Shown piece after piece: positions 1 to 64,000 of a stretch of DNA of 64,000 nucleotides. The stretch covers positions 1 through 64,000 of the forward strand of contig JANXCQ010000004.1 of the NCBI GenBank assembly GCA_025060195.1, written 5' to 3'. Origin of the DNA: Gemmatales bacterium (lineage in GTDB: Bacteria; Planctomycetota; Planctomycetia; Gemmatales; HRBIN36). Both the position numbers and the translations under genes were made by a program. Numbering within the stretch: the stretch's first letter is position 1; each line of letters starts with the position of its first letter. The notes beneath the pieces were generated by a model. It did not search any database. It worked only from the letters and a program-made list of their open reading frames with translations, and had not been told where the DNA came from.

Positions 1-344
1 TTCATCTGATTGTAAAGACCGACGACGGCTAGGACTTCGCCTAAAGCCTCATTATCCAGTCCTAGTTTCTTGACCGCCGCGGTGTGGCTGTTGATGCAGT
101 AGGTACAGCCGTTGGTTACGGAAACAGCGAGGGCGATGATTTCTTTGGTGAGTAAATCAATTTTTCCGGGCCGCATGATGGCTTTCAGGCGTGTCCAGCA
201 AAGCTCCAGGTGTTCCGGGTTAGTGGCCAAGGCTCGCCAGATGTTGGGCACGCGGTCAATTTTCTTGGTGGCTTTAATGTCCTCGAAGATGGCCCGCACC
301 CGGGGATCGGCAGTATGCTCATCTACAAGTCGGACAGTGGGCAT
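1..344 (-). CDS. Carboxymuconolactone decarboxylase / AhpD-like protein (3' end outside window)
   Basis: The reverse strand from an ATG at 344 reads into a protein that is still open at base 1, so the C-terminus is missing. An AGGAGG ribosome site lies just upstream of this ATG. The sequence contains NGCTYCINSHTAAVKKLG around residues 79-96, the CxxC-x3-H core of the AhpD/carboxymuconolactone decarboxylase family. Family members with this motif are often disulfide-dependent peroxidases. Function beyond the family is not fixed by the sequence. It follows the glycerate kinase gene on the same strand after a 107-base gap, so it could be transcribed with it. No plus-strand reading frame here looks like a real protein. 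Confidence 0.85.
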   Translation of the reverse strand, partial: MPTVRLVDEHTADPRVRAIFEDIKATKKIDRVPNIWRALATNPEHLELCWTRLKAIMRPGKIDLLTKEIIALAVSVTNGCTYCINSHTAAVKKLGLDNEALGEVLAVVGLYNQM

Positions 345-451
345 AATGAGCCTCCTGAGACTGGGCCAGCTCCAATTGTTGGCTACCTCCGATGAACCGC
401 CTTGGTTCCGTTTGCGTGGTTGCAAACGCCTTCGTATTGTGGCAGATGCCT

Positions 452-1822
452 TTAGTTTATTGAAGTAACCTTCGGCTCGATGAGCAACACGCGCAAATCC
501 ATCACGTTGGTTTCGGTCAGGCCTGGGCGAAACAATGCGTCAATTTGGTGGAAAAAGTAATACGCGTCATGGCGGCGAAGGTAATCGGCCGGGTGAAGAT
601 GTAACTCCTGAGCCCGCTGTAAAGCGTCGGCATCGGCAAAGGCGCCGGCCGCGTCAGTCGGGCCGTCTTCGCCGTCGGTCCCTGCAGCTAACAAGGTCAG
701 CCCGACCAGACCGTCTTGGCTCAGTTCCTGCAGAAACGCAAGAGCAAATTCCTGATTACGGCCGCCCTTGCCGTGTTGCGGAGGCAAAGTAACCGTAGTC
801 TCGCCGCCGCTCAGGACACACAACGGTCGTTGGGCCCTTTGCTGCCATTGCCGGGCTTGCTGGGCTAACTGTCGGGCCACCTGACTGGTTTCTCCCTCGA
901 TATAAGGCCCGAGACTCCAGACCTCGAATCCCAGTTGGGCCGCGTGTTGCGCGGCGGCTTCGAGCGCCTGGCGGTTGTTGGCAAGGATGAAGTGAAAGAC
1001 GCGAGGTTGGCCCGTGGCATCGGTCAATATAGTTTTCGGGGTTTCCTCGATTTCGCCTCGCAGCCCGCGCTGGAGATATTCGCGGACACTGGCGGGCACC
1101 TGGTCAACGAGGCGGTACTTTTCGAGCACGGCCCAAGCGTCGGCAAAAGTTGTTGGATCGGGAGCGGTGGGCCCCGAAGCGATGACGTCCAAGGGGTCGC
1201 CGATGACGTCCGATATGATGAGAGTCAAACAGGCCCGGCCAGGAAAATATTGCACTAAACGTCCGCCTTTGATGCGTGAAATGTGTTTACGGACAGCGTT
1301 CATTTCCTGAATCGTGGCGCCGCAGCGAAGCAGGAGCCGCACCACCTGTTGCTTCTCGGCTAAAGAAATGCCCTCCGCAGGCAGGGGCAACAATGCGGAG
1401 CCACCGCCTGAGATCAGGCAGATGAGCAGATCCTCAAGTCCCGCGGATTTTACCAGTTCCAGGATGCGCTCAGCGCCGTGCCAGGCTTCAGCAGTCGGCT
1501 CATTAATCCCCACAGGTCGGGCGGGGTGGAGGTAAATGCGACGTAACGGGCGCACCGTTTCGTCAGGGACGTTGACCCAGCCGTGGACGCGGTGCAAATC
1601 TACGCACAACTCGACGAGCGCCTCTTCCAAAGCCGCGCTCATGGCTGCGCCCGCCTTACCTGCACCAACGACGAGAATGTTGCGATACCGCGAAAAGTCA
1701 AAGCGCGGGTCGCCTTGCTCGACTCGTTGACGCAGAAATTGGGGGACACAATACCGCGGCTGGACAGCTTGTACCCCCGCGCGCCAGATGGCCTCAGCTT
1801 GCTGGCGTGCTGGATTCGTCAT
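452..1822 (-). CDS. Glycerate kinase, type II (GckA/TtuD, MOFRL family)
   Basis: The 456-residue protein matches the length and layout of type II glycerate kinases, which phosphorylate D-glycerate using ATP. An N-terminal nucleotide-binding segment VVGAGKAGAAM (about 51-61) is followed by SGGGSALLPLP (138-148), KHISRIKGGRL (179-189) and SDVIGDPLDVIASGPTAPD (204-222). The C-terminal MOFRL part has LSGGETTV (337-344), GGRNQEFAL (353-361) and AAGTDGEDGPTDAAGA (379-394). I chose the ATG at 1822 because its A is the last base of the upstream gene's TGA (TGATG overlap), which implies translational coupling. A longer in-frame start at 1957 would sit inside the upstream gene and adds residues unlike the family. 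Confidence 0.92.
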   Translation of the reverse strand: MTNPARQQAEAIWRAGVQAVQPRYCVPQFLRQRVEQGDPRFDFSRYRNILVVGAGKAGAAMSAALEEALVELCVDLHRVHGWVNVPDETVRPLRRIYLHPARPVGINEPTAEAWHGAERILELVKSAGLEDLLICLISGGGSALLPLPAEGISLAEKQQVVRLLLRCGATIQEMNAVRKHISRIKGGRLVQYFPGRACLTLIISDVIGDPLDVIASGPTAPDPTTFADAWAVLEKYRLVDQVPASVREYLQRGLRGEIEETPKTILTDATGQPRVFHFILANNRQALEAAAQHAAQLGFEVWSLGPYIEGETSQVARQLAQQARQWQQRAQRPLCVLSGGETTVTLPPQHGKGGRNQEFALAFLQELSQDGLVGLTLLAAGTDGEDGPTDAAGAFADADALQRAQELHLHPADYLRRHDAYYFFHQIDALFRPGLTETNVMDLRVLLIEPKVTSIN

Positions 1823-3840
1823 CAGGGTTTCCCCGCGGCCAGCAGGTAGGGTAAAGCATCTGCAGCCACTGGTGGGTGTTCCCCCCGCAAGCGAGCGTGC
1901 AAGCGAAGGGCACCGCGCTCGGCCAAGGGCAACAAGTGCGCGACGGCCCGCTCCCATTGCCGCCGACTACGGGTGGCCATCAAGGCCTGATACCGCTTGA
2001 GCCAATAGAGGGCGGTCTCGTATTCGCGCTTCACTTCCTCTAACCGAGCAGGGCTTGGATCTTCAGGCAAGCGCATTTCCAGATGAATAGCCAGGTCGAG
2101 TCGGCCGAGGGCGGTCAGATACGCGATCTGCTCGAGCAATTCGGGGGTCGCCCAGTCATAATTGAGATAGTAGAGAGTAGCTGTGTGTTGTCTCCATAAG
2201 GCTTCGATACGGGTGGTGAGCTCGGTAAGGATAGGGTCTCGCGTGCCAGGTGGGGTTTGGGCCCGTCGAAGTTCAAATTGTTGGTAGAGCCGAATTACCT
2301 CGGGAGCCCATTTGTTGCGAAAGACCAGGACGGGATCCTCATTGCCCGTGGTGGAGAAATCACCTCCCATGCGGCGGTAGAAGGTGGCAAGCTTCTCGTC
2401 CATATCCCGCTCTAATTGCTCTAAGGCAGCCAGGGCTTGCAGCACCTGGCCGCGCACGAGCAAGTCTCTGGGTCCGCCTGGTTCCGTGCGCACGCGAAGA
2501 ATCAAATTGTCAAAGGTGCGGAAGAGTCGGTCGGCGGCGTAAGGAGGGAGGCGTTCGGCGATTTCCATGGCCCATTGCGGCGTCCAGTACGTGCGGGGTA
2601 CGATAGGACCATCGAGGAACTTGACACGCATTCGACCCTGATAATCGGTTTCCACAACGATGCGTGGCTGGTAACGCGGTTGGTTGAGGGGGTTGACGAC
2701 GAAACGCGCGATGGTCAGACTCGGGAACCAAGAACGTTGTGGGTCGCGCCAGAAAATGATTGGGATGTTCAGCTGCGCCTGCTCCAGACGTTGCTTACGG
2801 TCTGCGAGATTCACATGGAGGCGCACCTTGCGCGCCTCTCCCAGCCACTCTTCGAGTTGTTTCATTTTTGGTGAAAGACCAGGTAATTCGGTAAACAACC
2901 CCAGACGCAACTGTTGCAAGACGTCAGACGTAAGTCGGAGCGACTCGGGCAGGAATTGAATTAGCTGCGGTTCCCGCAACAGTTGCCGTAGTGTCAACGG
3001 CATCGCATTGGCTTGGCGAAGCATTTCCCCTCGTGCCGTGTCAAAGAGCAGCAGGTCGTCGCCCACCAGCACCCCAGTCAACCAATAAGAGTACAGCGGC
3101 GAATCAGCGAAACTTTCCGCGCTCGGACGAAGAACTACGCACCCTACCAAGTCGGTTTGCTCTAGCAGAGCCAAGAAGACCAATGCGCGTTCTTCCGCAT
3201 CGCCCGTACCTCGGCGTAATACTTCATGGGCAGGCCAGCTGTCGTAAGCACCGCGATTTGGTTCGTACTGAACCTGGCGCATGCACCAGGAGAAAGCGTG
3301 CTCGGCAAAGCGCCGCTGCCAACGCTGGAGAGCAAGCCCGGCCTCGCGGGGAATTGGAGCGACGTCTTCGAGTAATTCCTCAACGGCGTCTTGGAACAGG
3401 AAGGCGCGATTCAGGTAACCCGCGTCCACCCGGTCGAAGGCCAACTGCTCCAGCGTGCGTATTTGGTATTCCTGAGTAAATGGTTCCTCCTCACCGCTGG
3501 GACGTTTGATACTACGGGGAGGCAAACCCGCGGTCAGCTCGCGCGCCACGGCTTTGACCTCCTCGCTTAATGACCAATTGATCTTCCCGGGGGGCAATAG
3601 GCTGAGGTAAGTATTCAACTGCTGTACGGCGTTGGTATAAGTAGCCTGGCTGGGCACAGCTTCGCGAAGCAACGTTAGGGCTTGTCGGAGTACCTCTTCC
3701 GGCGTTTGCCGTTGCGTTTGCGGTAAACCACCAGGAGCACCTCGGCAACCCACAAGTAGGCCGAACAACGCCAAGCAGCTCGCCCAAAAAAGTCCTTTGG
3801 CTAAAGCCGAGTTGGTAATGTCGTGCCTCGATGGAGCCAT
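1822..3840 (-). CDS. Large lipoprotein with degenerate transglutaminase-like segment
   Basis: The predicted 672-residue protein starts with a lipoprotein signal: a hydrophobic stretch ending FGLLVGC, lipid cysteine near residue 32. I chose the ATG at 3840 because an AGAGGG ribosome site precedes it; an alternative TTG lies at 3867. Around residues 210-270, GDAEERALVFLALLEQT followed by a hydrophobic strand and LLLFDTARG resembles the transglutaminase/cysteine-protease fold, but alanine sits where the catalytic Cys should be and no His is seen at the second catalytic position. The rest is helical and Arg/Gln/Leu-rich. It overlaps the glycerate kinase start and lies 85 bases after a TolC-family gene. 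No function can be assigned; a non-catalytic envelope role is an inference. Confidence 0.8.
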   Translation of the reverse strand: MAPSRHDITNSALAKGLFWASCLALFGLLVGCRGAPGGLPQTQRQTPEEVLRQALTLLREAVPSQATYTNAVQQLNTYLSLLPPGKINWSLSEEVKAVARELTAGLPPRSIKRPSGEEEPFTQEYQIRTLEQLAFDRVDAGYLNRAFLFQDAVEELLEDVAPIPREAGLALQRWQRRFAEHAFSWCMRQVQYEPNRGAYDSWPAHEVLRRGTGDAEERALVFLALLEQTDLVGCVVLRPSAESFADSPLYSYWLTGVLVGDDLLLFDTARGEMLRQANAMPLTLRQLLREPQLIQFLPESLRLTSDVLQQLRLGLFTELPGLSPKMKQLEEWLGEARKVRLHVNLADRKQRLEQAQLNIPIIFWRDPQRSWFPSLTIARFVVNPLNQPRYQPRIVVETDYQGRMRVKFLDGPIVPRTYWTPQWAMEIAERLPPYAADRLFRTFDNLILRVRTEPGGPRDLLVRGQVLQALAALEQLERDMDEKLATFYRRMGGDFSTTGNEDPVLVFRNKWAPEVIRLYQQFELRRAQTPPGTRDPILTELTTRIEALWRQHTATLYYLNYDWATPELLEQIAYLTALGRLDLAIHLEMRLPEDPSPARLEEVKREYETALYWLKRYQALMATRSRRQWERAVAHLLPLAERGALRLHARLRGEHPPVAADALPYLLAAGKP

Positions 3841-3925
3841 CGCTTGCCCTCTGGAATGACTGGACAACTTTCCATCGTTGGGTGCTAAGAAGTCCTGCTG
3901 AATAGATCATAAGCTGGTCGCGTTA

Positions 3926-6028
3926 TTACGGCACCTCGGGAGAGGCACGACGCGGTTCGACAGGTCGGGGCGCGGGCAACTCCGGGAGCTTGTCAGGCAG
4001 GGGTGGCAAGTCCCGCTGCTTTTCCAGGATACGAGGCAGGGGCAGGACCTGGTCCTCATGCAGATCGGGCATGGACCCAGGCGCCGGGACTGTCGAACTG
4101 GGTTGGGGGGAACTGCTTTCCGAAGCCTGTTGGAGTATCCAGCCACGCGCGCGTTCGCGGATGTGTTCGCTGGCACGAGCCTTGGCACAATCGGGTAGGG
4201 GCCCCTCGACGATGTGGACATTGTTATGCCGCAGCAAGGTGCCTTTATCCCGTTGAAACTCCGCTAAGGCGATGTTGTATTCGGCCGTGGCAATATATTC
4301 GTCGCGTAAGGCCTCAGCGAAGGTCCGCTGGGCGGTGAGTAACGCGGTGAGCACGTCGCGACCTTCTGGTGTCTGTGCTCGGCCGGCTTCCCACAGGCTT
4401 TGGAATGCTTCCAATTGTTGTTGTGCTGCCCGGCGTCGCGCTCGCTGAATCGAAACTTCTTCGAGCAACTGGTAAAGGCGCCGATAGCTGTCTTGCAGTT
4501 GAAAGGCAGTAGCTTGCTCCTGGTTACGGAGAAAGATCGTCCATTTGGCCACCTGTATCTGCGCCTGACGATATTCCGAATAGGCCTCACGAAATCCTAA
4601 AGGCATCTGGAAAATGAAACCGAATTGCCAATCGTTGAAGCGTCCTTCAAACAAATTATGTATAGCGGAGCTGGGATCATCGCCGTCGAGTTTGCGTCCC
4701 AGCGAGTTGATGTTGTAAGTGCCGAAGACACGGAAGTCAGGCAGGAGCCGGTCGCGCACAGCGAGCAATTGTAATTGTGCATGCTGGAGAGCTAGACGCG
4801 TAGCGCTCAGTTCGGGACGATTAGAAAGCGCTTCTGCTAAGGCCGCTTCCCAGTTCGGCCGATATGGCGCCGTGGTGGGTACATCCGCGGGCACTAAACG
4901 CGTGCCATCCTCCGGTGGCAGGCCAATTAAATAGCGCAGGCGTCGCTCCGCTTCGAGCACGCCGGGCTGGGCTCCAGTACCGCGACCCAGAGCTTGTAAA
5001 CGCTGGGCACGGAAAAACTGGTACTGCTCTTCAATCTGCGCCACGTTGTAGATGGCTTCCCGCCCCGCTTCTAAATTCGCTTTGGCCCGTTGCCACGAGC
5101 GTAGGGCCTGTCGCATGCCCACTTCGGCGCTGAAGAGTTGCCAATACGCAGCGTAGAGTTGCCAATACGCTTGCTCCACTCCCAGTAATAATTCCTGAAT
5201 GCGACGAAGAAACTCAAACTGGCTCGCGTTATATGTGAGACGCGCCAACAGGATTCCCTGAGCGCGACCGCCTACAGGTATGTTAAAAAGCGCGCTGCCT
5301 GGGTGGGTGGTGCGCAGTTGGTTGATTCCTACGCCCGCACCTTGCAACAATGGCTGTTCGAAGGCGAATTCGAGCACGGGACGCCAGGCGGGGTTCACGC
5401 GAGCGGGCAAGTTGGAAAACTCATAATCAGTACGAAAGGTGATACCTGCCACGCCGCCAGTGGGCAGGGGTTTGATCAAACGGGTCTGAAATTGCGCAAT
5501 GTCGCGTTCAATCACTTGCAAGATTCCCGCCTGAAACTGCTCAAGCGCTGTTCCCACGGGGCGATCTTGCTTCTGCCAGACCAGGGCCGTTTGCCATTGC
5601 GTATCGAACTTAGCCAAGGAGGCCTCAATTTCCTGCGACAATTCCGCGGGATCATACGCAAACACCCGTATCTGGTCGGTCAACAAGGAGGGATCACCAA
5701 ATCCTCCAGCTTGTCCACGAACTGGTACAGGGGCGATAGTGATGACTCGACCCGCGATGTCGCGGCCATTCTCTAAAGCTAGTGCGATGCATTCGGCCAA
5801 GGTGATATAGCGTTTGGGGGCATCAGGGTTAAGCACGGTGCGTACCTCGGCCACCTCCACGCTCGGGGCAGGTTCATGGACGCTACGCTCCGGGAGTAAG
5901 TCGTTATGACGTTTCAGCTGGTCGACATAGCGTAGCGCTGGGCCGTTCAGCAGATTGTGTTGCTGGCAACCGAAGATGCAGGCCAATAGCGCTATGCTTC
6001 CTCCCAGCATTAGTTGGCTGGCTCGCAT
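3926..6028 (-). CDS. TolC-family outer-membrane efflux lipoprotein
   Basis: This 700-residue protein has a lipoprotein signal (MRASQLMLGGSIALLACIFGC, lipid Cys at 21) and the long alternating helices of the outer-membrane efflux family. Family-like pieces are ITLAECIALALENGRDI near residue 80 and SNRPELSATRLALQHAQL with RQAQIQVAKW in the second repeat. TolC proteins form trimeric channels for type I secretion or RND efflux. The ATG at 6028 has GGGGA upstream and gives a clean signal; a longer frame opens at 6124. No inner-membrane pump or adaptor gene is nearby, so its partner is unknown. The tail after about 640 is Pro/Arg-rich. It is probably co-transcribed with the lipoprotein gene downstream. 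Confidence 0.88.
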   Translation of the reverse strand: MRASQLMLGGSIALLACIFGCQQHNLLNGPALRYVDQLKRHNDLLPERSVHEPAPSVEVAEVRTVLNPDAPKRYITLAECIALALENGRDIAGRVITIAPVPVRGQAGGFGDPSLLTDQIRVFAYDPAELSQEIEASLAKFDTQWQTALVWQKQDRPVGTALEQFQAGILQVIERDIAQFQTRLIKPLPTGGVAGITFRTDYEFSNLPARVNPAWRPVLEFAFEQPLLQGAGVGINQLRTTHPGSALFNIPVGGRAQGILLARLTYNASQFEFLRRIQELLLGVEQAYWQLYAAYWQLFSAEVGMRQALRSWQRAKANLEAGREAIYNVAQIEEQYQFFRAQRLQALGRGTGAQPGVLEAERRLRYLIGLPPEDGTRLVPADVPTTAPYRPNWEAALAEALSNRPELSATRLALQHAQLQLLAVRDRLLPDFRVFGTYNINSLGRKLDGDDPSSAIHNLFEGRFNDWQFGFIFQMPLGFREAYSEYRQAQIQVAKWTIFLRNQEQATAFQLQDSYRRLYQLLEEVSIQRARRRAAQQQLEAFQSLWEAGRAQTPEGRDVLTALLTAQRTFAEALRDEYIATAEYNIALAEFQRDKGTLLRHNNVHIVEGPLPDCAKARASEHIRERARGWILQQASESSSPQPSSTVPAPGSMPDLHEDQVLPLPRILEKQRDLPPLPDKLPELPAPRPVEPRRASPEVP

Positions 6029-6226
6029 ACGGCATCCCCATGCCCAAGGGCGCGCTCCGGTCTTGCACACCGCAGCCGACACGCCGAGCGCGTCTTCTGG
6101 ACGCAAATTTTCAGAGTGGCCCACTAGCTTGGCGGTCTAACGGTTATATCGGCAATGACGATTCTTCGGTCTGAGAAAACTTTGCGAGTTCTAACAGCTG
6201 GGCAAAACGCGCTGCGACCAACGGGA

Positions 6227-7663
6227 CTAACTTACCGAGGAAATGATGCGATCCTCTGGTGGCAGGTCCTCCGGGGGGCCGATGCGACTAGTGATGCGCC
6301 GCAGCTTTCCGGAACGCGGATCAGGAGCAACGTTGTCAGTGATTTCGATGTCGAATTCCAGTTGGCCCTCTAAATGGTGATATTTCAGCCCACGTTGCAA
6401 AACTTGCTGCAATTCGGAAACGTCCAGCGTATGCCGCGGCGCAGGCTGCACTCGCAAAAGAAACCGATTGCGTTGCGTCTGGATGATCTGATACCAACCG
6501 ACAGCTGGATATTCGTCCAGGCAGTCCACCAGCACATAAGGATGCAGCATGCGATAGCGGTCACCGATCCGAATCCAAACGATTTCGTCGGTGCGGCCTT
6601 CGACCTGGAGTACCCAAGGTAAGGGACTGCCACAGGGGCATGGCGTCGGGCTCATAGTGACCACGTCATTGACTTCGTAACGGATAAACGGCTGCACGGT
6701 GTTGTAAAGATTGGTCACCAAAACTTTTGCTCCGGGCTGCCCCGGTGGCACCGGGTGGTAGTTCTTGTCCACCACTTCCAGAATCGCCCAATCGGCTTGC
6801 ACATGCATGCCTCGACCGCGCGGACAGCCTGTGGTCAAGGCCATGCACTCGCCCAAGGCGTAATTGTTCGTTACGGGTAACCCGAAGGCGCGACGGATCA
6901 GTGCACAGGCTCCCTCGGAAAGGGGTTCGCTCATGTTGATAATCTGACGCAGCCCAGGCAAGCGCAACCGCCCAGCTAGAGCTTCCCGTGCCAGCAGCAC
7001 TAAGACGTTGGCGTAGGCCAGCAAAACGTGCGGCCGAAACCGTTGCAGTTGCTCTACGGTTTGTTCGAGCGGCTCGATGTGCTGTAACCACAGCCGTTTG
7101 ACAAAACGGCGCGCCGCTTTTGGGGCATAGGCAAGGGCTGCCGCGCTGGGATAGAAACCTCGTCCGATAGTGATCACGGCCAACCGCGCCCGCCATAACA
7201 AGCGCGTCAAGATGCCCCACGGCGTCGTGGGAAAGACTGTGCCCCGCGTCATTTGCAACGCGAACAGCAACTCCATCATGCTCTTGTCCTGAACAATGAT
7301 TGCCTGCATTCCTTGCGTACCCGAAGTGCGACTGACCGCATATTGTCCCAAATACCACTGGCCCAAACGCTGCGGCTGGCTCATGAAGTCTTCCAAATCA
7401 CGTAACTTGAGCCGAGGATCGGTCACCACCTCCTCGAAATTTTCCATCAACTCAGCTTTTGTCACGGGCGGAATTTCTTCCAAACGGAAATTCTCGGGGT
7501 CTATATGGCTGAGCCGACGTGCGTAGAAGGGAGAATGCTCCTTGGCATAGGCAACTAACCGTTGCAGTCGTCTTCGCTGGAGCCAACTCACAAAACGATA
7601 GCCATCCCACAAGGCGGCCTTTTGGCAGATACCGCGACCTATTAGGCGAACGGTTTCCCACAT
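6227..7663 (-). CDS. Phenylacetate-CoA ligase (PaaK)-like adenylate-forming enzyme
   Basis: The 478-residue protein belongs to the PaaK/coenzyme F390 synthetase branch of AMP-forming enzymes. The phosphate-binding loop SRTSGTQGMQ is at 111-120. Later come the acyl-adenylate region NNYALGECMAL, the conserved VLVTNLYNTVQPFIRYEVND, and GRTDEIVWI before the C-terminal subdomain. PaaK enzymes activate a carboxylic acid with ATP to give a CoA thioester; homologues without an identified substrate are common in surface-polysaccharide and lipid loci. Neighbours do not reveal the acid used here, so phenylacetate is not implied. Transcribed divergently from rdgB; the ribosome site is weak. Confidence 0.85.
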   Translation of the reverse strand: MWETVRLIGRGICQKAALWDGYRFVSWLQRRRLQRLVAYAKEHSPFYARRLSHIDPENFRLEEIPPVTKAELMENFEEVVTDPRLKLRDLEDFMSQPQRLGQWYLGQYAVSRTSGTQGMQAIIVQDKSMMELLFALQMTRGTVFPTTPWGILTRLLWRARLAVITIGRGFYPSAAALAYAPKAARRFVKRLWLQHIEPLEQTVEQLQRFRPHVLLAYANVLVLLAREALAGRLRLPGLRQIINMSEPLSEGACALIRRAFGLPVTNNYALGECMALTTGCPRGRGMHVQADWAILEVVDKNYHPVPPGQPGAKVLVTNLYNTVQPFIRYEVNDVVTMSPTPCPCGSPLPWVLQVEGRTDEIVWIRIGDRYRMLHPYVLVDCLDEYPAVGWYQIIQTQRNRFLLRVQPAPRHTLDVSELQQVLQRGLKYHHLEGQLEFDIEITDNVAPDPRSGKLRRITSRIGPPEDLPPEDRIISSVS

Positions 7664-8032
7664 GACTGGTGGTTCCGCAGATTTGGCTGGCCAAAATAGG
7701 CGCTCAGCGGCAGGGCTATGAGCATTGTAAGACTGGCTAGTTTTTTCGCCATCGCGGAATAGACCAGCGACCTGATGTGGTCAAGACGATTTCGAAAGTT
7801 GAACCAGTCCGTGTCGTCGTAATAAAAAATCAAGATTCTGCGGAGTTTCTCGTTGGTCTCGAAGTTGCGTGCAGATCCACACCGACGACAGGACGAACGT
7901 CGAAGCTTTGAGCATGCACAACAATTGGCACGCTCAGAGATGACATCTTAGCGGACTGACCCGTTATCTTTCGTCAACGCCTTGCCGAAACTGCGGTCGT
8001 TATGCATGGTAATGGTCATGAACGGCGAAAGG
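7664..8032. other. Intergenic gap between divergent genes
   Basis: About 370 bases separate the ligase gene (minus) from rdgB (plus). This must hold both promoters. Reading both strands I see no convincing coding sequence, RNA gene or strong hairpin. Confidence 0.6.
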
Positions 8033-8644
8033 ATGACGCGTCTAGTCCTAGGTACCCGCAATCCACACAAACTGGCCGAACTTCGCGAATTGTTGCGCGA
8101 CCTACCCATACCTTTATTGGATTTGAGTCAATTCCCTTTGGCGCCCCAAGTAGAGGAAACTGGCAGCACATTCCACGAAAATGCCACCATCAAAGCAATC
8201 ACTTTAGCCCGCGCGTTAGGCGAATGGGTGTTGGCAGAAGATAGTGGTTTAGTCGTCCCCGCCCTGGGAGGTGAGCCAGGGGTGCATTCCGCTGTCTATG
8301 CGGGCCGACATGGCGACGATGCCGCGAACAATGCGTTATTGCTAGAGCGCATAGCCCAAGTGCCCGACGAAAAGCGGGAAGCCTTTTATGTATGTGTCGC
8401 GGTGCTCGCCGATCCGTTAGGTACGGTGCGTGCCCAGACGGAAGGGCACTGTCATGGACGCATCGCTAAGCAAGCACGCGGTCAGCATGGTTTCGGGTAT
8501 GACCCGCTGTTCGAGATACCCGAGTATCACCGTACTTTCGGGGAGCTAAGTCCTTTGGCGAAACGCGTCTTGAGTCACCGCGCACGCGCTGTGGAAAAAT
8601 TATTGCCGCATTTGCGCCGATTTCTTGACACGACAGCGCCGTGA
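8033..8644 (+). CDS. rdgB: XTP/dITP diphosphatase (RdgB/HAM1 family)
   Basis: The 203-residue product carries all family landmarks: TRLVLGTRNPHKLAELREL at the N-terminus, ENATIKA, the metal/nucleotide site LAEDSGLVVPALGG, PGVHSAVYAG, GFGYDPLF and a C-terminal SHRARAVEKL. These enzymes hydrolyse XTP, ITP and dITP to monophosphates and so keep deaminated purines out of DNA and RNA. I set the start at 8033 because family proteins begin directly with the first beta strand; in-frame upstream ATGs at 8006 and 8018 are possible and none has a strong ribosome site. It ends 22 bases before the formyltransferase gene and may share a transcript with it. Confidence 0.93.
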   Translation: MTRLVLGTRNPHKLAELRELLRDLPIPLLDLSQFPLAPQVEETGSTFHENATIKAITLARALGEWVLAEDSGLVVPALGGEPGVHSAVYAGRHGDDAANNALLLERIAQVPDEKREAFYVCVAVLADPLGTVRAQTEGHCHGRIAKQARGQHGFGYDPLFEIPEYHRTFGELSPLAKRVLSHRARAVEKLLPHLRRFLDTTAP

Positions 8645-8666
8645 TTTGTTGTTGGGTGGTCAGCTC

Positions 8667-9623
8667 ATGCGAACCTATCGCGGTGTGGAAATCGAAGACA
8701 CCTTTGCCGAAGCGTTTCCGATGGCAGCGGCTCGCGTGCTGGTAACGGCCGCTACGCCGCATTGGGCGCGCATTGCCGCCCAAGTGGCTACGGGATACGC
8801 CACCTCGGTCATCGCCTGCGACGCCGAGGCAGGCATCGAACGCGAATTAGCCCCTCCTGAGACGCCCGACGGACGACCTGGTATCGCCCTACTTTTTTTT
8901 GCCTTCAATCGCGATGCCTTACAAAAGGCATTGGTCAATCGAGTGGGGCAATGCATCCTCACTTGTCCGACGACGGCTTGTTATAATGGGCTGCCTCTGG
9001 CGCCTGACAAGGTCATCCGCATCGGGGGACAACTGCGTTATTTCGGCGACGGTTGGCAAATTAGTAAAGTCCTGGAGCCGCAGCCGGAGCAGCCTGCTCC
9101 AACCACGCAAATCGGTTCCCAAAAGGTAAAGCTGCGCCGTCGGCTCTGGCGCATCCCAGTCATGGAGGGGGAATTTGTTTGCGAAGACTTCTTCGGGACG
9201 GTCAAAGGGGTGGCGGGAGGCAACTTATTGATTCTCGGTGAAAGCCAATCGGCCGCCTTAGCTGCTGCGGAAGCTGCCGTTCAAGCCATACGGCGAATTC
9301 CTGATGTGATTGTGCCCTTCCCGGGCGGCATTGTTCGCAGTGGGAGCAAAGTGGGCAGCCGCTATAAAAAGTTGAGAGCGAGCACCAATGAGGCTTATTG
9401 CCCCACCTTACGTAGCGTCGGGAACACAGCATTGCCTGAGGGAGTCGATTGCGTTTATGAAATCGTCATAGATGGACTGACCGAGCAGGCTGTTCGCCAG
9501 GCGATGCGAGTCGGTCTCGTGGCCGCATGCCAACCGGGAATCCGCCGCATTAGTGCGGGAAACTATGGCGGCAAACTAGGACCCTATCATTTGCGACTTT
9601 ATGACCTGTTGGACGAAACCTAG
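8667..9623 (+). CDS. Formylmethanofuran-tetrahydromethanopterin N-formyltransferase
   Basis: This 318-residue protein matches the Ftr/FhcD family: MRTYRGVEIEDTFAEAF at the start, ILTCPTTACYNGLP near residue 92, VEGE-like MEGEFVCEDFFG near 153, PFPGGIVRSGSKVGSRYKK near 215 and ISAGNYGGKLGPYHLRL at the end. Ftr moves a formyl group between methanofuran and tetrahydromethanopterin in the archaeal-type C1 pathway, which in bacteria is used for formaldehyde oxidation. Genes of this pathway are known from planctomycetes including Gemmata. I chose the ATG at 8667, preceded by GGGTGG; the frame also opens at 8625 inside rdgB. No other gene of the pathway is in the window, so its partners must be encoded elsewhere. 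Confidence 0.9.
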   Translation: MRTYRGVEIEDTFAEAFPMAAARVLVTAATPHWARIAAQVATGYATSVIACDAEAGIERELAPPETPDGRPGIALLFFAFNRDALQKALVNRVGQCILTCPTTACYNGLPLAPDKVIRIGGQLRYFGDGWQISKVLEPQPEQPAPTTQIGSQKVKLRRRLWRIPVMEGEFVCEDFFGTVKGVAGGNLLILGESQSAALAAAEAAVQAIRRIPDVIVPFPGGIVRSGSKVGSRYKKLRASTNEAYCPTLRSVGNTALPEGVDCVYEIVIDGLTEQAVRQAMRVGLVAACQPGIRRISAGNYGGKLGPYHLRLYDLLDET

Positions 9624-9654
9624 GTGAACCCCCATGCCTCGGCTTACAAGCGCA

Positions 9655-9666
9655 CCACCCGGGTGG
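9655..9666. repeat. Perfect 12-bp palindrome in intergenic gap
   Basis: CCACCCGGGTGG is self-complementary and sits 31 bases after the formyltransferase stop, about 80 bases before the glycosyltransferase gene. It has no loop and no following T-run, so it is a poor terminator; a protein-binding site is possible but unsupported. Confidence 0.3.
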
Positions 9667-9748
9667 GAAAACGCCCTACGCCCGTTATAACCTACTTGTC
9701 GCGTAGTCTCTATAACAAAGGAAACATAGCGAAGCTCCTAGGCTGACC

Positions 9749-10444
9749 ATGAGCGCGACTGATAACTGGCGCGAGCGTACCTGGATCGTCATTCCTGCCT
9801 ATAACGAAGCCAGCCGTATCGGTGCGGTGCTCTCTGAAGTCTGCGCACTTTATCCGCAGGTAGTAGTGGTGGATGATGGTTCGGGCGATGGCACTGGAGA
9901 GATAGCACGGCAGTATCCCGTGTGGGTTTTGCGGCACGCGATCAATCTCGGCCAAGGCGCGGCGCTGCAGACGGGCATTACTTTTGCCCTGAAGCAAGGG
10001 GCGGAAATTGTGGTCACTTACGATGCCGACGGCCAGCATCAGGTCCACGACATCGCGCCGCTCGTGGCGCCTATTTTGGCCGACCGCGCCGACGTGGTTT
10101 TGGGGTCTCGCTTCCTGGGACAGGCCATCAATCTTCCCCCATTGAGGCGCATAGTTTTGCGCCTGGGCGTATGGTTCACACGCTGGACTACGGGGTTAGC
10201 ACTCAGTGACACCCACAACGGTTTACGCGCCTTCCATCGTCGCGTAGCGCTGGCCCTGCGTATCCGCCAGAACCGTATGGCGCATGCCTCGGAAATTCTG
10301 CACCAGATTCGCGAGCATGGTTGGCGCTATTGCGAGGTTCCCGTCACTATCCGCTACGATGCCGCAACTTTGGCGAAAGGTCAGAGTGCCGCGAGCGCCT
10401 TCCGCATTGTCGGGGAGCTTTTCCTGGGCTGGTTAGTGAAGTAG
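9749..10444 (+). CDS. Family 2 glycosyltransferase (polyprenyl-phosphate sugar type)
   Basis: The 231-residue protein has a GT-A fold: WIVIPAYNEASRIGAVL at 12-28, VVVDDGSGDGTGEIA, NLGQGAALQTGI and the metal-binding YDADGQH near residue 92. LGSRFLG and THNGLRAFHRRVA follow. The small size and order of motifs resemble dolichol/undecaprenyl-phosphate mannosyl or glucosyl transferases, which load a sugar from a nucleotide donor on a lipid carrier at the cytoplasmic membrane face. There is no C-terminal membrane pair, as in the soluble DPM1 type. The exact sugar is unknown. The FHA gene follows 37 bases later on the same strand. Confidence 0.88.
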   Translation: MSATDNWRERTWIVIPAYNEASRIGAVLSEVCALYPQVVVVDDGSGDGTGEIARQYPVWVLRHAINLGQGAALQTGITFALKQGAEIVVTYDADGQHQVHDIAPLVAPILADRADVVLGSRFLGQAINLPPLRRIVLRLGVWFTRWTTGLALSDTHNGLRAFHRRVALALRIRQNRMAHASEILHQIREHGWRYCEVPVTIRYDAATLAKGQSAASAFRIVGELFLGWLVK

Positions 10445-10481
10445 AATAACTGGTGCGAGGATAGCCCAGCCAGGGGGTTGG

Positions 10482-10919
10482 ATGATGTTGGAATTACGAC
10501 TAACGACTCTCAATGGTCGCCAGCCTCAGACCTTTGCGTTACGCCCACCTGAGGTGGTCTTCGGTCGGGGACGGGACTGCGATTTTCGCATTCGCGCACG
10601 CGACGTCAGCCGACGACACTGCCGCATCGTTTTTTATCCTACGTACGTCGCCATCGAAGACCTGAGCAGCACCAATGGCACCTTCGTTAACGGTCAGCGG
10701 ATTTCGGCTAGTCAGGCCCTAAAACGCGGCGACATCATCCGCATTGGCTCAGCTGTCTTTCGGGTGGACTTTATCGGGCCAGGCGAGGCAACTTCTGCAC
10801 CGGCGGGCCCAGTGGCCGTGGATACACCAATGGCCGAAAGCGTCGAGGATGAACCTGCTTCGGTCTTCGTCAAACTCAATAATCTGCCTCCGGACCAAAT
10901 ACCTGATGTGAAACGTTAA
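10482..10919 (+). CDS. FHA domain protein
   Basis: A single forkhead-associated domain fills residues 1-105 of this 145-residue protein. The signature is clear: VVFGRGRDCDFRI (24-36), VSRRHCRI, IEDLSSTNGTFVNGQRI and LKRGDIIRIGSAVFRV. FHA domains bind phosphothreonine peptides and usually act downstream of Ser/Thr kinases. The arginine of GRG and the SRRH and STNGT residues that contact the phosphate are all present, so binding should be intact. The tail is short, acidic and of unknown role. A good AGGGGG ribosome site precedes the ATG. No kinase is encoded nearby. Confidence 0.88.
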   Translation: MMLELRLTTLNGRQPQTFALRPPEVVFGRGRDCDFRIRARDVSRRHCRIVFYPTYVAIEDLSSTNGTFVNGQRISASQALKRGDIIRIGSAVFRVDFIGPGEATSAPAGPVAVDTPMAESVEDEPASVFVKLNNLPPDQIPDVKR

Positions 10920-11200
10920 TCTATAGCCTACGATTGACTTGTTTGCATCCCCAAGCGTGGAAAATGTTGAAGCCAATAGACAAAACGTAACTAACATCAG
11001 TAACTTCTCAAGCGTTTTCGAAGTATGGAATTGGCTCTCTAGTTTACATGGTATTTAAGCGAGATGCTCATTTCCAGGAACCGAGTAACTCACGTTACCT
11101 TCGCGCCGTTGATGTCGACCAGTCATACCAGGCCAACCCGGGGACCGGTCGAGGTCTGAAACCGAAGATTGTGATCTTGCCGTTAGCCTTACCAGGAGCT

Positions 11201-11677
11201 TTATTGTCGTGGCGACTGGCGCAGGCGCAGACCAAGAAGCCGCAGGTAATGTCGTTCGCGACGTCGCATTTGTTGACGTGCGCTTGGGGTTGTGTCATCG
11301 TAGCCACAGAGGTGAAGTAAGCCATGAATGACGTACAGATAAGTTTCCGCGACGGAATCGTGTCGGCGTCGGCGGGCCTGACGCTGGGCTGTCTGCGTGC
11401 TGACGATGATTTCACCCGACAATATCTCGGGCCGATCACTCAGCGGAAAGGTGAGCACATCCGTCGGAGCGTCCAGACCCAGGGAGCGCTGATGAATCTT
11501 ACGTATGGTGTCGTCCTCAACAAAAGCCAAGCTAATTTGTGCCTGGACCTGTTTTTCACCTGTGAGCACGGTGCGCACCAATCGGCGAAGCTGAATGCGA
11601 TCCAGGCGCAGTACATTTTGGAGGTTGGCGATCTCCAAGTCCAGCACTAGCGAAGTAGGTCGGCGTCGTGAAGCCAT
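11201..11677 (-). CDS. ybeY: Endoribonuclease YbeY, with a changed third metal ligand
   Basis: The 158-residue protein has the YbeY landmarks ISLAFVEDDTIRKIHQ, APTDVLTFPLS, GEIIVSTQTA and the metal motif HGLLHLCGYDD (118-128). YbeY is a zinc-dependent endoribonuclease involved in 16S rRNA 3' maturation and ribosome quality control. The usual motif ends in a third His; here it is Asp128, which can also bind zinc, so activity may remain. I chose the ATG at 11677, behind GAGGAG; the GTG three bases earlier is the alternative. It lies alone between the FHA and WD40 genes and is transcribed toward the FHA gene. Confidence 0.9.
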   Translation of the reverse strand: MASRRRPTSLVLDLEIANLQNVLRLDRIQLRRLVRTVLTGEKQVQAQISLAFVEDDTIRKIHQRSLGLDAPTDVLTFPLSDRPEILSGEIIVSTQTAQRQARRRRHDSVAETYLYVIHGLLHLCGYDDTTPSARQQMRRRERHYLRLLGLRLRQSPRQ

Positions 11678-11777
11678 CACTCTCCTCGCGCGGCTCAGCG
11701 AAACTTGACTTATGCTATGTTGAGATGTGTAGGCGTAGCGTAAAGAGGTCTCCGCTCAGCTAGACAAGGGGGGACGA

Positions 11778-13655
11778 GTGTACGCACATCGCTCATGGCG
11801 CTTTGGCGAGCCTGGCATGTCACCTAATGGACGCAACGGTCCGAGTTCCGGGCGTTTGCAAGCTGGGGTAGTGCGCGTTTTCGGCGACAGCCGATTAGCC
11901 ACCGACGGTGATATCCTAGCAGCCTTCTTAGCCGAGGAATCGATTTGGTCGGTGGAAGAACACGGTATTGTGCGGGAATGGTCAGTGACTACGGGTCGGC
12001 AACGTAGGCAACGATGTTTGGGCGAAGTGGAGCCCTTGTGGGTGTTTTGTCCCGATGGACAGCGGCTAGCGGCAGCGGGACGGGAACTAGTAGTCTTTGA
12101 CCTGCACAGTGGTCGGGAGTTAGGTCGGGCCAAGCTGAGCGACTGGGCCACAGCATTATCTTGGTCTGGTGAAGGGCGCTGGTTAGCGACGGGCCACGAG
12201 AACGGGTTAGTTTACGTTTGGCAGAGTGAGCCTCTGCGACTCTGGCAACAAATGCGCTCGGGACGACAACCGATCAGTGCCGTGGCGTTCAGTATCGATG
12301 GCGAACTCCTTGCGGCGGCCGATGAGGCGGGTCGGTTGGCTATTTATCACCGTTCCAACGGCGAGCGCTTGGCCGAGCATCGTTGGCCCACAGGGCGCAT
12401 CGCCACGTTGGTGTGGCATCCGCAGCGCACTTGGATCATCTCCGCTGGCTGGGACAGCTATGCCCACGTGTGGCAACCCACCGAATCAGAGCCCGTTGCT
12501 TTGTTTAATGCCCACGACGAGTGCGTAACCGCTTTGGCCATATCCCTCGATGGAAGCATATTGGCCACGGGGGATAGTGCGGGAATTTTACGCTTATGGG
12601 CGTTCGATAGTCGCCGCTTACTGCATGAACTATCGGCCAGCGTGGGGCCGGTGACGATTATCGCATTTGACCGCACCGGACGAAAAGTCCTCAGCAGCGG
12701 AGAAGACCGCCGACTGGTATTGTGGGATGTAGCCCAAGGAAAACCAATTCTGGGATGCGGTCTGAGCGCTGCGAGTCGCCTTCGCTTAGCCTATTCCGAG
12801 GCGTCAGGCCAAATCGCATTAGCTGCGGGTCGAACCGTGCAACTCTTCGACGTTCAGGGACATCAGCCGCCGCGCTCGCTGGAACACCCGCACGGAGCGA
12901 TGTGCGTGGCCTGGATTGATGCGGCGGGCCTGTTGCTCACGGGCGACGGCATGGGGACAATCCATCATTGGGCCATGCCAGACGGTCAATGGCAGGGATG
13001 CTGGCAGGAGCACCGCACCGCCATCGCCGACCTGGATTGGCACGAGGCGATGCAACACTTGGCCTCCGCAGGGGGAGAGGATGGCTACGTTTACTTATGG
13101 CGACTGGGAAATGACACGCCCACTTTACTTGTTCCCGATGCTGCTCTAGGCGCTACCGCGGAAACTGTCCGTCTCCTGCCCAGGTTCCACGGTTTGTTGG
13201 TAGGCGGCGTCGATTGGCTGGCAGAACGACACGGCGCGGGCGCTTTAGTATGGTGGGATATTCATGACTGGAAGCCGCGGCTTTTGCTGCGGCAAGGTGT
13301 GTTACGCCTGACGGTGCGCCGCGACGGCCAGCGTGCCTTAGTATCCAATTTACAAGGCACGGCTTGGCTTCTGGAATTGCCTTCGGGCCGGATCCTGAGC
13401 GAGATCATCGGCCACAGCGAGCCAGTCCTCGCCTTAGCTTTCCACCCGCGCACGGGTGAAATCCTCACCGCGAGCGAGGACCATTTACTCTGTTCCTGGA
13501 CCAGCGATGGTCGCCCGCTTGCCAGCACCGATTTAGAAGTTTCGGTGCACGACGTCGCATTCGCGGAAAACGGCGAATATATCTTCACAGCCAACGGCAA
13601 TTCAACCGTTTTCCAGGTGGCATCGTCAATCTTAGGATTTGGTCGAAACGGTTGA
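11778..13655 (+). CDS. WD40 repeat protein
   Basis: The protein of 625 residues is made almost entirely of WD-type repeats. Recognisable repeat ends include LSWSGEGRWLATGHENGLVYVW, LAISLDGSILATGDSAGILRLW (given here only as landmarks of about 40-residue period), VLSSGEDRRLVLW, LASAGGEDGYVYLW and ILTASEDHLLCSW. At least ten blades can be counted, so one or two propellers are likely. There is no signal peptide, kinase domain or membrane segment, so it is probably a cytoplasmic protein-interaction platform. The GTG start at 11778 follows an AAGGGGGG ribosome site closely. WD40 expansion is common in planctomycetes. The partner is unknown. Confidence 0.88.
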   Translation: MYAHRSWRFGEPGMSPNGRNGPSSGRLQAGVVRVFGDSRLATDGDILAAFLAEESIWSVEEHGIVREWSVTTGRQRRQRCLGEVEPLWVFCPDGQRLAAAGRELVVFDLHSGRELGRAKLSDWATALSWSGEGRWLATGHENGLVYVWQSEPLRLWQQMRSGRQPISAVAFSIDGELLAAADEAGRLAIYHRSNGERLAEHRWPTGRIATLVWHPQRTWIISAGWDSYAHVWQPTESEPVALFNAHDECVTALAISLDGSILATGDSAGILRLWAFDSRRLLHELSASVGPVTIIAFDRTGRKVLSSGEDRRLVLWDVAQGKPILGCGLSAASRLRLAYSEASGQIALAAGRTVQLFDVQGHQPPRSLEHPHGAMCVAWIDAAGLLLTGDGMGTIHHWAMPDGQWQGCWQEHRTAIADLDWHEAMQHLASAGGEDGYVYLWRLGNDTPTLLVPDAALGATAETVRLLPRFHGLLVGGVDWLAERHGAGALVWWDIHDWKPRLLLRQGVLRLTVRRDGQRALVSNLQGTAWLLELPSGRILSEIIGHSEPVLALAFHPRTGEILTASEDHLLCSWTSDGRPLASTDLEVSVHDVAFAENGEYIFTANGNSTVFQVASSILGFGRNG

Positions 13656-13806
13656 CGCGCCGCACACGTTACGACCGCATAGACGAGCCTAAGGTACTTG
13701 GCAGCTTCAACATTTCACTCGATAGCTTGACCAGCTGCGGATGGTCGGGTCATCCGCGCCGGACCAGCGACCGGCAGCACGAGCACGCAGAGCTAAATCG
13801 GGAGGA

Positions 13807-14109
13807 TCAGTACCCACCGCGTCGGCCGTAACCGCGGCGTTCCCGGTGCCCGCTGCTACGACGTTCTTCGCGGGGGCGTGCTTCGTTCACCGTAAGTTGC
13901 CGACCCTGAAATACTGCCCCGTTCATTTGGGCAATGGCTTCGTCAGCGCCATCCGCCATTTCGACAAAGCCGAAGCCCCGAGAGCGCCCGGTGTTCCGAT
14001 CTACAATGATCTGAGCCCGGGTAACCGTGCCAAAACGCGCGAAAGCCTCACGCAGCTCATCCACAGTCGTGTTGAAGGGCAAATTGCCCACATACAAATT
14101 CTTCCCCAT
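13807..14109 (-). CDS. RRM RNA-binding protein with Arg/Gly-rich tail
   Basis: A canonical RNA-recognition motif covers residues 1-80 of this 100-residue protein: RNP2 is LYVGNL (5-10) and RNP1 is RGFGFVEM (44-51). The aromatic residues that stack on RNA bases are conserved. The tail after 80 is rich in Arg and Gly (RRGYGRRGGY). Small bacterial RRM proteins of this kind resemble cyanobacterial Rbp cold-induced proteins and plant glycine-rich proteins and probably bind mRNA. Two perfect hairpins lie just upstream of the start (see separate entries), which fits post-transcriptional control. It converges with the WD40 gene. Confidence 0.92.
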   Translation of the reverse strand: MGKNLYVGNLPFNTTVDELREAFARFGTVTRAQIIVDRNTGRSRGFGFVEMADGADEAIAQMNGAVFQGRQLTVNEARPREERRSSGHRERRGYGRRGGY

Positions 14110-14144
14110 CGGATCCTCTGTGCCAGTTCGGCCACCTCATCGCC

Positions 14145-14164
14145 AGATCGGACAATTCCGATCT
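14145..14164 (-). promoter_or_regulatory. Perfect hairpin upstream of the RRM gene
   Basis: An 8-bp perfect inverted repeat (AGATCGGA / TCCGATCT) with a CAAT loop lies 35-55 bases before the RRM start, probably within its untranslated leader. It has no T-run on the coding strand, so it is not an obvious terminator. A leader structure or operator are both possible. Confidence 0.45.
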
Positions 14165-14184
14165 ATGCCACCTACCCTCTTTAC

Positions 14185-14200
14185 AACCGGTACTCCGGTT
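14185..14200 (-). promoter_or_regulatory. Second hairpin upstream of the RRM gene
   Basis: AACCGG and CCGGTT flank a four-base TACT loop, 75-91 bases before the RRM start. It is the second perfect inverted repeat within 60 bases, which is unlikely in a random gap and suggests a structured 5' leader. Confidence 0.4.
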
Positions 14201-14517
14201 GCGGAAGAAGAGACAGATCCTCAGGGGCCACGGCTTAGCATGGTGTCCTGAACCGACAACGATTCCCCGACCGAATCGCTCGATTCATTGACCTGCGACA
14301 ACCGCTTTTCCCTGACCCGGCAACCACTTACCGACCCGCCTGTTACCTCGCAGGAAGTAAAGCACACCGCGGCGTTGCAGACTGGTCAGAATCACGGCAC
14401 CGGCTTCCATCATCTTCTTCCGGGCGGTTCCCAAACCGCCTCTTTTCCGCAATTATAGCTAACCGTGCCGCTAAGGCAAATAGCGCCCGGAAAATAATTC
14501 CCGTGCTTCATTAGCCA
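14201..14517. other. Intergenic gap
   Basis: This stretch lies between the RRM leader and the end of the DMT-like gene. Apart from a likely RRM promoter I see no coding sequence or RNA gene in it. Confidence 0.5.
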
Positions 14518-15120
14518 TCACGGGTTCCTGTTACCTTCGACTGCAACCGATGACGCTGCGATCTGCCGTGCTGCCCGGTCCGCTGCCGCTGATTGAACCT
14601 GCCGACTGCGGGCATCCAAATCAGCCTTGGCATAGAGCACTAACCCCGCGCCTAAAGCGGCCAATACGATGCCAGTGTAAAACAACCCACTGGGACGTAG
14701 TCCCCCGGCCGGCGGATGCCAAGTCAGGCTGACCAGCGTGTTGACGATAGGCGCCCCCGCGAACACTAAGGGCGCGATAAACAGCGGACTACCCCCGCTC
14801 TTGATGGACATGATGATGCACAGTGCCCCAGCCGCACCAGCAGTCCCCGCCAGTGTCGCAAATCCCAAACCCCGCCAGTTGAGCGTGCCCGCTTTGCTGA
14901 ACTGCAACTTCTCGCCACCAGCCAAGTCGAAATACAGCAACGCCAGCGGCACGATCACCGCCGTGAGAAAATACGCCAATCCCACGCAAAGGAACGCGCG
15001 CACCGCTCCCGCAGACGGTTTCCCTTCGCCCAACTCCTTCTGACCCTCATGTAAGGTCGGCACATAAGTGCCCCACGACAAAATCGCTCCCAGGACAAAC
15101 GCTAACCACAGCATCTTCAT
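14518..15120 (-). CDS. DMT/EamA-like membrane protein, about half-size
   Basis: The 200-residue protein has about five hydrophobic helices (roughly 3-20, 41-63, 80-102, 107-127, 140-160). A short loop, HEGQKELGEGKPSAGAVR, and a charged C-terminal tail follow. The pattern, small size and the SGGSPLFIAPLVFAGAPIVN segment resemble drug/metabolite-type transporters, where the glycine-rich helix near the end lines the pore. Full DMT proteins have ten helices, so a dimer or a different family is possible. I chose ATG 15120 with GAGGGGAG upstream; a GTG lies at 15132. Substrate unknown. Confidence 0.7.
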   Translation of the reverse strand: MKMLWLAFVLGAILSWGTYVPTLHEGQKELGEGKPSAGAVRAFLCVGLAYFLTAVIVPLALLYFDLAGGEKLQFSKAGTLNWRGLGFATLAGTAGAAGALCIIMSIKSGGSPLFIAPLVFAGAPIVNTLVSLTWHPPAGGLRPSGLFYTGIVLAALGAGLVLYAKADLDARSRQVQSAAADRAARQIAASSVAVEGNRNP

Positions 15121-16170
15121 AGCTCCCCTCACTTATAAGTTTTAGCCTCTTGTTACGGCGGCCCTCCTGCCAAGTGGCTTTCTTGACTCCGATTACCCAG
15201 CATTCTACGCGACGTTCTAGATCATTCAGGCCTGATTATGCCCAAGGCAGTTGCCCGAAAGCAGCCCAGGGTATCTGATCACGTTACAGATACGCAAAGA
15301 TCTTTTTCTGGTCGCGAACCTAGGTGTACAACATGACCAAGTCAATGGCTCGCTAAGCGGGAGACACAGCGGCTTAGGTCTACGTAATGGTCAGGGAATG
15401 TACTTCCGTTCCGATTATGCACCGCTGAGCTTCCCGCCGAGAGTTGCTGCCGTCTTCACACTTTAAGGTCACCTGTGCAAGCGGCGGCCGTCTTCAGAAT
15501 CTGGGCTTACCTTCGTGAGCACCGGTCATCTTCACAATCTGGCGTAGTTGCGTGAGCGGCAGCCTTTATTTAGAACCTGCGTCCCATTGCGTGAAGACTA
15601 GGGCAGACAGAGAGTTACCCCCATACCTGAACGCCGCCATTATTCAGAACCCGCGCTCCATGACATAAACTGCGGCTTTGATCAACCACCCACATGGCAT
15701 TCTTCGTGAGACGACAAGCAGAAATGTCGGCGGCTGTAGCTGGCACCAATCTATTAACTCTACCAACTCAGTCAGCAACCGTGGGTGAGAACGATCAGAA
15801 ATCTGGCTAGCCCTTGCAGCGCCAATCGCCCAGGCAATGATAGTCGTGTTGCGTATTGAAGTAGAATTGGCAACGGTTTCGGTGCCGCCGAAGGTTCACA
15901 GGGACAGGGTTACCCGAGGGCAGCAGGACGTCCGCTTCCCGCTGCCGGCATCGGAGCATGGTAACGCTGGCGCAGTGCTTCAGCGCTATGGGGCAATCTG
16001 GAACCGTCGGCTGATGTCCCCGAAGAAGCTACAGCATATAACCGTCATCTGCCCCCAATTCACAGGAGCTCGCTCGTGTGTGCCGACCCGTTGTCCCTCG
16101 CAGCGGCGGAGAAACTTGTGTTGGCTGGCATCAATTAGAGCCGGCTCGTGCATGTGTCCGCGGTGAGCGT
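15121..16170. other. Gene-poor gap of about 1 kb
   Basis: No open frame here looks like a protein: the longest (15837-16166) has no domain-like pattern or ribosome site. The only structure I can see is the 38-bp periodic repeat described separately. Confidence 0.6.
15449..15600. repeat. Degenerate tandem repeat, 38-bp period
   Basis: Four consecutive units start at 15449, 15487, 15525 and 15563. Each has a TCTTCA-like block (TTATTTA in the fourth), then an A/C-rich GAATCTG/GAACCTG block, and units 2-4 a GCGTGA-like block. The alignment blocks step by exactly 38 bases. A fifth diverged copy may occur near 15637 (ATTCAGAACCCGCG). Units are clearly mutated and spacers are absent, so this is not a CRISPR array. 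Confidence 0.5.
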
Positions 16171-17181
16171 TTAGATGGCACGCTGCTTGAGCAACGGTCG
16201 GCCGAGGATGGGATCGCGCGCGGTGAACGGGCCAGGGGAGTTATCGCGACTCAGGCAACGGTAGTACATTTCCATTTTCGCATCCAGGTCGTCGGCGTGA
16301 TGCAGGATCAACGCCTCTGGAATCATCGGCAACCGTTGCGAACCCCATTCGGGAAGCGTCAGATAGGAAAGGATGAGGTGATCGAGCAAGAGCAGATGCT
16401 CCGCGTTGAGCTCAGGCATTTGACTGGCCGCTTCATGGATCAAATCGCGGGCTAGTTGCAGATGTCCTAGGAGCCGTCCTGGTACCGTCGGCTGTGGTTG
16501 CGCCAATTCCTCGCCGAGTTCAACGACACGGCCAATTTCGTGCAACACCGCGGCGGTCAGCACCAGGTCGCGGTTCAGCGGCGGCTGTAGTTCGGAATAA
16601 TATTGCCGGTAATAGTCGGCCAACCAGGCTACAAGCCGACATACCGACAACGTATGTTCGAGCCAGCCTCCGACGAAGGGATAATATTGCCTTTCCGAGG
16701 CGGGCAGCCGCTTGATTTTCGATTCGTATTTGTTAAGGAGAAACAAAACCAACTTGCGCCAAGGTTCCGCTAATTGTTGTTGCACAAATTGCATCAGGTC
16801 ATGCCAAAGATTTTCGCTCGAGAATCGCGAGGACTCTACTAACTGGCGTAGATCGAAACCGTCGGCAGAGTCGGCGTCGGTAACTGGGCGGATATTGTGC
16901 AATTCGATCTGAGGGCCGTAGCGTTCGTGTTCGGAGTAAATTACCCGCAGTTTGTAACATTCGCCCTCTTTCCACGTGCGTTCGCAGGCTTCGAACCAGG
17001 GGCCGTCCGACCAGACAATGCATGTGACGCTGCGGAGTTTGTCACGAAAACGGCAGGCATAATAAAGTTTGCCCTCGCGCGTCGCCTGGCGTGTCTTTTC
17101 GGCCAACAGAGCAAAACAGTCGGCCAACTGACCGACGGGCAGGGCGTGGAGCGGAACGATGGGGGGCCGACTCGTGGGCAT
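16171..17181 (-). CDS. OB-fold plus HD-domain protein, YhaM-like 3'-5' exoribonuclease
   Basis: The 336-residue protein has an N-terminal OB-like half (about 15-105, with YYACRFRDKLRSVTCIVW) and a C-terminal HD half. The HD half has GGWLEHTLSVCRL near 175 and LTAAVLHEIGR near 215, then HLQLARDLIHEA and LLLLDHLILS. This order is that of YhaM/CBF1 exoribonucleases, which trim RNA from the 3' end. The metal motif reads HE rather than HD, a change also found in active members. The start has AGGA upstream. It begins 29 bases after the nadA stop on the same strand, so the two are probably co-transcribed, without an obvious functional link. Confidence 0.85.
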   Translation of the reverse strand: MPTSRPPIVPLHALPVGQLADCFALLAEKTRQATREGKLYYACRFRDKLRSVTCIVWSDGPWFEACERTWKEGECYKLRVIYSEHERYGPQIELHNIRPVTDADSADGFDLRQLVESSRFSSENLWHDLMQFVQQQLAEPWRKLVLFLLNKYESKIKRLPASERQYYPFVGGWLEHTLSVCRLVAWLADYYRQYYSELQPPLNRDLVLTAAVLHEIGRVVELGEELAQPQPTVPGRLLGHLQLARDLIHEAASQMPELNAEHLLLLDHLILSYLTLPEWGSQRLPMIPEALILHHADDLDAKMEMYYRCLSRDNSPGPFTARDPILGRPLLKQRAI

Positions 17182-17210
17182 CGAGCATCCTTTTTCACAG
17201 GAGTTCCGGC

Positions 17211-18338
17211 CTAGCGAACTTCCAGCATCCGCTCTAAGGCTATGCGAGCCCAGGTCCGCGTCGGCTCAGGAACACGAATTTCATTGACGATCCGGCCCGC
17301 GGCCAGATTTTCCAAGGCCCAGCATAGATGTGGCAAATCGATCCGATACATTGTCGCACACATGCACACCATGTTCGAGAGGAAGTGGATTTCCTTATCA
17401 GGATGCTCATTCTTCAGGCGGTTCACTAGATGTAATTCAGTGCCGATGGCCCAACGGGAGCCTGGCGGCGCTTCGCGAATCGTCTTGATGATAAATTCCG
17501 TGGAACCCACGAGGTCGGCCTGGTCCACGACTTCCATCATGCATTCGGGATGAACCAAGATTTTGATGTCGCGATACCGTTGCCGGAACCAGGCCACGTG
17601 TTGCGGTTTGAACATCTGGTGCACACTGCAATGGCCTTTCCACAGGATGAGTCGGCTGCGGCGAATTTGTTCGGGAGTGTTACCTCCGAGGGGAAGCTCG
17701 GGGTCCCACACGCACATTTGGTCTAGAGACATTCCCATGCGTCGGGCCGTGTTACGCCCGAGGTGTTGGTCGGGGAAGAATAGGACTCTACTTCGTCGGG
17801 CAAAAGCCCACTCCAATGCGGCTCGCGCATTACTCGACGTACACACCAATCCCCCTCGTTCGCCGCAGAACGCCTTGAGATCGGCCGCGGAGTTGATGTA
17901 GGTCACCGGCATCACGTCGGTGGTGTCTACGATATCGCCCAGTTGCTCCCAAGCGGACTCGACGGAATCGAGGTCGGCCATGTCGGCCATGCTGCAACCC
18001 GCAGCCAAATCAGGTAGGATGACCACGACCTCAGGTGGAGTGAGGATGTCAGCCGTCTCTGCCATGAAATGCACGCCGCAGAACACGATAAACCGGCACT
18101 GGCTGCGTTTGGCAGCCTCGCTCGAGAGCTTGTAACTATCGCCCCGTAAATCGGCAAACTGGATCACTTCGTCCTGCTGATAATGATGGCCAAGAATCAG
18201 CAATCGCTCCCCGAGCCGACGTTTAGCTGCCCAGCAACGCTGCACTAACTCCTGTTGCGGCAACGAACGGTAGAACGCTACGTCGCTCGCCGCTCGTTTC
18301 TGCTCGACTGGTTCCGTATCTAATAAAGCAACACGCAT
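17211..18338 (-). CDS. nadA: Quinolinate synthase A
   Basis: NadA condenses iminoaspartate with dihydroxyacetone phosphate to give quinolinate, the precursor of NAD. The 375-residue protein has LILGHHYQQDEVIQFAD (47-63), GDSYKLS, FCGVHFMAETADIL, the three cluster cysteines of a 4Fe-4S site (C115 in AAGCSMADMAD, C266 in HPECMMEVVD, and C325 or C327 in NMVCMCATM) and IGTELHLVNRL. I chose ATG 18338 because GGAGG lies at good distance; the frame stays open to 18596 but that extension would run past the start of the divergent gene. No nadB or nadC is in the window. Confidence 0.95.
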   Translation of the reverse strand: MRVALLDTEPVEQKRAASDVAFYRSLPQQELVQRCWAAKRRLGERLLILGHHYQQDEVIQFADLRGDSYKLSSEAAKRSQCRFIVFCGVHFMAETADILTPPEVVVILPDLAAGCSMADMADLDSVESAWEQLGDIVDTTDVMPVTYINSAADLKAFCGERGGLVCTSSNARAALEWAFARRSRVLFFPDQHLGRNTARRMGMSLDQMCVWDPELPLGGNTPEQIRRSRLILWKGHCSVHQMFKPQHVAWFRQRYRDIKILVHPECMMEVVDQADLVGSTEFIIKTIREAPPGSRWAIGTELHLVNRLKNEHPDKEIHFLSNMVCMCATMYRIDLPHLCWALENLAAGRIVNEIRVPEPTRTWARIALERMLEVR

Positions 18339-18501
18339 GGGATGCTTACCTCCAAGGGCGAAGATGAAAAGGGGTGGGGAGTTTATCATCATTTTATCTC
18401 TGCTGAACATGAGAGAAGATAGCGACGAACCATAGGCATCGCGCCTGTGAACTGGTAGGATGTCGCGGGCACAGCTTGTGTGCTTTAATGGGAGGTAAAT
18501 C

Positions 18502-19845
18502 ATGGATCGGCGGGAGTTTCTCCGGCAGACTGGAGCAAGTGTCGGCGCGACATTACTGACGGCGGCTACCACCAGGGTTGTGGCCGCGATGGACAAAATC
18601 TCCTTTGCCGTGATCGGCTGCGGCGGGATGGGACGGGCTAATTTGCGAGCGTTTCTACGCCTGCCCGATTTCGAATGCCTTGCTGTCTGCGACGTGGATA
18701 AGAATCAGATTGCCTTGGCGATGGAGGACGTCAAGAAGGCGGGTCGCGATCCGGCGCGGATTCAGGTGTATGAAGATTACCGCAAGATGTTGGACGAGCG
18801 AAAAGACTTAGACGTAGCGGTAATCTGTACCCCGGATCACCACCATGCCTACGCTTTGATTCACGCGTGTTACAGTGGTCGTAACGGCCAAGGGCTGGAT
18901 ATTTATTGCGAAAAACCGCTGGCGCACAACATCGTGGAAGGTCGGGCGATGATCCAGGCGGTGCGCAAACAGAAACGCGTTTGCCAAATCGGTACGCAGC
19001 AGCGCAGCGGTAAGCATTTTCAGGATGCGGTCGCGTTTGTGCAATCGGGCAAGCTCGGCCACGTATATCTCTGTCGCACTTGGATAACCAACAATTATCC
19101 TCCCACGGGTTGTGGCAATCCACCCGATGAACCCAATCCCCCGCCGGGCGTCAATTATGATCTCTGGCTGGGGCCTGCGCCGAAGCGTCCCTTCAACCGT
19201 GCCCGCTTCCATTGGCACTATCGCTGGTTTTGGGACTATGGCAACGGTTTGTGTCCCGATTGGGGCGTTCACCTGAACGACATCATCTTATGGGCCATGA
19301 AAGTCCAAGCGCCGCTAGCCGTTCACGCTTGCGGGGGCAAATACGAAATGAAAGACATCAGCGAGACCCCGGATACGTTAGATGTCACCTACGAGTATCC
19401 CACTTTCGTTCACCTTTACACTGTCCGACAAGGCCGGATGCACGGCGGGTTTGGGGGTCGCAACCACGGCATGGAATTCGTCGGAACCGAGGGCACACTC
19501 ACTCTCGACCGCAACGGTTGGGTTGTTACCTGGAAAGACGGTCGGCAGGAACATCACGGCGGCTCAGAACAACATTTCACGCACGTGCAAAATTTTCTCC
19601 ACTGCCTGCGGAATCGCTCCGTCGAACCCAATTCTCCCATTGAAGCGGTGCATTATGCTACTAATACGGGGCACTTAGCGAACATTAGTTACCGCGTGGG
19701 CCGCAAAATCTATTGGGATGCAACCCAAGAGCGCTGTTACCGGGGTTACGACCCTGTGAAAAAGGTCTTTGTTCACGAGGATATGGAGGCTAATGCTTAC
19801 TTGTTCCGCGAACCCAGGTCTGGTTGGAAACTCCCGGCGACGTGA
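18502..19845 (+). CDS. Gfo/Idh/MocA oxidoreductase with Tat signal
   Basis: The 447-residue protein starts with a twin-arginine signal (MDRREFLRQTGASVGATLL), so it should be exported folded. The NAD(P)-binding part follows: FAVIGCGGMGRANLRAFL (35-52), VAVICTPDHHHAY and the catalytic-loop CEKPLAHNI. A C-terminal domain has DWGVHLNDIILW and GTEGTLTLDRNG. These enzymes oxidise or reduce sugars and inositols; the substrate is unknown. GGGAGG precedes the ATG. Exported Gfo/Idh/MocA proteins are greatly expanded in planctomycetes, often near DUF1501 genes such as the next one. Confidence 0.92.
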   Translation: MDRREFLRQTGASVGATLLTAATTRVVAAMDKISFAVIGCGGMGRANLRAFLRLPDFECLAVCDVDKNQIALAMEDVKKAGRDPARIQVYEDYRKMLDERKDLDVAVICTPDHHHAYALIHACYSGRNGQGLDIYCEKPLAHNIVEGRAMIQAVRKQKRVCQIGTQQRSGKHFQDAVAFVQSGKLGHVYLCRTWITNNYPPTGCGNPPDEPNPPPGVNYDLWLGPAPKRPFNRARFHWHYRWFWDYGNGLCPDWGVHLNDIILWAMKVQAPLAVHACGGKYEMKDISETPDTLDVTYEYPTFVHLYTVRQGRMHGGFGGRNHGMEFVGTEGTLTLDRNGWVVTWKDGRQEHHGGSEQHFTHVQNFLHCLRNRSVEPNSPIEAVHYATNTGHLANISYRVGRKIYWDATQERCYRGYDPVKKVFVHEDMEANAYLFREPRSGWKLPAT

Positions 19846-20064
19846 AACATCGTTCGCCCGCTAGCGCCAGACCATTTCTCTAACTCGTAAGTAGCTTTTC
19901 GAATCTAGACCCTGTTCCTAACTGGTGATAAAGTAAAGATAGGCCCTCATAACTGGGCAAGCAAATATAAGCTGCTAATCCGCTGGCTAAGTGGGCAGAA
20001 ATCGGCCTTAGCCCGCCTAGTGACAGAGTCCCGCCACATTACCCTGCCTGCCGAGGACAAAGTC

Positions 20065-21456
20065 ATGCTTGGCCGAAGTTTTGCTTGTGCCGATTTTCAG
20101 AAAAGCCGATGGACACGTCGTCAATTACTACAAGTAGGCGGCCTAACCGCCTTCGGCTTGAGCCTTCCCAGTTGGTTGCGAGCCGCAGCAAACACACGAA
20201 GGCGAGCGCGTGTCGAGGCGGTCATTTTCCTGCACCAGTGGGGCGGGCCGAGTCATCTCGATACCGTCGATCCGAAGCCGAATGCTCCTGCGGAAGTGCG
20301 CGGCGAATTCCGGGCGGTACCCACTTCAGCCCCCGGTGTGATGTTTACCGATCAGTTGCCCCGCTTAGGCAAGGTGGCGAATCGCTTATGCGTCATTCGC
20401 ACCATGACACACCGTATGAAAAACCATAACTCGGCAGGTTACTATAGCCTTACGGGCCATGCTCCCCCTACTGACGACCAGCGGCTCCGCGACTCGCTGG
20501 AATTGTTTCCTGCCTACGGTTCCGTGGTGGACTATTTTCTGCCCGCGAAGCCCGGCGTGCCGACGTTCGTGGCGTTCCCGCATGTAATTGCCGATGGCTC
20601 GGTGACCCCAGGGCAGCATGCCAGCTTTCTCGGGCGCAAACATGATCCGTTTTTCGTCGGCCAAGACCCTAACCGTCCTGATTTTCGGTTACCAGAACTC
20701 ACGCTGCCGGCGGGACTGACGCTCGAACGTCTCGAAGATCGCCGACAAGTGCTCCGCCTCATTGACCAGCAACGTCAGCTTCTCGAGTACTCCGCGACCG
20801 CTCGTGGCATGGACGAATATTATCAACGGGCGGTGGCGCTGCTGACTTCGCCCAAAGTCCGCGAGGCATTTGATCTGTCGAAAGAGCCCGCTTCGGTGCG
20901 GGATCGCTATGGTCGCACTACCTACGGTCAGAGTTGTCTGCTAGCGCGTCGGCTGGTCGAAGTGGGGGTACGTTTCATCAACGTGTACTTCTCAGCCAAC
21001 ATCGGCGGCCAGGGAAATACGGGCGGTTGGGATACTCACGGCTTTAACGGTAACCCAATGTATCCAATCCTCAAAAGTTATCTGCTCCCCATCACGGATC
21101 AAACTCTGCCGACGCTCATTGAAGATTTGGAAAGTCGGGGATTGCTGAAAACGACGTTAGTCGTATGGGCGGGCGAATTCGGTCGCACGCCACGCATCAA
21201 CAACAACGCTGGTCGCGATCACTGGCCCGAATGTTATTCCGTGATCCTGGCAGGCGGCGGTGTTAAGGGCGGTTTCGTTTACGGTGTGTCTGACCGCTAC
21301 GGTGCCTGGCCCAGTGCCAATCCAGTCAAACCTGATGACTTAGCGGCCACTATGTTCGCTGCCCTGGGTCTGGATCCCCATGCCGAAGTTTACGACCCGC
21401 TGAACCGTCCGCTCACGATTTCCACGGGCCGAGTCATCGAGGAAATCTTCGCCTAG
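20065..21456 (+). CDS. DUF1501 family protein with Tat signal
   Basis: The 463-residue protein has a twin-arginine motif (SRWTRRQLLQVGG) near the start and a hydrophobic stretch to about 44, then the DUF1501 body: VIFLHQWGGPSHLDTVDPKP, LPRLGKVANRLCVIRTMTH, NHNSAGYYSLTGH, GVRFINVYF with GGWDTHGFN, VVWAGEFGRTPRINN, GRDHWP and GGVKGGFVYGVSDRYG. DUF1501 proteins resemble alkaline phosphatase/sulfatase folds; biochemical function is not established. I prefer ATG 20065 with GAGG upstream; a GTG at 20020 is possible. It follows the oxidoreductase gene on the same strand after a 219-base gap. Confidence 0.92.
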   Translation: MLGRSFACADFQKSRWTRRQLLQVGGLTAFGLSLPSWLRAAANTRRRARVEAVIFLHQWGGPSHLDTVDPKPNAPAEVRGEFRAVPTSAPGVMFTDQLPRLGKVANRLCVIRTMTHRMKNHNSAGYYSLTGHAPPTDDQRLRDSLELFPAYGSVVDYFLPAKPGVPTFVAFPHVIADGSVTPGQHASFLGRKHDPFFVGQDPNRPDFRLPELTLPAGLTLERLEDRRQVLRLIDQQRQLLEYSATARGMDEYYQRAVALLTSPKVREAFDLSKEPASVRDRYGRTTYGQSCLLARRLVEVGVRFINVYFSANIGGQGNTGGWDTHGFNGNPMYPILKSYLLPITDQTLPTLIEDLESRGLLKTTLVVWAGEFGRTPRINNNAGRDHWPECYSVILAGGGVKGGFVYGVSDRYGAWPSANPVKPDDLAATMFAALGLDPHAEVYDPLNRPLTISTGRVIEEIFA

Positions 21457-21569
21457 TTCGAGTAGAGACAGAAACCGCGCACATCTAGCCCGCCGCAATA
21501 TGCGCAAGGTCTTGCCATGGCACCGTTAGGCGCTTTGTGTGCGGCTCATGTCAACGAAGTTGGAGTTGA

Positions 21570-22586
21570 TTAGTCGAAACGCTTCGGTTGTGGCGCGGGG
21601 ACGACAAATTCGCCTTTCAGGGCTGAATCGAGTATTTGACTCACCTTATCGCGCCAAGCAGCAGGAACCTCATCCAGGCTCTTGTATGTCTTGGTTTCCC
21701 GGCCCTCGGTGATTTCGATTTTGCTAATGGTTCGCTGGCCGTCGGCCTCTTGACCTTCAATGCGGATCAGCTCGTCGCCCTCGCGGTACTGGACAGTGAA
21801 TTGGCCATCCGTCCGCTGCACCTGGAGCCACACAGCGCCGCGAGGCAACGCACCAAGTAGTGGGCGGCGCGGTACGAGCCGGGGACGACGGGGCAGGGTC
21901 TCGGGAAGTTCCACTTCGCCGAGCGTTTCTTTCTTCCCTTTGCGAATTACGACTACCTTGCCCACCTTGCCCGCAGGTAGTTGACCGACCCAGCGTACAA
22001 ACGCATTCGGATCGTCGGGAACTTCCTTATCACCAATTTGCACCAGAATATCGTGAACCTGAATTCCGGCCCGCGCCGCCGGAGAATCAGGCACCACCTC
22101 GCGTATCAGCAATCCTTGTTTTTCGGAAATATCTAAATGGTGCCGCAGAGCTGGATGGAGCGGCTCTACGACCACACCCAGCCGACCAGGACGCTGAGAT
22201 AAGGGTCCGAAAGGCCAAATATCTCGGTCGCGGAACCATGGTCCCTGTTGCAATTGTTCAATCATCCGTTGCATCTCTTCTCGCTGGCGACGCAACATCT
22301 GCCGAAGGGCTTCCCATTGCTTGGGATCGACACCAGGAGGCGCATCGCCGAGCCAGTCTTCCAAGTCGTCGAAAGGTAACGGCAAGGCACGTGGCTGGGT
22401 ATTGTTGGGTTTCTCATCCGGCTTGGCGCCGTCTTTCTCAGCTGGTGCGGGCACTAACACCGCTTCCTGTGCGTGGAGCGTCCCAATACTCTCGGCCAGA
22501 GAGCCTACCAAAGTTGCAATCACAACAATCGTGCTGACCCAGCACCAACGCAAGATAGCTTTCCCCAAGCCGAATCCCTTGCGCAT
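21570..22586 (-). CDS. Secreted PDZ domain protein
   Basis: The 338-residue protein has an N-terminal signal or anchor (AILRWCWVSTIVVIATLVGSL, ending near ...LHAQ). A charged coiled segment around 90-115 (MLRRQREEMQRMIEQLQQ) precedes one PDZ domain at about 132-225: GRLGVVVEPLHPALRHHL, GLLIREVVPDSPAARAGIQ, HDILVQIGDKEV. There is no Ser protease domain before it, unlike HtrA/DegP. The C-terminal part, with YREGDELIRIEGQEADG, has no family I recognise. The PDZ domain suggests binding of protein C-termini in the periplasm. A GAGGAGGAAC site precedes the ATG. Confidence 0.82.
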   Translation of the reverse strand: MRKGFGLGKAILRWCWVSTIVVIATLVGSLAESIGTLHAQEAVLVPAPAEKDGAKPDEKPNNTQPRALPLPFDDLEDWLGDAPPGVDPKQWEALRQMLRRQREEMQRMIEQLQQGPWFRDRDIWPFGPLSQRPGRLGVVVEPLHPALRHHLDISEKQGLLIREVVPDSPAARAGIQVHDILVQIGDKEVPDDPNAFVRWVGQLPAGKVGKVVVIRKGKKETLGEVELPETLPRRPRLVPRRPLLGALPRGAVWLQVQRTDGQFTVQYREGDELIRIEGQEADGQRTISKIEITEGRETKTYKSLDEVPAAWRDKVSQILDSALKGEFVVPAPQPKRFD

Positions 22587-22770
22587 AGTACGTTCCTCCT
22601 CTCGTTTCCGAAATTACACATAAATCGTCAAGAGACGCCCATGGTAATCTACTCGTCTGTCGTCCTTACTCATTCGTTGTCACAGAAATTTTACGCGTCT
22701 AGTCTAACGGGGAGTTCATAACCGACTTTGGCAAACTCATCAATTCCTTCTCGGAACTAAAGCTGCCGCA

Positions 22771-24423
22771 TCACGACACGATGGGCAATGGCAAGCGCCG
22801 GGAGACGCTCGGCTCGGCACTACCTCCACAGCCATGTTTGTCAAGCGAACCGATGTTTCCCCCGTTGGCTCCTTGGCTCACCGTTGAAGGAGGCCAAGAT
22901 TCCGACGGAGGTCGGAATTCATTGACTGAGTCGTATACTGCTGAAAGATCTAACCTATGCCGTGCCTTGGTGCCGTCGGAAGCCGCTACCAGCTGGCCGA
23001 AGAGCGTGTAAGGGCTGGCATCCTCGATATAAACGAGCACAAACTCGCCTATGAGCCGCGTCGGTCCGTCAAACACGACAATGTGATCCGTGTCGGTGCG
23101 CCCCGTCAATTGGAGCCATTCCTCACCCTCCGCGCAACACCCATAACTTGAGTGGCCGACCGACACCAACTCCGAGGTACGCTCGCGCAGTTTATACGCC
23201 CACTTACTCGGTCCTTCCACCAGGATCTCGACAATCTTCCCGATGAAGCGGCGATGATCGGCCAAACTCACGCGTGCCTGGATGGCTAATAGGTCATTGT
23301 TCCGCCGACGCTTCACCTCCTCAGGCACGTCGTCGGGATAAAGCTCATAAGCCTTGGTCCCGGGACGAGGACTATATTTGAAGATGTAGCTATTCTTGAA
23401 CCCTGCGTTAGCCACTAAGTCACAGGTGCGCTGGAATGACTCTTCGGTCTCACCGCAGAAACCGACGATGAAGTCGCTGCTAATGGCCACGCCGGGAATC
23501 GTTTCGCGACAGCGCTGGAGCATGTCGCGGTAGAAGGCCACCGTGTACATCCGCTTCATGCGGCGCAGAACCAAATCGCAGCCTGATTGAGCCGGCACGT
23601 GTAAATAACGTCCTACCTTGGGCAAATCACGCACCGCTTGAAGCAGGTCGTCCGTCATGTCCCGCGGGAAGTTGGTAATGAACTTGATGCGACGCAGGCC
23701 CGGAAGATCGTGCAAGCGATAAAGCAAGTCCGATAGACGGAATATCCGGCCATCCCCGAGACGGTAATGATAACTGTTCACCGTCTGACCGACCAAGGTG
23801 ATTTCCTTGCATCCTTGCTCCACCAGGTAGCGCACCTCAGCATAAATCTCATCGGGATGTCGGCTTTGTTCAGGGCCGCGGACACTCGGCACGATGCAGT
23901 AAGTGCAAAACTTATCGCAACCAAACTGCGTCCGCACGAAAGCCTGGAAACGATTTTGCCGTAATTCGGGTTCCCGCAAAGGATCGTAGCTCTCGAAGCT
24001 CAGCTCCACTTCCGGACGATGGGCCTCCGCTCGTCCCAGACTAACGGCGATCTGCGGTTGCCGTGTCCGCTGCACTTCTTCCAACAAATGCAACAACTTC
24101 CCTAACTGACCGGGGCCACAGATGATATCCACGTGCGGTGCGCGTTGGCGAATCAGATCCTGATCCTTCTGCGCCATGCAACCCAGCACGCCAATGATTT
24201 TGTGCGGGAACCGCTCTTTATGTCGGCGCAGTTGCCCTAACGCCGAATAAATTTTGTCCTCGGCGTGTTGACGTACGCTACAGGTGTTGAACAAAATGAC
24301 GTCGGCTTGCTTAGGATCGGTGACGAGCTCGTAACCGGCTTTGCGCAGAGTAGCCGCCACCAGCTCGCTGTCGAGCACGTTCATCTGGCAGCCGACAGTT
24401 TCTAAAAAGAGTTTCTTGCCCAT
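22771..24423 (-). CDS. miaB: tRNA-2-methylthio-N6-dimethylallyladenosine synthase
   Basis: MiaB adds the 2-methylthio group at A37 of tRNAs. Domains are in family order: UPF0004 domain with VGCQMNVLDSE (10-20), NTCSVRQHAEDK (46-57) and GVLGCMAQKD (cluster cysteines 11, 48, 82), the radical SAM motif FGCDKFCTYCIVP near 168, then IKFITNFPRDM, VPAQSGCDLVLRRMKR, ISSDFIVGFCGET and a TRAM domain ending near LVYIEDASPYTLFGQL. The 550-residue length exceeds the usual 440-480 because of a C-terminal tail of roughly 70 residues rich in Ser, Pro and Gly, with no evident function. Start ATG 24423. Confidence 0.94.
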   Translation of the reverse strand: MGKKLFLETVGCQMNVLDSELVAATLRKAGYELVTDPKQADVILFNTCSVRQHAEDKIYSALGQLRRHKERFPHKIIGVLGCMAQKDQDLIRQRAPHVDIICGPGQLGKLLHLLEEVQRTRQPQIAVSLGRAEAHRPEVELSFESYDPLREPELRQNRFQAFVRTQFGCDKFCTYCIVPSVRGPEQSRHPDEIYAEVRYLVEQGCKEITLVGQTVNSYHYRLGDGRIFRLSDLLYRLHDLPGLRRIKFITNFPRDMTDDLLQAVRDLPKVGRYLHVPAQSGCDLVLRRMKRMYTVAFYRDMLQRCRETIPGVAISSDFIVGFCGETEESFQRTCDLVANAGFKNSYIFKYSPRPGTKAYELYPDDVPEEVKRRRNNDLLAIQARVSLADHRRFIGKIVEILVEGPSKWAYKLRERTSELVSVGHSSYGCCAEGEEWLQLTGRTDTDHIVVFDGPTRLIGEFVLVYIEDASPYTLFGQLVAASDGTKARHRLDLSAVYDSVNEFRPPSESWPPSTVSQGANGGNIGSLDKHGCGGSAEPSVSRRLPLPIVS

Positions 24424-24827
24424 AGCCTAATCAATCATATACCCGGACAGGCCGATTGCGAAGGCAGCTTTTCCGTCCGCGGGTAGATGACCATTGCTAT
24501 GCAGGTCTGACCTATGAGCGTGATAATTTGCTGAATAACTACGTCAGTGGTACTTACTGAACCGCGTAATGTCAGCCCGCTAGGTAGCATATAAATTTAG
24601 ACCAACTCAGACCAAAGCTTGAGCAGATTCGGCTTGCCAAGTGCCTAGCGAAATTAGTAAAACATGCGGTCTAGACGACGCAGCGATAAGGCGTTATACA
24701 ATTGCCTGTGTCCCTGGCAAGTGCATGCTGCATGCCTCGGCCGGGTGATGCTCAGGCCCCGGGCGCAAAACCAGGGAGCGGGTGTTCGCTCCAAGCGATA
24801 CTCTTTCTAAACAGGAGGAAAATAAAC
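24424..24827. other. Intergenic gap before acpP
   Basis: This 400-base stretch between divergent miaB and acpP must contain promoters for both. I see no RNA gene or coding sequence in it; an in-frame extension of acpP from 24702 has no domain-like sequence. Confidence 0.55.
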
Positions 24828-25115
24828 GTGGCCCCGACAAGCCGAGAGGACATTGAAAAACGTGTCGTGGAAACCATTGCCGAACAGTTAGGTGTTAACC
24901 GCAGTGAGGTCAAACGAGAAACTAATCTGCTGACCGACTTGAATGCCGACTCGCTCGACGTCGTGGAAATCATTATGCAACTAGAGGAAGAATTTCAAAT
25001 CAAGATTCCGGACGCCGAGCAGGAAAAAATTCAGACTGTCGGACAAGCGATAGACCTCATCGAAAAACTACTTAAGGAAAAGGCACAACAGGTCGAGCAA
25101 CCGGCGGAGCGATAA
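24828..25115 (+). CDS. acpP: Acyl carrier protein
   Basis: The 95-residue protein carries growing fatty acyl chains on a phosphopantetheine arm. The attachment Ser42 is in the canonical [18 protein letters not shown] (39-56). LLTDLN before it and [13 protein letters not shown] after it complete the four-helix fold. I placed the start at GTG 24828 because AGGAGGAA is correctly spaced in front; the frame is open upstream, but that part reads as non-family sequence. The C-terminal tail is slightly longer than the 78-residue E. coli protein. fabF starts 4 bases after its stop, so the two are surely co-transcribed. Confidence 0.95.
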
Positions 25116-25119
25116 CAAC

Positions 25120-26403
25120 GTGACAGCGCGGCGCGTCGTCCTTACCGGGCTAGGCACCTTTACGGCCCTGGGACCCGACCTAATCCGCGATTTCTGGCAT
25201 GGTCTGCTGGAAGGGCGCAGCGCCATCAGTTATATTGACCTGTTTGATACCAGCCAGTTTCGTGTCCGCTTCGCGGGCCAAATTCACCAATTTAATCCCG
25301 AAGCCTACATCGAGCCACGCCTCGCTCGGCGCCTCGATCGTTATGCCCAATTTGCGCTCATTGCCGCCATGAGCGCTCTAAGGGATAGCGGCTTGGAATT
25401 CGCTCGCGCCGACGACGATCAGCCAGGGTTTTATTTGCCGAAAGAAGACCCTGACCGCGTGGGGGTAGTCATAGGCACCGGGATAGGCGGGTTGGCCGAG
25501 TACGAGGAGCAACATTGTCGGCTCCTGAAATCAGGGCCAGATCGTATCAGTCCGTTCACAATCCCCAAACTGATGGCCAACGCTGCGAGTGGCCAGATTT
25601 CGATTTATCTTCGGGTTACAGGCCCCAACATCGCCGTGGCGACTGCGTGCGCCGCCAGTGCCCATGCCATCGGGGAAGCCTTCCGCATGATTCAACGAGG
25701 CGATGCTGACATTGTGATCGCAGGCGGTGCGGAAGCGACTATTACCCCCATGGGACTGGGCGGCTTTATCGCGGCTCGTGCATTGTCCGAACGCAACGAG
25801 GCGCCACAACGAGCCAGCCGTCCTTTTGACCGCGACCGGGATGGTTTCGTCTTAGCCGAGGGAGCGGGCGTACTTATTCTCGAAGAGGAAACCCATGCCC
25901 GACGACGTGGCGCCAACATCTATGCTGAAATCCTCGGCTATGGCGCTACCGCAGACGCCTACAACATCACCGCTCCTCACCCAGAAGGTGCCGGCGCTGC
26001 GAAAGCCATGGCACGTGCCTTGGCCGACGCTCGCCTCCGTCCTGATCAGATTCAATATATCAACGCCCATGGCACCAGCACGCCTTTGGGCGACGCCGTC
26101 GAGACCAAAGCCATCAAAAAAGTTTTCGGCGACCATGCTTATCGGCTAGCGATTAGCAGCACGAAAAGCATGCTCGGCCACACCCTCGGTGCCGCTGGTG
26201 GCATCGAGTTGATTGCCACGGCCCTGACCATCAAATTCGGAGTGGTTCACCCGACAATCAATTATGAAAATCCCGATCCGGATTGCGATTTAGATTACGT
26301 TCCCAACACAGCTCGTGAAATGCCTGTGCGTTATGCCATGTCGAATAGTTTTGGTTTCGGTGGACACAACGCTTGCATAGTGTTAGGTGCGTACCAGGGA
26401 TGA
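25120..26403 (+). CDS. fabF: 3-oxoacyl-[acyl-carrier-protein] synthase II
   Basis: FabF condenses malonyl-ACP with an acyl-ACP in fatty acid elongation. The 427-residue thiolase-fold protein has active-site C177 in ATACAASAHAIG, H317 in NAHGTSTPLGD, K349 and H354 in STKSMLGHTLGAAGG, and the terminal SNSFGFGGHNACIVL. The N-terminal RRVVLTGLGTFTALG and GGAEATITPMGLGGF also match. A small insertion near residues 95-112 (ARADDDQPGFYLPKED) makes it longer than E. coli FabF. It starts at GTG 25120, four bases after acpP, and belongs to the same operon. Confidence 0.95.
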   Translation: MTARRVVLTGLGTFTALGPDLIRDFWHGLLEGRSAISYIDLFDTSQFRVRFAGQIHQFNPEAYIEPRLARRLDRYAQFALIAAMSALRDSGLEFARADDDQPGFYLPKEDPDRVGVVIGTGIGGLAEYEEQHCRLLKSGPDRISPFTIPKLMANAASGQISIYLRVTGPNIAVATACAASAHAIGEAFRMIQRGDADIVIAGGAEATITPMGLGGFIAARALSERNEAPQRASRPFDRDRDGFVLAEGAGVLILEEETHARRRGANIYAEILGYGATADAYNITAPHPEGAGAAKAMARALADARLRPDQIQYINAHGTSTPLGDAVETKAIKKVFGDHAYRLAISSTKSMLGHTLGAAGGIELIATALTIKFGVVHPTINYENPDPDCDLDYVPNTAREMPVRYAMSNSFGFGGHNACIVLGAYQG

Positions 26404-26405
26404 AC

Positions 26406-26444
26406 TCGCCTGGGGTTATTGCACCGTACAATGGTTGCAGGCGA
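26406..26444. promoter_or_regulatory. Nested inverted repeat between fabF and carA
   Basis: TCGCCTG (26406-26412) pairs with CAGGCGA (26438-26444), and inside them ATTG (26418-26421) pairs with CAAT (26429-26432). The structure starts two bases after the fabF stop. It may help end the fabF transcript, but no T-run follows. Confidence 0.35.
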
Positions 26445-26523
26445 ATCTCACGCCTTGGTTAGGCAGAACCTCCAGCAGGCAGGGTGCTAATCCTAAAGCC
26501 CTAATCATCGAGAGTCTGAAGTC

Positions 26524-27648
26524 ATGCTGCAAAAGCGAGCTCCATGTAAATTAGCCCTGGAAGATGGCTTAGTTCTCAGCGGTTATGCCTTCGGCGCCGA
26601 AGGCGAACGGTATGGCGAGGTTGTTTTCAATACTAGCATCACAGGTTACCAGGAAATTCTCACTGACCCGTCGTACAAGGGGCAAATCGTTGTCATGACC
26701 TATCCGCACATCGGCAATTATGGGGTGAATGCGGAGGATCGAGAGTCGTGGCGCCCCCAGGTGGAAGGTTTCGTGGTGCGGGAAGTGGTCGCCGAACCCA
26801 GTAACTGCCGCGCCGAGCAATCTCTGGAGGATTACCTGCGGGAACACGGCATCATCGGCTTGGCGGGAGTGGACACACGGGCATTGGTGCGGCATATTCG
26901 CATCCGCGGTGCCTTACGGGGCGTCATTTCGACCGTAGATTTGGACGAGGCTTCTTTGGTGCGCAAGGCTCAAGCCAGTCCGAGCATCGTGGGCCGGGAC
27001 TTAGTCCAACAAGTCCTTTGCGCACAGCCTTACACTTGGCAGGAAGGCTTCACAAGCCGATTTGCTGCCGAGTTGTTGCCGGCGCAGCCGCCCACTCATC
27101 ACGTCGTAGCGCTTGACTTCGGAATGAAGTGGAACATCTTACGGTGTCTGGTACAAGTTGGTTGTCGCGTTACAATCCTGCCAGGGAACGCGACCGCCGA
27201 ACAGGTACTGCGATATCATCCTGATGGTATTTTCCTCTCCAACGGTCCCGGTGACCCTGCTGCCCTTGGCTACGCCATACAGACTATCCGCGAGCTCATT
27301 GGCAAAAAACCGATTTTCGGCATTTGCCTGGGGCATCAGCTACTCGGGCTGGCCTTGGGGGCGCAGACCTTCAAGTTGAAATTCGGGCACCGTGGAGCTA
27401 ATCATCCTGTCCTCAGTTATGAGACTAACCGAGTAGAGATTACTACTCAGAACCACGGCTTCGCGGTGCGGCTGGATACCCTCCCCGCGGAATTGGAGCC
27501 GACTCATATCAACCTCAACGATCATACTTTGGAAGGCATGCGGCACCGGAAGCTGCCCATATTTAGCGTGCAATATCATCCGGAAGCTTCCGCAGGTCCG
27601 CACGACAGTTACTACTTATTCACGCAGTTTCGCCAACTCATGGGCTAA
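26524..27648 (+). CDS. carA: Carbamoyl-phosphate synthase small subunit
   Basis: CarA supplies ammonia from glutamine to the large subunit (CarB) for arginine and pyrimidine synthesis. The 374-residue protein has an N-terminal half with [18 protein letters not shown] and [17 protein letters not shown], and a class I glutamine amidotransferase half: [12 protein letters not shown], nucleophile C268 in [14 protein letters not shown], and H352/E354 in QYHPEAS. Length and spacing are normal. No carB gene is present in the window. It converges with the M48-like gene after 15 bases. Confidence 0.95.
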
Positions 27649-27663
27649 CCACTCCCCGGCCCG

Positions 27664-28497
27664 CTAGTCACGACGCGCTTGGAAATATAAAGTTCGCCCT
27701 TGGTCAAACTCAGCCAACGAGAAGCCCGCCCGTTGATAGAGCCAACGCGCTCGCGCTTCGGCCTGTCCAGGAGCTGGTGTCGTGCGGGAGCGCTGCGCGT
27801 GTCCTGTTTTGACCAATTCTGCCTGCCGCCATGGGAATAACTCGCCATACGTAGTACTTTCTGGCCCAATCCGTAAATCCAGCGGCTCGCGAACGTCTGG
27901 TGCGAAACTTGTTGGTGGTGAAGTGACGCGGTCAGCCCAAGTCAAGGCAAGCACTGCCGCCAGTTGCCCGTCGCTGGAACAACGCTCGACCAAGCCTGTC
28001 GAAAGGACAATTTCCTGGCCTCGCCGATTTATGACGCGCGGCTCTGGGTCAGCCACGATTCGTATCGGTATCGGCCAACTTGGATTTGGTTGCGCTCGCA
28101 TCAATCGCTGGCACACGCGCTCCGCACGCTCGCGTAGTGCCTTTTCGCGGATTGGGGTAGCGTGTTCCGGCGCTTCTCGGCCAGCAATGCTCGTCGGCTC
28201 GGTCAACGAGTTGATCCCTTGCGCTTGCCGAGTTTCTGAGGCAGACAGATTCGTAGCCTCAAGCTTCATAAGGCCTAGGGGCACGGATGGGGGGCCTCCT
28301 GGTATCGCGGAGGAACCAGAAACTAAATGCGTCTCTAGGGCAGCTGGTTTAGCTTGTGGAGACAATGACGAGGGGACTTCCAAGACTTCGGGAGCCGGCG
28401 CCAACGCAGGCGCCAGCTTAGGCTGCATCTGGCAACTGAGACCCGTGAGCAAACTTAGAATCGCCCCTAAGTGCTTAGTACGAATGTTTCTAAGCAT
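27664..28497 (-). CDS. Lipoprotein with an M48-peptidase-like domain that lacks its catalytic motif
   Basis: The 277-residue protein has a lipoprotein signal (LLTGLSC, Cys22), a Pro/Ser-rich linker to about 110, and a folded part. Residues 145-190 resemble M48 peptidases: IRIVADPEPRVINRRGQE, then IVLSTGLVERCSSDG and QLAAVLALTWADRV. The last piece aligns exactly with the family's QLAAVLAHEIAHV, but His, Glu and His of HEIAH are replaced by Leu185, Thr186 and Asp189. So zinc binding and catalysis are probably lost. A binding or structural role in the envelope is an inference. The frame is intact and there is no sign of decay. No good ribosome site is visible before the ATG. Confidence 0.7.
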   Translation of the reverse strand: MLRNIRTKHLGAILSLLTGLSCQMQPKLAPALAPAPEVLEVPSSLSPQAKPAALETHLVSGSSAIPGGPPSVPLGLMKLEATNLSASETRQAQGINSLTEPTSIAGREAPEHATPIREKALRERAERVCQRLMRAQPNPSWPIPIRIVADPEPRVINRRGQEIVLSTGLVERCSSDGQLAAVLALTWADRVTSPPTSFAPDVREPLDLRIGPESTTYGELFPWRQAELVKTGHAQRSRTTPAPGQAEARARWLYQRAGFSLAEFDQGRTLYFQARRD

Positions 28498-28653
28498 AGG
28501 ATATAGAATGTGCCTTAGAAGATGCTAATGACCGCGCTCACAACTGGACTTTAGATATTTGGCGCTTGCTGCTATTGCACTGCTGTAGTGGATCCGAAAA
28601 TGCTTACAAATCATATCTCCACCTAGTAAAATCATTCGTTCATTGCCCGAATC

Positions 28654-29760
28654 CTAGTTGATTTTCAATTGGGCGCGGGCTTGTTCCAGAACCCGACGAA
28701 ATTCGCGCTCAAATTGTTCTGCTAGCTGCTGACTATGCAGGATTAAGACGTTTTCGTCATTGTCCTTGTCGGCACTCACGCTCCAATTTAACGAGCCAGC
28801 TATAGTTATTTGACCATCCAGGATCGCCAACTTATGATGCATGTTATATTTGTTTCCGTCCAGATAAACCCGGATCGGGTTGCCGACAGATGCTAGGAGC
28901 CAATACATCGAGTGATTAGCGACCGCCTGACGGCGTTCAAAAACTCCTGTAATTGCTACGCCATTCTTGGCACGTTCGATTAGGGCATCGGCAATGCCGC
29001 GATGTGTAAAACTAAATATCAGAAAGTGGATACTCTTCGAAGATTGCCGAATAAGTGCCTGGATTCGTTCGGCGACCCGGTCATGCGGAGCGAAATAGTT
29101 TTCCACCAGCGTGCCATCTTTGAGCAATACTTTCGAATTAGGAATTCGTTCTGCAGGATTAGGGGCCATGCCGAATTGTCGCTGCTCAAACATCCAACGA
29201 AACTTAGTACTATAGTTCTCCGCAATGCGGGGATCAGCTATATAAATACCATGATTATCGTTCTGCAAGGTGCAATTGTGGGTAAAATTCATCGAACCTG
29301 TCCAGACCGCTTCCTTATCGAAAACGATAAACTTATTATGCATGAGAGCACCATCCCGTTGATCGTGCACAACAGGGATTCCCGCTTCTTGCAATGCTCG
29401 AATGCTGTTTTCCTTTATATAGGTAGTTTCTGTAACCACACGAACGCGCACGCCGCGCCGGTGAGCCTGCAGTAAAGCCTGGGTAATAATTTCACTATCT
29501 AATTCGTGGGCGCAGACATCTAAACTATGCTGAGCTTTGGATATATAGTCAGCAATCACCCGCGCCACATTTCCGGAGTCGTAGGGAGACGAGCCAGGTT
29601 GTGTGAAATAAACTCGAATCGGAGAATCAGAGTTTAGGAGTTCGGATGTCTGTCTGGGATTTTGAACCGACTCTTGACATCCCAGAAGCGTAAGGAGGCA
29701 AACTATGTTTGCCAAGAGGGCGATTCTAAGTATGCTGAGACGATTGCCGAAACTGACCAT
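28654..29760 (-). CDS. Phospholipase D-like lipoprotein with two HKD motifs
   Basis: The 368-residue protein has a lipoprotein signal with LTLLGC (Cys28), then two PLD domains. The first HKD motif is HNKFIVFD (H141, K143, D148) followed by GSMNFT; the second is HHKLAILDG (H308, K310, D315) followed by GSLNWS. Both are complete, so the enzyme should be active as a phosphodiesterase, in the group with Nuc-type endonucleases and cardiolipin synthases. The lipid anchor places it outside the inner membrane. Its ATG overlaps the stop of the upstream gene (TGATG), implying coupled translation. Whether it acts on lipid or DNA cannot be told. Confidence 0.88.
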   Translation of the reverse strand: MVSFGNRLSILRIALLANIVCLLTLLGCQESVQNPRQTSELLNSDSPIRVYFTQPGSSPYDSGNVARVIADYISKAQHSLDVCAHELDSEIITQALLQAHRRGVRVRVVTETTYIKENSIRALQEAGIPVVHDQRDGALMHNKFIVFDKEAVWTGSMNFTHNCTLQNDNHGIYIADPRIAENYSTKFRWMFEQRQFGMAPNPAERIPNSKVLLKDGTLVENYFAPHDRVAERIQALIRQSSKSIHFLIFSFTHRGIADALIERAKNGVAITGVFERRQAVANHSMYWLLASVGNPIRVYLDGNKYNMHHKLAILDGQITIAGSLNWSVSADKDNDENVLILHSQQLAEQFEREFRRVLEQARAQLKIN

Positions 29761-30257
29761 CAGTTTCTCTCCGGCGCGTTGGCGTGGGTCTTCTTATTAC
29801 CGTTCGGCAGGCGCCAGGATTGACCGGTCTGGCGATACCAGTTGAAAATGTGGTGCAGAACAGCGACAGGGTCAGTTTGCTGAGGTGGTGGCAGGGGCCA
29901 AGGAAATCTTTCGGTTGCGGCCAACTGACTGGCGGCGCCTGGATTGGCCTCATAACACCACAGTATCAAAAAGCGCCGTATTGCTCGCGCCCAACGACAT
30001 AGTTGCTCTACAAGCTGGCGTGCCGGGACCGCGCCTGCGGTTTCCTGGGCGAATTGTTCGGCCTGTTCGACCAGCCATTCGATCAAAAGTCGTGCCTCGG
30101 GATCCTCTAAGCCTGCGGTGAGACTTTCATCGTCGAGGATGCGCTCGACAAATTCGTGCGTATCCCGCATGAATTGCCTGGCCCCATCAAGAACAATCAC
30201 CCCTAATTGGAACGGCTCTATAGCGTTGGCCGCGCCGCATAGCAAGTCCAAGTTCAC
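29760..30257 (-). CDS. Unknown protein coupled to the PLD gene
   Basis: This 165-residue protein has no family I recognise. It begins at a GTG with a weak ribosome site. Most of it looks helical and acidic (FVERILDDESLTAGLEDPEA, LIEWLVEQAEQFAQE, LVEQLCRWARAIRRFLILW), with a Pro-rich linker FPWPLPPPQQTDP and a C-terminal helix with HHIFNWYRQTGQSW. No signal peptide is present, so it should be cytoplasmic. The stop overlaps the ATG of the PLD lipoprotein, which suggests one operon. It could be any small helical protein. Confidence 0.6.
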   Translation of the reverse strand: MNLDLLCGAANAIEPFQLGVIVLDGARQFMRDTHEFVERILDDESLTAGLEDPEARLLIEWLVEQAEQFAQETAGAVPARQLVEQLCRWARAIRRFLILWCYEANPGAASQLAATERFPWPLPPPQQTDPVAVLHHIFNWYRQTGQSWRLPNGNKKTHANAPERN

Positions 30258-30415
30258 CTTCGGCAGGACGCCAGTACGCCAAACGAGTGCCTTCAGGCGG
30301 CCCGATCAACAAAACAAAACGCAATAGATACCCCAATTTAGACGGGCAAGCGAGACGGAAATATTTGTTCGTAAGCCAATCCGCTATCGAGCATGGCACA
30401 CGATGTCCCATAGTC

Positions 30416-31867
30416 CTAGCCTCGGCGGCGGCGCTTTTTCTTACGTTCCTTGGCGCGTTCTTTAGCGGATTTGCGATGGCCAGTACCCACTTTTGGTTTC
30501 TGCAACGCCTGCGGGTTCGAGGCGGCCAAGTTCGTCAGCCCCATCAGCAACTTAATCCGCTCCCACAAGCTCATCTGACTGACTTGGCGCATCAGACCGC
30601 GCATGAACTCAAACTGATCGAGGAACTTTTTCACTTCGTGCGGCTCGGTGCCTGAACCCTGGGCAATACGGCGTCGGCGACTCAGGTCGATGATTTCAGG
30701 ATGGCGGCGTTCCTGGGGAGTCATGGAGTCAATCATGCCACGAATGCGCCGCAACGCTTGCTCCGGGTCTTCGCCCAGCTCCTGAAGCATTTCCTCCATC
30801 CCAGGCAACGCTCCCACTATTTTGCGAATACCCAGGCGTTCCAGCTGTGTGAGTTGGGCTCGGAAATCTTCCAGGGTGAAATCGCCCCGCGCTGCTTTCT
30901 CTTGGAGTTCGCGCAGCCGCTGTTGATCCAATTCTTCCTGGGCCCGCGCGACCATCTGCACCAGCAAGATTAGGTCTCCTTGGCCGAGGATTCGTCTCGC
31001 CATACGCTCGGGGTAGAACGGCTCCAACGGCTCGATTTTTTCCCCCAAGCCAACCCACTTGATGGGCACCTGCGTAACTTCCTTAATGGACAGAGCCGCG
31101 CCCCCTCGGGCGTCGCCGTCCAACTTTGTGAGGATCACACCGTTGAGTTCCAGGACTTCGTGGAAAGCCTTTGCACTCCCAGCCGCATCTTGGCCCGTAA
31201 GAGCATCGCACACCAGATAGACTTGGTCAGGTTTCACAGCGCGATCAATCTCGCGCAATTCCTCCATCGGCATTTCCGCAATGTGTAATCGACCTGCCGT
31301 GTCCAGAATAACCGTGTCGTAACCATGTTTGCGTGCGTATGCGACAGCGTTCTGGCAAACCGTCAGGGGCTTCCCGTTGTCTTCTCGATACACGGGAACG
31401 CCAATCTGCTGGCCCAGTTGTACCAGTTGCTCAACCGCTGCTGGGCGCTGCAAATCAGCAGCCACCAGTAAAGGCTTCCGTTGATATTGTTGTTTCAGCA
31501 TGAGCGCCAGCTTCGCGGCTGTAGTGGTTTTGCCACTACCCTGTAGGCCGCATAACATGATTACCGTGGGCCGATCCTTTGCGAAGGGAATGCGATGGTC
31601 CACCGGCCCCATTAGCTGCACCAGTTCGTCATAAACGATCTTGACAATCTGGTGGCTGGGATTGATGCTGCGGATAACTTGCTGCCCGATGGCTTTCTGG
31701 GCCACACGCTCGATAAAGCCCTGCACCACATGGTAGTTGACGTCCGCTTCCAATAACGCGCGGCGCACTTCCTCGAGACCCTCCCGGATGTTGGACTCCG
31801 TGAGCCGGCCCCGACTGGTTAACTTCTGTAAAGCAGCCCCTAATGCTTTTTGAAGCGTTTGAAACAT
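30416..31867 (-). CDS. ffh: Signal recognition particle protein
   Basis: Ffh binds signal sequences on ribosomes together with 4.5S RNA. The 483-residue protein has the N domain (NIREGLEEVRRALLEADVNY), the G domain with GLQGSGKTTTAAKLA (P-loop, about 106-120), DTAGRLHIAE, TKLDGDARGGAALS and VGLGEKIEPLEPF, and the M domain from about 300 with a Met-rich helix MRGLMRQVSQMSLWERIKLL. It ends in a very basic run (KERKKKRRRRG). Length is slightly above the usual 450. The gene for 4.5S RNA is not visible nearby. Confidence 0.95.
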   Translation of the reverse strand: MFQTLQKALGAALQKLTSRGRLTESNIREGLEEVRRALLEADVNYHVVQGFIERVAQKAIGQQVIRSINPSHQIVKIVYDELVQLMGPVDHRIPFAKDRPTVIMLCGLQGSGKTTTAAKLALMLKQQYQRKPLLVAADLQRPAAVEQLVQLGQQIGVPVYREDNGKPLTVCQNAVAYARKHGYDTVILDTAGRLHIAEMPMEELREIDRAVKPDQVYLVCDALTGQDAAGSAKAFHEVLELNGVILTKLDGDARGGAALSIKEVTQVPIKWVGLGEKIEPLEPFYPERMARRILGQGDLILLVQMVARAQEELDQQRLRELQEKAARGDFTLEDFRAQLTQLERLGIRKIVGALPGMEEMLQELGEDPEQALRRIRGMIDSMTPQERRHPEIIDLSRRRRIAQGSGTEPHEVKKFLDQFEFMRGLMRQVSQMSLWERIKLLMGLTNLAASNPQALQKPKVGTGHRKSAKERAKERKKKRRRRG

Positions 31868-32027
31868 ACCTTTTCGTTCCTGTGAGTTCTCACGTGCAGC
31901 GCCGGAATTTGCTCTGCTTTAGCATTCTACGGCGGGTCTTGGACTTTAGTCTTCACCCCTCGTAAACTAAGTTTAGGAAAGTGGCTTTCATAAATTCATT
32001 TTTATCCACTAATTGAGGTGTGTAAAG

Positions 32028-32498
32028 ATGGCAGGCTTAGTCAAAGGCAAACTTATTCCGTTAGGTGGTGGCGACGAGATACCTTTGATCCGCGACCGTC
32101 TGGTAATCGGCCGGCGAGACTCTTGTGATATTTGCCTGAAATATCCGAACGTGTCGGCTATGCATGCGGAGCTCACTTTCAAGGATGGTTATTGGTTTGT
32201 GAAAGACCTCAATAGCACCAATGGCACGAAGGTCAACGGGCATCGTATTGTGGGCCAAAAATTACTTCGGCCCGGCGATGAACTCGAGATTGCGAAGCGG
32301 AAATTTCGCATTGATTATGAGCTTGCCATGGGCCGACGCGCCTTGGAAGAACTCGAAGAAGAAGACATTTTCTCGCAATCATTATTAGAACGAGCGGGAT
32401 TGGCACGCTCTACTGTTGAGGACGAGGAATTCTGGGAAGAGGATGAACCCGAGCGGGAGAAACGACGCCGCGATTTGGCTGACTTCGATACCTGGTAA
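32028..32498 (+). CDS. FHA domain protein
   Basis: The 156-residue protein has one FHA domain (about 15-95): LVIGRRDSCDICLKYPNVSA, MHAELTF, VKDLNSTNGTKVNGHRI and LRPGDELEIAKRKFRIDYE. The acidic C-terminal part from about 115 (LEELEEEDIFSQSLLERAG and DEEFWEEDEPEREKRRRD) looks like a flexible tail. The phosphopeptide-binding residues are kept, so it should bind phosphothreonine. I chose ATG 32028, with GAGGTG at correct spacing. It is transcribed divergently from ffh. This is the second FHA protein in the window, distinct from the one at 10482. Confidence 0.88.
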   Translation: MAGLVKGKLIPLGGGDEIPLIRDRLVIGRRDSCDICLKYPNVSAMHAELTFKDGYWFVKDLNSTNGTKVNGHRIVGQKLLRPGDELEIAKRKFRIDYELAMGRRALEELEEEDIFSQSLLERAGLARSTVEDEEFWEEDEPEREKRRRDLADFDTW

Positions 32499-32559
32499 AA
32501 TGAGCCGAGCGGTGATTTCCCCAGGGCCAGAGGGGTACGATATTGGGCAAACGAGCGCG

Positions 32560-33651
32560 TCAGGAACGTTGCTTTCTTGGAACATAAGGTTGCAGGCGTT
32601 GGCGTAGCCATTTCACCAAACCTGGCAACATTTGCAGGGCAGTGGTTTGGTTATGACGCCCGTTTGGATGGTAGTCGACTGTCAAATCCAGTTGACGTTG
32701 CCTGGCCACGTAAATGAAACTTTCCGCTTGAGCGTCGAGATTAAATTCATCGCGGCCCGCGTAGGCGATGTAGATGCTCAGGTCTGAACCACTCAACTTG
32801 CTATTTAGTAATAACTCGATGGGATTCTCCTGGCGAATGCGCTGAAGCGCTTGGGGCCCGCTACCAAAGGCTGGGTAAATCACCTCATAGGCTCGCACCT
32901 TGACCAGGCCCCACGGGCCAAACTTTCCGACAGGCTCGTACGGCGCAGCCATCACTTCGCGCCAACCCCAGAGTTGGGGATGGAAGTCGGCAAAATATGA
33001 ACCGCACGCCCCTATCCAACGCAAGTTCAAGGCGGGCATAATGCCGGCTACCGTCTGAAAACGATCTGGGTGTTTCAAAGCGATATTAAAAGCACCAAAT
33101 CCGCCCATGGAGGCGCCCACTAAAACGTGAGCTTGCGGCTCACTGCGCAATCGGAATCGCTCGGTGAGGAAAGAGTAGACGTCTTGGACCACCCAGTCCT
33201 GGTAATTACCAGCAGGACCGTTAATGAAGAAACTACCGAACTGCCCCGGACACAAACTGCCATCCGGTGCTGCCACGAGCAGTGGAGGTAAATCCCCACA
33301 GGCCACCAGGCGATCCAAGATACTCACGACGCCCAGAAAACTGGATACGTCTTGCATTCCCGCGTGCAGGTAGATCGCCAGCGGATAGGCCTGTTCCGCG
33401 TCGTAATCGGGTGGCAAATAAACATATAACGACTGCCGACGTTTTAGGGCGGAGGAGTAAATCCGGCGGTCGATACCGTGGCGGTCGGTGTAGTCCAAAA
33501 GCGTCCCCTGTAAGGCGGGGACTTGGCGAACGCTCCAACAAGCCCAAGCTGGGGGCGCGAATGCAGATTCTTGCCAAGCCGACGTCACAACCAGTACCAA
33601 CCCGGCGCAAGCAAGAAGACTCGCCGTGCCAGTCCGAGTTGTCTTCCTCAC
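32560..33651 (-). CDS. Secreted alpha/beta-hydrolase esterase (FrmB/EstD-like)
   Basis: The catalytic body resembles the putative esterase family: SLYVYLPPDYDAEQAYPLAI, LYLHAGMQD with oxyanion hole, and nucleophile Ser in LVGASMGGFGAFNIALKHPD. An Asp in AYAGRDEFN and His in NGRHNQ fit the rest of the triad. A signal peptide starts after a GTG at 33651 (VRKTTRTGTASLLACAGLVL... AFA), which I take as the start; the frame remains open to 33792 without a sensible signal there. These enzymes hydrolyse small esters, carbohydrate esters or S-formylglutathione; substrate unknown. It converges with the FHA gene. Confidence 0.82.
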   Translation of the reverse strand: MRKTTRTGTASLLACAGLVLVVTSAWQESAFAPPAWACWSVRQVPALQGTLLDYTDRHGIDRRIYSSALKRRQSLYVYLPPDYDAEQAYPLAIYLHAGMQDVSSFLGVVSILDRLVACGDLPPLLVAAPDGSLCPGQFGSFFINGPAGNYQDWVVQDVYSFLTERFRLRSEPQAHVLVGASMGGFGAFNIALKHPDRFQTVAGIMPALNLRWIGACGSYFADFHPQLWGWREVMAAPYEPVGKFGPWGLVKVRAYEVIYPAFGSGPQALQRIRQENPIELLLNSKLSGSDLSIYIAYAGRDEFNLDAQAESFIYVARQRQLDLTVDYHPNGRHNQTTALQMLPGLVKWLRQRLQPYVPRKQRS

Positions 33652-34128
33652 AGGGCGTCCATCACGAATGATTTTTCCGTAAATACCATTGAGTACTTGG
33701 CAACTTTTCGCGAGCGGCCGCAGGTAACCTGATATCGCCGTTCGGACACTTATGACCGCCCGTGACTGACGCGTGGGCAGCAAGGCCGGCATAGTGGTCG
33801 CTCCCGCTGTTACTACCCTGGTGTCGACGCCTTGACCCTGGCTCTGGCCAGTTATCGAATCAGGTCAGATTCGTTCCAATTTAGGAGTGGTGCAAGGGCT
33901 AGCTGCTGGTTAGTCTCATTGTAGCAGCAGCGCACTCAATCTGAATCTAAACTTTTGCCATGTCAAAAAATTCTTACGTCTGTCGAGTAGCAGATTGGAC
34001 GTGCAAGCGTGAAGTCCGATTCCAGTGGAAAAAAACGACCTGGGTTGCGACAATAACCACGTAAAGCCTCAGAACGTCAGGAAGGACGGCAATCCAGGCG
34101 GCAGAGCCAGTCGTCATATAGGTGACAC
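33652..34128. other. Gap before the ECF sigma gene
   Basis: This stretch lies between the esterase and the sigma factor genes, which diverge. The sigma-factor promoter should be here, but I cannot pick it out with confidence. No RNA gene is visible. Confidence 0.5.
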
Positions 34129-34713
34129 ATGAAGCGGGCGGTCGCGAGAAGGCCAGGCATGGCGGGCCCAGCACAGCAGCCTTCCGCCGAGGAAATGCTT
34201 CTGACGGCATTCAACCGCATGCGCGACGAACTATTAAGCACCCTCACTCTACACTTGGGCAACCGCGAGGATGCTTTGGATGTCGCCCAAGAGGCTTTCC
34301 TAAAGTGCTGGCGTAACCGTCGCGAGGTACTGAGCGTCCGCAATATACGGGCCTGGATTTACCGTATCGCTCTGAACACGGCCCGGGATAATCGCCGTAG
34401 CGGATGGTATAAACGGCGACGCGTTTTGGATGATGCTTACACCGATGCTTCCGCTTGCCCGCCCGCCCAGGAACAGGAAACCGAACAGCACGAATTTTAC
34501 CAGCACCTGCGCCGCGCTATTGCCAACCTCCGCCCCGAAGAGCGGGAGGTCTTTCTACTACGGCAAAATGCAGAGCTGACTTACGAGGAAATTGCCGAGC
34601 TCCGCAATGTGCCCGTGGGCACGGTGAAAACTCAAATGCGTAGCGCATTAGCCAAACTCAGGGAAGTTCTGCGTGCCCATGCCCCCTGTGTCCAGGACTG
34701 TGAGGAAGCGTGA
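34129..34713 (+). CDS. ECF-type RNA polymerase sigma factor
   Basis: The 194-residue protein has region 2 with LGNREDALDVAQEAFLKCW and VRNIRAWIYRIALNTARDN (about 43-85), and region 4 with LRPEEREVFLLRQNAELTYE and IAELRNVPVGTVKTQMRSA (about 134-180). This is a standard extracytoplasmic-function sigma factor. AGGTGACAC precedes the ATG. The anti-sigma-like gene starts 41 bases downstream, so the two form the usual sigma/anti-sigma pair. The start region is Arg/Gln-rich and not conserved. Which genes it controls is unknown; the local promoter may be auto-regulated. Confidence 0.93.
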   Translation: MKRAVARRPGMAGPAQQPSAEEMLLTAFNRMRDELLSTLTLHLGNREDALDVAQEAFLKCWRNRREVLSVRNIRAWIYRIALNTARDNRRSGWYKRRRVLDDAYTDASACPPAQEQETEQHEFYQHLRRAIANLRPEEREVFLLRQNAELTYEEIAELRNVPVGTVKTQMRSALAKLREVLRAHAPCVQDCEEA

Positions 34714-34754
34714 CGACGGGCTAGGCCTTCAGCCAGCTGAAGTAGAGTGGGAAC

Positions 34755-37160
34755 ATGAATCGCTGTAGTGAGTATCAACAACTTCTGCTGGAGCACCTTT
34801 ACGATGTCTTGGAGCCTGACGAGCAGCATCGGCTCCAAGAGCACCTCGTGGAATGCCTGGAGTGTCGCTCGGCTCTAGAACGGGCGCGCCAGGAGCAAGC
34901 GTGGCTGCGCGAAGCCGCCCGCTGGTCGTTTCCGGGCATAACTTTTGAGGCGCCTCTCGCCGAGGTGGCTAATCGCGAGTTCAGAGACAGCAACAAGGCA
35001 GCTGGCAGCTTCCTTACTGCATTCTTGTCCGAGAACTTACCGTTGTGGGCCTTAGCCGCCAGTTTACTGATTGCGGTGGGTTTGGCAGCTTGGTGGGCCA
35101 TATTCGTTACTGACGGCGCCTCACACTGGGCCGTTTATCAACCCACTGCTCCCTCAGCCGCTCCAAGAATATCGTCCGAAGCCCCTCGCAGTTCTGGCTT
35201 AGGGTCTGGGGAAGTCCTGGAGGAGCGCGGACAAGGCGTCCGGCGAGGCGCAGTACTGGAGGGCGCTTCAGTCGATGGCAGACAAAAAGAATTGCCAAGC
35301 CAAGCGACCGAAGCACTACCAACCAGGCAAGCAGGCGTACAGCCAAGTCTTTGTGGAGAAAAGCCGGACAGAGCCGCCGAAGGTAGGTTAGCAACTGCGA
35401 GTAACGAAGTTGGTTCCGCGAAACCGTCAGTTGGCTCCGGGACTTTCCTTAACGCAGCGGAGTCTGAGCAAACCAGCCAGCCACTGCAGGGCGCCCCTCC
35501 GATGCATTTGCACGGAGCTACCGGTGTGCTTCCAGATGCTGAAGTGGGGCAGCGTCTTCGTAGTGGCATCGCTCCGCGCTTAGAGTTAGCGCGACAAGCA
35601 CAAACAGGGTGGTTGACTTCAACACTCTCGGAATTCACAGCATTTCGAGTCAATCCAGTTTGGTCTTCAGACAACGCATGGGTGAGTGTGGAAATCATTC
35701 AGCTGGGCGATAACAACGCGGTTGGGCAAAAGGAAGCCTTGGCCCAGAATACCACTCGTGGCACCTCCAAGGGCGCTTTGAGTTTAGTGGCTCCTTCTGT
35801 ACCCAATACCCCCGCTCAGCAAGGTCAAGGTGGTTTTTCTTATGATAATTCCGGCAATGCGGCAGTGAATGTTTTCGGCCAGAAACCGCAGCAGCTGAAT
35901 ACGGCCCCTGACGTCGGCACCCCTGGTCCACCTCAGGTCGGCAAGGTCGTCAAGGAAAGTTTATCTCAGATGGCCGCGGCGCATCAATACATTGCTCGGC
36001 TGCCTCAACACGGTCTCATAACAGCAAAGGAAATCGCCTCTACTTCCATAGAAGTTCCCATCACCGTCGGGAGCGTGAGCCAATTCGCATCCATAGCCCG
36101 CATTGCGCTGAAGGAAGGCCAATACGTGCCAGCCTTACGTTTGCAAAGAGACCCAACGGGACAAGCTTTGCGCATTTATCTTGTCGCTTTAGAAGCGGAG
36201 CGGCTCGTTCCCACAGCCGCTATACAGCCCGCGATCTACGCACAACTGCTAGATGAGAGCGGGCAGCCTATGGGAGAAAGAGTGGCTGCTCAAGCGCGAC
36301 GAGGCGTACCTGGAGGGGAAAAGGCTACCTCAGAGTTCCAGCATCAAACTGCGGCTGTCTTCTACGAAATTGTCCTGCCATTACCCGCTCAACGAACTCG
36401 GCCACTCTGGTTACAACTGCAAGACCTGCGAGGCCACTTGCCAACTATTAGTCTTCTCCTGAAGGCGGAAAAGCAATCCGGCGCTCAGGGGCTCGAAAAA
36501 CCCGATAATCGCTTACCCATGAACCATCAGTGGCCAAGCCTCACGCCCCGGGCATGTACTCTGCCAGAGGCGGACGAATACTCCGAACTACCGTTGGATT
36601 GCTGGCCCGAAAGAGGATTTGACTGGGGTACTGCGCTGTGTTGCTTGGAACAAGAGTTAGCCTTGCAGCTTTCATTCCTAGCCCGCGATAAAGCAACAAG
36701 CGAAGTAGAGCGAAATGTTTATGAGCTTGTGCGCACCTATCTACGAAAGCACCTTCGCGAACGCTTAGCGTCCTTAGGTGCTGAAGGCACGGGGCCACCA
36801 TCATTGGTCTCCCCGGGTTTTCCTACGGCGCGCTTAGTAGAGTCCGAGCAAGTGAGTGCTTTTTTTCTCGGCCTGATGCCGAGCTCTAAACCGCGGGAAG
36901 CTTGGTTGGTGGTCGTGCCTGCAGGCCTGTGGTTAGCCCTCGGGGGTTTTGCTGTGGCTTGTGCTATCTTTGGGGCCGTGAGCGGTAGGCGGGCTTATTG
37001 GTTTTGGTTTCAACGCTTGCTCGGCGTGATTGTGCTACTTCAAGTTTTGTGGTGGGCATGGACGAGTGTTCAAGTCCAGGCACAGCAGAAGCGAGTTCCT
37101 GCAAATAGTTCAGAACCACTCTCCACTTTGCAGAAGAGTGTGACCGAGTTACGACCCTAG
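34755..37160 (+). CDS. Very large membrane anti-sigma-like protein with zinc finger
   Basis: The first 45 residues are a zinc-finger anti-sigma domain: MNRCSEYQQLLLEHLYDVLE and HLVECLECRSALERA (HxxxCxxC). A membrane helix follows at about 94-118 (LWALAASLLIAVGLAAWWAI). Then comes a long extracytoplasmic part of about 600 residues, rich in Gln, Ala and Pro, with no fold I recognise. Near the C-terminus are two more hydrophobic segments (AWLVVVPAGLWLALGGFAVA and FQRLLGVIVLLQVLWWAW). Typical anti-sigma factors have about 200-300 residues, so 801 is exceptional. It should hold the sigma factor at the membrane until an outside signal is sensed; that is an inference. A ribosome site, GAGTGGG, precedes the ATG. 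Confidence 0.82.
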   Translation: MNRCSEYQQLLLEHLYDVLEPDEQHRLQEHLVECLECRSALERARQEQAWLREAARWSFPGITFEAPLAEVANREFRDSNKAAGSFLTAFLSENLPLWALAASLLIAVGLAAWWAIFVTDGASHWAVYQPTAPSAAPRISSEAPRSSGLGSGEVLEERGQGVRRGAVLEGASVDGRQKELPSQATEALPTRQAGVQPSLCGEKPDRAAEGRLATASNEVGSAKPSVGSGTFLNAAESEQTSQPLQGAPPMHLHGATGVLPDAEVGQRLRSGIAPRLELARQAQTGWLTSTLSEFTAFRVNPVWSSDNAWVSVEIIQLGDNNAVGQKEALAQNTTRGTSKGALSLVAPSVPNTPAQQGQGGFSYDNSGNAAVNVFGQKPQQLNTAPDVGTPGPPQVGKVVKESLSQMAAAHQYIARLPQHGLITAKEIASTSIEVPITVGSVSQFASIARIALKEGQYVPALRLQRDPTGQALRIYLVALEAERLVPTAAIQPAIYAQLLDESGQPMGERVAAQARRGVPGGEKATSEFQHQTAAVFYEIVLPLPAQRTRPLWLQLQDLRGHLPTISLLLKAEKQSGAQGLEKPDNRLPMNHQWPSLTPRACTLPEADEYSELPLDCWPERGFDWGTALCCLEQELALQLSFLARDKATSEVERNVYELVRTYLRKHLRERLASLGAEGTGPPSLVSPGFPTARLVESEQVSAFFLGLMPSSKPREAWLVVVPAGLWLALGGFAVACAIFGAVSGRRAYWFWFQRLLGVIVLLQVLWWAWTSVQVQAQQKRVPANSSEPLSTLQKSVTELRP

Positions 37161-38117
37161 CTTAGTAGAGCCGCCAAAATGGCACGTAACAAAAGGTTCC
37201 AAGAAAGCGAAAGGCCTGTGAGCCAAATGGCAGCCGATAAAGAGTTGCAATCGAACTCCACTTTGGCTAGCCAAACTTGAATCGTCAAAGAGTTGGAAAA
37301 CGCGGGAAGTGTCTGGCATCCCTTAGCAGTTGGAGGCCGCTCACTTAGCTGAGTTGACGGGCATCGTTCCTTTTGCAGCAGAGTAAGTTTTACACCCTAA
37401 GCGCGCTCGTTATCTTCAGCGAGGTATGCGACGTGGAGATGCCCCGGTCAATGAAACTAAGTCCTCTCCCTCACGTGTCCCCATGCGTATCATTTTTGCT
37501 AAATCCGGAAAAACATTGAGCCACGTTGATCAAGTTCCCCACTGACGTGTCCATCATAAATAACAAACGGGGTCCGCACCGATTCCGTGCGAATCACCAC
37601 CGACTTCGTTCCAATCAAAATCTGCACGAGATGCATGCTTCACCTTGCTTAGTTCTTAAGCCCCACTTGCACTGATGCCCCGTTCGAATCACGGAAGCGA
37701 CACCGACAGACGATTGGGAAAGGTAACTTTTCACACGTATTCGGTCGCTGACGCCCTGTTTAGATGGCTAAAGCCGCACCGAAGCACCTGCCGCAGGCAT
37801 CTGGCCTCGCGCAAAGAACGCAGTACATCCGCGCAGTTATAGGATCCGTTATGAAGTAGTTCATAAACGGCATCACTGACTGCCCCGATGCACTGGCGAG
37901 GTCAGACGATGCATGGTGTGGAATTGCCAGAATCAGCCGCTACGCATGGTCCGCCAGCTCTCGCTATAAGGCTTATAACCCTAGGATTGGGATGCCCTTT
38001 CTAAAAAGCGAAAACCGGCTGCGGAGCGCGAGCCAATATCACGGTCATAAACCTAAATAGCGAATGCGAGTTCAAGTGCTGGTGAAAAACTGACTCGACA
38101 CGGCCTTGAGTAGTTGA
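37161..38117. other. Coding-poor region, first part
   Basis: Almost 1 kb with no convincing intact gene on either strand. A 45-codon minus-strand frame (37499-37636) looks weakly protein-like but has no homology I recognise. A TTCGAAT near 37684 does not form a tRNA T-arm. Confidence 0.55.
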
Positions 38118-38737
38118 TTGGTATTCCACCCTTTGGCCATGTGCGACTTCTTGGCTAAAGGAGCTATGCAAAAAACAGACCAACTTGGTTCGAGTTGCCA
38201 CGGACGCCGTGCACGTAGGATAAGCCGAAGTGGCGATGCCTCACCTTACGCGAATTACGGAGCACGAGCTGTTGGGCTAGCGGAGCAACGCTCTGAATTC
38301 CGCCGACTTAGCAGTAAGCTCATCTCCCAAGGTGTGATTGGAATCTCTCCGAGCAAATTGACTGAACTCCAGCCAGCAGCGAACTGCCCGACATATTCGG
38401 AACTACTGGTGCGACGGAAGGTCTTATCGTTTGAAGGTGCGTTTCTGATTGCCAAGTTATCGAACGCTACGAGATTCTTAGTAAGAATCACATGGCGAAG
38501 AAAATGCGGGCCAGCTAGCGCAAAGCGGACCGCTGGGACTTATGGTTGCTGTCTTATTGGAATGGTCGAGGTCTTTGATGCCTTGGGCCAGCCTTTGGCT
38601 AACCTACTTGAACATCAGCTGCGGATTCTCTTGCGGCAGTTAGGAAAGGTATGGTTGTCCATGTTCATGCCCAGAACACAACGGAGCTTTGGTTCGATCA
38701 CCGCACCGGCACGCATCATCTCTTCCAGGGGCTCTGA
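38118..38737 (+). pseudogene. Possible decayed gene in coding-poor region
   Basis: One plus-strand frame runs open from 38118 to 38813 but contains no recognisable domain. From about 38651 a different frame reads as a convincing protein end: MVVHVHAQNTTELWFD then HRTGTHHLFQGL and a TGA at 38735. Joining the first frame up to about 38630 (LEHQLRIL) to the second gives a plausible chain, so a frameshift near 38630-38650 is likely. The upstream part has short PilZ-like pieces but I cannot assign it. This is weak evidence and may be chance. Confidence 0.3.
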
Positions 38738-39419
38738 GTGGGGAGACCGCCTAGCTAACGGAGACGATTCCCTAGCCGCGGCTTTTGTGCCGCTTCAGGT
38801 TCTTTTTTCTTAGTCGTCAAGCAAGTGGTAACGCTCAAGGTGAGCGCGGGCCATGATCTCTCGAAGCGCTCCGCGATGGAGCCCAGTCCACTTCGGGACG
38901 TCACGCTTACCGGAAGGCGAAAAATATCCACTCTCATCGTCGTAATAAGAGCTGGCTCACTAATACCGTCGGGACGTTGAGGCTGTTCAATTAGCGCAAT
39001 TAGTTGATGGTCATCGCGGTACTGTATGGTAACCCACTGCCAGTCTTAGTGCGGATTATGGATTGAATGCCTTCCATCACCGAGTGTATGTTCCGCCTTG
39101 TACCTTGGCGAACTGGCAAGGTCTGGGTGAAGTGTTTTCTTCGACCCGACCTCGTAACGGGGCCGAGCGCCACCACCCTGAGGTGAAGCAGCGACACCAT
39201 CACCTCCGCCAACGAATCCCGTCAATCCTGGTACCATCGCGACGGCTGCCTTCGTAGTCCGGCGGAGTAAATCCGACGACGGGTAGCAAGGCAGAATACC
39301 GAAAAGCAATGGCTGGGTCCGTTGACACCATCGAATACAAGCCATATCTCCTTTCTCCAGACCAAAGTCCAGTAAGACCGGTTCCAGGGCGAAACACGTG
39401 AGTGTTGAGAGGACTGCGG
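38738..39419. other. Coding-poor region, last part
   Basis: No frame here has a domain-like pattern. Small minus-strand frames near 39046-39397 are low-quality. I see nothing else. Confidence 0.5.
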
Positions 39420-40334
39420 ATGGAGCTTCAGGAACGATATCGCGGATGCTTGCTCGGGCTAGCGGTTGGGGATGTGGTGGGTACGACGGTGGAGTTTCGT
39501 CCGCGTGGGACGTTCACCCCGTTGACTGACATGGTGGGCGGGGGACCTTTTCGCCTGGAACCAGGCCAGTGGACTGATGATACGTCTATGGCCTTGTGTT
39601 TGGCAACTAGCCTCGTGGAATGCAACGGGTTTAACGCCCTCGATCAGATGCAACGCTACTGCAAATGGGCTAACACAGGGTATCTGAGTAGCAATGGAAG
39701 ATGTTTCGACATCGGCAGGACGGTTGCGGCTGCCCTGAGCAGATTTCTGCGGACCGGCGATCCGTTAGCGGGTTCAAGTCATCCATATTCGGCAGGGAAC
39801 GGCTGCATCATGCGGTTAGCTCCGATACCGATGTTTTTCTTCCCCGATGTCGAGGCAGCGGAGCACTATGCAGGGGAGAGTTCACGAACCACTCACGGAG
39901 CGGCCGAGTGCCTCGACGCATGCCGCCTGTTGGCGCGAATTATCTGCCGAGCTTTAGCAGGTCAAACGAAGGAAGAAGTTTTATTAGGAGATAGCTCGTC
40001 GTTTGCAGGGGCTGAGAAAATCCTGGCCATCGCGCAGGGCAAATATCTCAACAAATCCGAGAGCCAGATACGCGGCTCAGGATATGTGGTGGAAAGTTTG
40101 GAAGCGGCATTGTGGTGTTTCGCGCAGACAAGCAGTTACAAAGACGCAATTCTCCTGGCCGCTAATCTTGGCGACGATGCTGATACTACGGCCGCGGTCT
40201 GTGGACAGGTGGCCGGGGCCTATTATGGCGTGAGCCAAATCCCCGCCAGTTGGCTGGAGCGACTCGCACTACGTTTGCTCATCACCGACTTGGCCGATCG
40301 ACTTTACCAGGCAAGCCAGAAGCGCCGAGCCTAA
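39420..40334 (+). CDS. ADP-ribosylglycohydrolase (DraG-like)
   Basis: This 304-residue protein has the two metal-binding signatures of the family: QWTDDTSMALCLATSLVE (about 47-64) and LGDDADTTAAVCGQVAGAYYG (about 245-265). Others are RYRGCLLGLAVGDVVGTTVE at the start, GRCFDIGRTV and GNGCIMRLAPIP. These di-magnesium enzymes remove ADP-ribose from proteins or small molecules. I chose ATG 39420, with GAGAGGA upstream; the GTG at 39402 is less likely. There is no ADP-ribosyltransferase next to it, so this is not a DraT/DraG pair and the substrate is unknown. Confidence 0.92.
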   Translation: MELQERYRGCLLGLAVGDVVGTTVEFRPRGTFTPLTDMVGGGPFRLEPGQWTDDTSMALCLATSLVECNGFNALDQMQRYCKWANTGYLSSNGRCFDIGRTVAAALSRFLRTGDPLAGSSHPYSAGNGCIMRLAPIPMFFFPDVEAAEHYAGESSRTTHGAAECLDACRLLARIICRALAGQTKEEVLLGDSSSFAGAEKILAIAQGKYLNKSESQIRGSGYVVESLEAALWCFAQTSSYKDAILLAANLGDDADTTAAVCGQVAGAYYGVSQIPASWLERLALRLLITDLADRLYQASQKRRA

Positions 40335-40598
40335 TCCGTTACCTAAATCAATTCCTGCCTCATTTGACTTCATGACTCGGTTGCCGCGATAGCTTCCCGG
40401 CTCATGATGGCACCGGGACAAGCACTTGCTAGCCAGAGCGGTCTAACCTTGCTGAATAACCTTGCTGGCTTACATTGAAATTGTGGAACAATCCAGGCTG
40501 CGCTGGATTCCATGCGGTCATGTCGGCAGTCAGCCACGCAGGCATCAGGAAGGTAACTCCGGCGGAGTATCGCTGCATCAGTGCGGACGGCAGGGACT

Positions 40599-41321
40599 AT
40601 GTCTCACGAAATGCTGGGATGGTTGGTGTTGGCGGGCTATATTCTGGCTTGGGCCATACTGATTCTAACGCGGCGCTGGAGGATAATTTGGGACATCAGA
40701 GAAAGGTCCGACCAGGCGGCCTCTGATCAAGCTCAATTAGGCCCCAGCGATGTTTCTGGGGTTATCGGCGTCAGAGAAAGCTCCAACCGGGCACCACGGA
40801 ATCAAGAGCGCAAGGAGACGAAGCCACCGACAGACCTGTCCCCGGAGTCCGGTTCAGTTCCGCGTGAGGTGCAGCGCAGTGGCGAACCCGTCGCCACAGA
40901 GTTACAGTCCGCTGGGGCTCCCGTCTCTGCTGCGGCGCTTGAGGGGCAACGTGAACCCGAGCGCGGTGAGCCGAGACAAACACCTGCTCGGCCAACGAAT
41001 CGCTTTTTCGTGGAATTGTCTGACTCTGGGGTATCAGTGATCTTCTCCGATGGGACGTCTCGGAGCGTGGCTTGGGACGATCTGCAGCGGGTTGAGATCG
41101 TCACCACAGACCAAGGCCCATTTTTGCCTGATGTGTTTTTTGTGTTGTACGGTTCCGCGACGAAATGCATTGTGCCTCAGGGGATAGAGGGGGACACGCA
41201 GTTATTGGAGCGGTTGCAGCGGCTCCCAGGATTTCGCAATGAAGCGGTGATCGAAGCCATGTGTTGTCCGACGAATCGGCGGTTTCTCTGCTGGGAGCGA
41301 GCGCCCCGTGGGGACGCGTAG
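40599..41321 (+). CDS. Conserved hypothetical membrane-anchored protein
   Basis: The 240-residue protein starts with one membrane helix (MLGWLVLAGYILAWAILILT). A long, charged, low-complexity linker follows (about 30-135), then a compact C-terminal domain of about 100 residues: FFVELSDSGVSVIFSDG, VAWDDLQRVEIVTTDQGPFL, PDVFFVLYG, CIVPQGIEGDTQLLERLQRL, PGFRNEAVIEAM and RRFLCWER. I recognise that pattern from widespread bacterial hypothetical proteins of about 120 residues, whose function I do not know. The domain looks like a small beta sandwich with a C-terminal helix. I chose ATG 40599; the frame is open from a GTG at 40581. Confidence 0.78.
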   Translation: MSHEMLGWLVLAGYILAWAILILTRRWRIIWDIRERSDQAASDQAQLGPSDVSGVIGVRESSNRAPRNQERKETKPPTDLSPESGSVPREVQRSGEPVATELQSAGAPVSAAALEGQREPERGEPRQTPARPTNRFFVELSDSGVSVIFSDGTSRSVAWDDLQRVEIVTTDQGPFLPDVFFVLYGSATKCIVPQGIEGDTQLLERLQRLPGFRNEAVIEAMCCPTNRRFLCWERAPRGDA

Positions 41322-41970
41322 GCCCAAGCAAAGGAGTGAGGAAGATCCAGGTTCGTCTTACCTGAGTCGCGAGACAGGCGGCCATCATGTCAGGATAGTG
41401 TTGAGAGGTCGTGAGTTGCCTAAGCAAGATTGCTACGGAGGACTCAGTTACTTCGAGTTACCTGGCCGGCTAGCATCTAAGTAAGCTCGCCCATGGGATG
41501 TGAAACGCTAATCTCGTTGTGGTGTCAAAAAGTTTCCCATGATACGATACTAGCGCACACGGAGTCGAGTAACGCAGCTTGCTCGCAAAACATACCGACC
41601 AGAGATTTCATCTAGAATGACCCAGTCATAAGAATTAGCGTGGGGCTTGAGATGGGGTCTGCTACCCACCACAAGCGGATTGCAATTTTTCCAGGCCTAG
41701 CAGTCGAAGCGCTAACAAGTATTCACACAACTGGCCAAATGCTGAGATAAGAAATAATTATCCCCAGAAAAGAGCACCTTGCTGCCGCTTGGTGGGTGTC
41801 AAAGAAAAGGCGCTAGCGTTCGTCCATCGAACGTGTGGAGGCTAAAGGCTCGCGTGGCGAGTCGGATGACTCAGCCGACAGCGGGATAGTGTTCCTTTTC
41901 GCAAACCACAGGTGGCCAATTACTGCCACTGGTGAGCCAAGTCAACGCGCTATCTAGGAAAGGAGCGGGC
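41322..41970. other. Intergenic gap
   Basis: About 650 bases with no convincing coding sequence, RNA gene or strong hairpin. It should contain the promoter of the BamE-like gene. Confidence 0.5.
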
Positions 41971-42314
41971 ATGTCACACCGCGTGTTGCGCCCCATGCTT
42001 GTCGTCGGGCTGGTCGTAGGCTTTTGCGTAAGCAGCGCCGGTTGCAGGGGCGCTAAGATCACCAGAGCCAACGCTGACAAAATTAAAGTCGGCATGAGCG
42101 AGAAAGAAATCAACGACATCCTTGGGGCACCTACTGAAACTGTGGAATTTGAGCTGCCTTTAGTTGCGCAGTTCCCCCTCCCTCCAGAAGGTAAAAATTT
42201 CCACTTAGTTTGCCTAAGAGGTTTAAGATATCCGTCTGGAGGCACGGGAACAAATCTATCACCGTTACTTTCCTGGATGGCAAGGTGGTTGGGATTGCAA
42301 CTAGCGGGCTTTAG
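41971..42314 (+). pseudogene. BamE/SmpA-like lipoprotein gene with a -1 frameshift
   Basis: The start at 41971 has AAGGAG upstream and a lipoprotein signal (LVVGLVVGFCVSSAGC). IKVGMSEKEINDILGAPTET follows, as in BamE/SmpA-type domains. After PPEGKN the frame reads as poor protein. In the +2 frame a clear family end appears: SVWRHGNKSITVTFLDGKVV then GIATSGL and a TAG at 42312. One extra A in the AAAAA run at 42193-42197 would restore a single chain (GKKFPLSLPKRFK...). So the gene is either truly frameshifted or has a homopolymer sequencing error. In E. coli, BamE is part of the outer-membrane assembly machine; here the role is only inferred. Confidence 0.75.
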
Positions 42315-42741
42315 ATTCGGCACCTGCAGGTATTGAAGCGCACTAGGCTCGTGGTCAAACCTCTCCGGCTAGCCCGATGGTAAGGCTGACCGCTGCCATA
42401 AACAGCTTTGCAAGCGCCGATGCGCTAAGGCTTTCGCTATTGTTTATGGTTTTTGTTCGGCGATCAACGAGACGGGACAAGAAACAACTCGGACTTGCAA
42501 GGCCGTATATTATTCGCGAATCGTCCTAAACGAGGCAACCGACTTGATGATACAAGGCTGGCTTAGGGTTTGACCATGTCTTAGCGCCGGTTGTAATGCG
42601 AGCGGGCGGCTTGCAGGTAACGCCACTGACGCGGTAGATCACCGAGATGATCCGACTTTTACCAAAGGCGGAACCGCTTCTCCGTCCGTTTACATGGGCG
42701 ACAGCATACAGACTGATCCGGGTTAGGCTAATGCTGGGGAA
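42315..42741. other. Intergenic gap
   Basis: No gene-like frame or hairpin is visible between the BamE-like gene and the HAD phosphatase. Confidence 0.5.
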
Positions 42742-43428
42742 TCAGGCATGGCTGCTGTGCGAGGAGCAAAAGTGTTGGCGGAGGTATTCAGGGAGTTCCG
42801 CAAGAGAGGTGAGTAAGCCATCAGGTTGACAGGAGGCGAGATACTCCGCGGTCTGTGCTCCGGTCGGTACGAGGAGCACACGAATCCCGGCTTGTCGCGC
42901 TGCTTGAATGTCCACGTCCATATCCCCAACATAAACTGCTTCGGGGGGAACCACCGCTAAGCGGCGGAGGGCCTCTAGAAGCATATCCGGGGCTGGCTTA
43001 GGGCGAGGCACATCTTCTGGTCCGAGCACCACATCTATTTTGCCGGGGGAGAGGAAGTGCTCCAACAGTTGTCGCGTAAAGTAAACGGGCTTGTTACTGC
43101 AGACGGCCAGTTTCAGGCCTGCTTGTTTTAATTGGGAGACGGCTAGTTCCGCGCCTGGCATAAGCCGGGTGAGCGGACGCATGACCTGCTCATGATGCTG
43201 GCGGTATTGCTCCAAGGCAGTATGCGGATCGACTCCCGGCACGGTTTGGCGCAGCAGATGTAAGGCTCCTCGCCCCACATGCAAACGGACTTCTTCTAAA
43301 GTTAACGGGGGCAACCCGTGTTGAGCTCGGACGTAATTGACACTGGAAGTGATGGCTGCAAAACTGTCGGCCAGCGTGCCGTCGAAGTCGAAAATGACCG
43401 CTCGCAGCGAGCAGGGTTTCGCGCTCAT
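42742..43428 (-). CDS. HAD-family phosphatase, phosphoglycolate-phosphatase type
   Basis: This 228-residue HAD hydrolase has motif I VIFDFDGTLADS (DxD nucleophile), motif II with KLAVCSNKP, and motif III/IV with RPKPAPDMLLEALRRL and VYVGDMDVDIQAARQAGI. The helical cap inserted after motif I places it in the Gph/PGP group, which hydrolyses 2-phosphoglycolate or similar small phosphates. The nucleophile and the following Asp are present, so it should be active. I took ATG 43428; another in-frame start at 43458 adds ten residues. The substrate is not certain. It is transcribed alone. Confidence 0.88.
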   Translation of the reverse strand: MSAKPCSLRAVIFDFDGTLADSFAAITSSVNYVRAQHGLPPLTLEEVRLHVGRGALHLLRQTVPGVDPHTALEQYRQHHEQVMRPLTRLMPGAELAVSQLKQAGLKLAVCSNKPVYFTRQLLEHFLSPGKIDVVLGPEDVPRPKPAPDMLLEALRRLAVVPPEAVYVGDMDVDIQAARQAGIRVLLVPTGAQTAEYLASCQPDGLLTSLAELPEYLRQHFCSSHSSHA

Positions 43429-43812
43429 CTCACTTCTCGGTCTTGCAAATGCTGACAAGTGGCTTTCAACACCTACAAGCTCGTGGGGCTGCAGAGCCTC
43501 TGGAGTGGATTATGCAAAAATATACCCTAACAGAGCAACTTGGCTCGCCAGAAGGGCATAAAAGGCTCAGTGCCATTTGGATCTTGTGCCCCGTTTCGAC
43601 CCTGCGGAGCTAGCTCGCGTGGGAGCTGTAGCGTTCAGCTCTGCCCATTGGCGTAGTTTCGCCTAAAATGGCTTTTAGGCAGTATACGGATCGTACCTGG
43701 CTAATTGCACCCCGCTGACAGGATGAAATTGCCTTAGGTGATGGAGCGAAAATACATCCGATCTGTCTAAGTACATAACGAAGCAGTTTTATTAGTACCC
43801 AGGAGAACGCCG
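43429..43812. other. Intergenic gap with divergent promoters
   Basis: The HAD phosphatase and the cyclase-repeat gene diverge here, so both promoters should be within these 384 bases. I see no RNA gene. Confidence 0.5.
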
Positions 43813-45570
43813 ATGAGTCGAAGAAGTGTGTCCTTGATTCTCAGTTTCATAGCGACCACATTGGTGGGGAGTCATGCGCTGGCACAGGTTAAGGTTCCAG
43901 GCATCGAAGGTACGCTGAAGTTGCCAATTGAGCGGGCAGTAGCGCGAGCGGTGCAATTCTTACGTCAAACTCAAAGTGCGAATGGTTCTTGGTCGCGCAT
44001 GCCTGGACAAGGTGGCGAGGGTGTAGACATCCCTGGATGCACTGCACTGGCGGTGCTGGCTTTAATGGAGGGCGGTGTGCCTGTGCGCGACCCCGCAGTG
44101 GAACGGGCCATCGGCTACTTACGACGATGTTATCAAGGGGGCGGGAATGCTGCCAATGACCGAGTGTATGATGTCAGCGCTACTGTATGGGCGTTGAATC
44201 GTTACGGCGATCCCGACGACCATGATTTGATACGCTTATTGACTTGTCGGTTGGTTAAGTCGCAGTTGGGCAATGGCCTATGGAGTTATGAGTGCCTGCC
44301 CGTGGCCGCGCAGGAAGTACCGCAAATGATTGCAGAATTAGAACGACTGCGTGCTTCCAGACAGATGTATCCAGGTCAAGGAGCTCAAGGCGCCACCCAA
44401 GGCGATCTGTCGAATACTCAATTTGCGGTTTTATCGCTATGGATTGGTCGGCGCTACGGCGTGCCTACAGATCCAGCCTTGTGGAAAACGGCGGAAGTTA
44501 TTCGTCGTAGTCAAAATCCAGATTTAGGTTGGTCATACATGATAGGCGGAGGGAATCAGACTTCGACTTTTTCCATGACCGCAGCTGGGCTCATGTGCAT
44601 CTCGACGGGTTATGGCGCCTTGCGCGAAACCTACCTCTCGACGACTGGGACAAGTGGCAAGCCCGCGGATAAAGGTCCGCCGCCACCTGACCCAGCCAAG
44701 GATCCGATAATCCTGCGCGGGAACATGCACCTGGCAGGAATTTTTCGCACTCCTTTTGACGCGCTGGCCCAACAGGGTTTTGGTTCTGTACCCTACACCC
44801 TCTGGGCGCTAGAGCGCGTGGCTATGGTGTATGACTGGAAGACCATCGGCACCACTGATTGGTATGCTTGGGGGGCGAGTTATTTTCTGCGCACCCAATT
44901 GCCCAACGGCGCCTGGGATGACAATAACCGTTGCGGCCCAGTACCTTGCACGGCTTTTGGCATTCTGTTTCTGATGCGAAGCAACTTGGCGACGGATTTG
45001 ACCGCGCATTTCCGCGGGGAAGCAGTGCTCCACACTGGCGACGACAAAACCTTGCCTGGAAGCAAACCAACGCCCGAAAAACCCGGCGAGGCCTCAAGCC
45101 AAAACCCCACGGCTGATTCTAACCCAACCCAAGCCAATACGTTAGCAGAAATTACAGAGCGACTCATTGCTGGCTCTGAGGCCGAAAAACGCGCCATGCT
45201 CCAGCATGTCGTACAAGCCAGCGGTGGAATTTACACCCTAGCCCTGGCAGAGGCGATACCACGTTCCAGTCAAGCGAACGAGCAAACCGAGTTCCGCCGC
45301 GCTCTAGTGCATCGCATGACACGCCTGAGCACGGAAAGCCTCCAGGCTTACTTGAAGCACGTAAACCCCGAATTGCGGCGTGCCGCCGCTTGGGCCGTCG
45401 CTTTGCGCGATGAGCAGAGCTTGGCTCCTGCGTTAGTTCCCTTGCTCGATGATAAGGATTCGGAGGTGGCCGCCGTTGCCTACCTGGCGCTCAAGACGCT
45501 CACGAGCAAAGACTTTGGCCGATCCTCTAGCACCTGGAAAAAGTACTTCCAACAATCCTCATCACCCTAA
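43813..45570 (+). CDS. Secreted prenyltransferase/squalene-cyclase-like repeat protein with HEAT-like tail
   Basis: The 585-residue protein has a signal peptide (SLILSFIATTLVGSHALAQ). Alpha-alpha barrel repeats follow: AVQFLRQTQSANGSWSRMPG, GCTALAVLALMEGGVP, AIGYLRRCYQGG, DVSATVWALNRYGDPDD and SQNPDLGWSYM. This resembles the squalene-hopene cyclase/prenyltransferase repeat, but I see no DXDD cyclase motif, so it is probably not an enzyme of that class. A linker rich in Pro and Thr at about 420-440 leads to a HEAT-like end with LRRAAAWAVALRDEQSLAPA and LVPLLDDKDSEVAAVAYLAL. AGGAGA precedes the ATG. Export suggests a periplasmic scaffold; that is an inference. Confidence 0.82.
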   Translation: MSRRSVSLILSFIATTLVGSHALAQVKVPGIEGTLKLPIERAVARAVQFLRQTQSANGSWSRMPGQGGEGVDIPGCTALAVLALMEGGVPVRDPAVERAIGYLRRCYQGGGNAANDRVYDVSATVWALNRYGDPDDHDLIRLLTCRLVKSQLGNGLWSYECLPVAAQEVPQMIAELERLRASRQMYPGQGAQGATQGDLSNTQFAVLSLWIGRRYGVPTDPALWKTAEVIRRSQNPDLGWSYMIGGGNQTSTFSMTAAGLMCISTGYGALRETYLSTTGTSGKPADKGPPPPDPAKDPIILRGNMHLAGIFRTPFDALAQQGFGSVPYTLWALERVAMVYDWKTIGTTDWYAWGASYFLRTQLPNGAWDDNNRCGPVPCTAFGILFLMRSNLATDLTAHFRGEAVLHTGDDKTLPGSKPTPEKPGEASSQNPTADSNPTQANTLAEITERLIAGSEAEKRAMLQHVVQASGGIYTLALAEAIPRSSQANEQTEFRRALVHRMTRLSTESLQAYLKHVNPELRRAAAWAVALRDEQSLAPALVPLLDDKDSEVAAVAYLALKTLTSKDFGRSSSTWKKYFQQSSSP

Positions 45571-45595
45571 GCCACCTCGCCCAGGAGCTTTTCCT

Positions 45596-45901
45596 ATGAT
45601 AGGCAACGGTTTTTCCGCACCTCCGCCACGCTTTTCTGGTCGCGATCGCTGGTTATTAGCTTTCTTGAATGGTTCCCTGGCGTTGGGTTTGGTGTTGTTT
45701 CTAATCGTGAGCACGCAAGGTTGGGCGCTTTGGTTTTTCGTCGTGATAGGAGGTTTGGGGCTGTTAGGAGCCGTGCATTACCTTCTGTGGGGTCGGGCCA
45801 TGGAGTATGAAGTTCGCGAGGAACGGGAGCGGCTAATGCGTGAGGAGATGGCTCAGAGTCAAGCGGCTCACGCACCAACTGGATGGTCGCGTCGGTTTTG
45901 A
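45596..45901 (+). CDS. Small two-helix membrane protein
   Basis: The 101-residue protein has two hydrophobic helices, WLLAFLNGSLALGLVLFLIV (about 19-38) and LWFFVVIGGLGLLGAVHYLL (about 44-63), and a charged C-terminal tail (EVREERERLMREEMAQSQ). Orientation and function are unknown. It starts 25 bases after the cyclase-repeat gene, behind a GGAG site, and is likely co-transcribed with it. I do not recognise its family. Confidence 0.75.
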   Translation: MIGNGFSAPPPRFSGRDRWLLAFLNGSLALGLVLFLIVSTQGWALWFFVVIGGLGLLGAVHYLLWGRAMEYEVREERERLMREEMAQSQAAHAPTGWSRRF

Positions 45902-45967
45902 TCCGTTCTTTTGAAGCGACCAACGCGTCCAAACATCGAAAACGATACTTTGCGCGAATGGAGCCGC

Positions 45968-46435
45968 CTACGGCGCTGGGTGTTGGATAGCCTGACGACG
46001 TAAGCGTTCCTGACGATATTTTTCGGCAGTGGCCAGGTCAAAAGGGCCATGCGCGGGGTTAGGAGGAAAGCCACGATACCGCGTCTGACACCGATAGCAT
46101 ACGGTCATGTTCCCCACCAGCCAGTAAAGCACGGCATCTGCAACCACGGAACCGATCAGCACCGCCCAGGTCCAAACGATCCAGTGCCAATAATAGAACA
46201 CGCATGAGAGGGCAAATGCCAGAACTAAGATGGTAAGACCGAGGCGGTGAGGAAAGTCCTTTTGCACATACATTTCGTCATTGCCACACACGCGGCAACG
46301 GGGCAAAGTTCCGCTTTGGGCTGACGCTTGTCCGCGCACCGGCTGGCGGCACGCCGGGCACGGCCATTGGCTATCGTTCACCTGCTCGGTTGAGAATAAA
46401 GTACCGCAATGGGGACATGTAATTTCCATTTGCAT
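45968..46435 (-). CDS. Zinc-ribbon membrane protein
   Basis: The 155-residue protein begins with two CxxC pairs, ITCPHCGTLF and WPCPACRQP, and CRVCGND at about 47. These form one or two zinc ribbons. Two hydrophobic helices follow (LGLTILVLAFALSCVFYYW and VWTWAVLIGSVVADAVLYWL), then another Cys pair in VCYRCQTRY and a basic tail. It may be a small membrane protein with zinc-binding domains facing the cytoplasm. Function unknown. Confidence 0.78.
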   Translation of the reverse strand: MQMEITCPHCGTLFSTEQVNDSQWPCPACRQPVRGQASAQSGTLPRCRVCGNDEMYVQKDFPHRLGLTILVLAFALSCVFYYWHWIVWTWAVLIGSVVADAVLYWLVGNMTVCYRCQTRYRGFPPNPAHGPFDLATAEKYRQERLRRQAIQHPAP

Positions 46436-46504
46436 AGCACTACCAATTTTCGGGTACTAGTCAGGGTTCCTGAATCTTCCGCCCCTTACCGACTGAACGT
46501 GCTC

Positions 46505-47233
46505 CTAAGTCGTGTGTTCTAATAAAAGTTGGGCCAGTTCCCCAAGGAAAGAAGCGATGGTCGCTGCATAGAGGATGCCTGTGGCCGATTGCGTCGAGCG
46601 GAGCCGGGCACAACGATAAGCCAAGTAACCGAATATGAGAGCAGCAACTATACCCGCTAACCCGCGCAACGCGAACCATAAGCCGCGGTCTAATGATGCT
46701 AATACTCCTCCATTCGAAACACACACGAAACCATAATGTGCCAAGCTTACCACGGCGCGAGCTACGATGCTAACGATAAGCAGCCAAGTCAAGCGGACCA
46801 AGGGGCGAACCGACATCCCTGGTGCAATGAGATAGTAATGTCCCAAAAGCATAGCGGTCAGGGCAAAGCCGAGTTGCGCAGCAGCCGTGGCGTTATCGAG
46901 GATAAGCCAAGGCTGTGGTGCCTTGCTGGCTAGGCACACGCTCAGGCTCCCAGCAGATGCGAGAATCGCTAACATGATGGGCACTAATCCGAGCGCGTCG
47001 GGTTCCGCCATCCAAAACCAAGTCCCTGCGAAACATGCTGCCCCAGCTAATCCGAGCCCCACCCAAAACGTCGCCGCGTCTCGCGGGACAGCCGCTATGC
47101 CTGTCAAGCAAAGCAAGCCAAGTGCAATGAGCAAATGAATGCGGAAAAAACGCGGCGGCACCTCCTTTCTCGGCAACACGACTAACGCTCCCAACATTCC
47201 GATGACCAACCGCAGTACGAAAATCTCCAACAT
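46505..47233 (-). CDS. Polytopic membrane protein of unknown function
   Basis: The 242-residue protein has about seven hydrophobic helices and little else: FVLRLVIGMLGALVVLP, IHLLIALGLLCLTGIAAV, FWVGLGLAGAACFAGTWFW, LVPIMLAILASAGSLSVCL, FALTAMLLGHYYLIA, LTWLLIVSIVARAVVSLAHY and FALRGLAGIVAALIFGYLAY. A His-Tyr pair after helix 5 (GHYYLIAPGMS) is the only polar motif inside the membrane part. It begins five bases after the folE stop, so it is in one operon with folE. A link to folate or pterin chemistry cannot be shown. Confidence 0.75.
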   Translation of the reverse strand: MLEIFVLRLVIGMLGALVVLPRKEVPPRFFRIHLLIALGLLCLTGIAAVPRDAATFWVGLGLAGAACFAGTWFWMAEPDALGLVPIMLAILASAGSLSVCLASKAPQPWLILDNATAAAQLGFALTAMLLGHYYLIAPGMSVRPLVRLTWLLIVSIVARAVVSLAHYGFVCVSNGGVLASLDRGLWFALRGLAGIVAALIFGYLAYRCARLRSTQSATGILYAATIASFLGELAQLLLEHTT

Positions 47234-47237
47234 GACT

Positions 47238-47918
47238 TCACTTCGAGCCGTAAATTAACGACATCAATTCTGTACGGGTCGAGAGATTGGACTTGAAGAT
47301 ACCGCGCATGGCACTGGTCGTACACACACTTGTGGGCTTACGAATCCCACGTATGGTCATGCAGGTGTGCGTGGCCTCCATGATCACTGCAACCCCCTTC
47401 GGCTCCAGTTCCTGCATCAGCAAATCAGCCAGCTGTTCGGTCAAACGTTCCTGCACTTGGGGACGATGGGCGAGCGCTTCTACGACTCGGGCTAATTTGC
47501 TCAGACCAACAATTTTGCCGTTGGGAATGTAAGCCACGTGGGCCTGTCCCACAAAGGGCAATAGATGATGTTCACACAGACTTTCGAAACTGATACCTTT
47601 GACCAAGACAATCTCATCATACTTTTCTATGAAACATTTTTCCAAGTGTTGACGCGGGTCTTCATGTAAGCCCCGAAAAAGCTCGGCGTACATGCGGGCC
47701 ACGCGTTGGGGCGTGTCTCGTAGGCCTTCGCGTTCCGGGTTTTCGCCCACTGCGAGCAAGATCTCTCGCACCGCCGCAGCGATGCGCTCCAAATCGATTG
47801 GGACACCTGTCAAGTTCCCGCCTACAGGCCCTGCCAGGCAAGGTCGGGTGCCATCACCCGCAGTAGAGTCCGAGGTAATCGGCTCCGAAGGTTCCGAATC
47901 TCGGAGAGCGCGACTCAC
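47238..47918 (-). CDS. folE: GTP cyclohydrolase I
   Basis: FolE makes dihydroneopterin triphosphate from GTP, the first step of folate and pterin synthesis. The 226-residue protein has the zinc ligands C115 and H118 in SLCEHHLLPF and C186 in THTCMTIRGI, plus DTPQRVARMYAELF, IPNGKIVGLSKLARVVE and RKPTSVCTTSAMRG. The first 40 residues are a non-conserved leader. The GTG start is preceded by GGAGA. A pterin precursor is also needed for tetrahydromethanopterin, so there is a possible link to the formyltransferase in this window, though FolE is general. Confidence 0.95.
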   Translation of the reverse strand: MSRALRDSEPSEPITSDSTAGDGTRPCLAGPVGGNLTGVPIDLERIAAAVREILLAVGENPEREGLRDTPQRVARMYAELFRGLHEDPRQHLEKCFIEKYDEIVLVKGISFESLCEHHLLPFVGQAHVAYIPNGKIVGLSKLARVVEALAHRPQVQERLTEQLADLLMQELEPKGVAVIMEATHTCMTIRGIRKPTSVCTTSAMRGIFKSNLSTRTELMSLIYGSK

Positions 47919-48585
47919 GTTGGTGTCTCCGTCTAAGCGGTCGTATGTTCAAAAAGCGGGTTCGACTCAGGGTGAACGCTGGGTTTGCCATATTGGAATA
48001 TTGTAATTATCGTGACACTCCGACGACAGTGCGCCATCATGCCTAAACTGTACCACAGACGCTAGCTCTCCCGGATCCTAGAGCGAATACTACGACCACA
48101 ATTCTGGTGATGGAGCTTGTGGACGATATCTTGTCGTAGGTGTTAGCGAATACCCTGACTTTCGCACTGAAGAGTTACTATTAGCCATTATGGCCACCGT
48201 AGTGTGACGCCCTGCGCAATTCATCTCGGCGTATGTCTACGCAATCACTAATGGGTTGCAATCTTTCAGAAAGCGTTTCACCCGCTTAGGTCTTTTCCCC
48301 TGGTTTCGTACGTCAGTGGATTGCAAGGGGTTCTGAAAAATGCCAGGTAGCCAAGGAGTCGAAGCAGAGTCGCCTTTGGTGGTGCCAGATGTCCTTGGCA
48401 AGACTTGATGTGGTAAGGTATGCGGATTGCGCCATGCTCGGGGTGAAAGAGAATGCACGTTTTTGCGAAAGGCGTTGAGCTTAGAGAAGACGCCAGCCGA
48501 TGCGTTCTTACGGCAGCAATTCTCCAAAGAGTGGAGTATGCCGGACTTGAAAAATAAGCCAAACGCTACCGTAGGAGGCCGAGGT
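47919..48585. other. Gap between folE and the BBP7 gene
   Basis: About 670 bases between divergent genes. The BBP7 frame is open upstream to 48427, but a good ribosome site and signal peptide start at 48586, so I treat the rest as promoter and leader. I see no RNA gene. Confidence 0.5.
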
Positions 48586-49686
48586 ATGGCATGGAATTCG
48601 GTGAAGCGAATGCTGGCCAACGTGGCCCTGGCAGTGTCTGCCAGTGGGGTGTGGGCTGCCGATCCACTGAAGCCCCCAGCACCTCAACCAACGGCGCCGC
48701 AGGTGATGCATCCTGAGCAGGGTCATTTGGTGGGCTTACCTGCCCATTGGCATCAATGTGCAGATGGTTGTGCCTGGCTTTATGGCAGTGCCGAAGCACT
48801 TTGGCTGCGACGCACGGACTCACGGCGAGAAAATCTGACTTTTAATGATGTGCCAGTGTTCGTGCTGAACACTGACGCGGGCGAATTCGATCATGAAATC
48901 GGGGCGCGCTTCCTGGTGGGCATGTTCCTGGATCGCAACACTAGTGTTGAGGCACTTTATTTCGGCTTGCATGATTGGAGCAAAATGGCCAGTGTTACCG
49001 ACCCTGCACAAACTTTGCAACCATACTGGGGACAGTTTGGCGTCCCTGGCGGACTCGATGACTCTGCCTTCACCGACGCCTTCGCTCATGGATTTCAATA
49101 TGATTCTCGTTTGCACAACGTCGAATTGAACCTGCGGCAATGGTATAGCCCATATCTCTCGACGCTCGTAGGTTTCCGTTACGTGTATGTGCGCGATAAA
49201 TTCGCATTCTTCTCCTTCGATGACCCTGGTGTGCCGATTGGTGGGCCCGGCTTCGGCCTTTATCAGGTTAACACGAAAAATCACCTGCTGGGTCTGCAAA
49301 TAGGTGCTGACGGCAGCTATCCTGTGCTTTGGGATAATTTGGTCCTCGGGATTCGTGGCAAAGCCGGCTTGTTCATCAATTCCGCGAAACAGACAAGTCG
49401 CTTCTTCAACAATCCCACTGGTGAAGGTCCGATCACGGATGCTATTACCGACGAAGACGGCAACCGGCTTGCCAGCCTCGTCGAGGTGGGTGCCTATGTG
49501 ACTTACTGGATCACGCCCAACATCGCTGTGCGTGGCGGTTACGATCTGATTTATGTAGCTGGTCTGGCTTTAGCACCTGAGAACCTCGACAATAGTCCGC
49601 TACCGCTCAATGCGCGCAGCAACTTAAAGGATAACGGCGACATCATCTATCACGGGCCTTCGATTGGCGTCGAATTCCGTTGGTAA
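48586..49686 (+). CDS. BBP7-type outer-membrane beta-barrel protein
   Basis: The 366-residue protein has a signal peptide (NVALAVSASGVWA, cleavage before AD) and a body of alternating beta strands. The conserved opening is WLYGSAEALWLRR, and later come EIGARFLVGMFLDRNTSVEA, SRLHNVELNLRQWYSPYLST, LVGFRYVYVRDKFAFFS, NHLLGLQIGADGSYPVL and a last strand GPSIGVEFRW ending in an aromatic residue. This matches the BBP7 family found in planctomycetes. I chose ATG 48586 because AGGAGG is seven bases upstream and a clean signal peptide follows. A hairpin with T-run lies after the stop. Function in the outer membrane is unknown. Confidence 0.88.
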   Translation: MAWNSVKRMLANVALAVSASGVWAADPLKPPAPQPTAPQVMHPEQGHLVGLPAHWHQCADGCAWLYGSAEALWLRRTDSRRENLTFNDVPVFVLNTDAGEFDHEIGARFLVGMFLDRNTSVEALYFGLHDWSKMASVTDPAQTLQPYWGQFGVPGGLDDSAFTDAFAHGFQYDSRLHNVELNLRQWYSPYLSTLVGFRYVYVRDKFAFFSFDDPGVPIGGPGFGLYQVNTKNHLLGLQIGADGSYPVLWDNLVLGIRGKAGLFINSAKQTSRFFNNPTGEGPITDAITDEDGNRLASLVEVGAYVTYWITPNIAVRGGYDLIYVAGLALAPENLDNSPLPLNARSNLKDNGDIIYHGPSIGVEFRW

Positions 49687-49773
49687 GGCAGTACTCGGTA
49701 GCACAATTAACTTTCCCTCAGCTCTTCCTACATCGACTAGTTTCATATCAGAGCGAGCTTTTCGGTTTCTAGG

Positions 49774-49814
49774 GAACGGTTAGGCGGGCAGGCTCGGGCC
49801 TGCCCCGTTCATTT
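49774..49814 (+). terminator. Likely terminator after the BBP7 gene
   Basis: GGGCAGGC (49786-49793) and GCCTGCCC (49798-49805) form a perfect 8-bp stem with a TCGG loop. GAACG (49774-49778) and CGTTC (49806-49810) can extend the pairing. ATTTT follows directly, as in rho-independent terminators. Confidence 0.7.
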
Positions 49815-50082
49815 TCGTGTCTGGTCTTGCAAGTTGGACATACAAAATCCAGCCGATGCTAAGTTTTATCCTGCCGAAGCTCAATAAGCTTTCCCCAAAT
49901 CATTTACTGCAAAGCTAATCTTCACCTCGTACCAGGCACTCTCGGGATGTTTTGAGACACCGCGCGATTGACTTCATATATTCACTAATTGGGGTTGAAA
50001 TCACTGGAAGTGAAAATCCTCGTGAGTCGCGCTGTGTTAGCGGAAATCGGCACGCGGATTGCTTTACTTGCGTGTCAGAGCT
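49815..50082. other. Gap after terminator
   Basis: Between the terminator and the Cys-rich gene. It should contain a promoter for the latter. No gene visible. Confidence 0.45.
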
Positions 50083-50694
50083 ATGAGGCTGCCGCGGGAG
50101 CACAGCCTGAGATTCGCTACGGTAACTTTCGTCCTATTCGGGCAAATCTTGGCCATAACAGGTTTGCCTGGTGCTTGGTTAGCGCGCTGGTGGGCGAAGG
50201 ATCGGAGTGTGCCGTTCCCGTGCATGCATCGCGGTTGCGGTTGCCGAAGCGCTCGTGACTGTTGGACTAGCTGTTGCTGTTTCACAGCGCAGGAGCGGCA
50301 GCGCTGGGCTGAGCGACACAGCATCTCCGTAGCTGATGTGATGGGCGGCTGCCAGACGTGTGGCGATTGCGGCGAGCAGAACCGAGGATTTTTCACAGAG
50401 GCTAGCTCGCCCACATGCTCTCATGGCGATTTGTGTTGTGGTTGTGAAACTCGCACAGTTGAGAATTGTGGCTCTCACGATTCGCGAACCCAGGATTGGT
50501 GGCATCCCGTGCTGGTACGTCGCTGCCGGGGGGAAATGCTCATCATGCCGCACTGGATGCCTGCCGTCCCGGAGACACCCGGATGTGAATGGCTTGTTAC
50601 CGACGCTTACCCGGGGCACCTTTTTGTCCCGGACAACCCAGCTCTAAGCGAGCATATTCCCGCCGTTCCTGAGCCGCCCCCGCGGGTTACATAA
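50083..50694 (+). CDS. Cys-rich hypothetical protein, planctomycete type
   Basis: This 203-residue protein has a membrane helix near the start (FATVTFVLFGQILAITGLPG), then a Cys-rich stretch: VPFPCMHRGCGCRSARDCW then TSCCCFTAQERQRWAE. Two more Cys groups follow (GGCQTCGDCGE and CSHGDLCCGCETR), and a loose C-terminal end with VTDAYPGHLFVPDNPAL. I recall similar Cys-rich proteins in planctomycetes, usually without function. It may bind metal or form disulfides outside the cell. The start is not certain: a TTG frame opens at 50059 and the ribosome site is weak. Confidence 0.72.
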   Translation: MRLPREHSLRFATVTFVLFGQILAITGLPGAWLARWWAKDRSVPFPCMHRGCGCRSARDCWTSCCCFTAQERQRWAERHSISVADVMGGCQTCGDCGEQNRGFFTEASSPTCSHGDLCCGCETRTVENCGSHDSRTQDWWHPVLVRRCRGEMLIMPHWMPAVPETPGCEWLVTDAYPGHLFVPDNPALSEHIPAVPEPPPRVT

Positions 50695-50912
50695 GCCGGG
50701 CGTTGTTCTTAACTGGCCAGCTGAATGTCAGTACTGGCTGCGCGATTTCTTCACGCGCCGGAACTGTCGAGTTTCCCCACCAATGCCTTTGCGATGTCGC
50801 TGCCAGCGTGGGCGATATTATGCCGCGCCCACGTCCTGCTCACCAGCTTAATGACCACTTTTATCATCCTTAAAATCACAATTGTTGAAATCAATTAAGG
50901 GGGGCAACCATC

Positions 50913-52025
50913 ATGACCCGCTTCCGATATGGAAATCCAGCGACACTCCCAATTCGAAGCTTAGCAGGATTCACCTTGATCGAACTCCTGGTGGTGATCG
51001 CCATCATTGGGCTGCTGATGGCTTTACTCTTGCCGGCGATTCAGCGGGTGCGCGAGGCAGCCAACCGCATGCGCTGCAGCAACAATCTGCGGCAACTGGT
51101 AATCGCGGCTCACAATTTTGAAAGTAATTTCGGGCAACTGCCGGCGTTCCACAATCTAGAGGGACAGCTTTCAGGAAATTTTTCCATTCAAGCCCGGTTG
51201 CTTCCGTTTGTTGAGCAAGACAATCTCCGAAACCTGCTCAATTTTGATGTCTCGCTGACAGTGGGATGTTGTCCGGGCGACTTGCGACCTCAGTTCGTGG
51301 AACCGGCACGGACAGTGGTGAAACTCTTCCGTTGCCCTAGCGATGGCGGTCAGGATTTGTTTGAGGTGCGTACCGGAACCAGCGGCGGTGCCACAGGACG
51401 CATTGATATCTATGCCAGCAACAATTACCACATCAACCTTGGTTCCGGGGTGGGCACGCAATACGACACACGAGTCCCTACGGATGGCATGACTTGGATT
51501 AATGCGCGAGTCGCCTTGAGCGACGTGACTGATGGCACCAGCAATACCGCGCTCTTTGGCGAATCGCTCGTAGGCCTGGGCCAACAAAGGCCTCCTGCGC
51601 CTACTAGCGATGCGCAGCGGCGCCGGATCATGATGGATATCACTTGCTTATTCATTGACCGCAACATGCCACCGGCGACCCCAGGTTTGCAGGGTTACGT
51701 TGTGCCTGATGATCCCGGCGCTTTTTACAGCATGACGCTCACGCATCCGCTCAATCGTGGTTGGCAGGGTCAGAGAGGCGCAGGTTGGATCAGTGGACGA
51801 GAGTATTACACCGCGTACTATCATTATCATCCGCCCAACAGTAACATCCCGGACATGCTCACCTGTGGCTGGGGCATCTTCGGCGCTCGCAGTCAGCATG
51901 TTGGCGGCGTCAACGCTGGCTTTTGCGATGGCAGTGTCCGCTTCATCCGCGAAACCATTCAGCTAGCGACTTGGCGTGCATTAGGTACCCGCGCTGGCGG
52001 CGAAATTATTCGCGGCGCAGATTAG
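50913..52025 (+). CDS. DUF1559 pseudopilin-like protein
   Basis: The 370-residue protein has the N-terminal type IV prepilin-like signal [20 protein letters not shown], with the conserved Glu five residues after the cleavage site. Then come [20 protein letters not shown], the variable DUF1559 middle with [26 protein letters not shown] and the family's closing [17 protein letters not shown] with the last Cys. DUF1559 proteins are greatly expanded in planctomycetes and are thought to be pilin-like surface proteins. AAGGGGGGCAAC before the ATG is a strong ribosome site. Confidence 0.93.
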
Positions 52026-53020
52026 CTGCTCGCCGGCCTCCGGCCGTTTGTATCTCCTTCTCCCGCCACGAAGACGGGGCCAAGGATGGACCGGAGACTC
52101 TCCGTCGTAGGTTTCGCCATCAATCTTAGTGCATTTTTCAGGGGGCTAATCCGAATTGGGAAAACAATTATCCCAGATGCAGATTTTAGGTCCGAAACGA
52201 TCGTCATCAACTACGCTGACACAATTGGCACTCCTAACGGAGACGCCCCAAGCCTGAGCAACAATCGGAGACCGCGTCGGGGCCACTGTCAACCGAGCGA
52301 TTGGGCTCGGAAGATAAGTTCGCTTTAGAAAACTGACGGGCATACGATCGCAAACGAGAAAACTTTGTGATCACCATACGGGGTGACTCGTGGGTATTTT
52401 TGTTGTTTAGGACCCAAAAGCCGGTGGCGGTCTCATTCGCGAAACGCCCTTTCTCCGGTGAACCGCCGGGCCCTCTTTTGCCGTGGACAACCGGTGGATG
52501 CGCGTCCGCGTTAGACGCTTGATGGGGCCGATCAAGCTAAATCCCGAGGAAGTACGCCAGGAGGATTGAATCGCCGGTCCCCTGCTCTGCACGATCCGTT
52601 TGATGCGGAAAGGACTTCCCAGCGGCCTAGTGAGGGTGGTTTCCGTCCCCCAATGTCAAGTTTACCATTCGTGCGGGCGGCGAAATATAGACGGGGATTA
52701 CCATCCGCTAACCACCATCGTAAGGGTCGTGAGTCATCGGACCAGGTCTGAACTTTCGCTACAGACATTTTGCTTACCCATGCACCTGAGTCGCGGATCC
52801 CCTCTGATTGGCAAGGCTGCGTCGACAAATCGTTATGCGTCTTATGTGTTGATGTTCTTGCACTGAGGATGTGTTTTTAGGGCATATTGAGGGGAACAAG
52901 TCAAGCCAATACGTGGTGCAGGTACGGGGATTTCAATCATGAGCGTATTGACCGCAAGAGTAACGTTTTCCGGGATTATGCCTACAACTGTGCTCGTAAA
53001 AGTCTTATATTCGGCGCCGG
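52026..53020. other. Gap of about 1 kb
   Basis: Between DUF1559 and a minus-strand gene. Neither strand shows a convincing reading frame. There is no strong hairpin. I find nothing more. Confidence 0.5.
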
Positions 53021-53668
53021 CTATTTCTTGCCCTCCTGAATGTTTGTAACAGGTAACGGAGGAAGCGGAGGCCGTCCTCTGACGTTGACCATCGGGACAG
53101 CTTCCGCAGGAAGCTCAACTTGGCGCACCGCCTTGCCGATAACCGCTGGTTCGGAACTACTTATCAGGTCTCCAAGCATTGCATATTCGCGCCAAAATTG
53201 CGAAGTGTGAAACACGAGCTGAGAGTATAAGGCTTCCGCTGCGCTACCCATCGTCCCATCGGTTAAGGGTTGTTGACGCAACCAACGTAGGGGCGAAATA
53301 CTTGAATCGCTGCTGGCGGGGGCGTAAGCCTTAGCTCCTGCGAGCAGGCGAGGACGCGCTGGCATCTCTCCGGCTAGCCCGAGGGGCGTCAGGCGTTCCG
53401 GCAAAGAGCGGATGAAAGGCTTGGCTCGTGTCGGCGCGACCGGTACTCGAGGCTCAGTCGTTAATGGTAACCATATGTGGCGCGTGAATTCCCTTGCTAG
53501 TTGCTGGGCTGGCCCAATGTGGGCTCCTGGTCCACTAACCAGCGGAGGCAGCACTCTTGCGTCGGCGTTAGCCTGACTAATGCCGATTCCCAATCCGGCT
53601 TCAAACGGAAGGCAGCATACCATTGTCCAGAAAATAGGTGGGATTGAACAACTATAGTTCCTTGCCAT
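53021..53668 (-). CDS. Unknown exported protein
   Basis: The 215-residue protein has a signal-like hydrophobic start (IPPIFWTMVCCLPFEAGLGI). The rest is Pro/Arg-rich and has no domain I know: LPPLVSGPGAHIGPAQQLAR, TEPRVPVAPTRAKPF, FHTSQFWREYAMLGDLIS and GRPPLPPLPVTNIQEGKK. An AGGTG site precedes ATG 53668; a GTG is one codon earlier. It may be real but is poorly supported. It lies downstream of yacG on the same strand, about 200 bases away. Confidence 0.5.
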   Translation of the reverse strand: MARNYSCSIPPIFWTMVCCLPFEAGLGIGISQANADARVLPPLVSGPGAHIGPAQQLAREFTRHIWLPLTTEPRVPVAPTRAKPFIRSLPERLTPLGLAGEMPARPRLLAGAKAYAPASSDSSISPLRWLRQQPLTDGTMGSAAEALYSQLVFHTSQFWREYAMLGDLISSSEPAVIGKAVRQVELPAEAVPMVNVRGRPPLPPLPVTNIQEGKK

Positions 53669-53871
53669 CACGTCACCTGGTGAATCAGAAGAGTCCCGGG
53701 CTGAGGGCTCCCGACTCTAGTCAGTCGCCCCCTTCGTACGCGCTATTTCTTGAAAAGACCAACCTTCCGCAGGCTTTTTTATATGCACGCGAAGCTATGT
53801 CGAGCGTTAGGATTTAGCCAATGAACGAAGCCAACCATCCCTGGAGAGGTCAGTTGTGATAGCTGGGCTAG

Positions 53872-54084
53872 TTAGCCCTCATAAGAATGCTTTTCTCGCT
53901 CGGCTTCGTCGAAAGATGAATGCTCTAGCTCGTCAGGCGCCCCCGGAATGCGGTATTCGCCGCCAAGCCAACGCCCGGTATCTATGATCCGGCAACGTCG
54001 GCTGCAAAATGGAAACGTCGGAAGGTCATATATTGTTTCGATGCGAAGCTCCTTACCGCAAATAGGGCAACGCACGCAGAGCAT
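53872..54084 (-). CDS. yacG: DNA gyrase inhibitor YacG
   Basis: The 70-residue zinc protein has the family signature: RCPICGKEL, then FPFCSRRCRIIDTGRWLGGE and YRIPG. Two CxxC-type pairs bind zinc. In E. coli YacG binds GyrB and inhibits gyrase. The usual residue is Leu before GRWL, here Thr; otherwise the match is standard. It is the last member of the chaperone cluster, 218 bases from grpE, and may have its own promoter. Confidence 0.9.
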   Translation of the reverse strand: MLCVRCPICGKELRIETIYDLPTFPFCSRRCRIIDTGRWLGGEYRIPGAPDELEHSSFDEAEREKHSYEG

Positions 54085-54302
54085 AGTCCACCTGCTTTTG
54101 CCAGAACCTTGTGCACTGCTGACGGCGGACTATTTCCCCGCTGAGAATTATAGTCCACCGCGAAATGCTTGATGTGTACTAAAAGCGGTCTGACAACACA
54201 TGACAGGAAACGTATCCGCTTAGCAAAGAGCATGTATGTTACCAAGTCGGCTGAGGATTTGTTCAGAGAGCCGTAAGGGCAGGATCGAGGCTAGGCAAAA
54301 GA

Positions 54303-54902
54303 TTAGGTCGAGTTGAGTTTCGCTTCGGGCGATTCCTCCTCGGACGGGGATTTACTCACGACGACCCGTGCGGGGCGGAGCACGCGGTCATGATAATAAT
54401 AGCCCGCTTCGAGGACCTTGATCACGGTATTTGGCGGGTGCTCGGCGCTGGGTTGCTGCAGGACAGCCTGATGCAAATGAGGGTCAAAAGGCTGGCCTTG
54501 CGCTTCCATAAGAGTGATGCCGTGCTTTTTGAGAAGGTTCTGTAATTGGTTATAAATCATGACCACGCCTTGTCGTAGAGGCGAATCTTCTTGAACGGAG
54601 TCCAAAGCTCGTTGCAGATTATCAAGCACGCTGAGCAAATCGAGCGCTAACGGCCAAAGGGCATAGCGGCGCTCTTGGTCGCGTTCTTTAGCGATGCGTT
54701 TCTGGTAATTTTCGAAATCGGCCCGCGTCCGTAACAGAAGTTCTTTGAAAGTATCGCGTTCGCGCATCAGTTGTTCTAAGTCGGCCAACACCTGAGACGC
54801 AGCGGCATTATCTTGTACGGCCGATTCGGGCGCTGCTGTTTCTGGCGCCGCCGTGGTTTCGCTGGTCTGGGGCTGAGCACTGGAAGTCGGCTCTTCACTC
54901 AT
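54303..54902 (-). CDS. grpE: Nucleotide exchange factor GrpE
   Basis: GrpE swaps ADP for ATP on DnaK. The 199-residue protein has an acidic, Ala/Pro-rich N-terminal tail, a long helix with FKELLLRTRADFENYQKRIA, LLSVLDNLQRALDS, LKKHGITLMEAQGQPFDPHL and a beta domain with VLEAGYYYHDRVLRPARVVV. The order is standard. No dnaK gene is in the window although grpE and dnaJ are. It follows fmdB by 59 bases and is probably in the same transcript. Confidence 0.93.
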   Translation of the reverse strand: MSEEPTSSAQPQTSETTAAPETAAPESAVQDNAAASQVLADLEQLMRERDTFKELLLRTRADFENYQKRIAKERDQERRYALWPLALDLLSVLDNLQRALDSVQEDSPLRQGVVMIYNQLQNLLKKHGITLMEAQGQPFDPHLHQAVLQQPSAEHPPNTVIKVLEAGYYYHDRVLRPARVVVSKSPSEEESPEAKLNST

Positions 54903-54961
54903 GGTACACCAGTTATCTCAACATCAGGTACTGGGGCTTATGACTTTTCCCCCAGTTTGGC

Positions 54962-55237
54962 CTAGTTTTTCGAGCCGTCCGATTTGCAGGCGCAACTATC
55001 GGTACCGCAGCCAGCCTGTTCAAGTTCTTTCTTAGCTGCGGCTTTGTACGACTCGCTACGGTAATCGGTTATGTAGAATCCCGAACCTTTAAAAATCAAC
55101 CCTGCTCCCGCACCGAAGAGCCGACGTAAACGCGGTTGCTGGCACTTCGGACAATCGCGGAGCGGCTCTGCTGTAATCGGTTGCAATTCCTCGAAGGTAT
55201 ATTCGCAAGCTTCACAGACATACTCATACGTAGGCAT
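54962..55237 (-). CDS. FmdB-type zinc ribbon protein
   Basis: The 91-residue protein starts MPTYEYVCEACEYTFEELQP, with two CxxC pairs (CEAC and CPKC) of the FmdB regulatory-like family. GLIFKGSGFYITDYR and a basic C-terminal end with CGTDSCAC follow. GGAGGAGAGGCC before ATG 55237 is a good ribosome site. The frame runs upstream to 55330 but without family sequence. FmdB proteins are small zinc proteins whose role is not clear; some lie near chaperone and heat-shock genes as here. Confidence 0.88.
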   Translation of the reverse strand: MPTYEYVCEACEYTFEELQPITAEPLRDCPKCQQPRLRRLFGAGAGLIFKGSGFYITDYRSESYKAAAKKELEQAGCGTDSCACKSDGSKN

Positions 55238-55376
55238 GGCCTCTCCTCCATTTCGCCACAAGAGTTTCGTGAGTGCCTGGCTAAGCTGCCATCGGTCTGT
55301 CCACGGAATATCGTGAATCGCTTGGGTCAAGATGGCTTGCTCATACGATTTAGTACAGGCTCCGTGCTAGTTTCAG

Positions 55377-56588
<1,212 letters not shown>

Positions 56589-56689
56589 CTACGCCCTACG
56601 GAAAAGTAGGACGAACTAAGCGCGCACGATGTCGCACTCACGAAGACAGTTAGCTGAACTTGCGGCGCTACGATTGCTACAGGCCGCGA

Positions 56690-58309
56690 TTAATGTACTG
56701 CGCCTTCAACCTTCGGCTTATCAGCCTCTTCTTCGATACGAGTCACCAACACCTCTGTGGTGAGCATAAGTCCCGCGATGCTGGCCGCGTTTTGCAGGGC
56801 CGTGCGTACGACCTTCGTGGGATCAATGATGCCGGCTTTAAACATGTCCACGTATTGACCGGTGTTGGCATCGAACCCGATATTGGGGTCATCCTGTTCA
56901 AGCACTTCCTGGGCAACGACAGCGCCATCTCGGCCAGTGTTCTCGGCAATTTTGCGAATGGGTTCTTCCAAGGCACGCAGGACGATCTCCGCACCGTACT
57001 TTTCGTCGCCTTCGAGTTTCTTGGCCAGTTTCTGAACTGCGTCCTTGCAACGCAACAGAGCTACACCACCTCCGGGCAGGATACCTTCTTCAACCGCAGC
57101 GCGGGTAGCATGAAGCGCGTCTTCGACGCGGGCTTTTCGCTCTTTCATTTCCGTTTCAGTGGCCGCTCCCACCTTGATGATGGCCACACCTCCCGTTAAT
57201 TTCGCCAACCGCTCGCTGAACTTTTCTTTGTCGTATTCGCTTTCGGTTTGCTCCATTTGGGTGCGAATTTGCTCAATGCGTTTCTGAATATCCTGCTTTT
57301 TTCCTTTACCGCCGATGATGGTGCAACTTTCTTTCTCGACGCGGACACGTTCACATTGACCGAGCTGCTTCGTGGTAACGTTCTCTAACTTGATGCCCAA
57401 GTCTTCGCTGATGAGTTGACCGCCCGTAAGCACCGCAATGTCGCCGAGAATTGCCTTACGTCGGTCACCGAAACCGGGAGCTTTGACGGCGCAGCACTGC
57501 AAAACGCCCCGCAGCTTATTCACTACCAAAGTGGCCAACGCTTCACCTTCTACGTCCTCGGCGATCACTAGCAAGGCTCGACCTTCCTGGGCCACACGTT
57601 CAAGCAACGGTAACAAGTCGCGCACATTGCTGATTTTCTTCTCGTAAATCAGGATGTACGGATTCTCCAGTTCACAGCGCATGGTGGAAGGATCGGTGAT
57701 GAAATAAGGCGAAATATAACCCTTATCGAACTGCATCCCTTCTACAAATTCAACAGTGGTTTCGGCGCCCTTACCCTCCTCAACTTGAATGACGCCGTCC
57801 TTACCCACCCGCTCCACGGCATCGGCAAGCATTTGCCCAATTCGCATATCGTTATTGGCGCTGATGGCACCCACCTGAGCAATCTCGTCTTTGCGCGTAA
57901 CCTTCCGCGACATTTTCTCCAGTTGGCTGACGGCCGCCTCCACGGCCTGGTCAATGCCCCGCTTCAGGCTCATGGGGTTAGCGCCAGCGGTGGTATGCTT
58001 CAGCCCTTCCTTATAAATAGCTAGCGCTAGAATGGTTGCTGTGGTGGTGCCGTCGCCGGCGACATCACTGGTTTTCTGGGCCACTGCGTTTACCAGCTTG
58101 GCTCCCATGTTCTCGAATGGATCAGGTAGGTCAACCTCCTTGCTGACGGTGACTCCATCTTTCGTGACGGTGGGGTTACCGAAAGTCTTCTCAATAATCA
58201 CGGTGTGCCCTGTGGGACCAAGCGTACACCCAACGGCTTTCGCCAGTTTCTCCGCCCCAGCAAGGAGTTTTTTCCTAGCTTCATCACTGAACATCAGTTG
58301 TTTAGCCAT
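56690..58309 (-). CDS. groEL: Chaperonin GroEL, second copy, divergent
   Basis: The 539-residue protein is a group I chaperonin. [31 protein letters not shown] and [11 protein letters not shown] show the nucleotide site with TLGP, KDG and DGTTT kept. Instead of the usual LGPKGRNV it has LGPTGHTV, so the basic residues after the first loop are lost. [18 protein letters not shown] and [11 protein letters not shown] follow. The tail ends KPKVEGAVH, without the GGM repeats of classical GroEL. I chose ATG 58309, with GAAGGAGAGGG upstream. Compared with the first copy the sequence is clearly different, suggesting a specialised role. It has its own leader with a long inverted repeat. Confidence 0.94.
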
Positions 58310-58357
58310 ATCCCTCTCCTTCGCAAGTATTGTCTCGATTTGTATGGAAATACCCCA

Positions 58358-58423
58358 AGCACTCGGTAGCTCTGCAAATATCTCTTGGCCATGCAGAGGT
58401 ACCCAGTGCTCGGCACTATAGTA
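58358..58423 (-). promoter_or_regulatory. Promoter-like site and long inverted repeat before the second groEL
   Basis: Arms of 19 bases (58358-58376 and 58392-58410) pair at 17 of 19 positions, around a 15-base loop. The outer half-sites read AGCACTC and CAGTGCT, like those of CIRCE (TTAGCACTC and GAGTGCTAA), but the spacing is much longer than the 9 bases of CIRCE. A TACTAT -10-like box lies at 58418-58423 just upstream on the minus strand, so transcription would start near the repeat's edge. The repeat ends 49 bases before the groEL ATG. HrcA control is an inference. Confidence 0.5.
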
Positions 58424-58501
58424 CAAAAGTCACTTTGAGATTTTCCACTTGCCCACTCGAGGTCGGAGCGAATCTATTCGCGTGCGAAAGATATAGGAGC
58501 A

Positions 58502-58792
58502 CTACTTGATGACTTTGGCGAGGATATCGCTTTCGCGCATGATTTTGTATTCCTTGCCGTCGATCTTCACGTCGCTGCCAGCATATTTGCTGAAAATCAC
58601 CTCATCGCCGACGGCCACGTTCATGGCTGCACGTGTGCCATCTTCGAGCAACTTCCCGGGACCGACAGCGATGACCTTACCCCGTTGCGGCTTTTCTTGG
58701 GCCGTGTCGGGAAGGACGATGCCGCCGGGAGTCCGCTCCTCGGATTGCATGGGTTCAATTACCACACGATCATCTAAGGGTCGCAGTTTCAT
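58502..58792 (-). CDS. groES: Co-chaperonin GroES
   Basis: GroES caps the GroEL ring. The 96-residue protein has the standard start [13 protein letters not shown], the mobile loop with [27 protein letters not shown] and [17 protein letters not shown]. It lies 25 bases after the first groEL and 192 bases before the second groEL, so it is sandwiched between two copies. One GroES probably serves both. A ribosome site, AGGAGGC, lies just before the ATG. Confidence 0.96.
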
Positions 58793-58816
58793 GGCCGTTA
58801 GCCTCCTTTTGCGCTC

Positions 58817-60451
58817 TTAGAACTCATCCATGTGCTCATCATGGTGTCGGGATTCTTCCTTCTCTTTTTTCGGGATATCCGCGACCAGCGTTTCCGTAGT
58901 CAATAATAAGCAGGCAACGCTGGCACCATTTTGCAAAGCACAGCGGGTGACTTTCACAGGGTCAACAATTCCCGCTTTCCGCAGATCAGTGTATTTCAGT
59001 TGCAGAGCATCGAAGCCCCAGGTTTTTTCCTTGGCCTTGCGCACCTCATTGACGACAACCGACCCGTCCAATCCCGCATTCTCGGCAATGGCGCGACACG
59101 GGACCTCCAAAACTTCCTTGAGCAACTCCACGCCCACTTGCTCATCGCCTTCTAACTGCAACTTATCTAGCGCCCGAGCCGCATGTACCAATGCCACACC
59201 TCCGCCCGGCAAGATACCTTCTTCCAAAGCCGCGCGTGTGGCACTGAGGGCGTCTTCATACAACGCCTTGCGCTCTTTCATTTCCGTTTCGGTGGCGGCA
59301 CCGACCTTGATCACGGCCACGCCGCCTGACAACTTCGCCAGCCGCTCTTGCAACTTTTCGCGGTCGTATTCGCTGTCGGTCTTCTCGATTTCCTGCCGAA
59401 TCTGCTGACAGCGTCCCTCAATAGCCTCACGCTTCCCTGCCCCTTCAATGATGGTGGTGTTTTCCGAATCTACTCGAACTTTCTTGGCCTGACCCAGGTC
59501 GGTCAGTTTCACATTCTCCAGCTGAATTCCGAGGTCTTTGAAGATGGCCTTCCCCCCGGTGAGAATAGCGATGTCTTCGAGCATCGCCTTGCGACGGTCG
59601 CCGTAACCTGGTGCCTTCACAGCGCAGCATTCGACAATTCCCCGCAACTTGTTCACCACTAGGGTGGCCAGCGCTTCGCCTTCTACATCTTCCGCAATAA
59701 TTAGCAACGGGCGCTTAGCTTTTGACACTGCTTCCAGTAACGGAATCAATGGCCGTGCAGAGGAGATTTTGTCTTCGTAAATCAGGATATAAGGCTTCTC
59801 TAACTCACAGATAACCTCGTCCTGATTGGTGATGAAATGGGGCGAGAGGTAGCCGCGGTCAAATTGCATACCCTCGACCCACTCCACTTCCGTTGTAATC
59901 CCTTTGCCTTCCTCGATCGTAATCACGCCATCGGTGCCCACGCGTTCCAGGGCCTCTGCGATCCGTTCTCCAATCTCCGAGTTGTTGTTAGCGGCGATGG
60001 TGGCTACTTCGCGTATTTCCTTCTTGTTCTTGATATCAATCTTCTCGGCCATTTTTCTTAGTTCAGCCACCACTGCATCTACCGCCTTGTGAATGCCCCG
60101 ACTCATGGCCATGGGATCTACGCCGGCAGCAACGCGACGTAGTCCCTCGCGAAAGATAGCCTCAGCTAATACAGTGGCCGTGGTCGTGCCGTCGCCTGCG
60201 ACATCGCTCGTCTTGCTGGCGGCTTCCTTGACCAACTGCGCGCCCATGTTCTCGTAGGGGTCTTCTAACTCGATGTCCTCGGCTACGGTGACGCCGTCCT
60301 TCGTAATGTTCGGCGCGCCCCAACCTTTATCCAATACGGCGTTGCGTCCTCGCGGTCCGAGGGTACTTTTCACCGCCCGGGACAGCTTTGTCACACCGCT
60401 AAGCAGTTTTTGTCGTGCTTCATCACCGTAGGCCAATTGCTTAGCGCCCAT
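58817..60451 (-). CDS. groEL: Chaperonin GroEL, first copy
   Basis: The 544-residue protein is a canonical group I chaperonin: [75 protein letters not shown] and [23 protein letters not shown]-site residues are complete. The end is HHDEHMDEF rather than the GGM tail. GAGAGGAGG lies before the ATG. The gene comes first in the cluster, before groES, which is the opposite of the usual groES-groEL order. It probably serves as the housekeeping chaperonin because it keeps the common sequence motifs; that is an inference. Confidence 0.96.
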
Positions 60452-60842
60452 GAAATTCCTCCTCTCGCCTTGCGCTTAGTGAATTATTTTGAGGCGGGCT
60501 GAAATCATCAGCGGCCCGCTTCGTCAGACCACGGTATAACACCGGTTTACGGACAAGAAGCAGTTCAGCGTTAATATTCCCTAGCATGAAGCGTACCACT
60601 TCAGGATTATTGCACAAGTTCTTTTAGATTCATACCTTACGCTAACTATCCGATTCAAAACGGAGATATTCTTGCCTGCCAAACTGGCAGTAGGTCAGTC
60701 GTTTCACAACGGGTTTCGAAACTTATGTCTTCAATGAGGCCGACTAAAAAGTCAGTGTTCCGTATCTGCCGTTACGTGCTATGTTTTTCGGCGTTACATT
60801 GCGGGCCCCCTTGCGTCTGACCAGCGCAGGAAGATTAAGGAC
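60452..60842. other. Gap with the first groEL's leader
   Basis: Holds the promoter and leader of the chaperone cluster. A GC-rich hairpin (GCGGGC at 60494-60499 with GCCCGC at 60514-60519) lies in the leader. I find no canonical CIRCE element here and no gene. Confidence 0.5.
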
Positions 60843-61217
60843 ATGTACAACCGCTTCACAGGCTGGTTATTGATCGCCGTGGGTTTCGCAACGGGGGTTG
60901 GCTTGGGGCTGGGCTTTCGTCGCGAGGATTTCCTGTGCGGCTACAGTTCGCTGCGTCGGCGGCTGCTTCGCTTGGGACACATCGCCTGCGTTGCGTTAGG
61001 CATGAACAACGTGCTTTTCGATGTTTGAAAGCGCCACACTTTTTCTGGCCACGAACTTCCCCCTTTGGCGTCCTGGTCGGGGATCTTCAGTGGCCTCATG
61101 ATGCCCTGGGTTGTTGAGCACCGGCATTGAAATCGGAGTTCCGCCATTGCTTTTATTTTACCAATAGCGCTCCTACCCACAGGGGCTATAACGACGTTGA
61201 GGATGGCTTGGCTATGA
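60843..61217 (+). pseudogene. Broken small membrane-protein gene, upstream half of a former operon
   Basis: The start is good (AAGGAC, then MYNRFTGWLLIAVGFATGVG, LGLGFRREDFLCGYSSLRRR and LLRLGHIACVALGMNNVLF). Then a TGA stops the frame near 61028. Family-like sequence continues in other frames: GLMMPWVV, APALKSEFRHCFYF and LPIALLPTGAITTLRMAWL, each in a shifted frame. I know similar planctomycete membrane proteins of about 130 residues with RHLF and a hydrophobic end. At least two frameshifts are needed. The restored final TGA at 61215-61217 overlaps the ATG of the next broken gene, so both were once translationally coupled. Confidence 0.65.
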
Positions 61218-62519
61218 AAATCGGGCTGGTAGCGATTGGTGGTGTGCGCACGCTCGATCCGCGGTTGATCGAGTTGGGCATGCGTTTGCCCGCGCGGCGT
61301 CGGCGGGCAGAGGTGATCCAATCGTTACTGAGTTGAGGTTTACTCATGTTGGCAGCGTGCCCGCCCCCCGACCATGAAGTGCGCTATTCCGAGGTCCCCT
61401 TCGGTCGCGACGAACCCGCGGAGCTATACGACTGCGACCTGGTGGCCATGACCGAACTTACCACCCAGGCTCAGAACGCTTACGTGCTCGCCGAGCGACT
61501 ACGTCGTCAGGGCGAGCGTCTCGCGTTAGGCGGACTCCATCCGACGGTGATGCCTAAGGAAGCGGCCGAGCATGCGGACTTGGTTTTCGTCGGCGAGGGG
61601 AGCGTATCTGGCCAATCGCTCTGAAAGCCTGAGAGCGGGGAGATTATCAGCAGATTTGGCGCGCAGGAGTTTCCCCCTGTGGCCGTCGACCCACTCCCGA
61701 TGCCGCGGTATGACCTTCTAGCTGGACGGCGCTATAGCCGAGATACGGTGCGAACCACGCACGGCAGTCCTTGGCCTGCGAATTCTGTGCGGCGGGAATC
61801 TTACTTCGGCCCACTTTTCGTAAGCGTCCCGTTGACCAGCTGGGGCGCGATAGTCAGGCACTTCGCCAGCTTTGTCCCGAGCGGTTCAACGAGTTTGCCG
61901 ACGATAACACTTTCGCCGATCACCGCTGGGGTGAAGAATTATGCGAGGCCTTGTGGCCTTTACTTATCCGCTGATTTACTGAGTGCGATATTTCCATAGC
62001 TGACGATGAGGAATTGCTGCGGCTGATGCGCCGCTCTGGGTGCCGCGAAGTTCTTATCGGACTAGAAAACCCGACGTCCGAGCCGCTTCGCGGGGTGGAA
62101 TTACGGGCTGTTTTCAAAGCCAAGAAAGCACGCGATTATCTCCAAGCTGTGCGTCGCATTATGGCCGCAAGCATCATGGTCAACGGTTGCTTTATTTTAG
62201 GCTTGGACGAACGGGGGCCGGAGGTTTTCGACGCCACTTGGGAATTCGCGCAGACTGCCCCTTGATTCGACGTACGAATGACCATCATGACAGCTTTTCC
62301 TGCTACTCCACTCTACCAACGATTACTTCGGGAAGGTCAGCTGCTATGCCCAGGCCAGTGGGAGAGATATACGCTCTTCGAGGTAAATTTGGTGCCGAAA
62401 CGCATGAGTATCGAACAACTGCATGCCGGGTTTTACGCTTGGCCGAGCGGCTCTACGCCCCGCAAGCCATCGAGCCACGCTTGCAACGCATCAGCGAAAT
62501 GTCTGCCGTACGAACCTAA
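61214..62519 (+). pseudogene. Broken B12-binding radical SAM protein gene
   Basis: Pieces of one protein are spread over three frames. In order: MKIGLVAIGGVRTLDPRL, LLMLAACPPPDHEVRYSEVP, LGGLHPTVMPKEAAEHADLV (cobalamin-binding-like domain), PMPRYDLLAGRRYSRD, then the radical SAM motif as GSPW plus ACEFCAAGILL, FADDNTFADHRWGEELCEA, CDISIADDEELLRLMRRSGC, REVLIGLENP, MVNGCFILGLDERGPEVFD and MTAFPATPLYQRLLREGQL. In-frame TGAs occur at 61334, 61972 and 62263; several frameshifts separate the other parts. The first Cys of CxxxCxxC is Ser. The gene cannot make an intact enzyme. It converges with the PPC gene seven bases later. Confidence 0.82.
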
Positions 62520-62526
62520 TCAAATC

Positions 62527-64000
62527 TCAACGGGGCGACGCGGTTGAGTCCTCAGGAGCTACGACACGCAACAAAACCGACTTAGCAGCATGGACAGTGT
62601 TTTTACCTTCGCGACGGGCAAAGACGACAAACGGATGTTCCAGGGGAACGACCCACGGTTCGCAATAGATACTAATCGTCCGCTCCGTTTCGTTGGGAGT
62701 GATCAGGATTCCATTCAGACCGACATCTAACACGCGCACACCGTGTGGCAGGCCGATAACATCAATCGGCACACGGCCTTTGAAATCGTTACGCCGTTCG
62801 ATGCGGACCGTAAGCTTGGTTTCGCCACCGGGGCGAATCGTGATGGTGTCCTCGCGGGTCGTGGTGCGAATGTCACCTGGCTCGATTAGCGACGGGATAG
62901 CTGCCACAAATTCGCGGACGATTACTTGGTCGCCCATGCGCGCCCGCGCCACTGCTTTGAGCGGTTGAGGTTTCTCCGGGAGTTTGGCATCAGGCTCCGC
63001 GTAAAGGGCGACCGCCGTCGTAAATTCTTCAGGGCCGATATGCGTCGGTGGTGCCGATAAACCTGGAGGGAGATTGACCAATTCCACATCTACGCGGGCG
63101 TCAAATCCATCCAGACGGTCAACTGTGAAATTAATCGGAGTAGCTCCGCCCCGCTCGATTTTTGGCTCGCGTGGCTCAAAACGAATGCGAAAATCTGGCC
63201 GCGGCGGACGTACAATGAGCCGATACGGCATCGGGGCAGTTTCCCGCGCTGCATGCTGCGATTCCCTTAGCGTGATGCCCGAAGCTTCGCCGATACGGAC
63301 ATAATAAGTACCATCGGCCGGCGGATCAAAGATGATGCGCGAATCTTTACCGTAACCGGGCCCGCCATCATCGTTGCGATAATAGAGTGTGATAATCGGA
63401 TACCCATTAGGTGAAAATGACGAGCCGGGCGGATGGATTTCCACTTTATAAACCGGTGTGCCCGGCGGGTGATAAATCGGCGTGGTATCAAGATAACCTA
63501 AGCGCTGATTGTTGACATTGAAGAATCGGCAATCGTCATCCGGATTCCGCGGCAGGGCTAGAATGCGGAGCAATTCGCCATTGATGTACACGTAGTCGTT
63601 GACAGCCAACTCACGCCAATCTTCCAGACGAATCCCTGCGGATACGTTGTCGTGGTCGCGAAACGTGGTAAAGGTGCGTGCGACGCAGCGCAGCACTGCG
63701 CGAGGTACAGGCTGACGTCGGGCATCCAAAATTTCCACCACGGAATCCAGCGGCGAACCTAGGCGCCGCGCTTCGACTTCCACGATGAGACGTTGACCTC
63801 GTCGTGCCGAAAATTGCCAGAGGTGGGTGTCGCTAGGTCGGAACAAGCAACCGTTGGCCACACCAGGAGCGGGAACACTGCCTAGCTCGGTCTCGCCTGC
63901 CTTTTGGAGCGTTTCCCACGGCGCAACCACCTCAGGAAATTCGCCGATCACTACGCTGCGGTTGCCTAACGCAGGACCTTGCGAGGTGCTCAGAGCGACG
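62527..64000 (-). CDS. PPC-domain secreted protein (N-terminus outside window)
   Basis: The reading frame is open to the window's end, so the true start lies beyond 64000; the GTG at 63951 is only internal. Near its beginning in the window is a pre-peptidase C-terminal-like domain: DTHLWQFSARRGQRLIVEVE, ARRLGSPLDSVVEILDARRQ, and later DGTYYVRIGEASGITL, separated by a long insert that describes loops (YVYINGELLRILALPRNPDD). Ig-like beta repeats follow (NFTVDRLDGFDARVDVELVN, TIRPGGETKLTVRIERRNDF). Such proteins are common at planctomycete surfaces. It is a fragment, so full domain order is unknown. Confidence 0.82.
   Translation of the reverse strand, partial: VALSTSQGPALGNRSVVIGEFPEVVAPWETLQKAGETELGSVPAPGVANGCLFRPSDTHLWQFSARRGQRLIVEVEARRLGSPLDSVVEILDARRQPVPRAVLRCVARTFTTFRDHDNVSAGIRLEDWRELAVNDYVYINGELLRILALPRNPDDDCRFFNVNNQRLGYLDTTPIYHPPGTPVYKVEIHPPGSSFSPNGYPIITLYYRNDDGGPGYGKDSRIIFDPPADGTYYVRIGEASGITLRESQHAARETAPMPYRLIVRPPRPDFRIRFEPREPKIERGGATPINFTVDRLDGFDARVDVELVNLPPGLSAPPTHIGPEEFTTAVALYAEPDAKLPEKPQPLKAVARARMGDQVIVREFVAAIPSLIEPGDIRTTTREDTITIRPGGETKLTVRIERRNDFKGRVPIDVIGLPHGVRVLDVGLNGILITPNETERTISIYCEPWVVPLEHPFVVFARREGKNTVHAAKSVLLRVVAPEDSTASPR

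Follow-up and report, generated by a model that had tools for sequence, protein, structure and literature searches.

Segal and Ron reportedly described, in 1995, a heat-shock-dependent cleavage of the mRNA of the groESL operon of Agrobacterium. In other operons, malE-malF, puf and papBA, intercistronic structures offer precedents for the punctuation of an mRNA (PMC5927463). Palindromes of another kind, the dispersed families of the REP type, occur in Planctomycetes (PMC3733652). In Rhodopirellula baltica, the genes RB8966 (Cpn60), RB8969 (Cpn10), RB8970 (GroEL), RB8972 (DnaJ) and RB8974 (GrpE) are induced by heat, and the authors of that study saw no regulation of rpoH, rpoE or rpoN (PMC2754498).

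Here, we describe a hairpin located between groES and a second groEL gene, which probably serves as punctuation in a chaperone mRNA and not as a binding site for HrcA. The RNA-hairpin reading is the probable one, and it places the structure in an already known class, the intercistronic mRNA structures. The locus is of interest for the spacer between groES and groEL2, where palindromes unrelated to each other recur in a group in which HrcA was not detected.

A strong inverted repeat between groES and groEL2

The minus strand of the 64-kb window (the whole stretch of DNA analysed) carries a presumed chaperone operon in which the genes follow each other in the order groEL1 (Cpn60; 58817..60451, Pfam PF00118), groES (Cpn10; 58502..58792, PF00166), a spacer of 192 nt (58310..58501), groEL2 (Cpn60; 56690..58309, recognized by PF00118 and by its translation), dnaJ (55377..56564; PF00226, PF01556 and PF00684), a small zinc-ribbon gene (54962..55330; PF09723) and grpE (54303..54902; PF01025). 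The cluster looks homologous to the RB8966-RB8974 cluster of R. baltica. A third groEL gene is present elsewhere in the same genome (C33:14521-16107, L179), and its product is about 65% identical to GroEL2. Our search for a proteobacterial RpoH returned general sigma-70 relatives only, all of them under the cut-off, and thus brought up no heat-shock regulator.

The spacer contains an inverted repeat with two 19-base arms (58358-58376 and 58392-58410), complementary at 17 of 19 positions and separated by a loop of 15 bases (58377-58391); both the coordinates and the match count of the first-pass annotation of this DNA were reproduced. Counting the pairs that flank the arms and a single G-U pair, the stem in the sense RNA spans 59 nt (58355..58413, minus strand) and comprises 20 base pairs and two 1x1 mismatches, with CCGAGCACTGGGTACCTCTGCA as the 5' arm (58392..58413) and TGCAGAGCTACCGAGTGCTTGG as the 3' arm (58355..58376) on either side of the 15-nt loop. 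On its upstream side, 88 nt separate the stem from the groES stop, and downstream 45 nt separate it from the groEL2 start; the ribosome site of groEL2 falls outside it.

We confirmed that this inverted repeat is real and exceeds chance, as a stable stem between co-directional genes of the presumed operon. The energy of the sense hairpin is -33.4 kcal/mol (shuffle mean -15.1, z = -6.9), and none of 1000 dinucleotide shuffles was equally stable. Its stem score of 13 was not reached by any of 400 shuffles (mean 6.4, maximum 11). The repeat ranks first within the window and, by stem score, first among the 233 intergenic regions found in about 450 kb of its own genome, a background obtained with a simple gene-caller and an ungapped stem score made for the purpose. 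When the same regions are ranked by local RNA folding energy alone, the hairpin comes second. The most stable 64-nt local fold of the 233 (-43.6 kcal/mol) is that of C71:126175-126472, which also sits between co-directional genes. A genome-wide search found the repeat sequence in one copy, ruling out a dispersed repeat in its own genome, and the Rfam covariance models gave only sub-threshold, irrelevant matches.

HrcA, promoter, thermometer and terminator readings

The outer 7-mers of the repeat, AGCACTC and CAGTGCT, do resemble half-sites of CIRCE, the operator of HrcA, as the first-pass annotation had pointed out. It gave their separation as 39-41 bases; we measured 39, and the spacing in CIRCE is 9. 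This resemblance would suit a stretched CIRCE operator, or the operator of another dimeric DNA-binding protein. However, profile searches for HrcA (PF01628), a check that the annotation had itself suggested for this genome, found the protein neither in the own genome nor in 61 genomes of the order nor in 249 of the class, under conditions in which it was detected in 7 of 14 control genomes. Sites resembling CIRCE with at most two mismatches were no more frequent than expected by chance, numbering 138 where the reversed pattern gave 129, and the 64-kb window holds zero sites with at most three mismatches to the full consensus. Moreover, the half-site bases GCACT/AGTGC have become GCGCT/AGCGC in a relative of the same genus. 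With no HrcA, chance-level CIRCE sites and half-sites that are not kept, the proposal of an HrcA operator is ruled out. The repeat found at this place in another genome of the family (G003) is unrelated in sequence, which also counts against an operator, and we regard the operator reading as a whole as highly improbable.

The same annotation had placed a likely transcription start, with a TACTAT box just upstream, right at the repeat, and had suggested that the second GroEL may be controlled separately from the first. The box exists (58418..58423, read from 58423 to 58418 on the minus strand), and its placement would put a start at the base of the stem, which could then be the 5'-end hairpin that stabilizes a separate groEL2 transcript. 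Against this, no -35-like hexamer is found 15-19 bases upstream of the box, no promoter match was called at the spacer, and the same-genus relative has no such box. Thus the TACTAT box is probably not a promoter, control of groEL2 from its own start finds no support, and a separate transcript beginning there seems improbable to us. In the relative, the place of the box is occupied by an additional stem, small and perfect (GGGGGCA...TGCCCCC), which lies directly upstream of the main one (spacer L087 / L158:13061-13355).

Another way to control groEL2 would be an RNA thermometer, in which its ribosome site stays hidden until heat opens the structure. In the own genome, the AGGA of the ribosome site can indeed pair with the spacer's 5' end, but this pairing is no greater than in shuffled spacers, it is not kept in G003, and modelled heating from 37 to 70 °C does not open it. 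The hairpin proper does not cover the ribosome site. As the modelled accessibility of this site did not vary over that temperature range and was no different from that in shuffles, the thermometer was rejected, and we give it hardly any credence.

The sequence past the stem, GGTATTTCCATAC, contains no U-run, and the minus strand gave no intrinsic-terminator match at the hairpin. An intrinsic terminator, which combines a G+C-rich stem with a trailing U-run, was rejected since the U-run is absent. A partial terminator, or attenuator, would allow only some polymerases to stop at the hairpin, leaving less groEL2-dnaJ-grpE mRNA than groEL1-groES mRNA. The very stable stem with co-directional genes on both sides would be compatible with such a role. 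So would the distribution of long palindromes in 12-14 regions of 15-20 kb from Gemmataceae (L163-L177); these palindromes are commonest between convergent genes (9 of 19), followed by co-directional (27 of 128) and divergent ones (3 of 29; p = 0.006), the order expected if some of them act at 3' ends. In contrast, the lack of both a U-run and a terminator match speaks against attenuation, and a loop of 15 with a stem of 20 is unlike a common terminator; we consider an attenuator unlikely. As the stem neither includes the ribosome site nor is followed by a U-run, processing or protection of the mRNA fits better than masking or intrinsic termination. With no promoter supported and a ribosome site that is not specially hidden, intercistronic punctuation remains the best reading.

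Occurrence in the genus, family and order

In the same-genus relative (G001), the spacer at the same place is 295 nt long, its main stem has arms of 20 and a loop of 17, and it ranks first among the 126 intergenic regions of the sample from that genome. MAFFT, which is blind to structure, set the two 5' arms in register, and the 3' arms are also in register once a two-base difference in loop length is allowed. At 17 of 22 stem positions the two genomes share a base pair; among these 17 pairs, 9 are unchanged, 1 is changed on one side and 7 are changed on both sides. Between the genomes there is also a loss of three pairs and a gain of two. The arms are identical at 23 of 44 bases, by itself a modest likeness, which was reached by 42 of 20,000 pair-order shuffles. 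The four-fold degenerate sites of groEL2 are 31% identical, which corresponds to synonymous saturation; at such divergence, neutral sequence should no longer show a likeness of this kind. These compensatory changes suggest a structure kept by pairing, in what is one comparison between two genomes of a genus. They favor the RNA hairpin that the first-pass annotation had offered as its alternative.

Paired changes may also have another origin. Template switching within quasi-palindromes can yield them without selection, and this could explain those seen here if the repeat were a neutral palindrome with no role, produced by hairpin-templated mutation or left over from a dispersed palindromic element. 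Neutrality would agree with the dispersed palindrome families known from relatives in the sister family, one of which occupies the groES-groEL2 spacer, and with the lack of a hairpin in four members of the own family. By contrast, the repeat is present in a single copy in its genome, its position has been kept across synonymous saturation, its mismatches have been retained instead of corrected, and the same place ranks first in three genomes of the family. On balance, we doubt that the palindrome is neutral.

The third of these genomes is G003, where the spacer carries the strongest of 94 intergenic repeats, as it does in the own genome and in G001; its arms measure 29. The spacer repeat of G005 ranks 94th of 131, and the spacers of G002, G004 and G006 are 42-54 nt long and have no stem. 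In the search of relatives that the annotation had proposed as a check, the stem is kept within the genus and missing from four of the seven family members, so the hairpin is not essential to the operon.

Among 50 genomes of Gemmatales, 36 had a groES-groEL2 spacer of at least 60 nt, and in 22 of these 36 the spacer held a stem beyond all 60 shuffles. Outside Gemmatales the count was 4 of 36, no significant enrichment. Genomes of the sister family are rich in palindromes throughout, and these include at least one dispersed kind, whose 13-mer has 329 copies in G028 (control 1) and none in the own genome. The palindrome family with GCTTAGCGCTCGC, exemplified by the L111, L112 and L107 spacers, occurs 329, 220 and 82 times in G028, G045 and G059 (control 1 each). 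One copy lies inside the groES-groEL2 spacer of G028 and one inside that of G045, and other Gemmataceae have different repeat types there. Spacers of 60-130 nt in the groE operons of the sister family carried a palindrome in 12 of 25 cases, against 5 of 36 other co-directional spacers in the same length range (p = 0.008), an enrichment from small samples of related genomes that we treat as a lead only.

A strand-asymmetry test on 25 stems from across the order revealed no bias between G-U and A-C mismatches (27 vs 24) and gives no ground for ascribing an RNA role to the palindromes of the order as a whole. Our search of the literature on Gemmata palindromes found nothing relevant. We tentatively propose, as a possibility short of an expectation, that the groES-groEL2 spacer of Gemmatales repeatedly acquires a hairpin of any sequence and retains it as a punctuation of the mRNA that does not depend on sequence. 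In these bacteria, which lack HrcA, the hairpin would uncouple the second GroEL from GroES. Such hairpins would either evolve in place or be dispersed palindromes captured by the spacer.

Proposed punctuation of the chaperone mRNA and known systems

Our model is that the repeat forms an intercistronic hairpin of a co-transcribed groEL1-groES-groEL2-dnaJ-grpE mRNA, and that processing and the stability of the resulting segments set their relative levels, a reading to which we assign a probability of about one half. Co-transcription, cleavage and an effect on stability are all steps that we infer. The stem would protect the upstream groEL1-groES segment from 3'-5' decay, mark a place of cleavage, or do both; cleavage would leave groEL2-dnaJ-grpE with a structured 5' end of its own. 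As a consequence, the two segments would be present at different levels. The genome encodes RNase III and an RNase of the E/G type.

HrcA turned up in none of the 249 genomes of the class that were searched. For the setting of several GroELs against the GroES next to them, a conserved hairpin at this joint in the operon is a concrete, testable candidate for a post-transcriptional control point. The recurrence of unrelated palindromes at this joint would, if confirmed, be a clear case of structure selected without sequence.

Compared with the CIRCE/HrcA operator, the repeat shares a half-site-like AGCACTC and an inverted symmetry adjoining a groEL gene, and it differs in the spacing of 39 instead of 9, in bases that are not conserved and in belonging to a class without HrcA. 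Like the REP-type palindromes it is intergenic, and Gemmataceae relatives carry such families in this very spacer; unlike them, it is not found in many copies. The groESL operon of Agrobacterium is likewise a groE operon, with mRNA processing that has reportedly been proposed. That operon belongs to an alphaproteobacterium with HrcA and RpoH, whereas here HrcA is absent, cleavage is only postulated, and two groEL genes flank groES. The malE-malF, puf and papBA structures resemble the hairpin in being strong hairpins in a polycistronic spacer with the ribosome site outside, and the types of nuclease they need are encoded in this genome; they differ in operon and phylum, and the hairpin described here is known from its sequence, which is unconserved beyond the genus.
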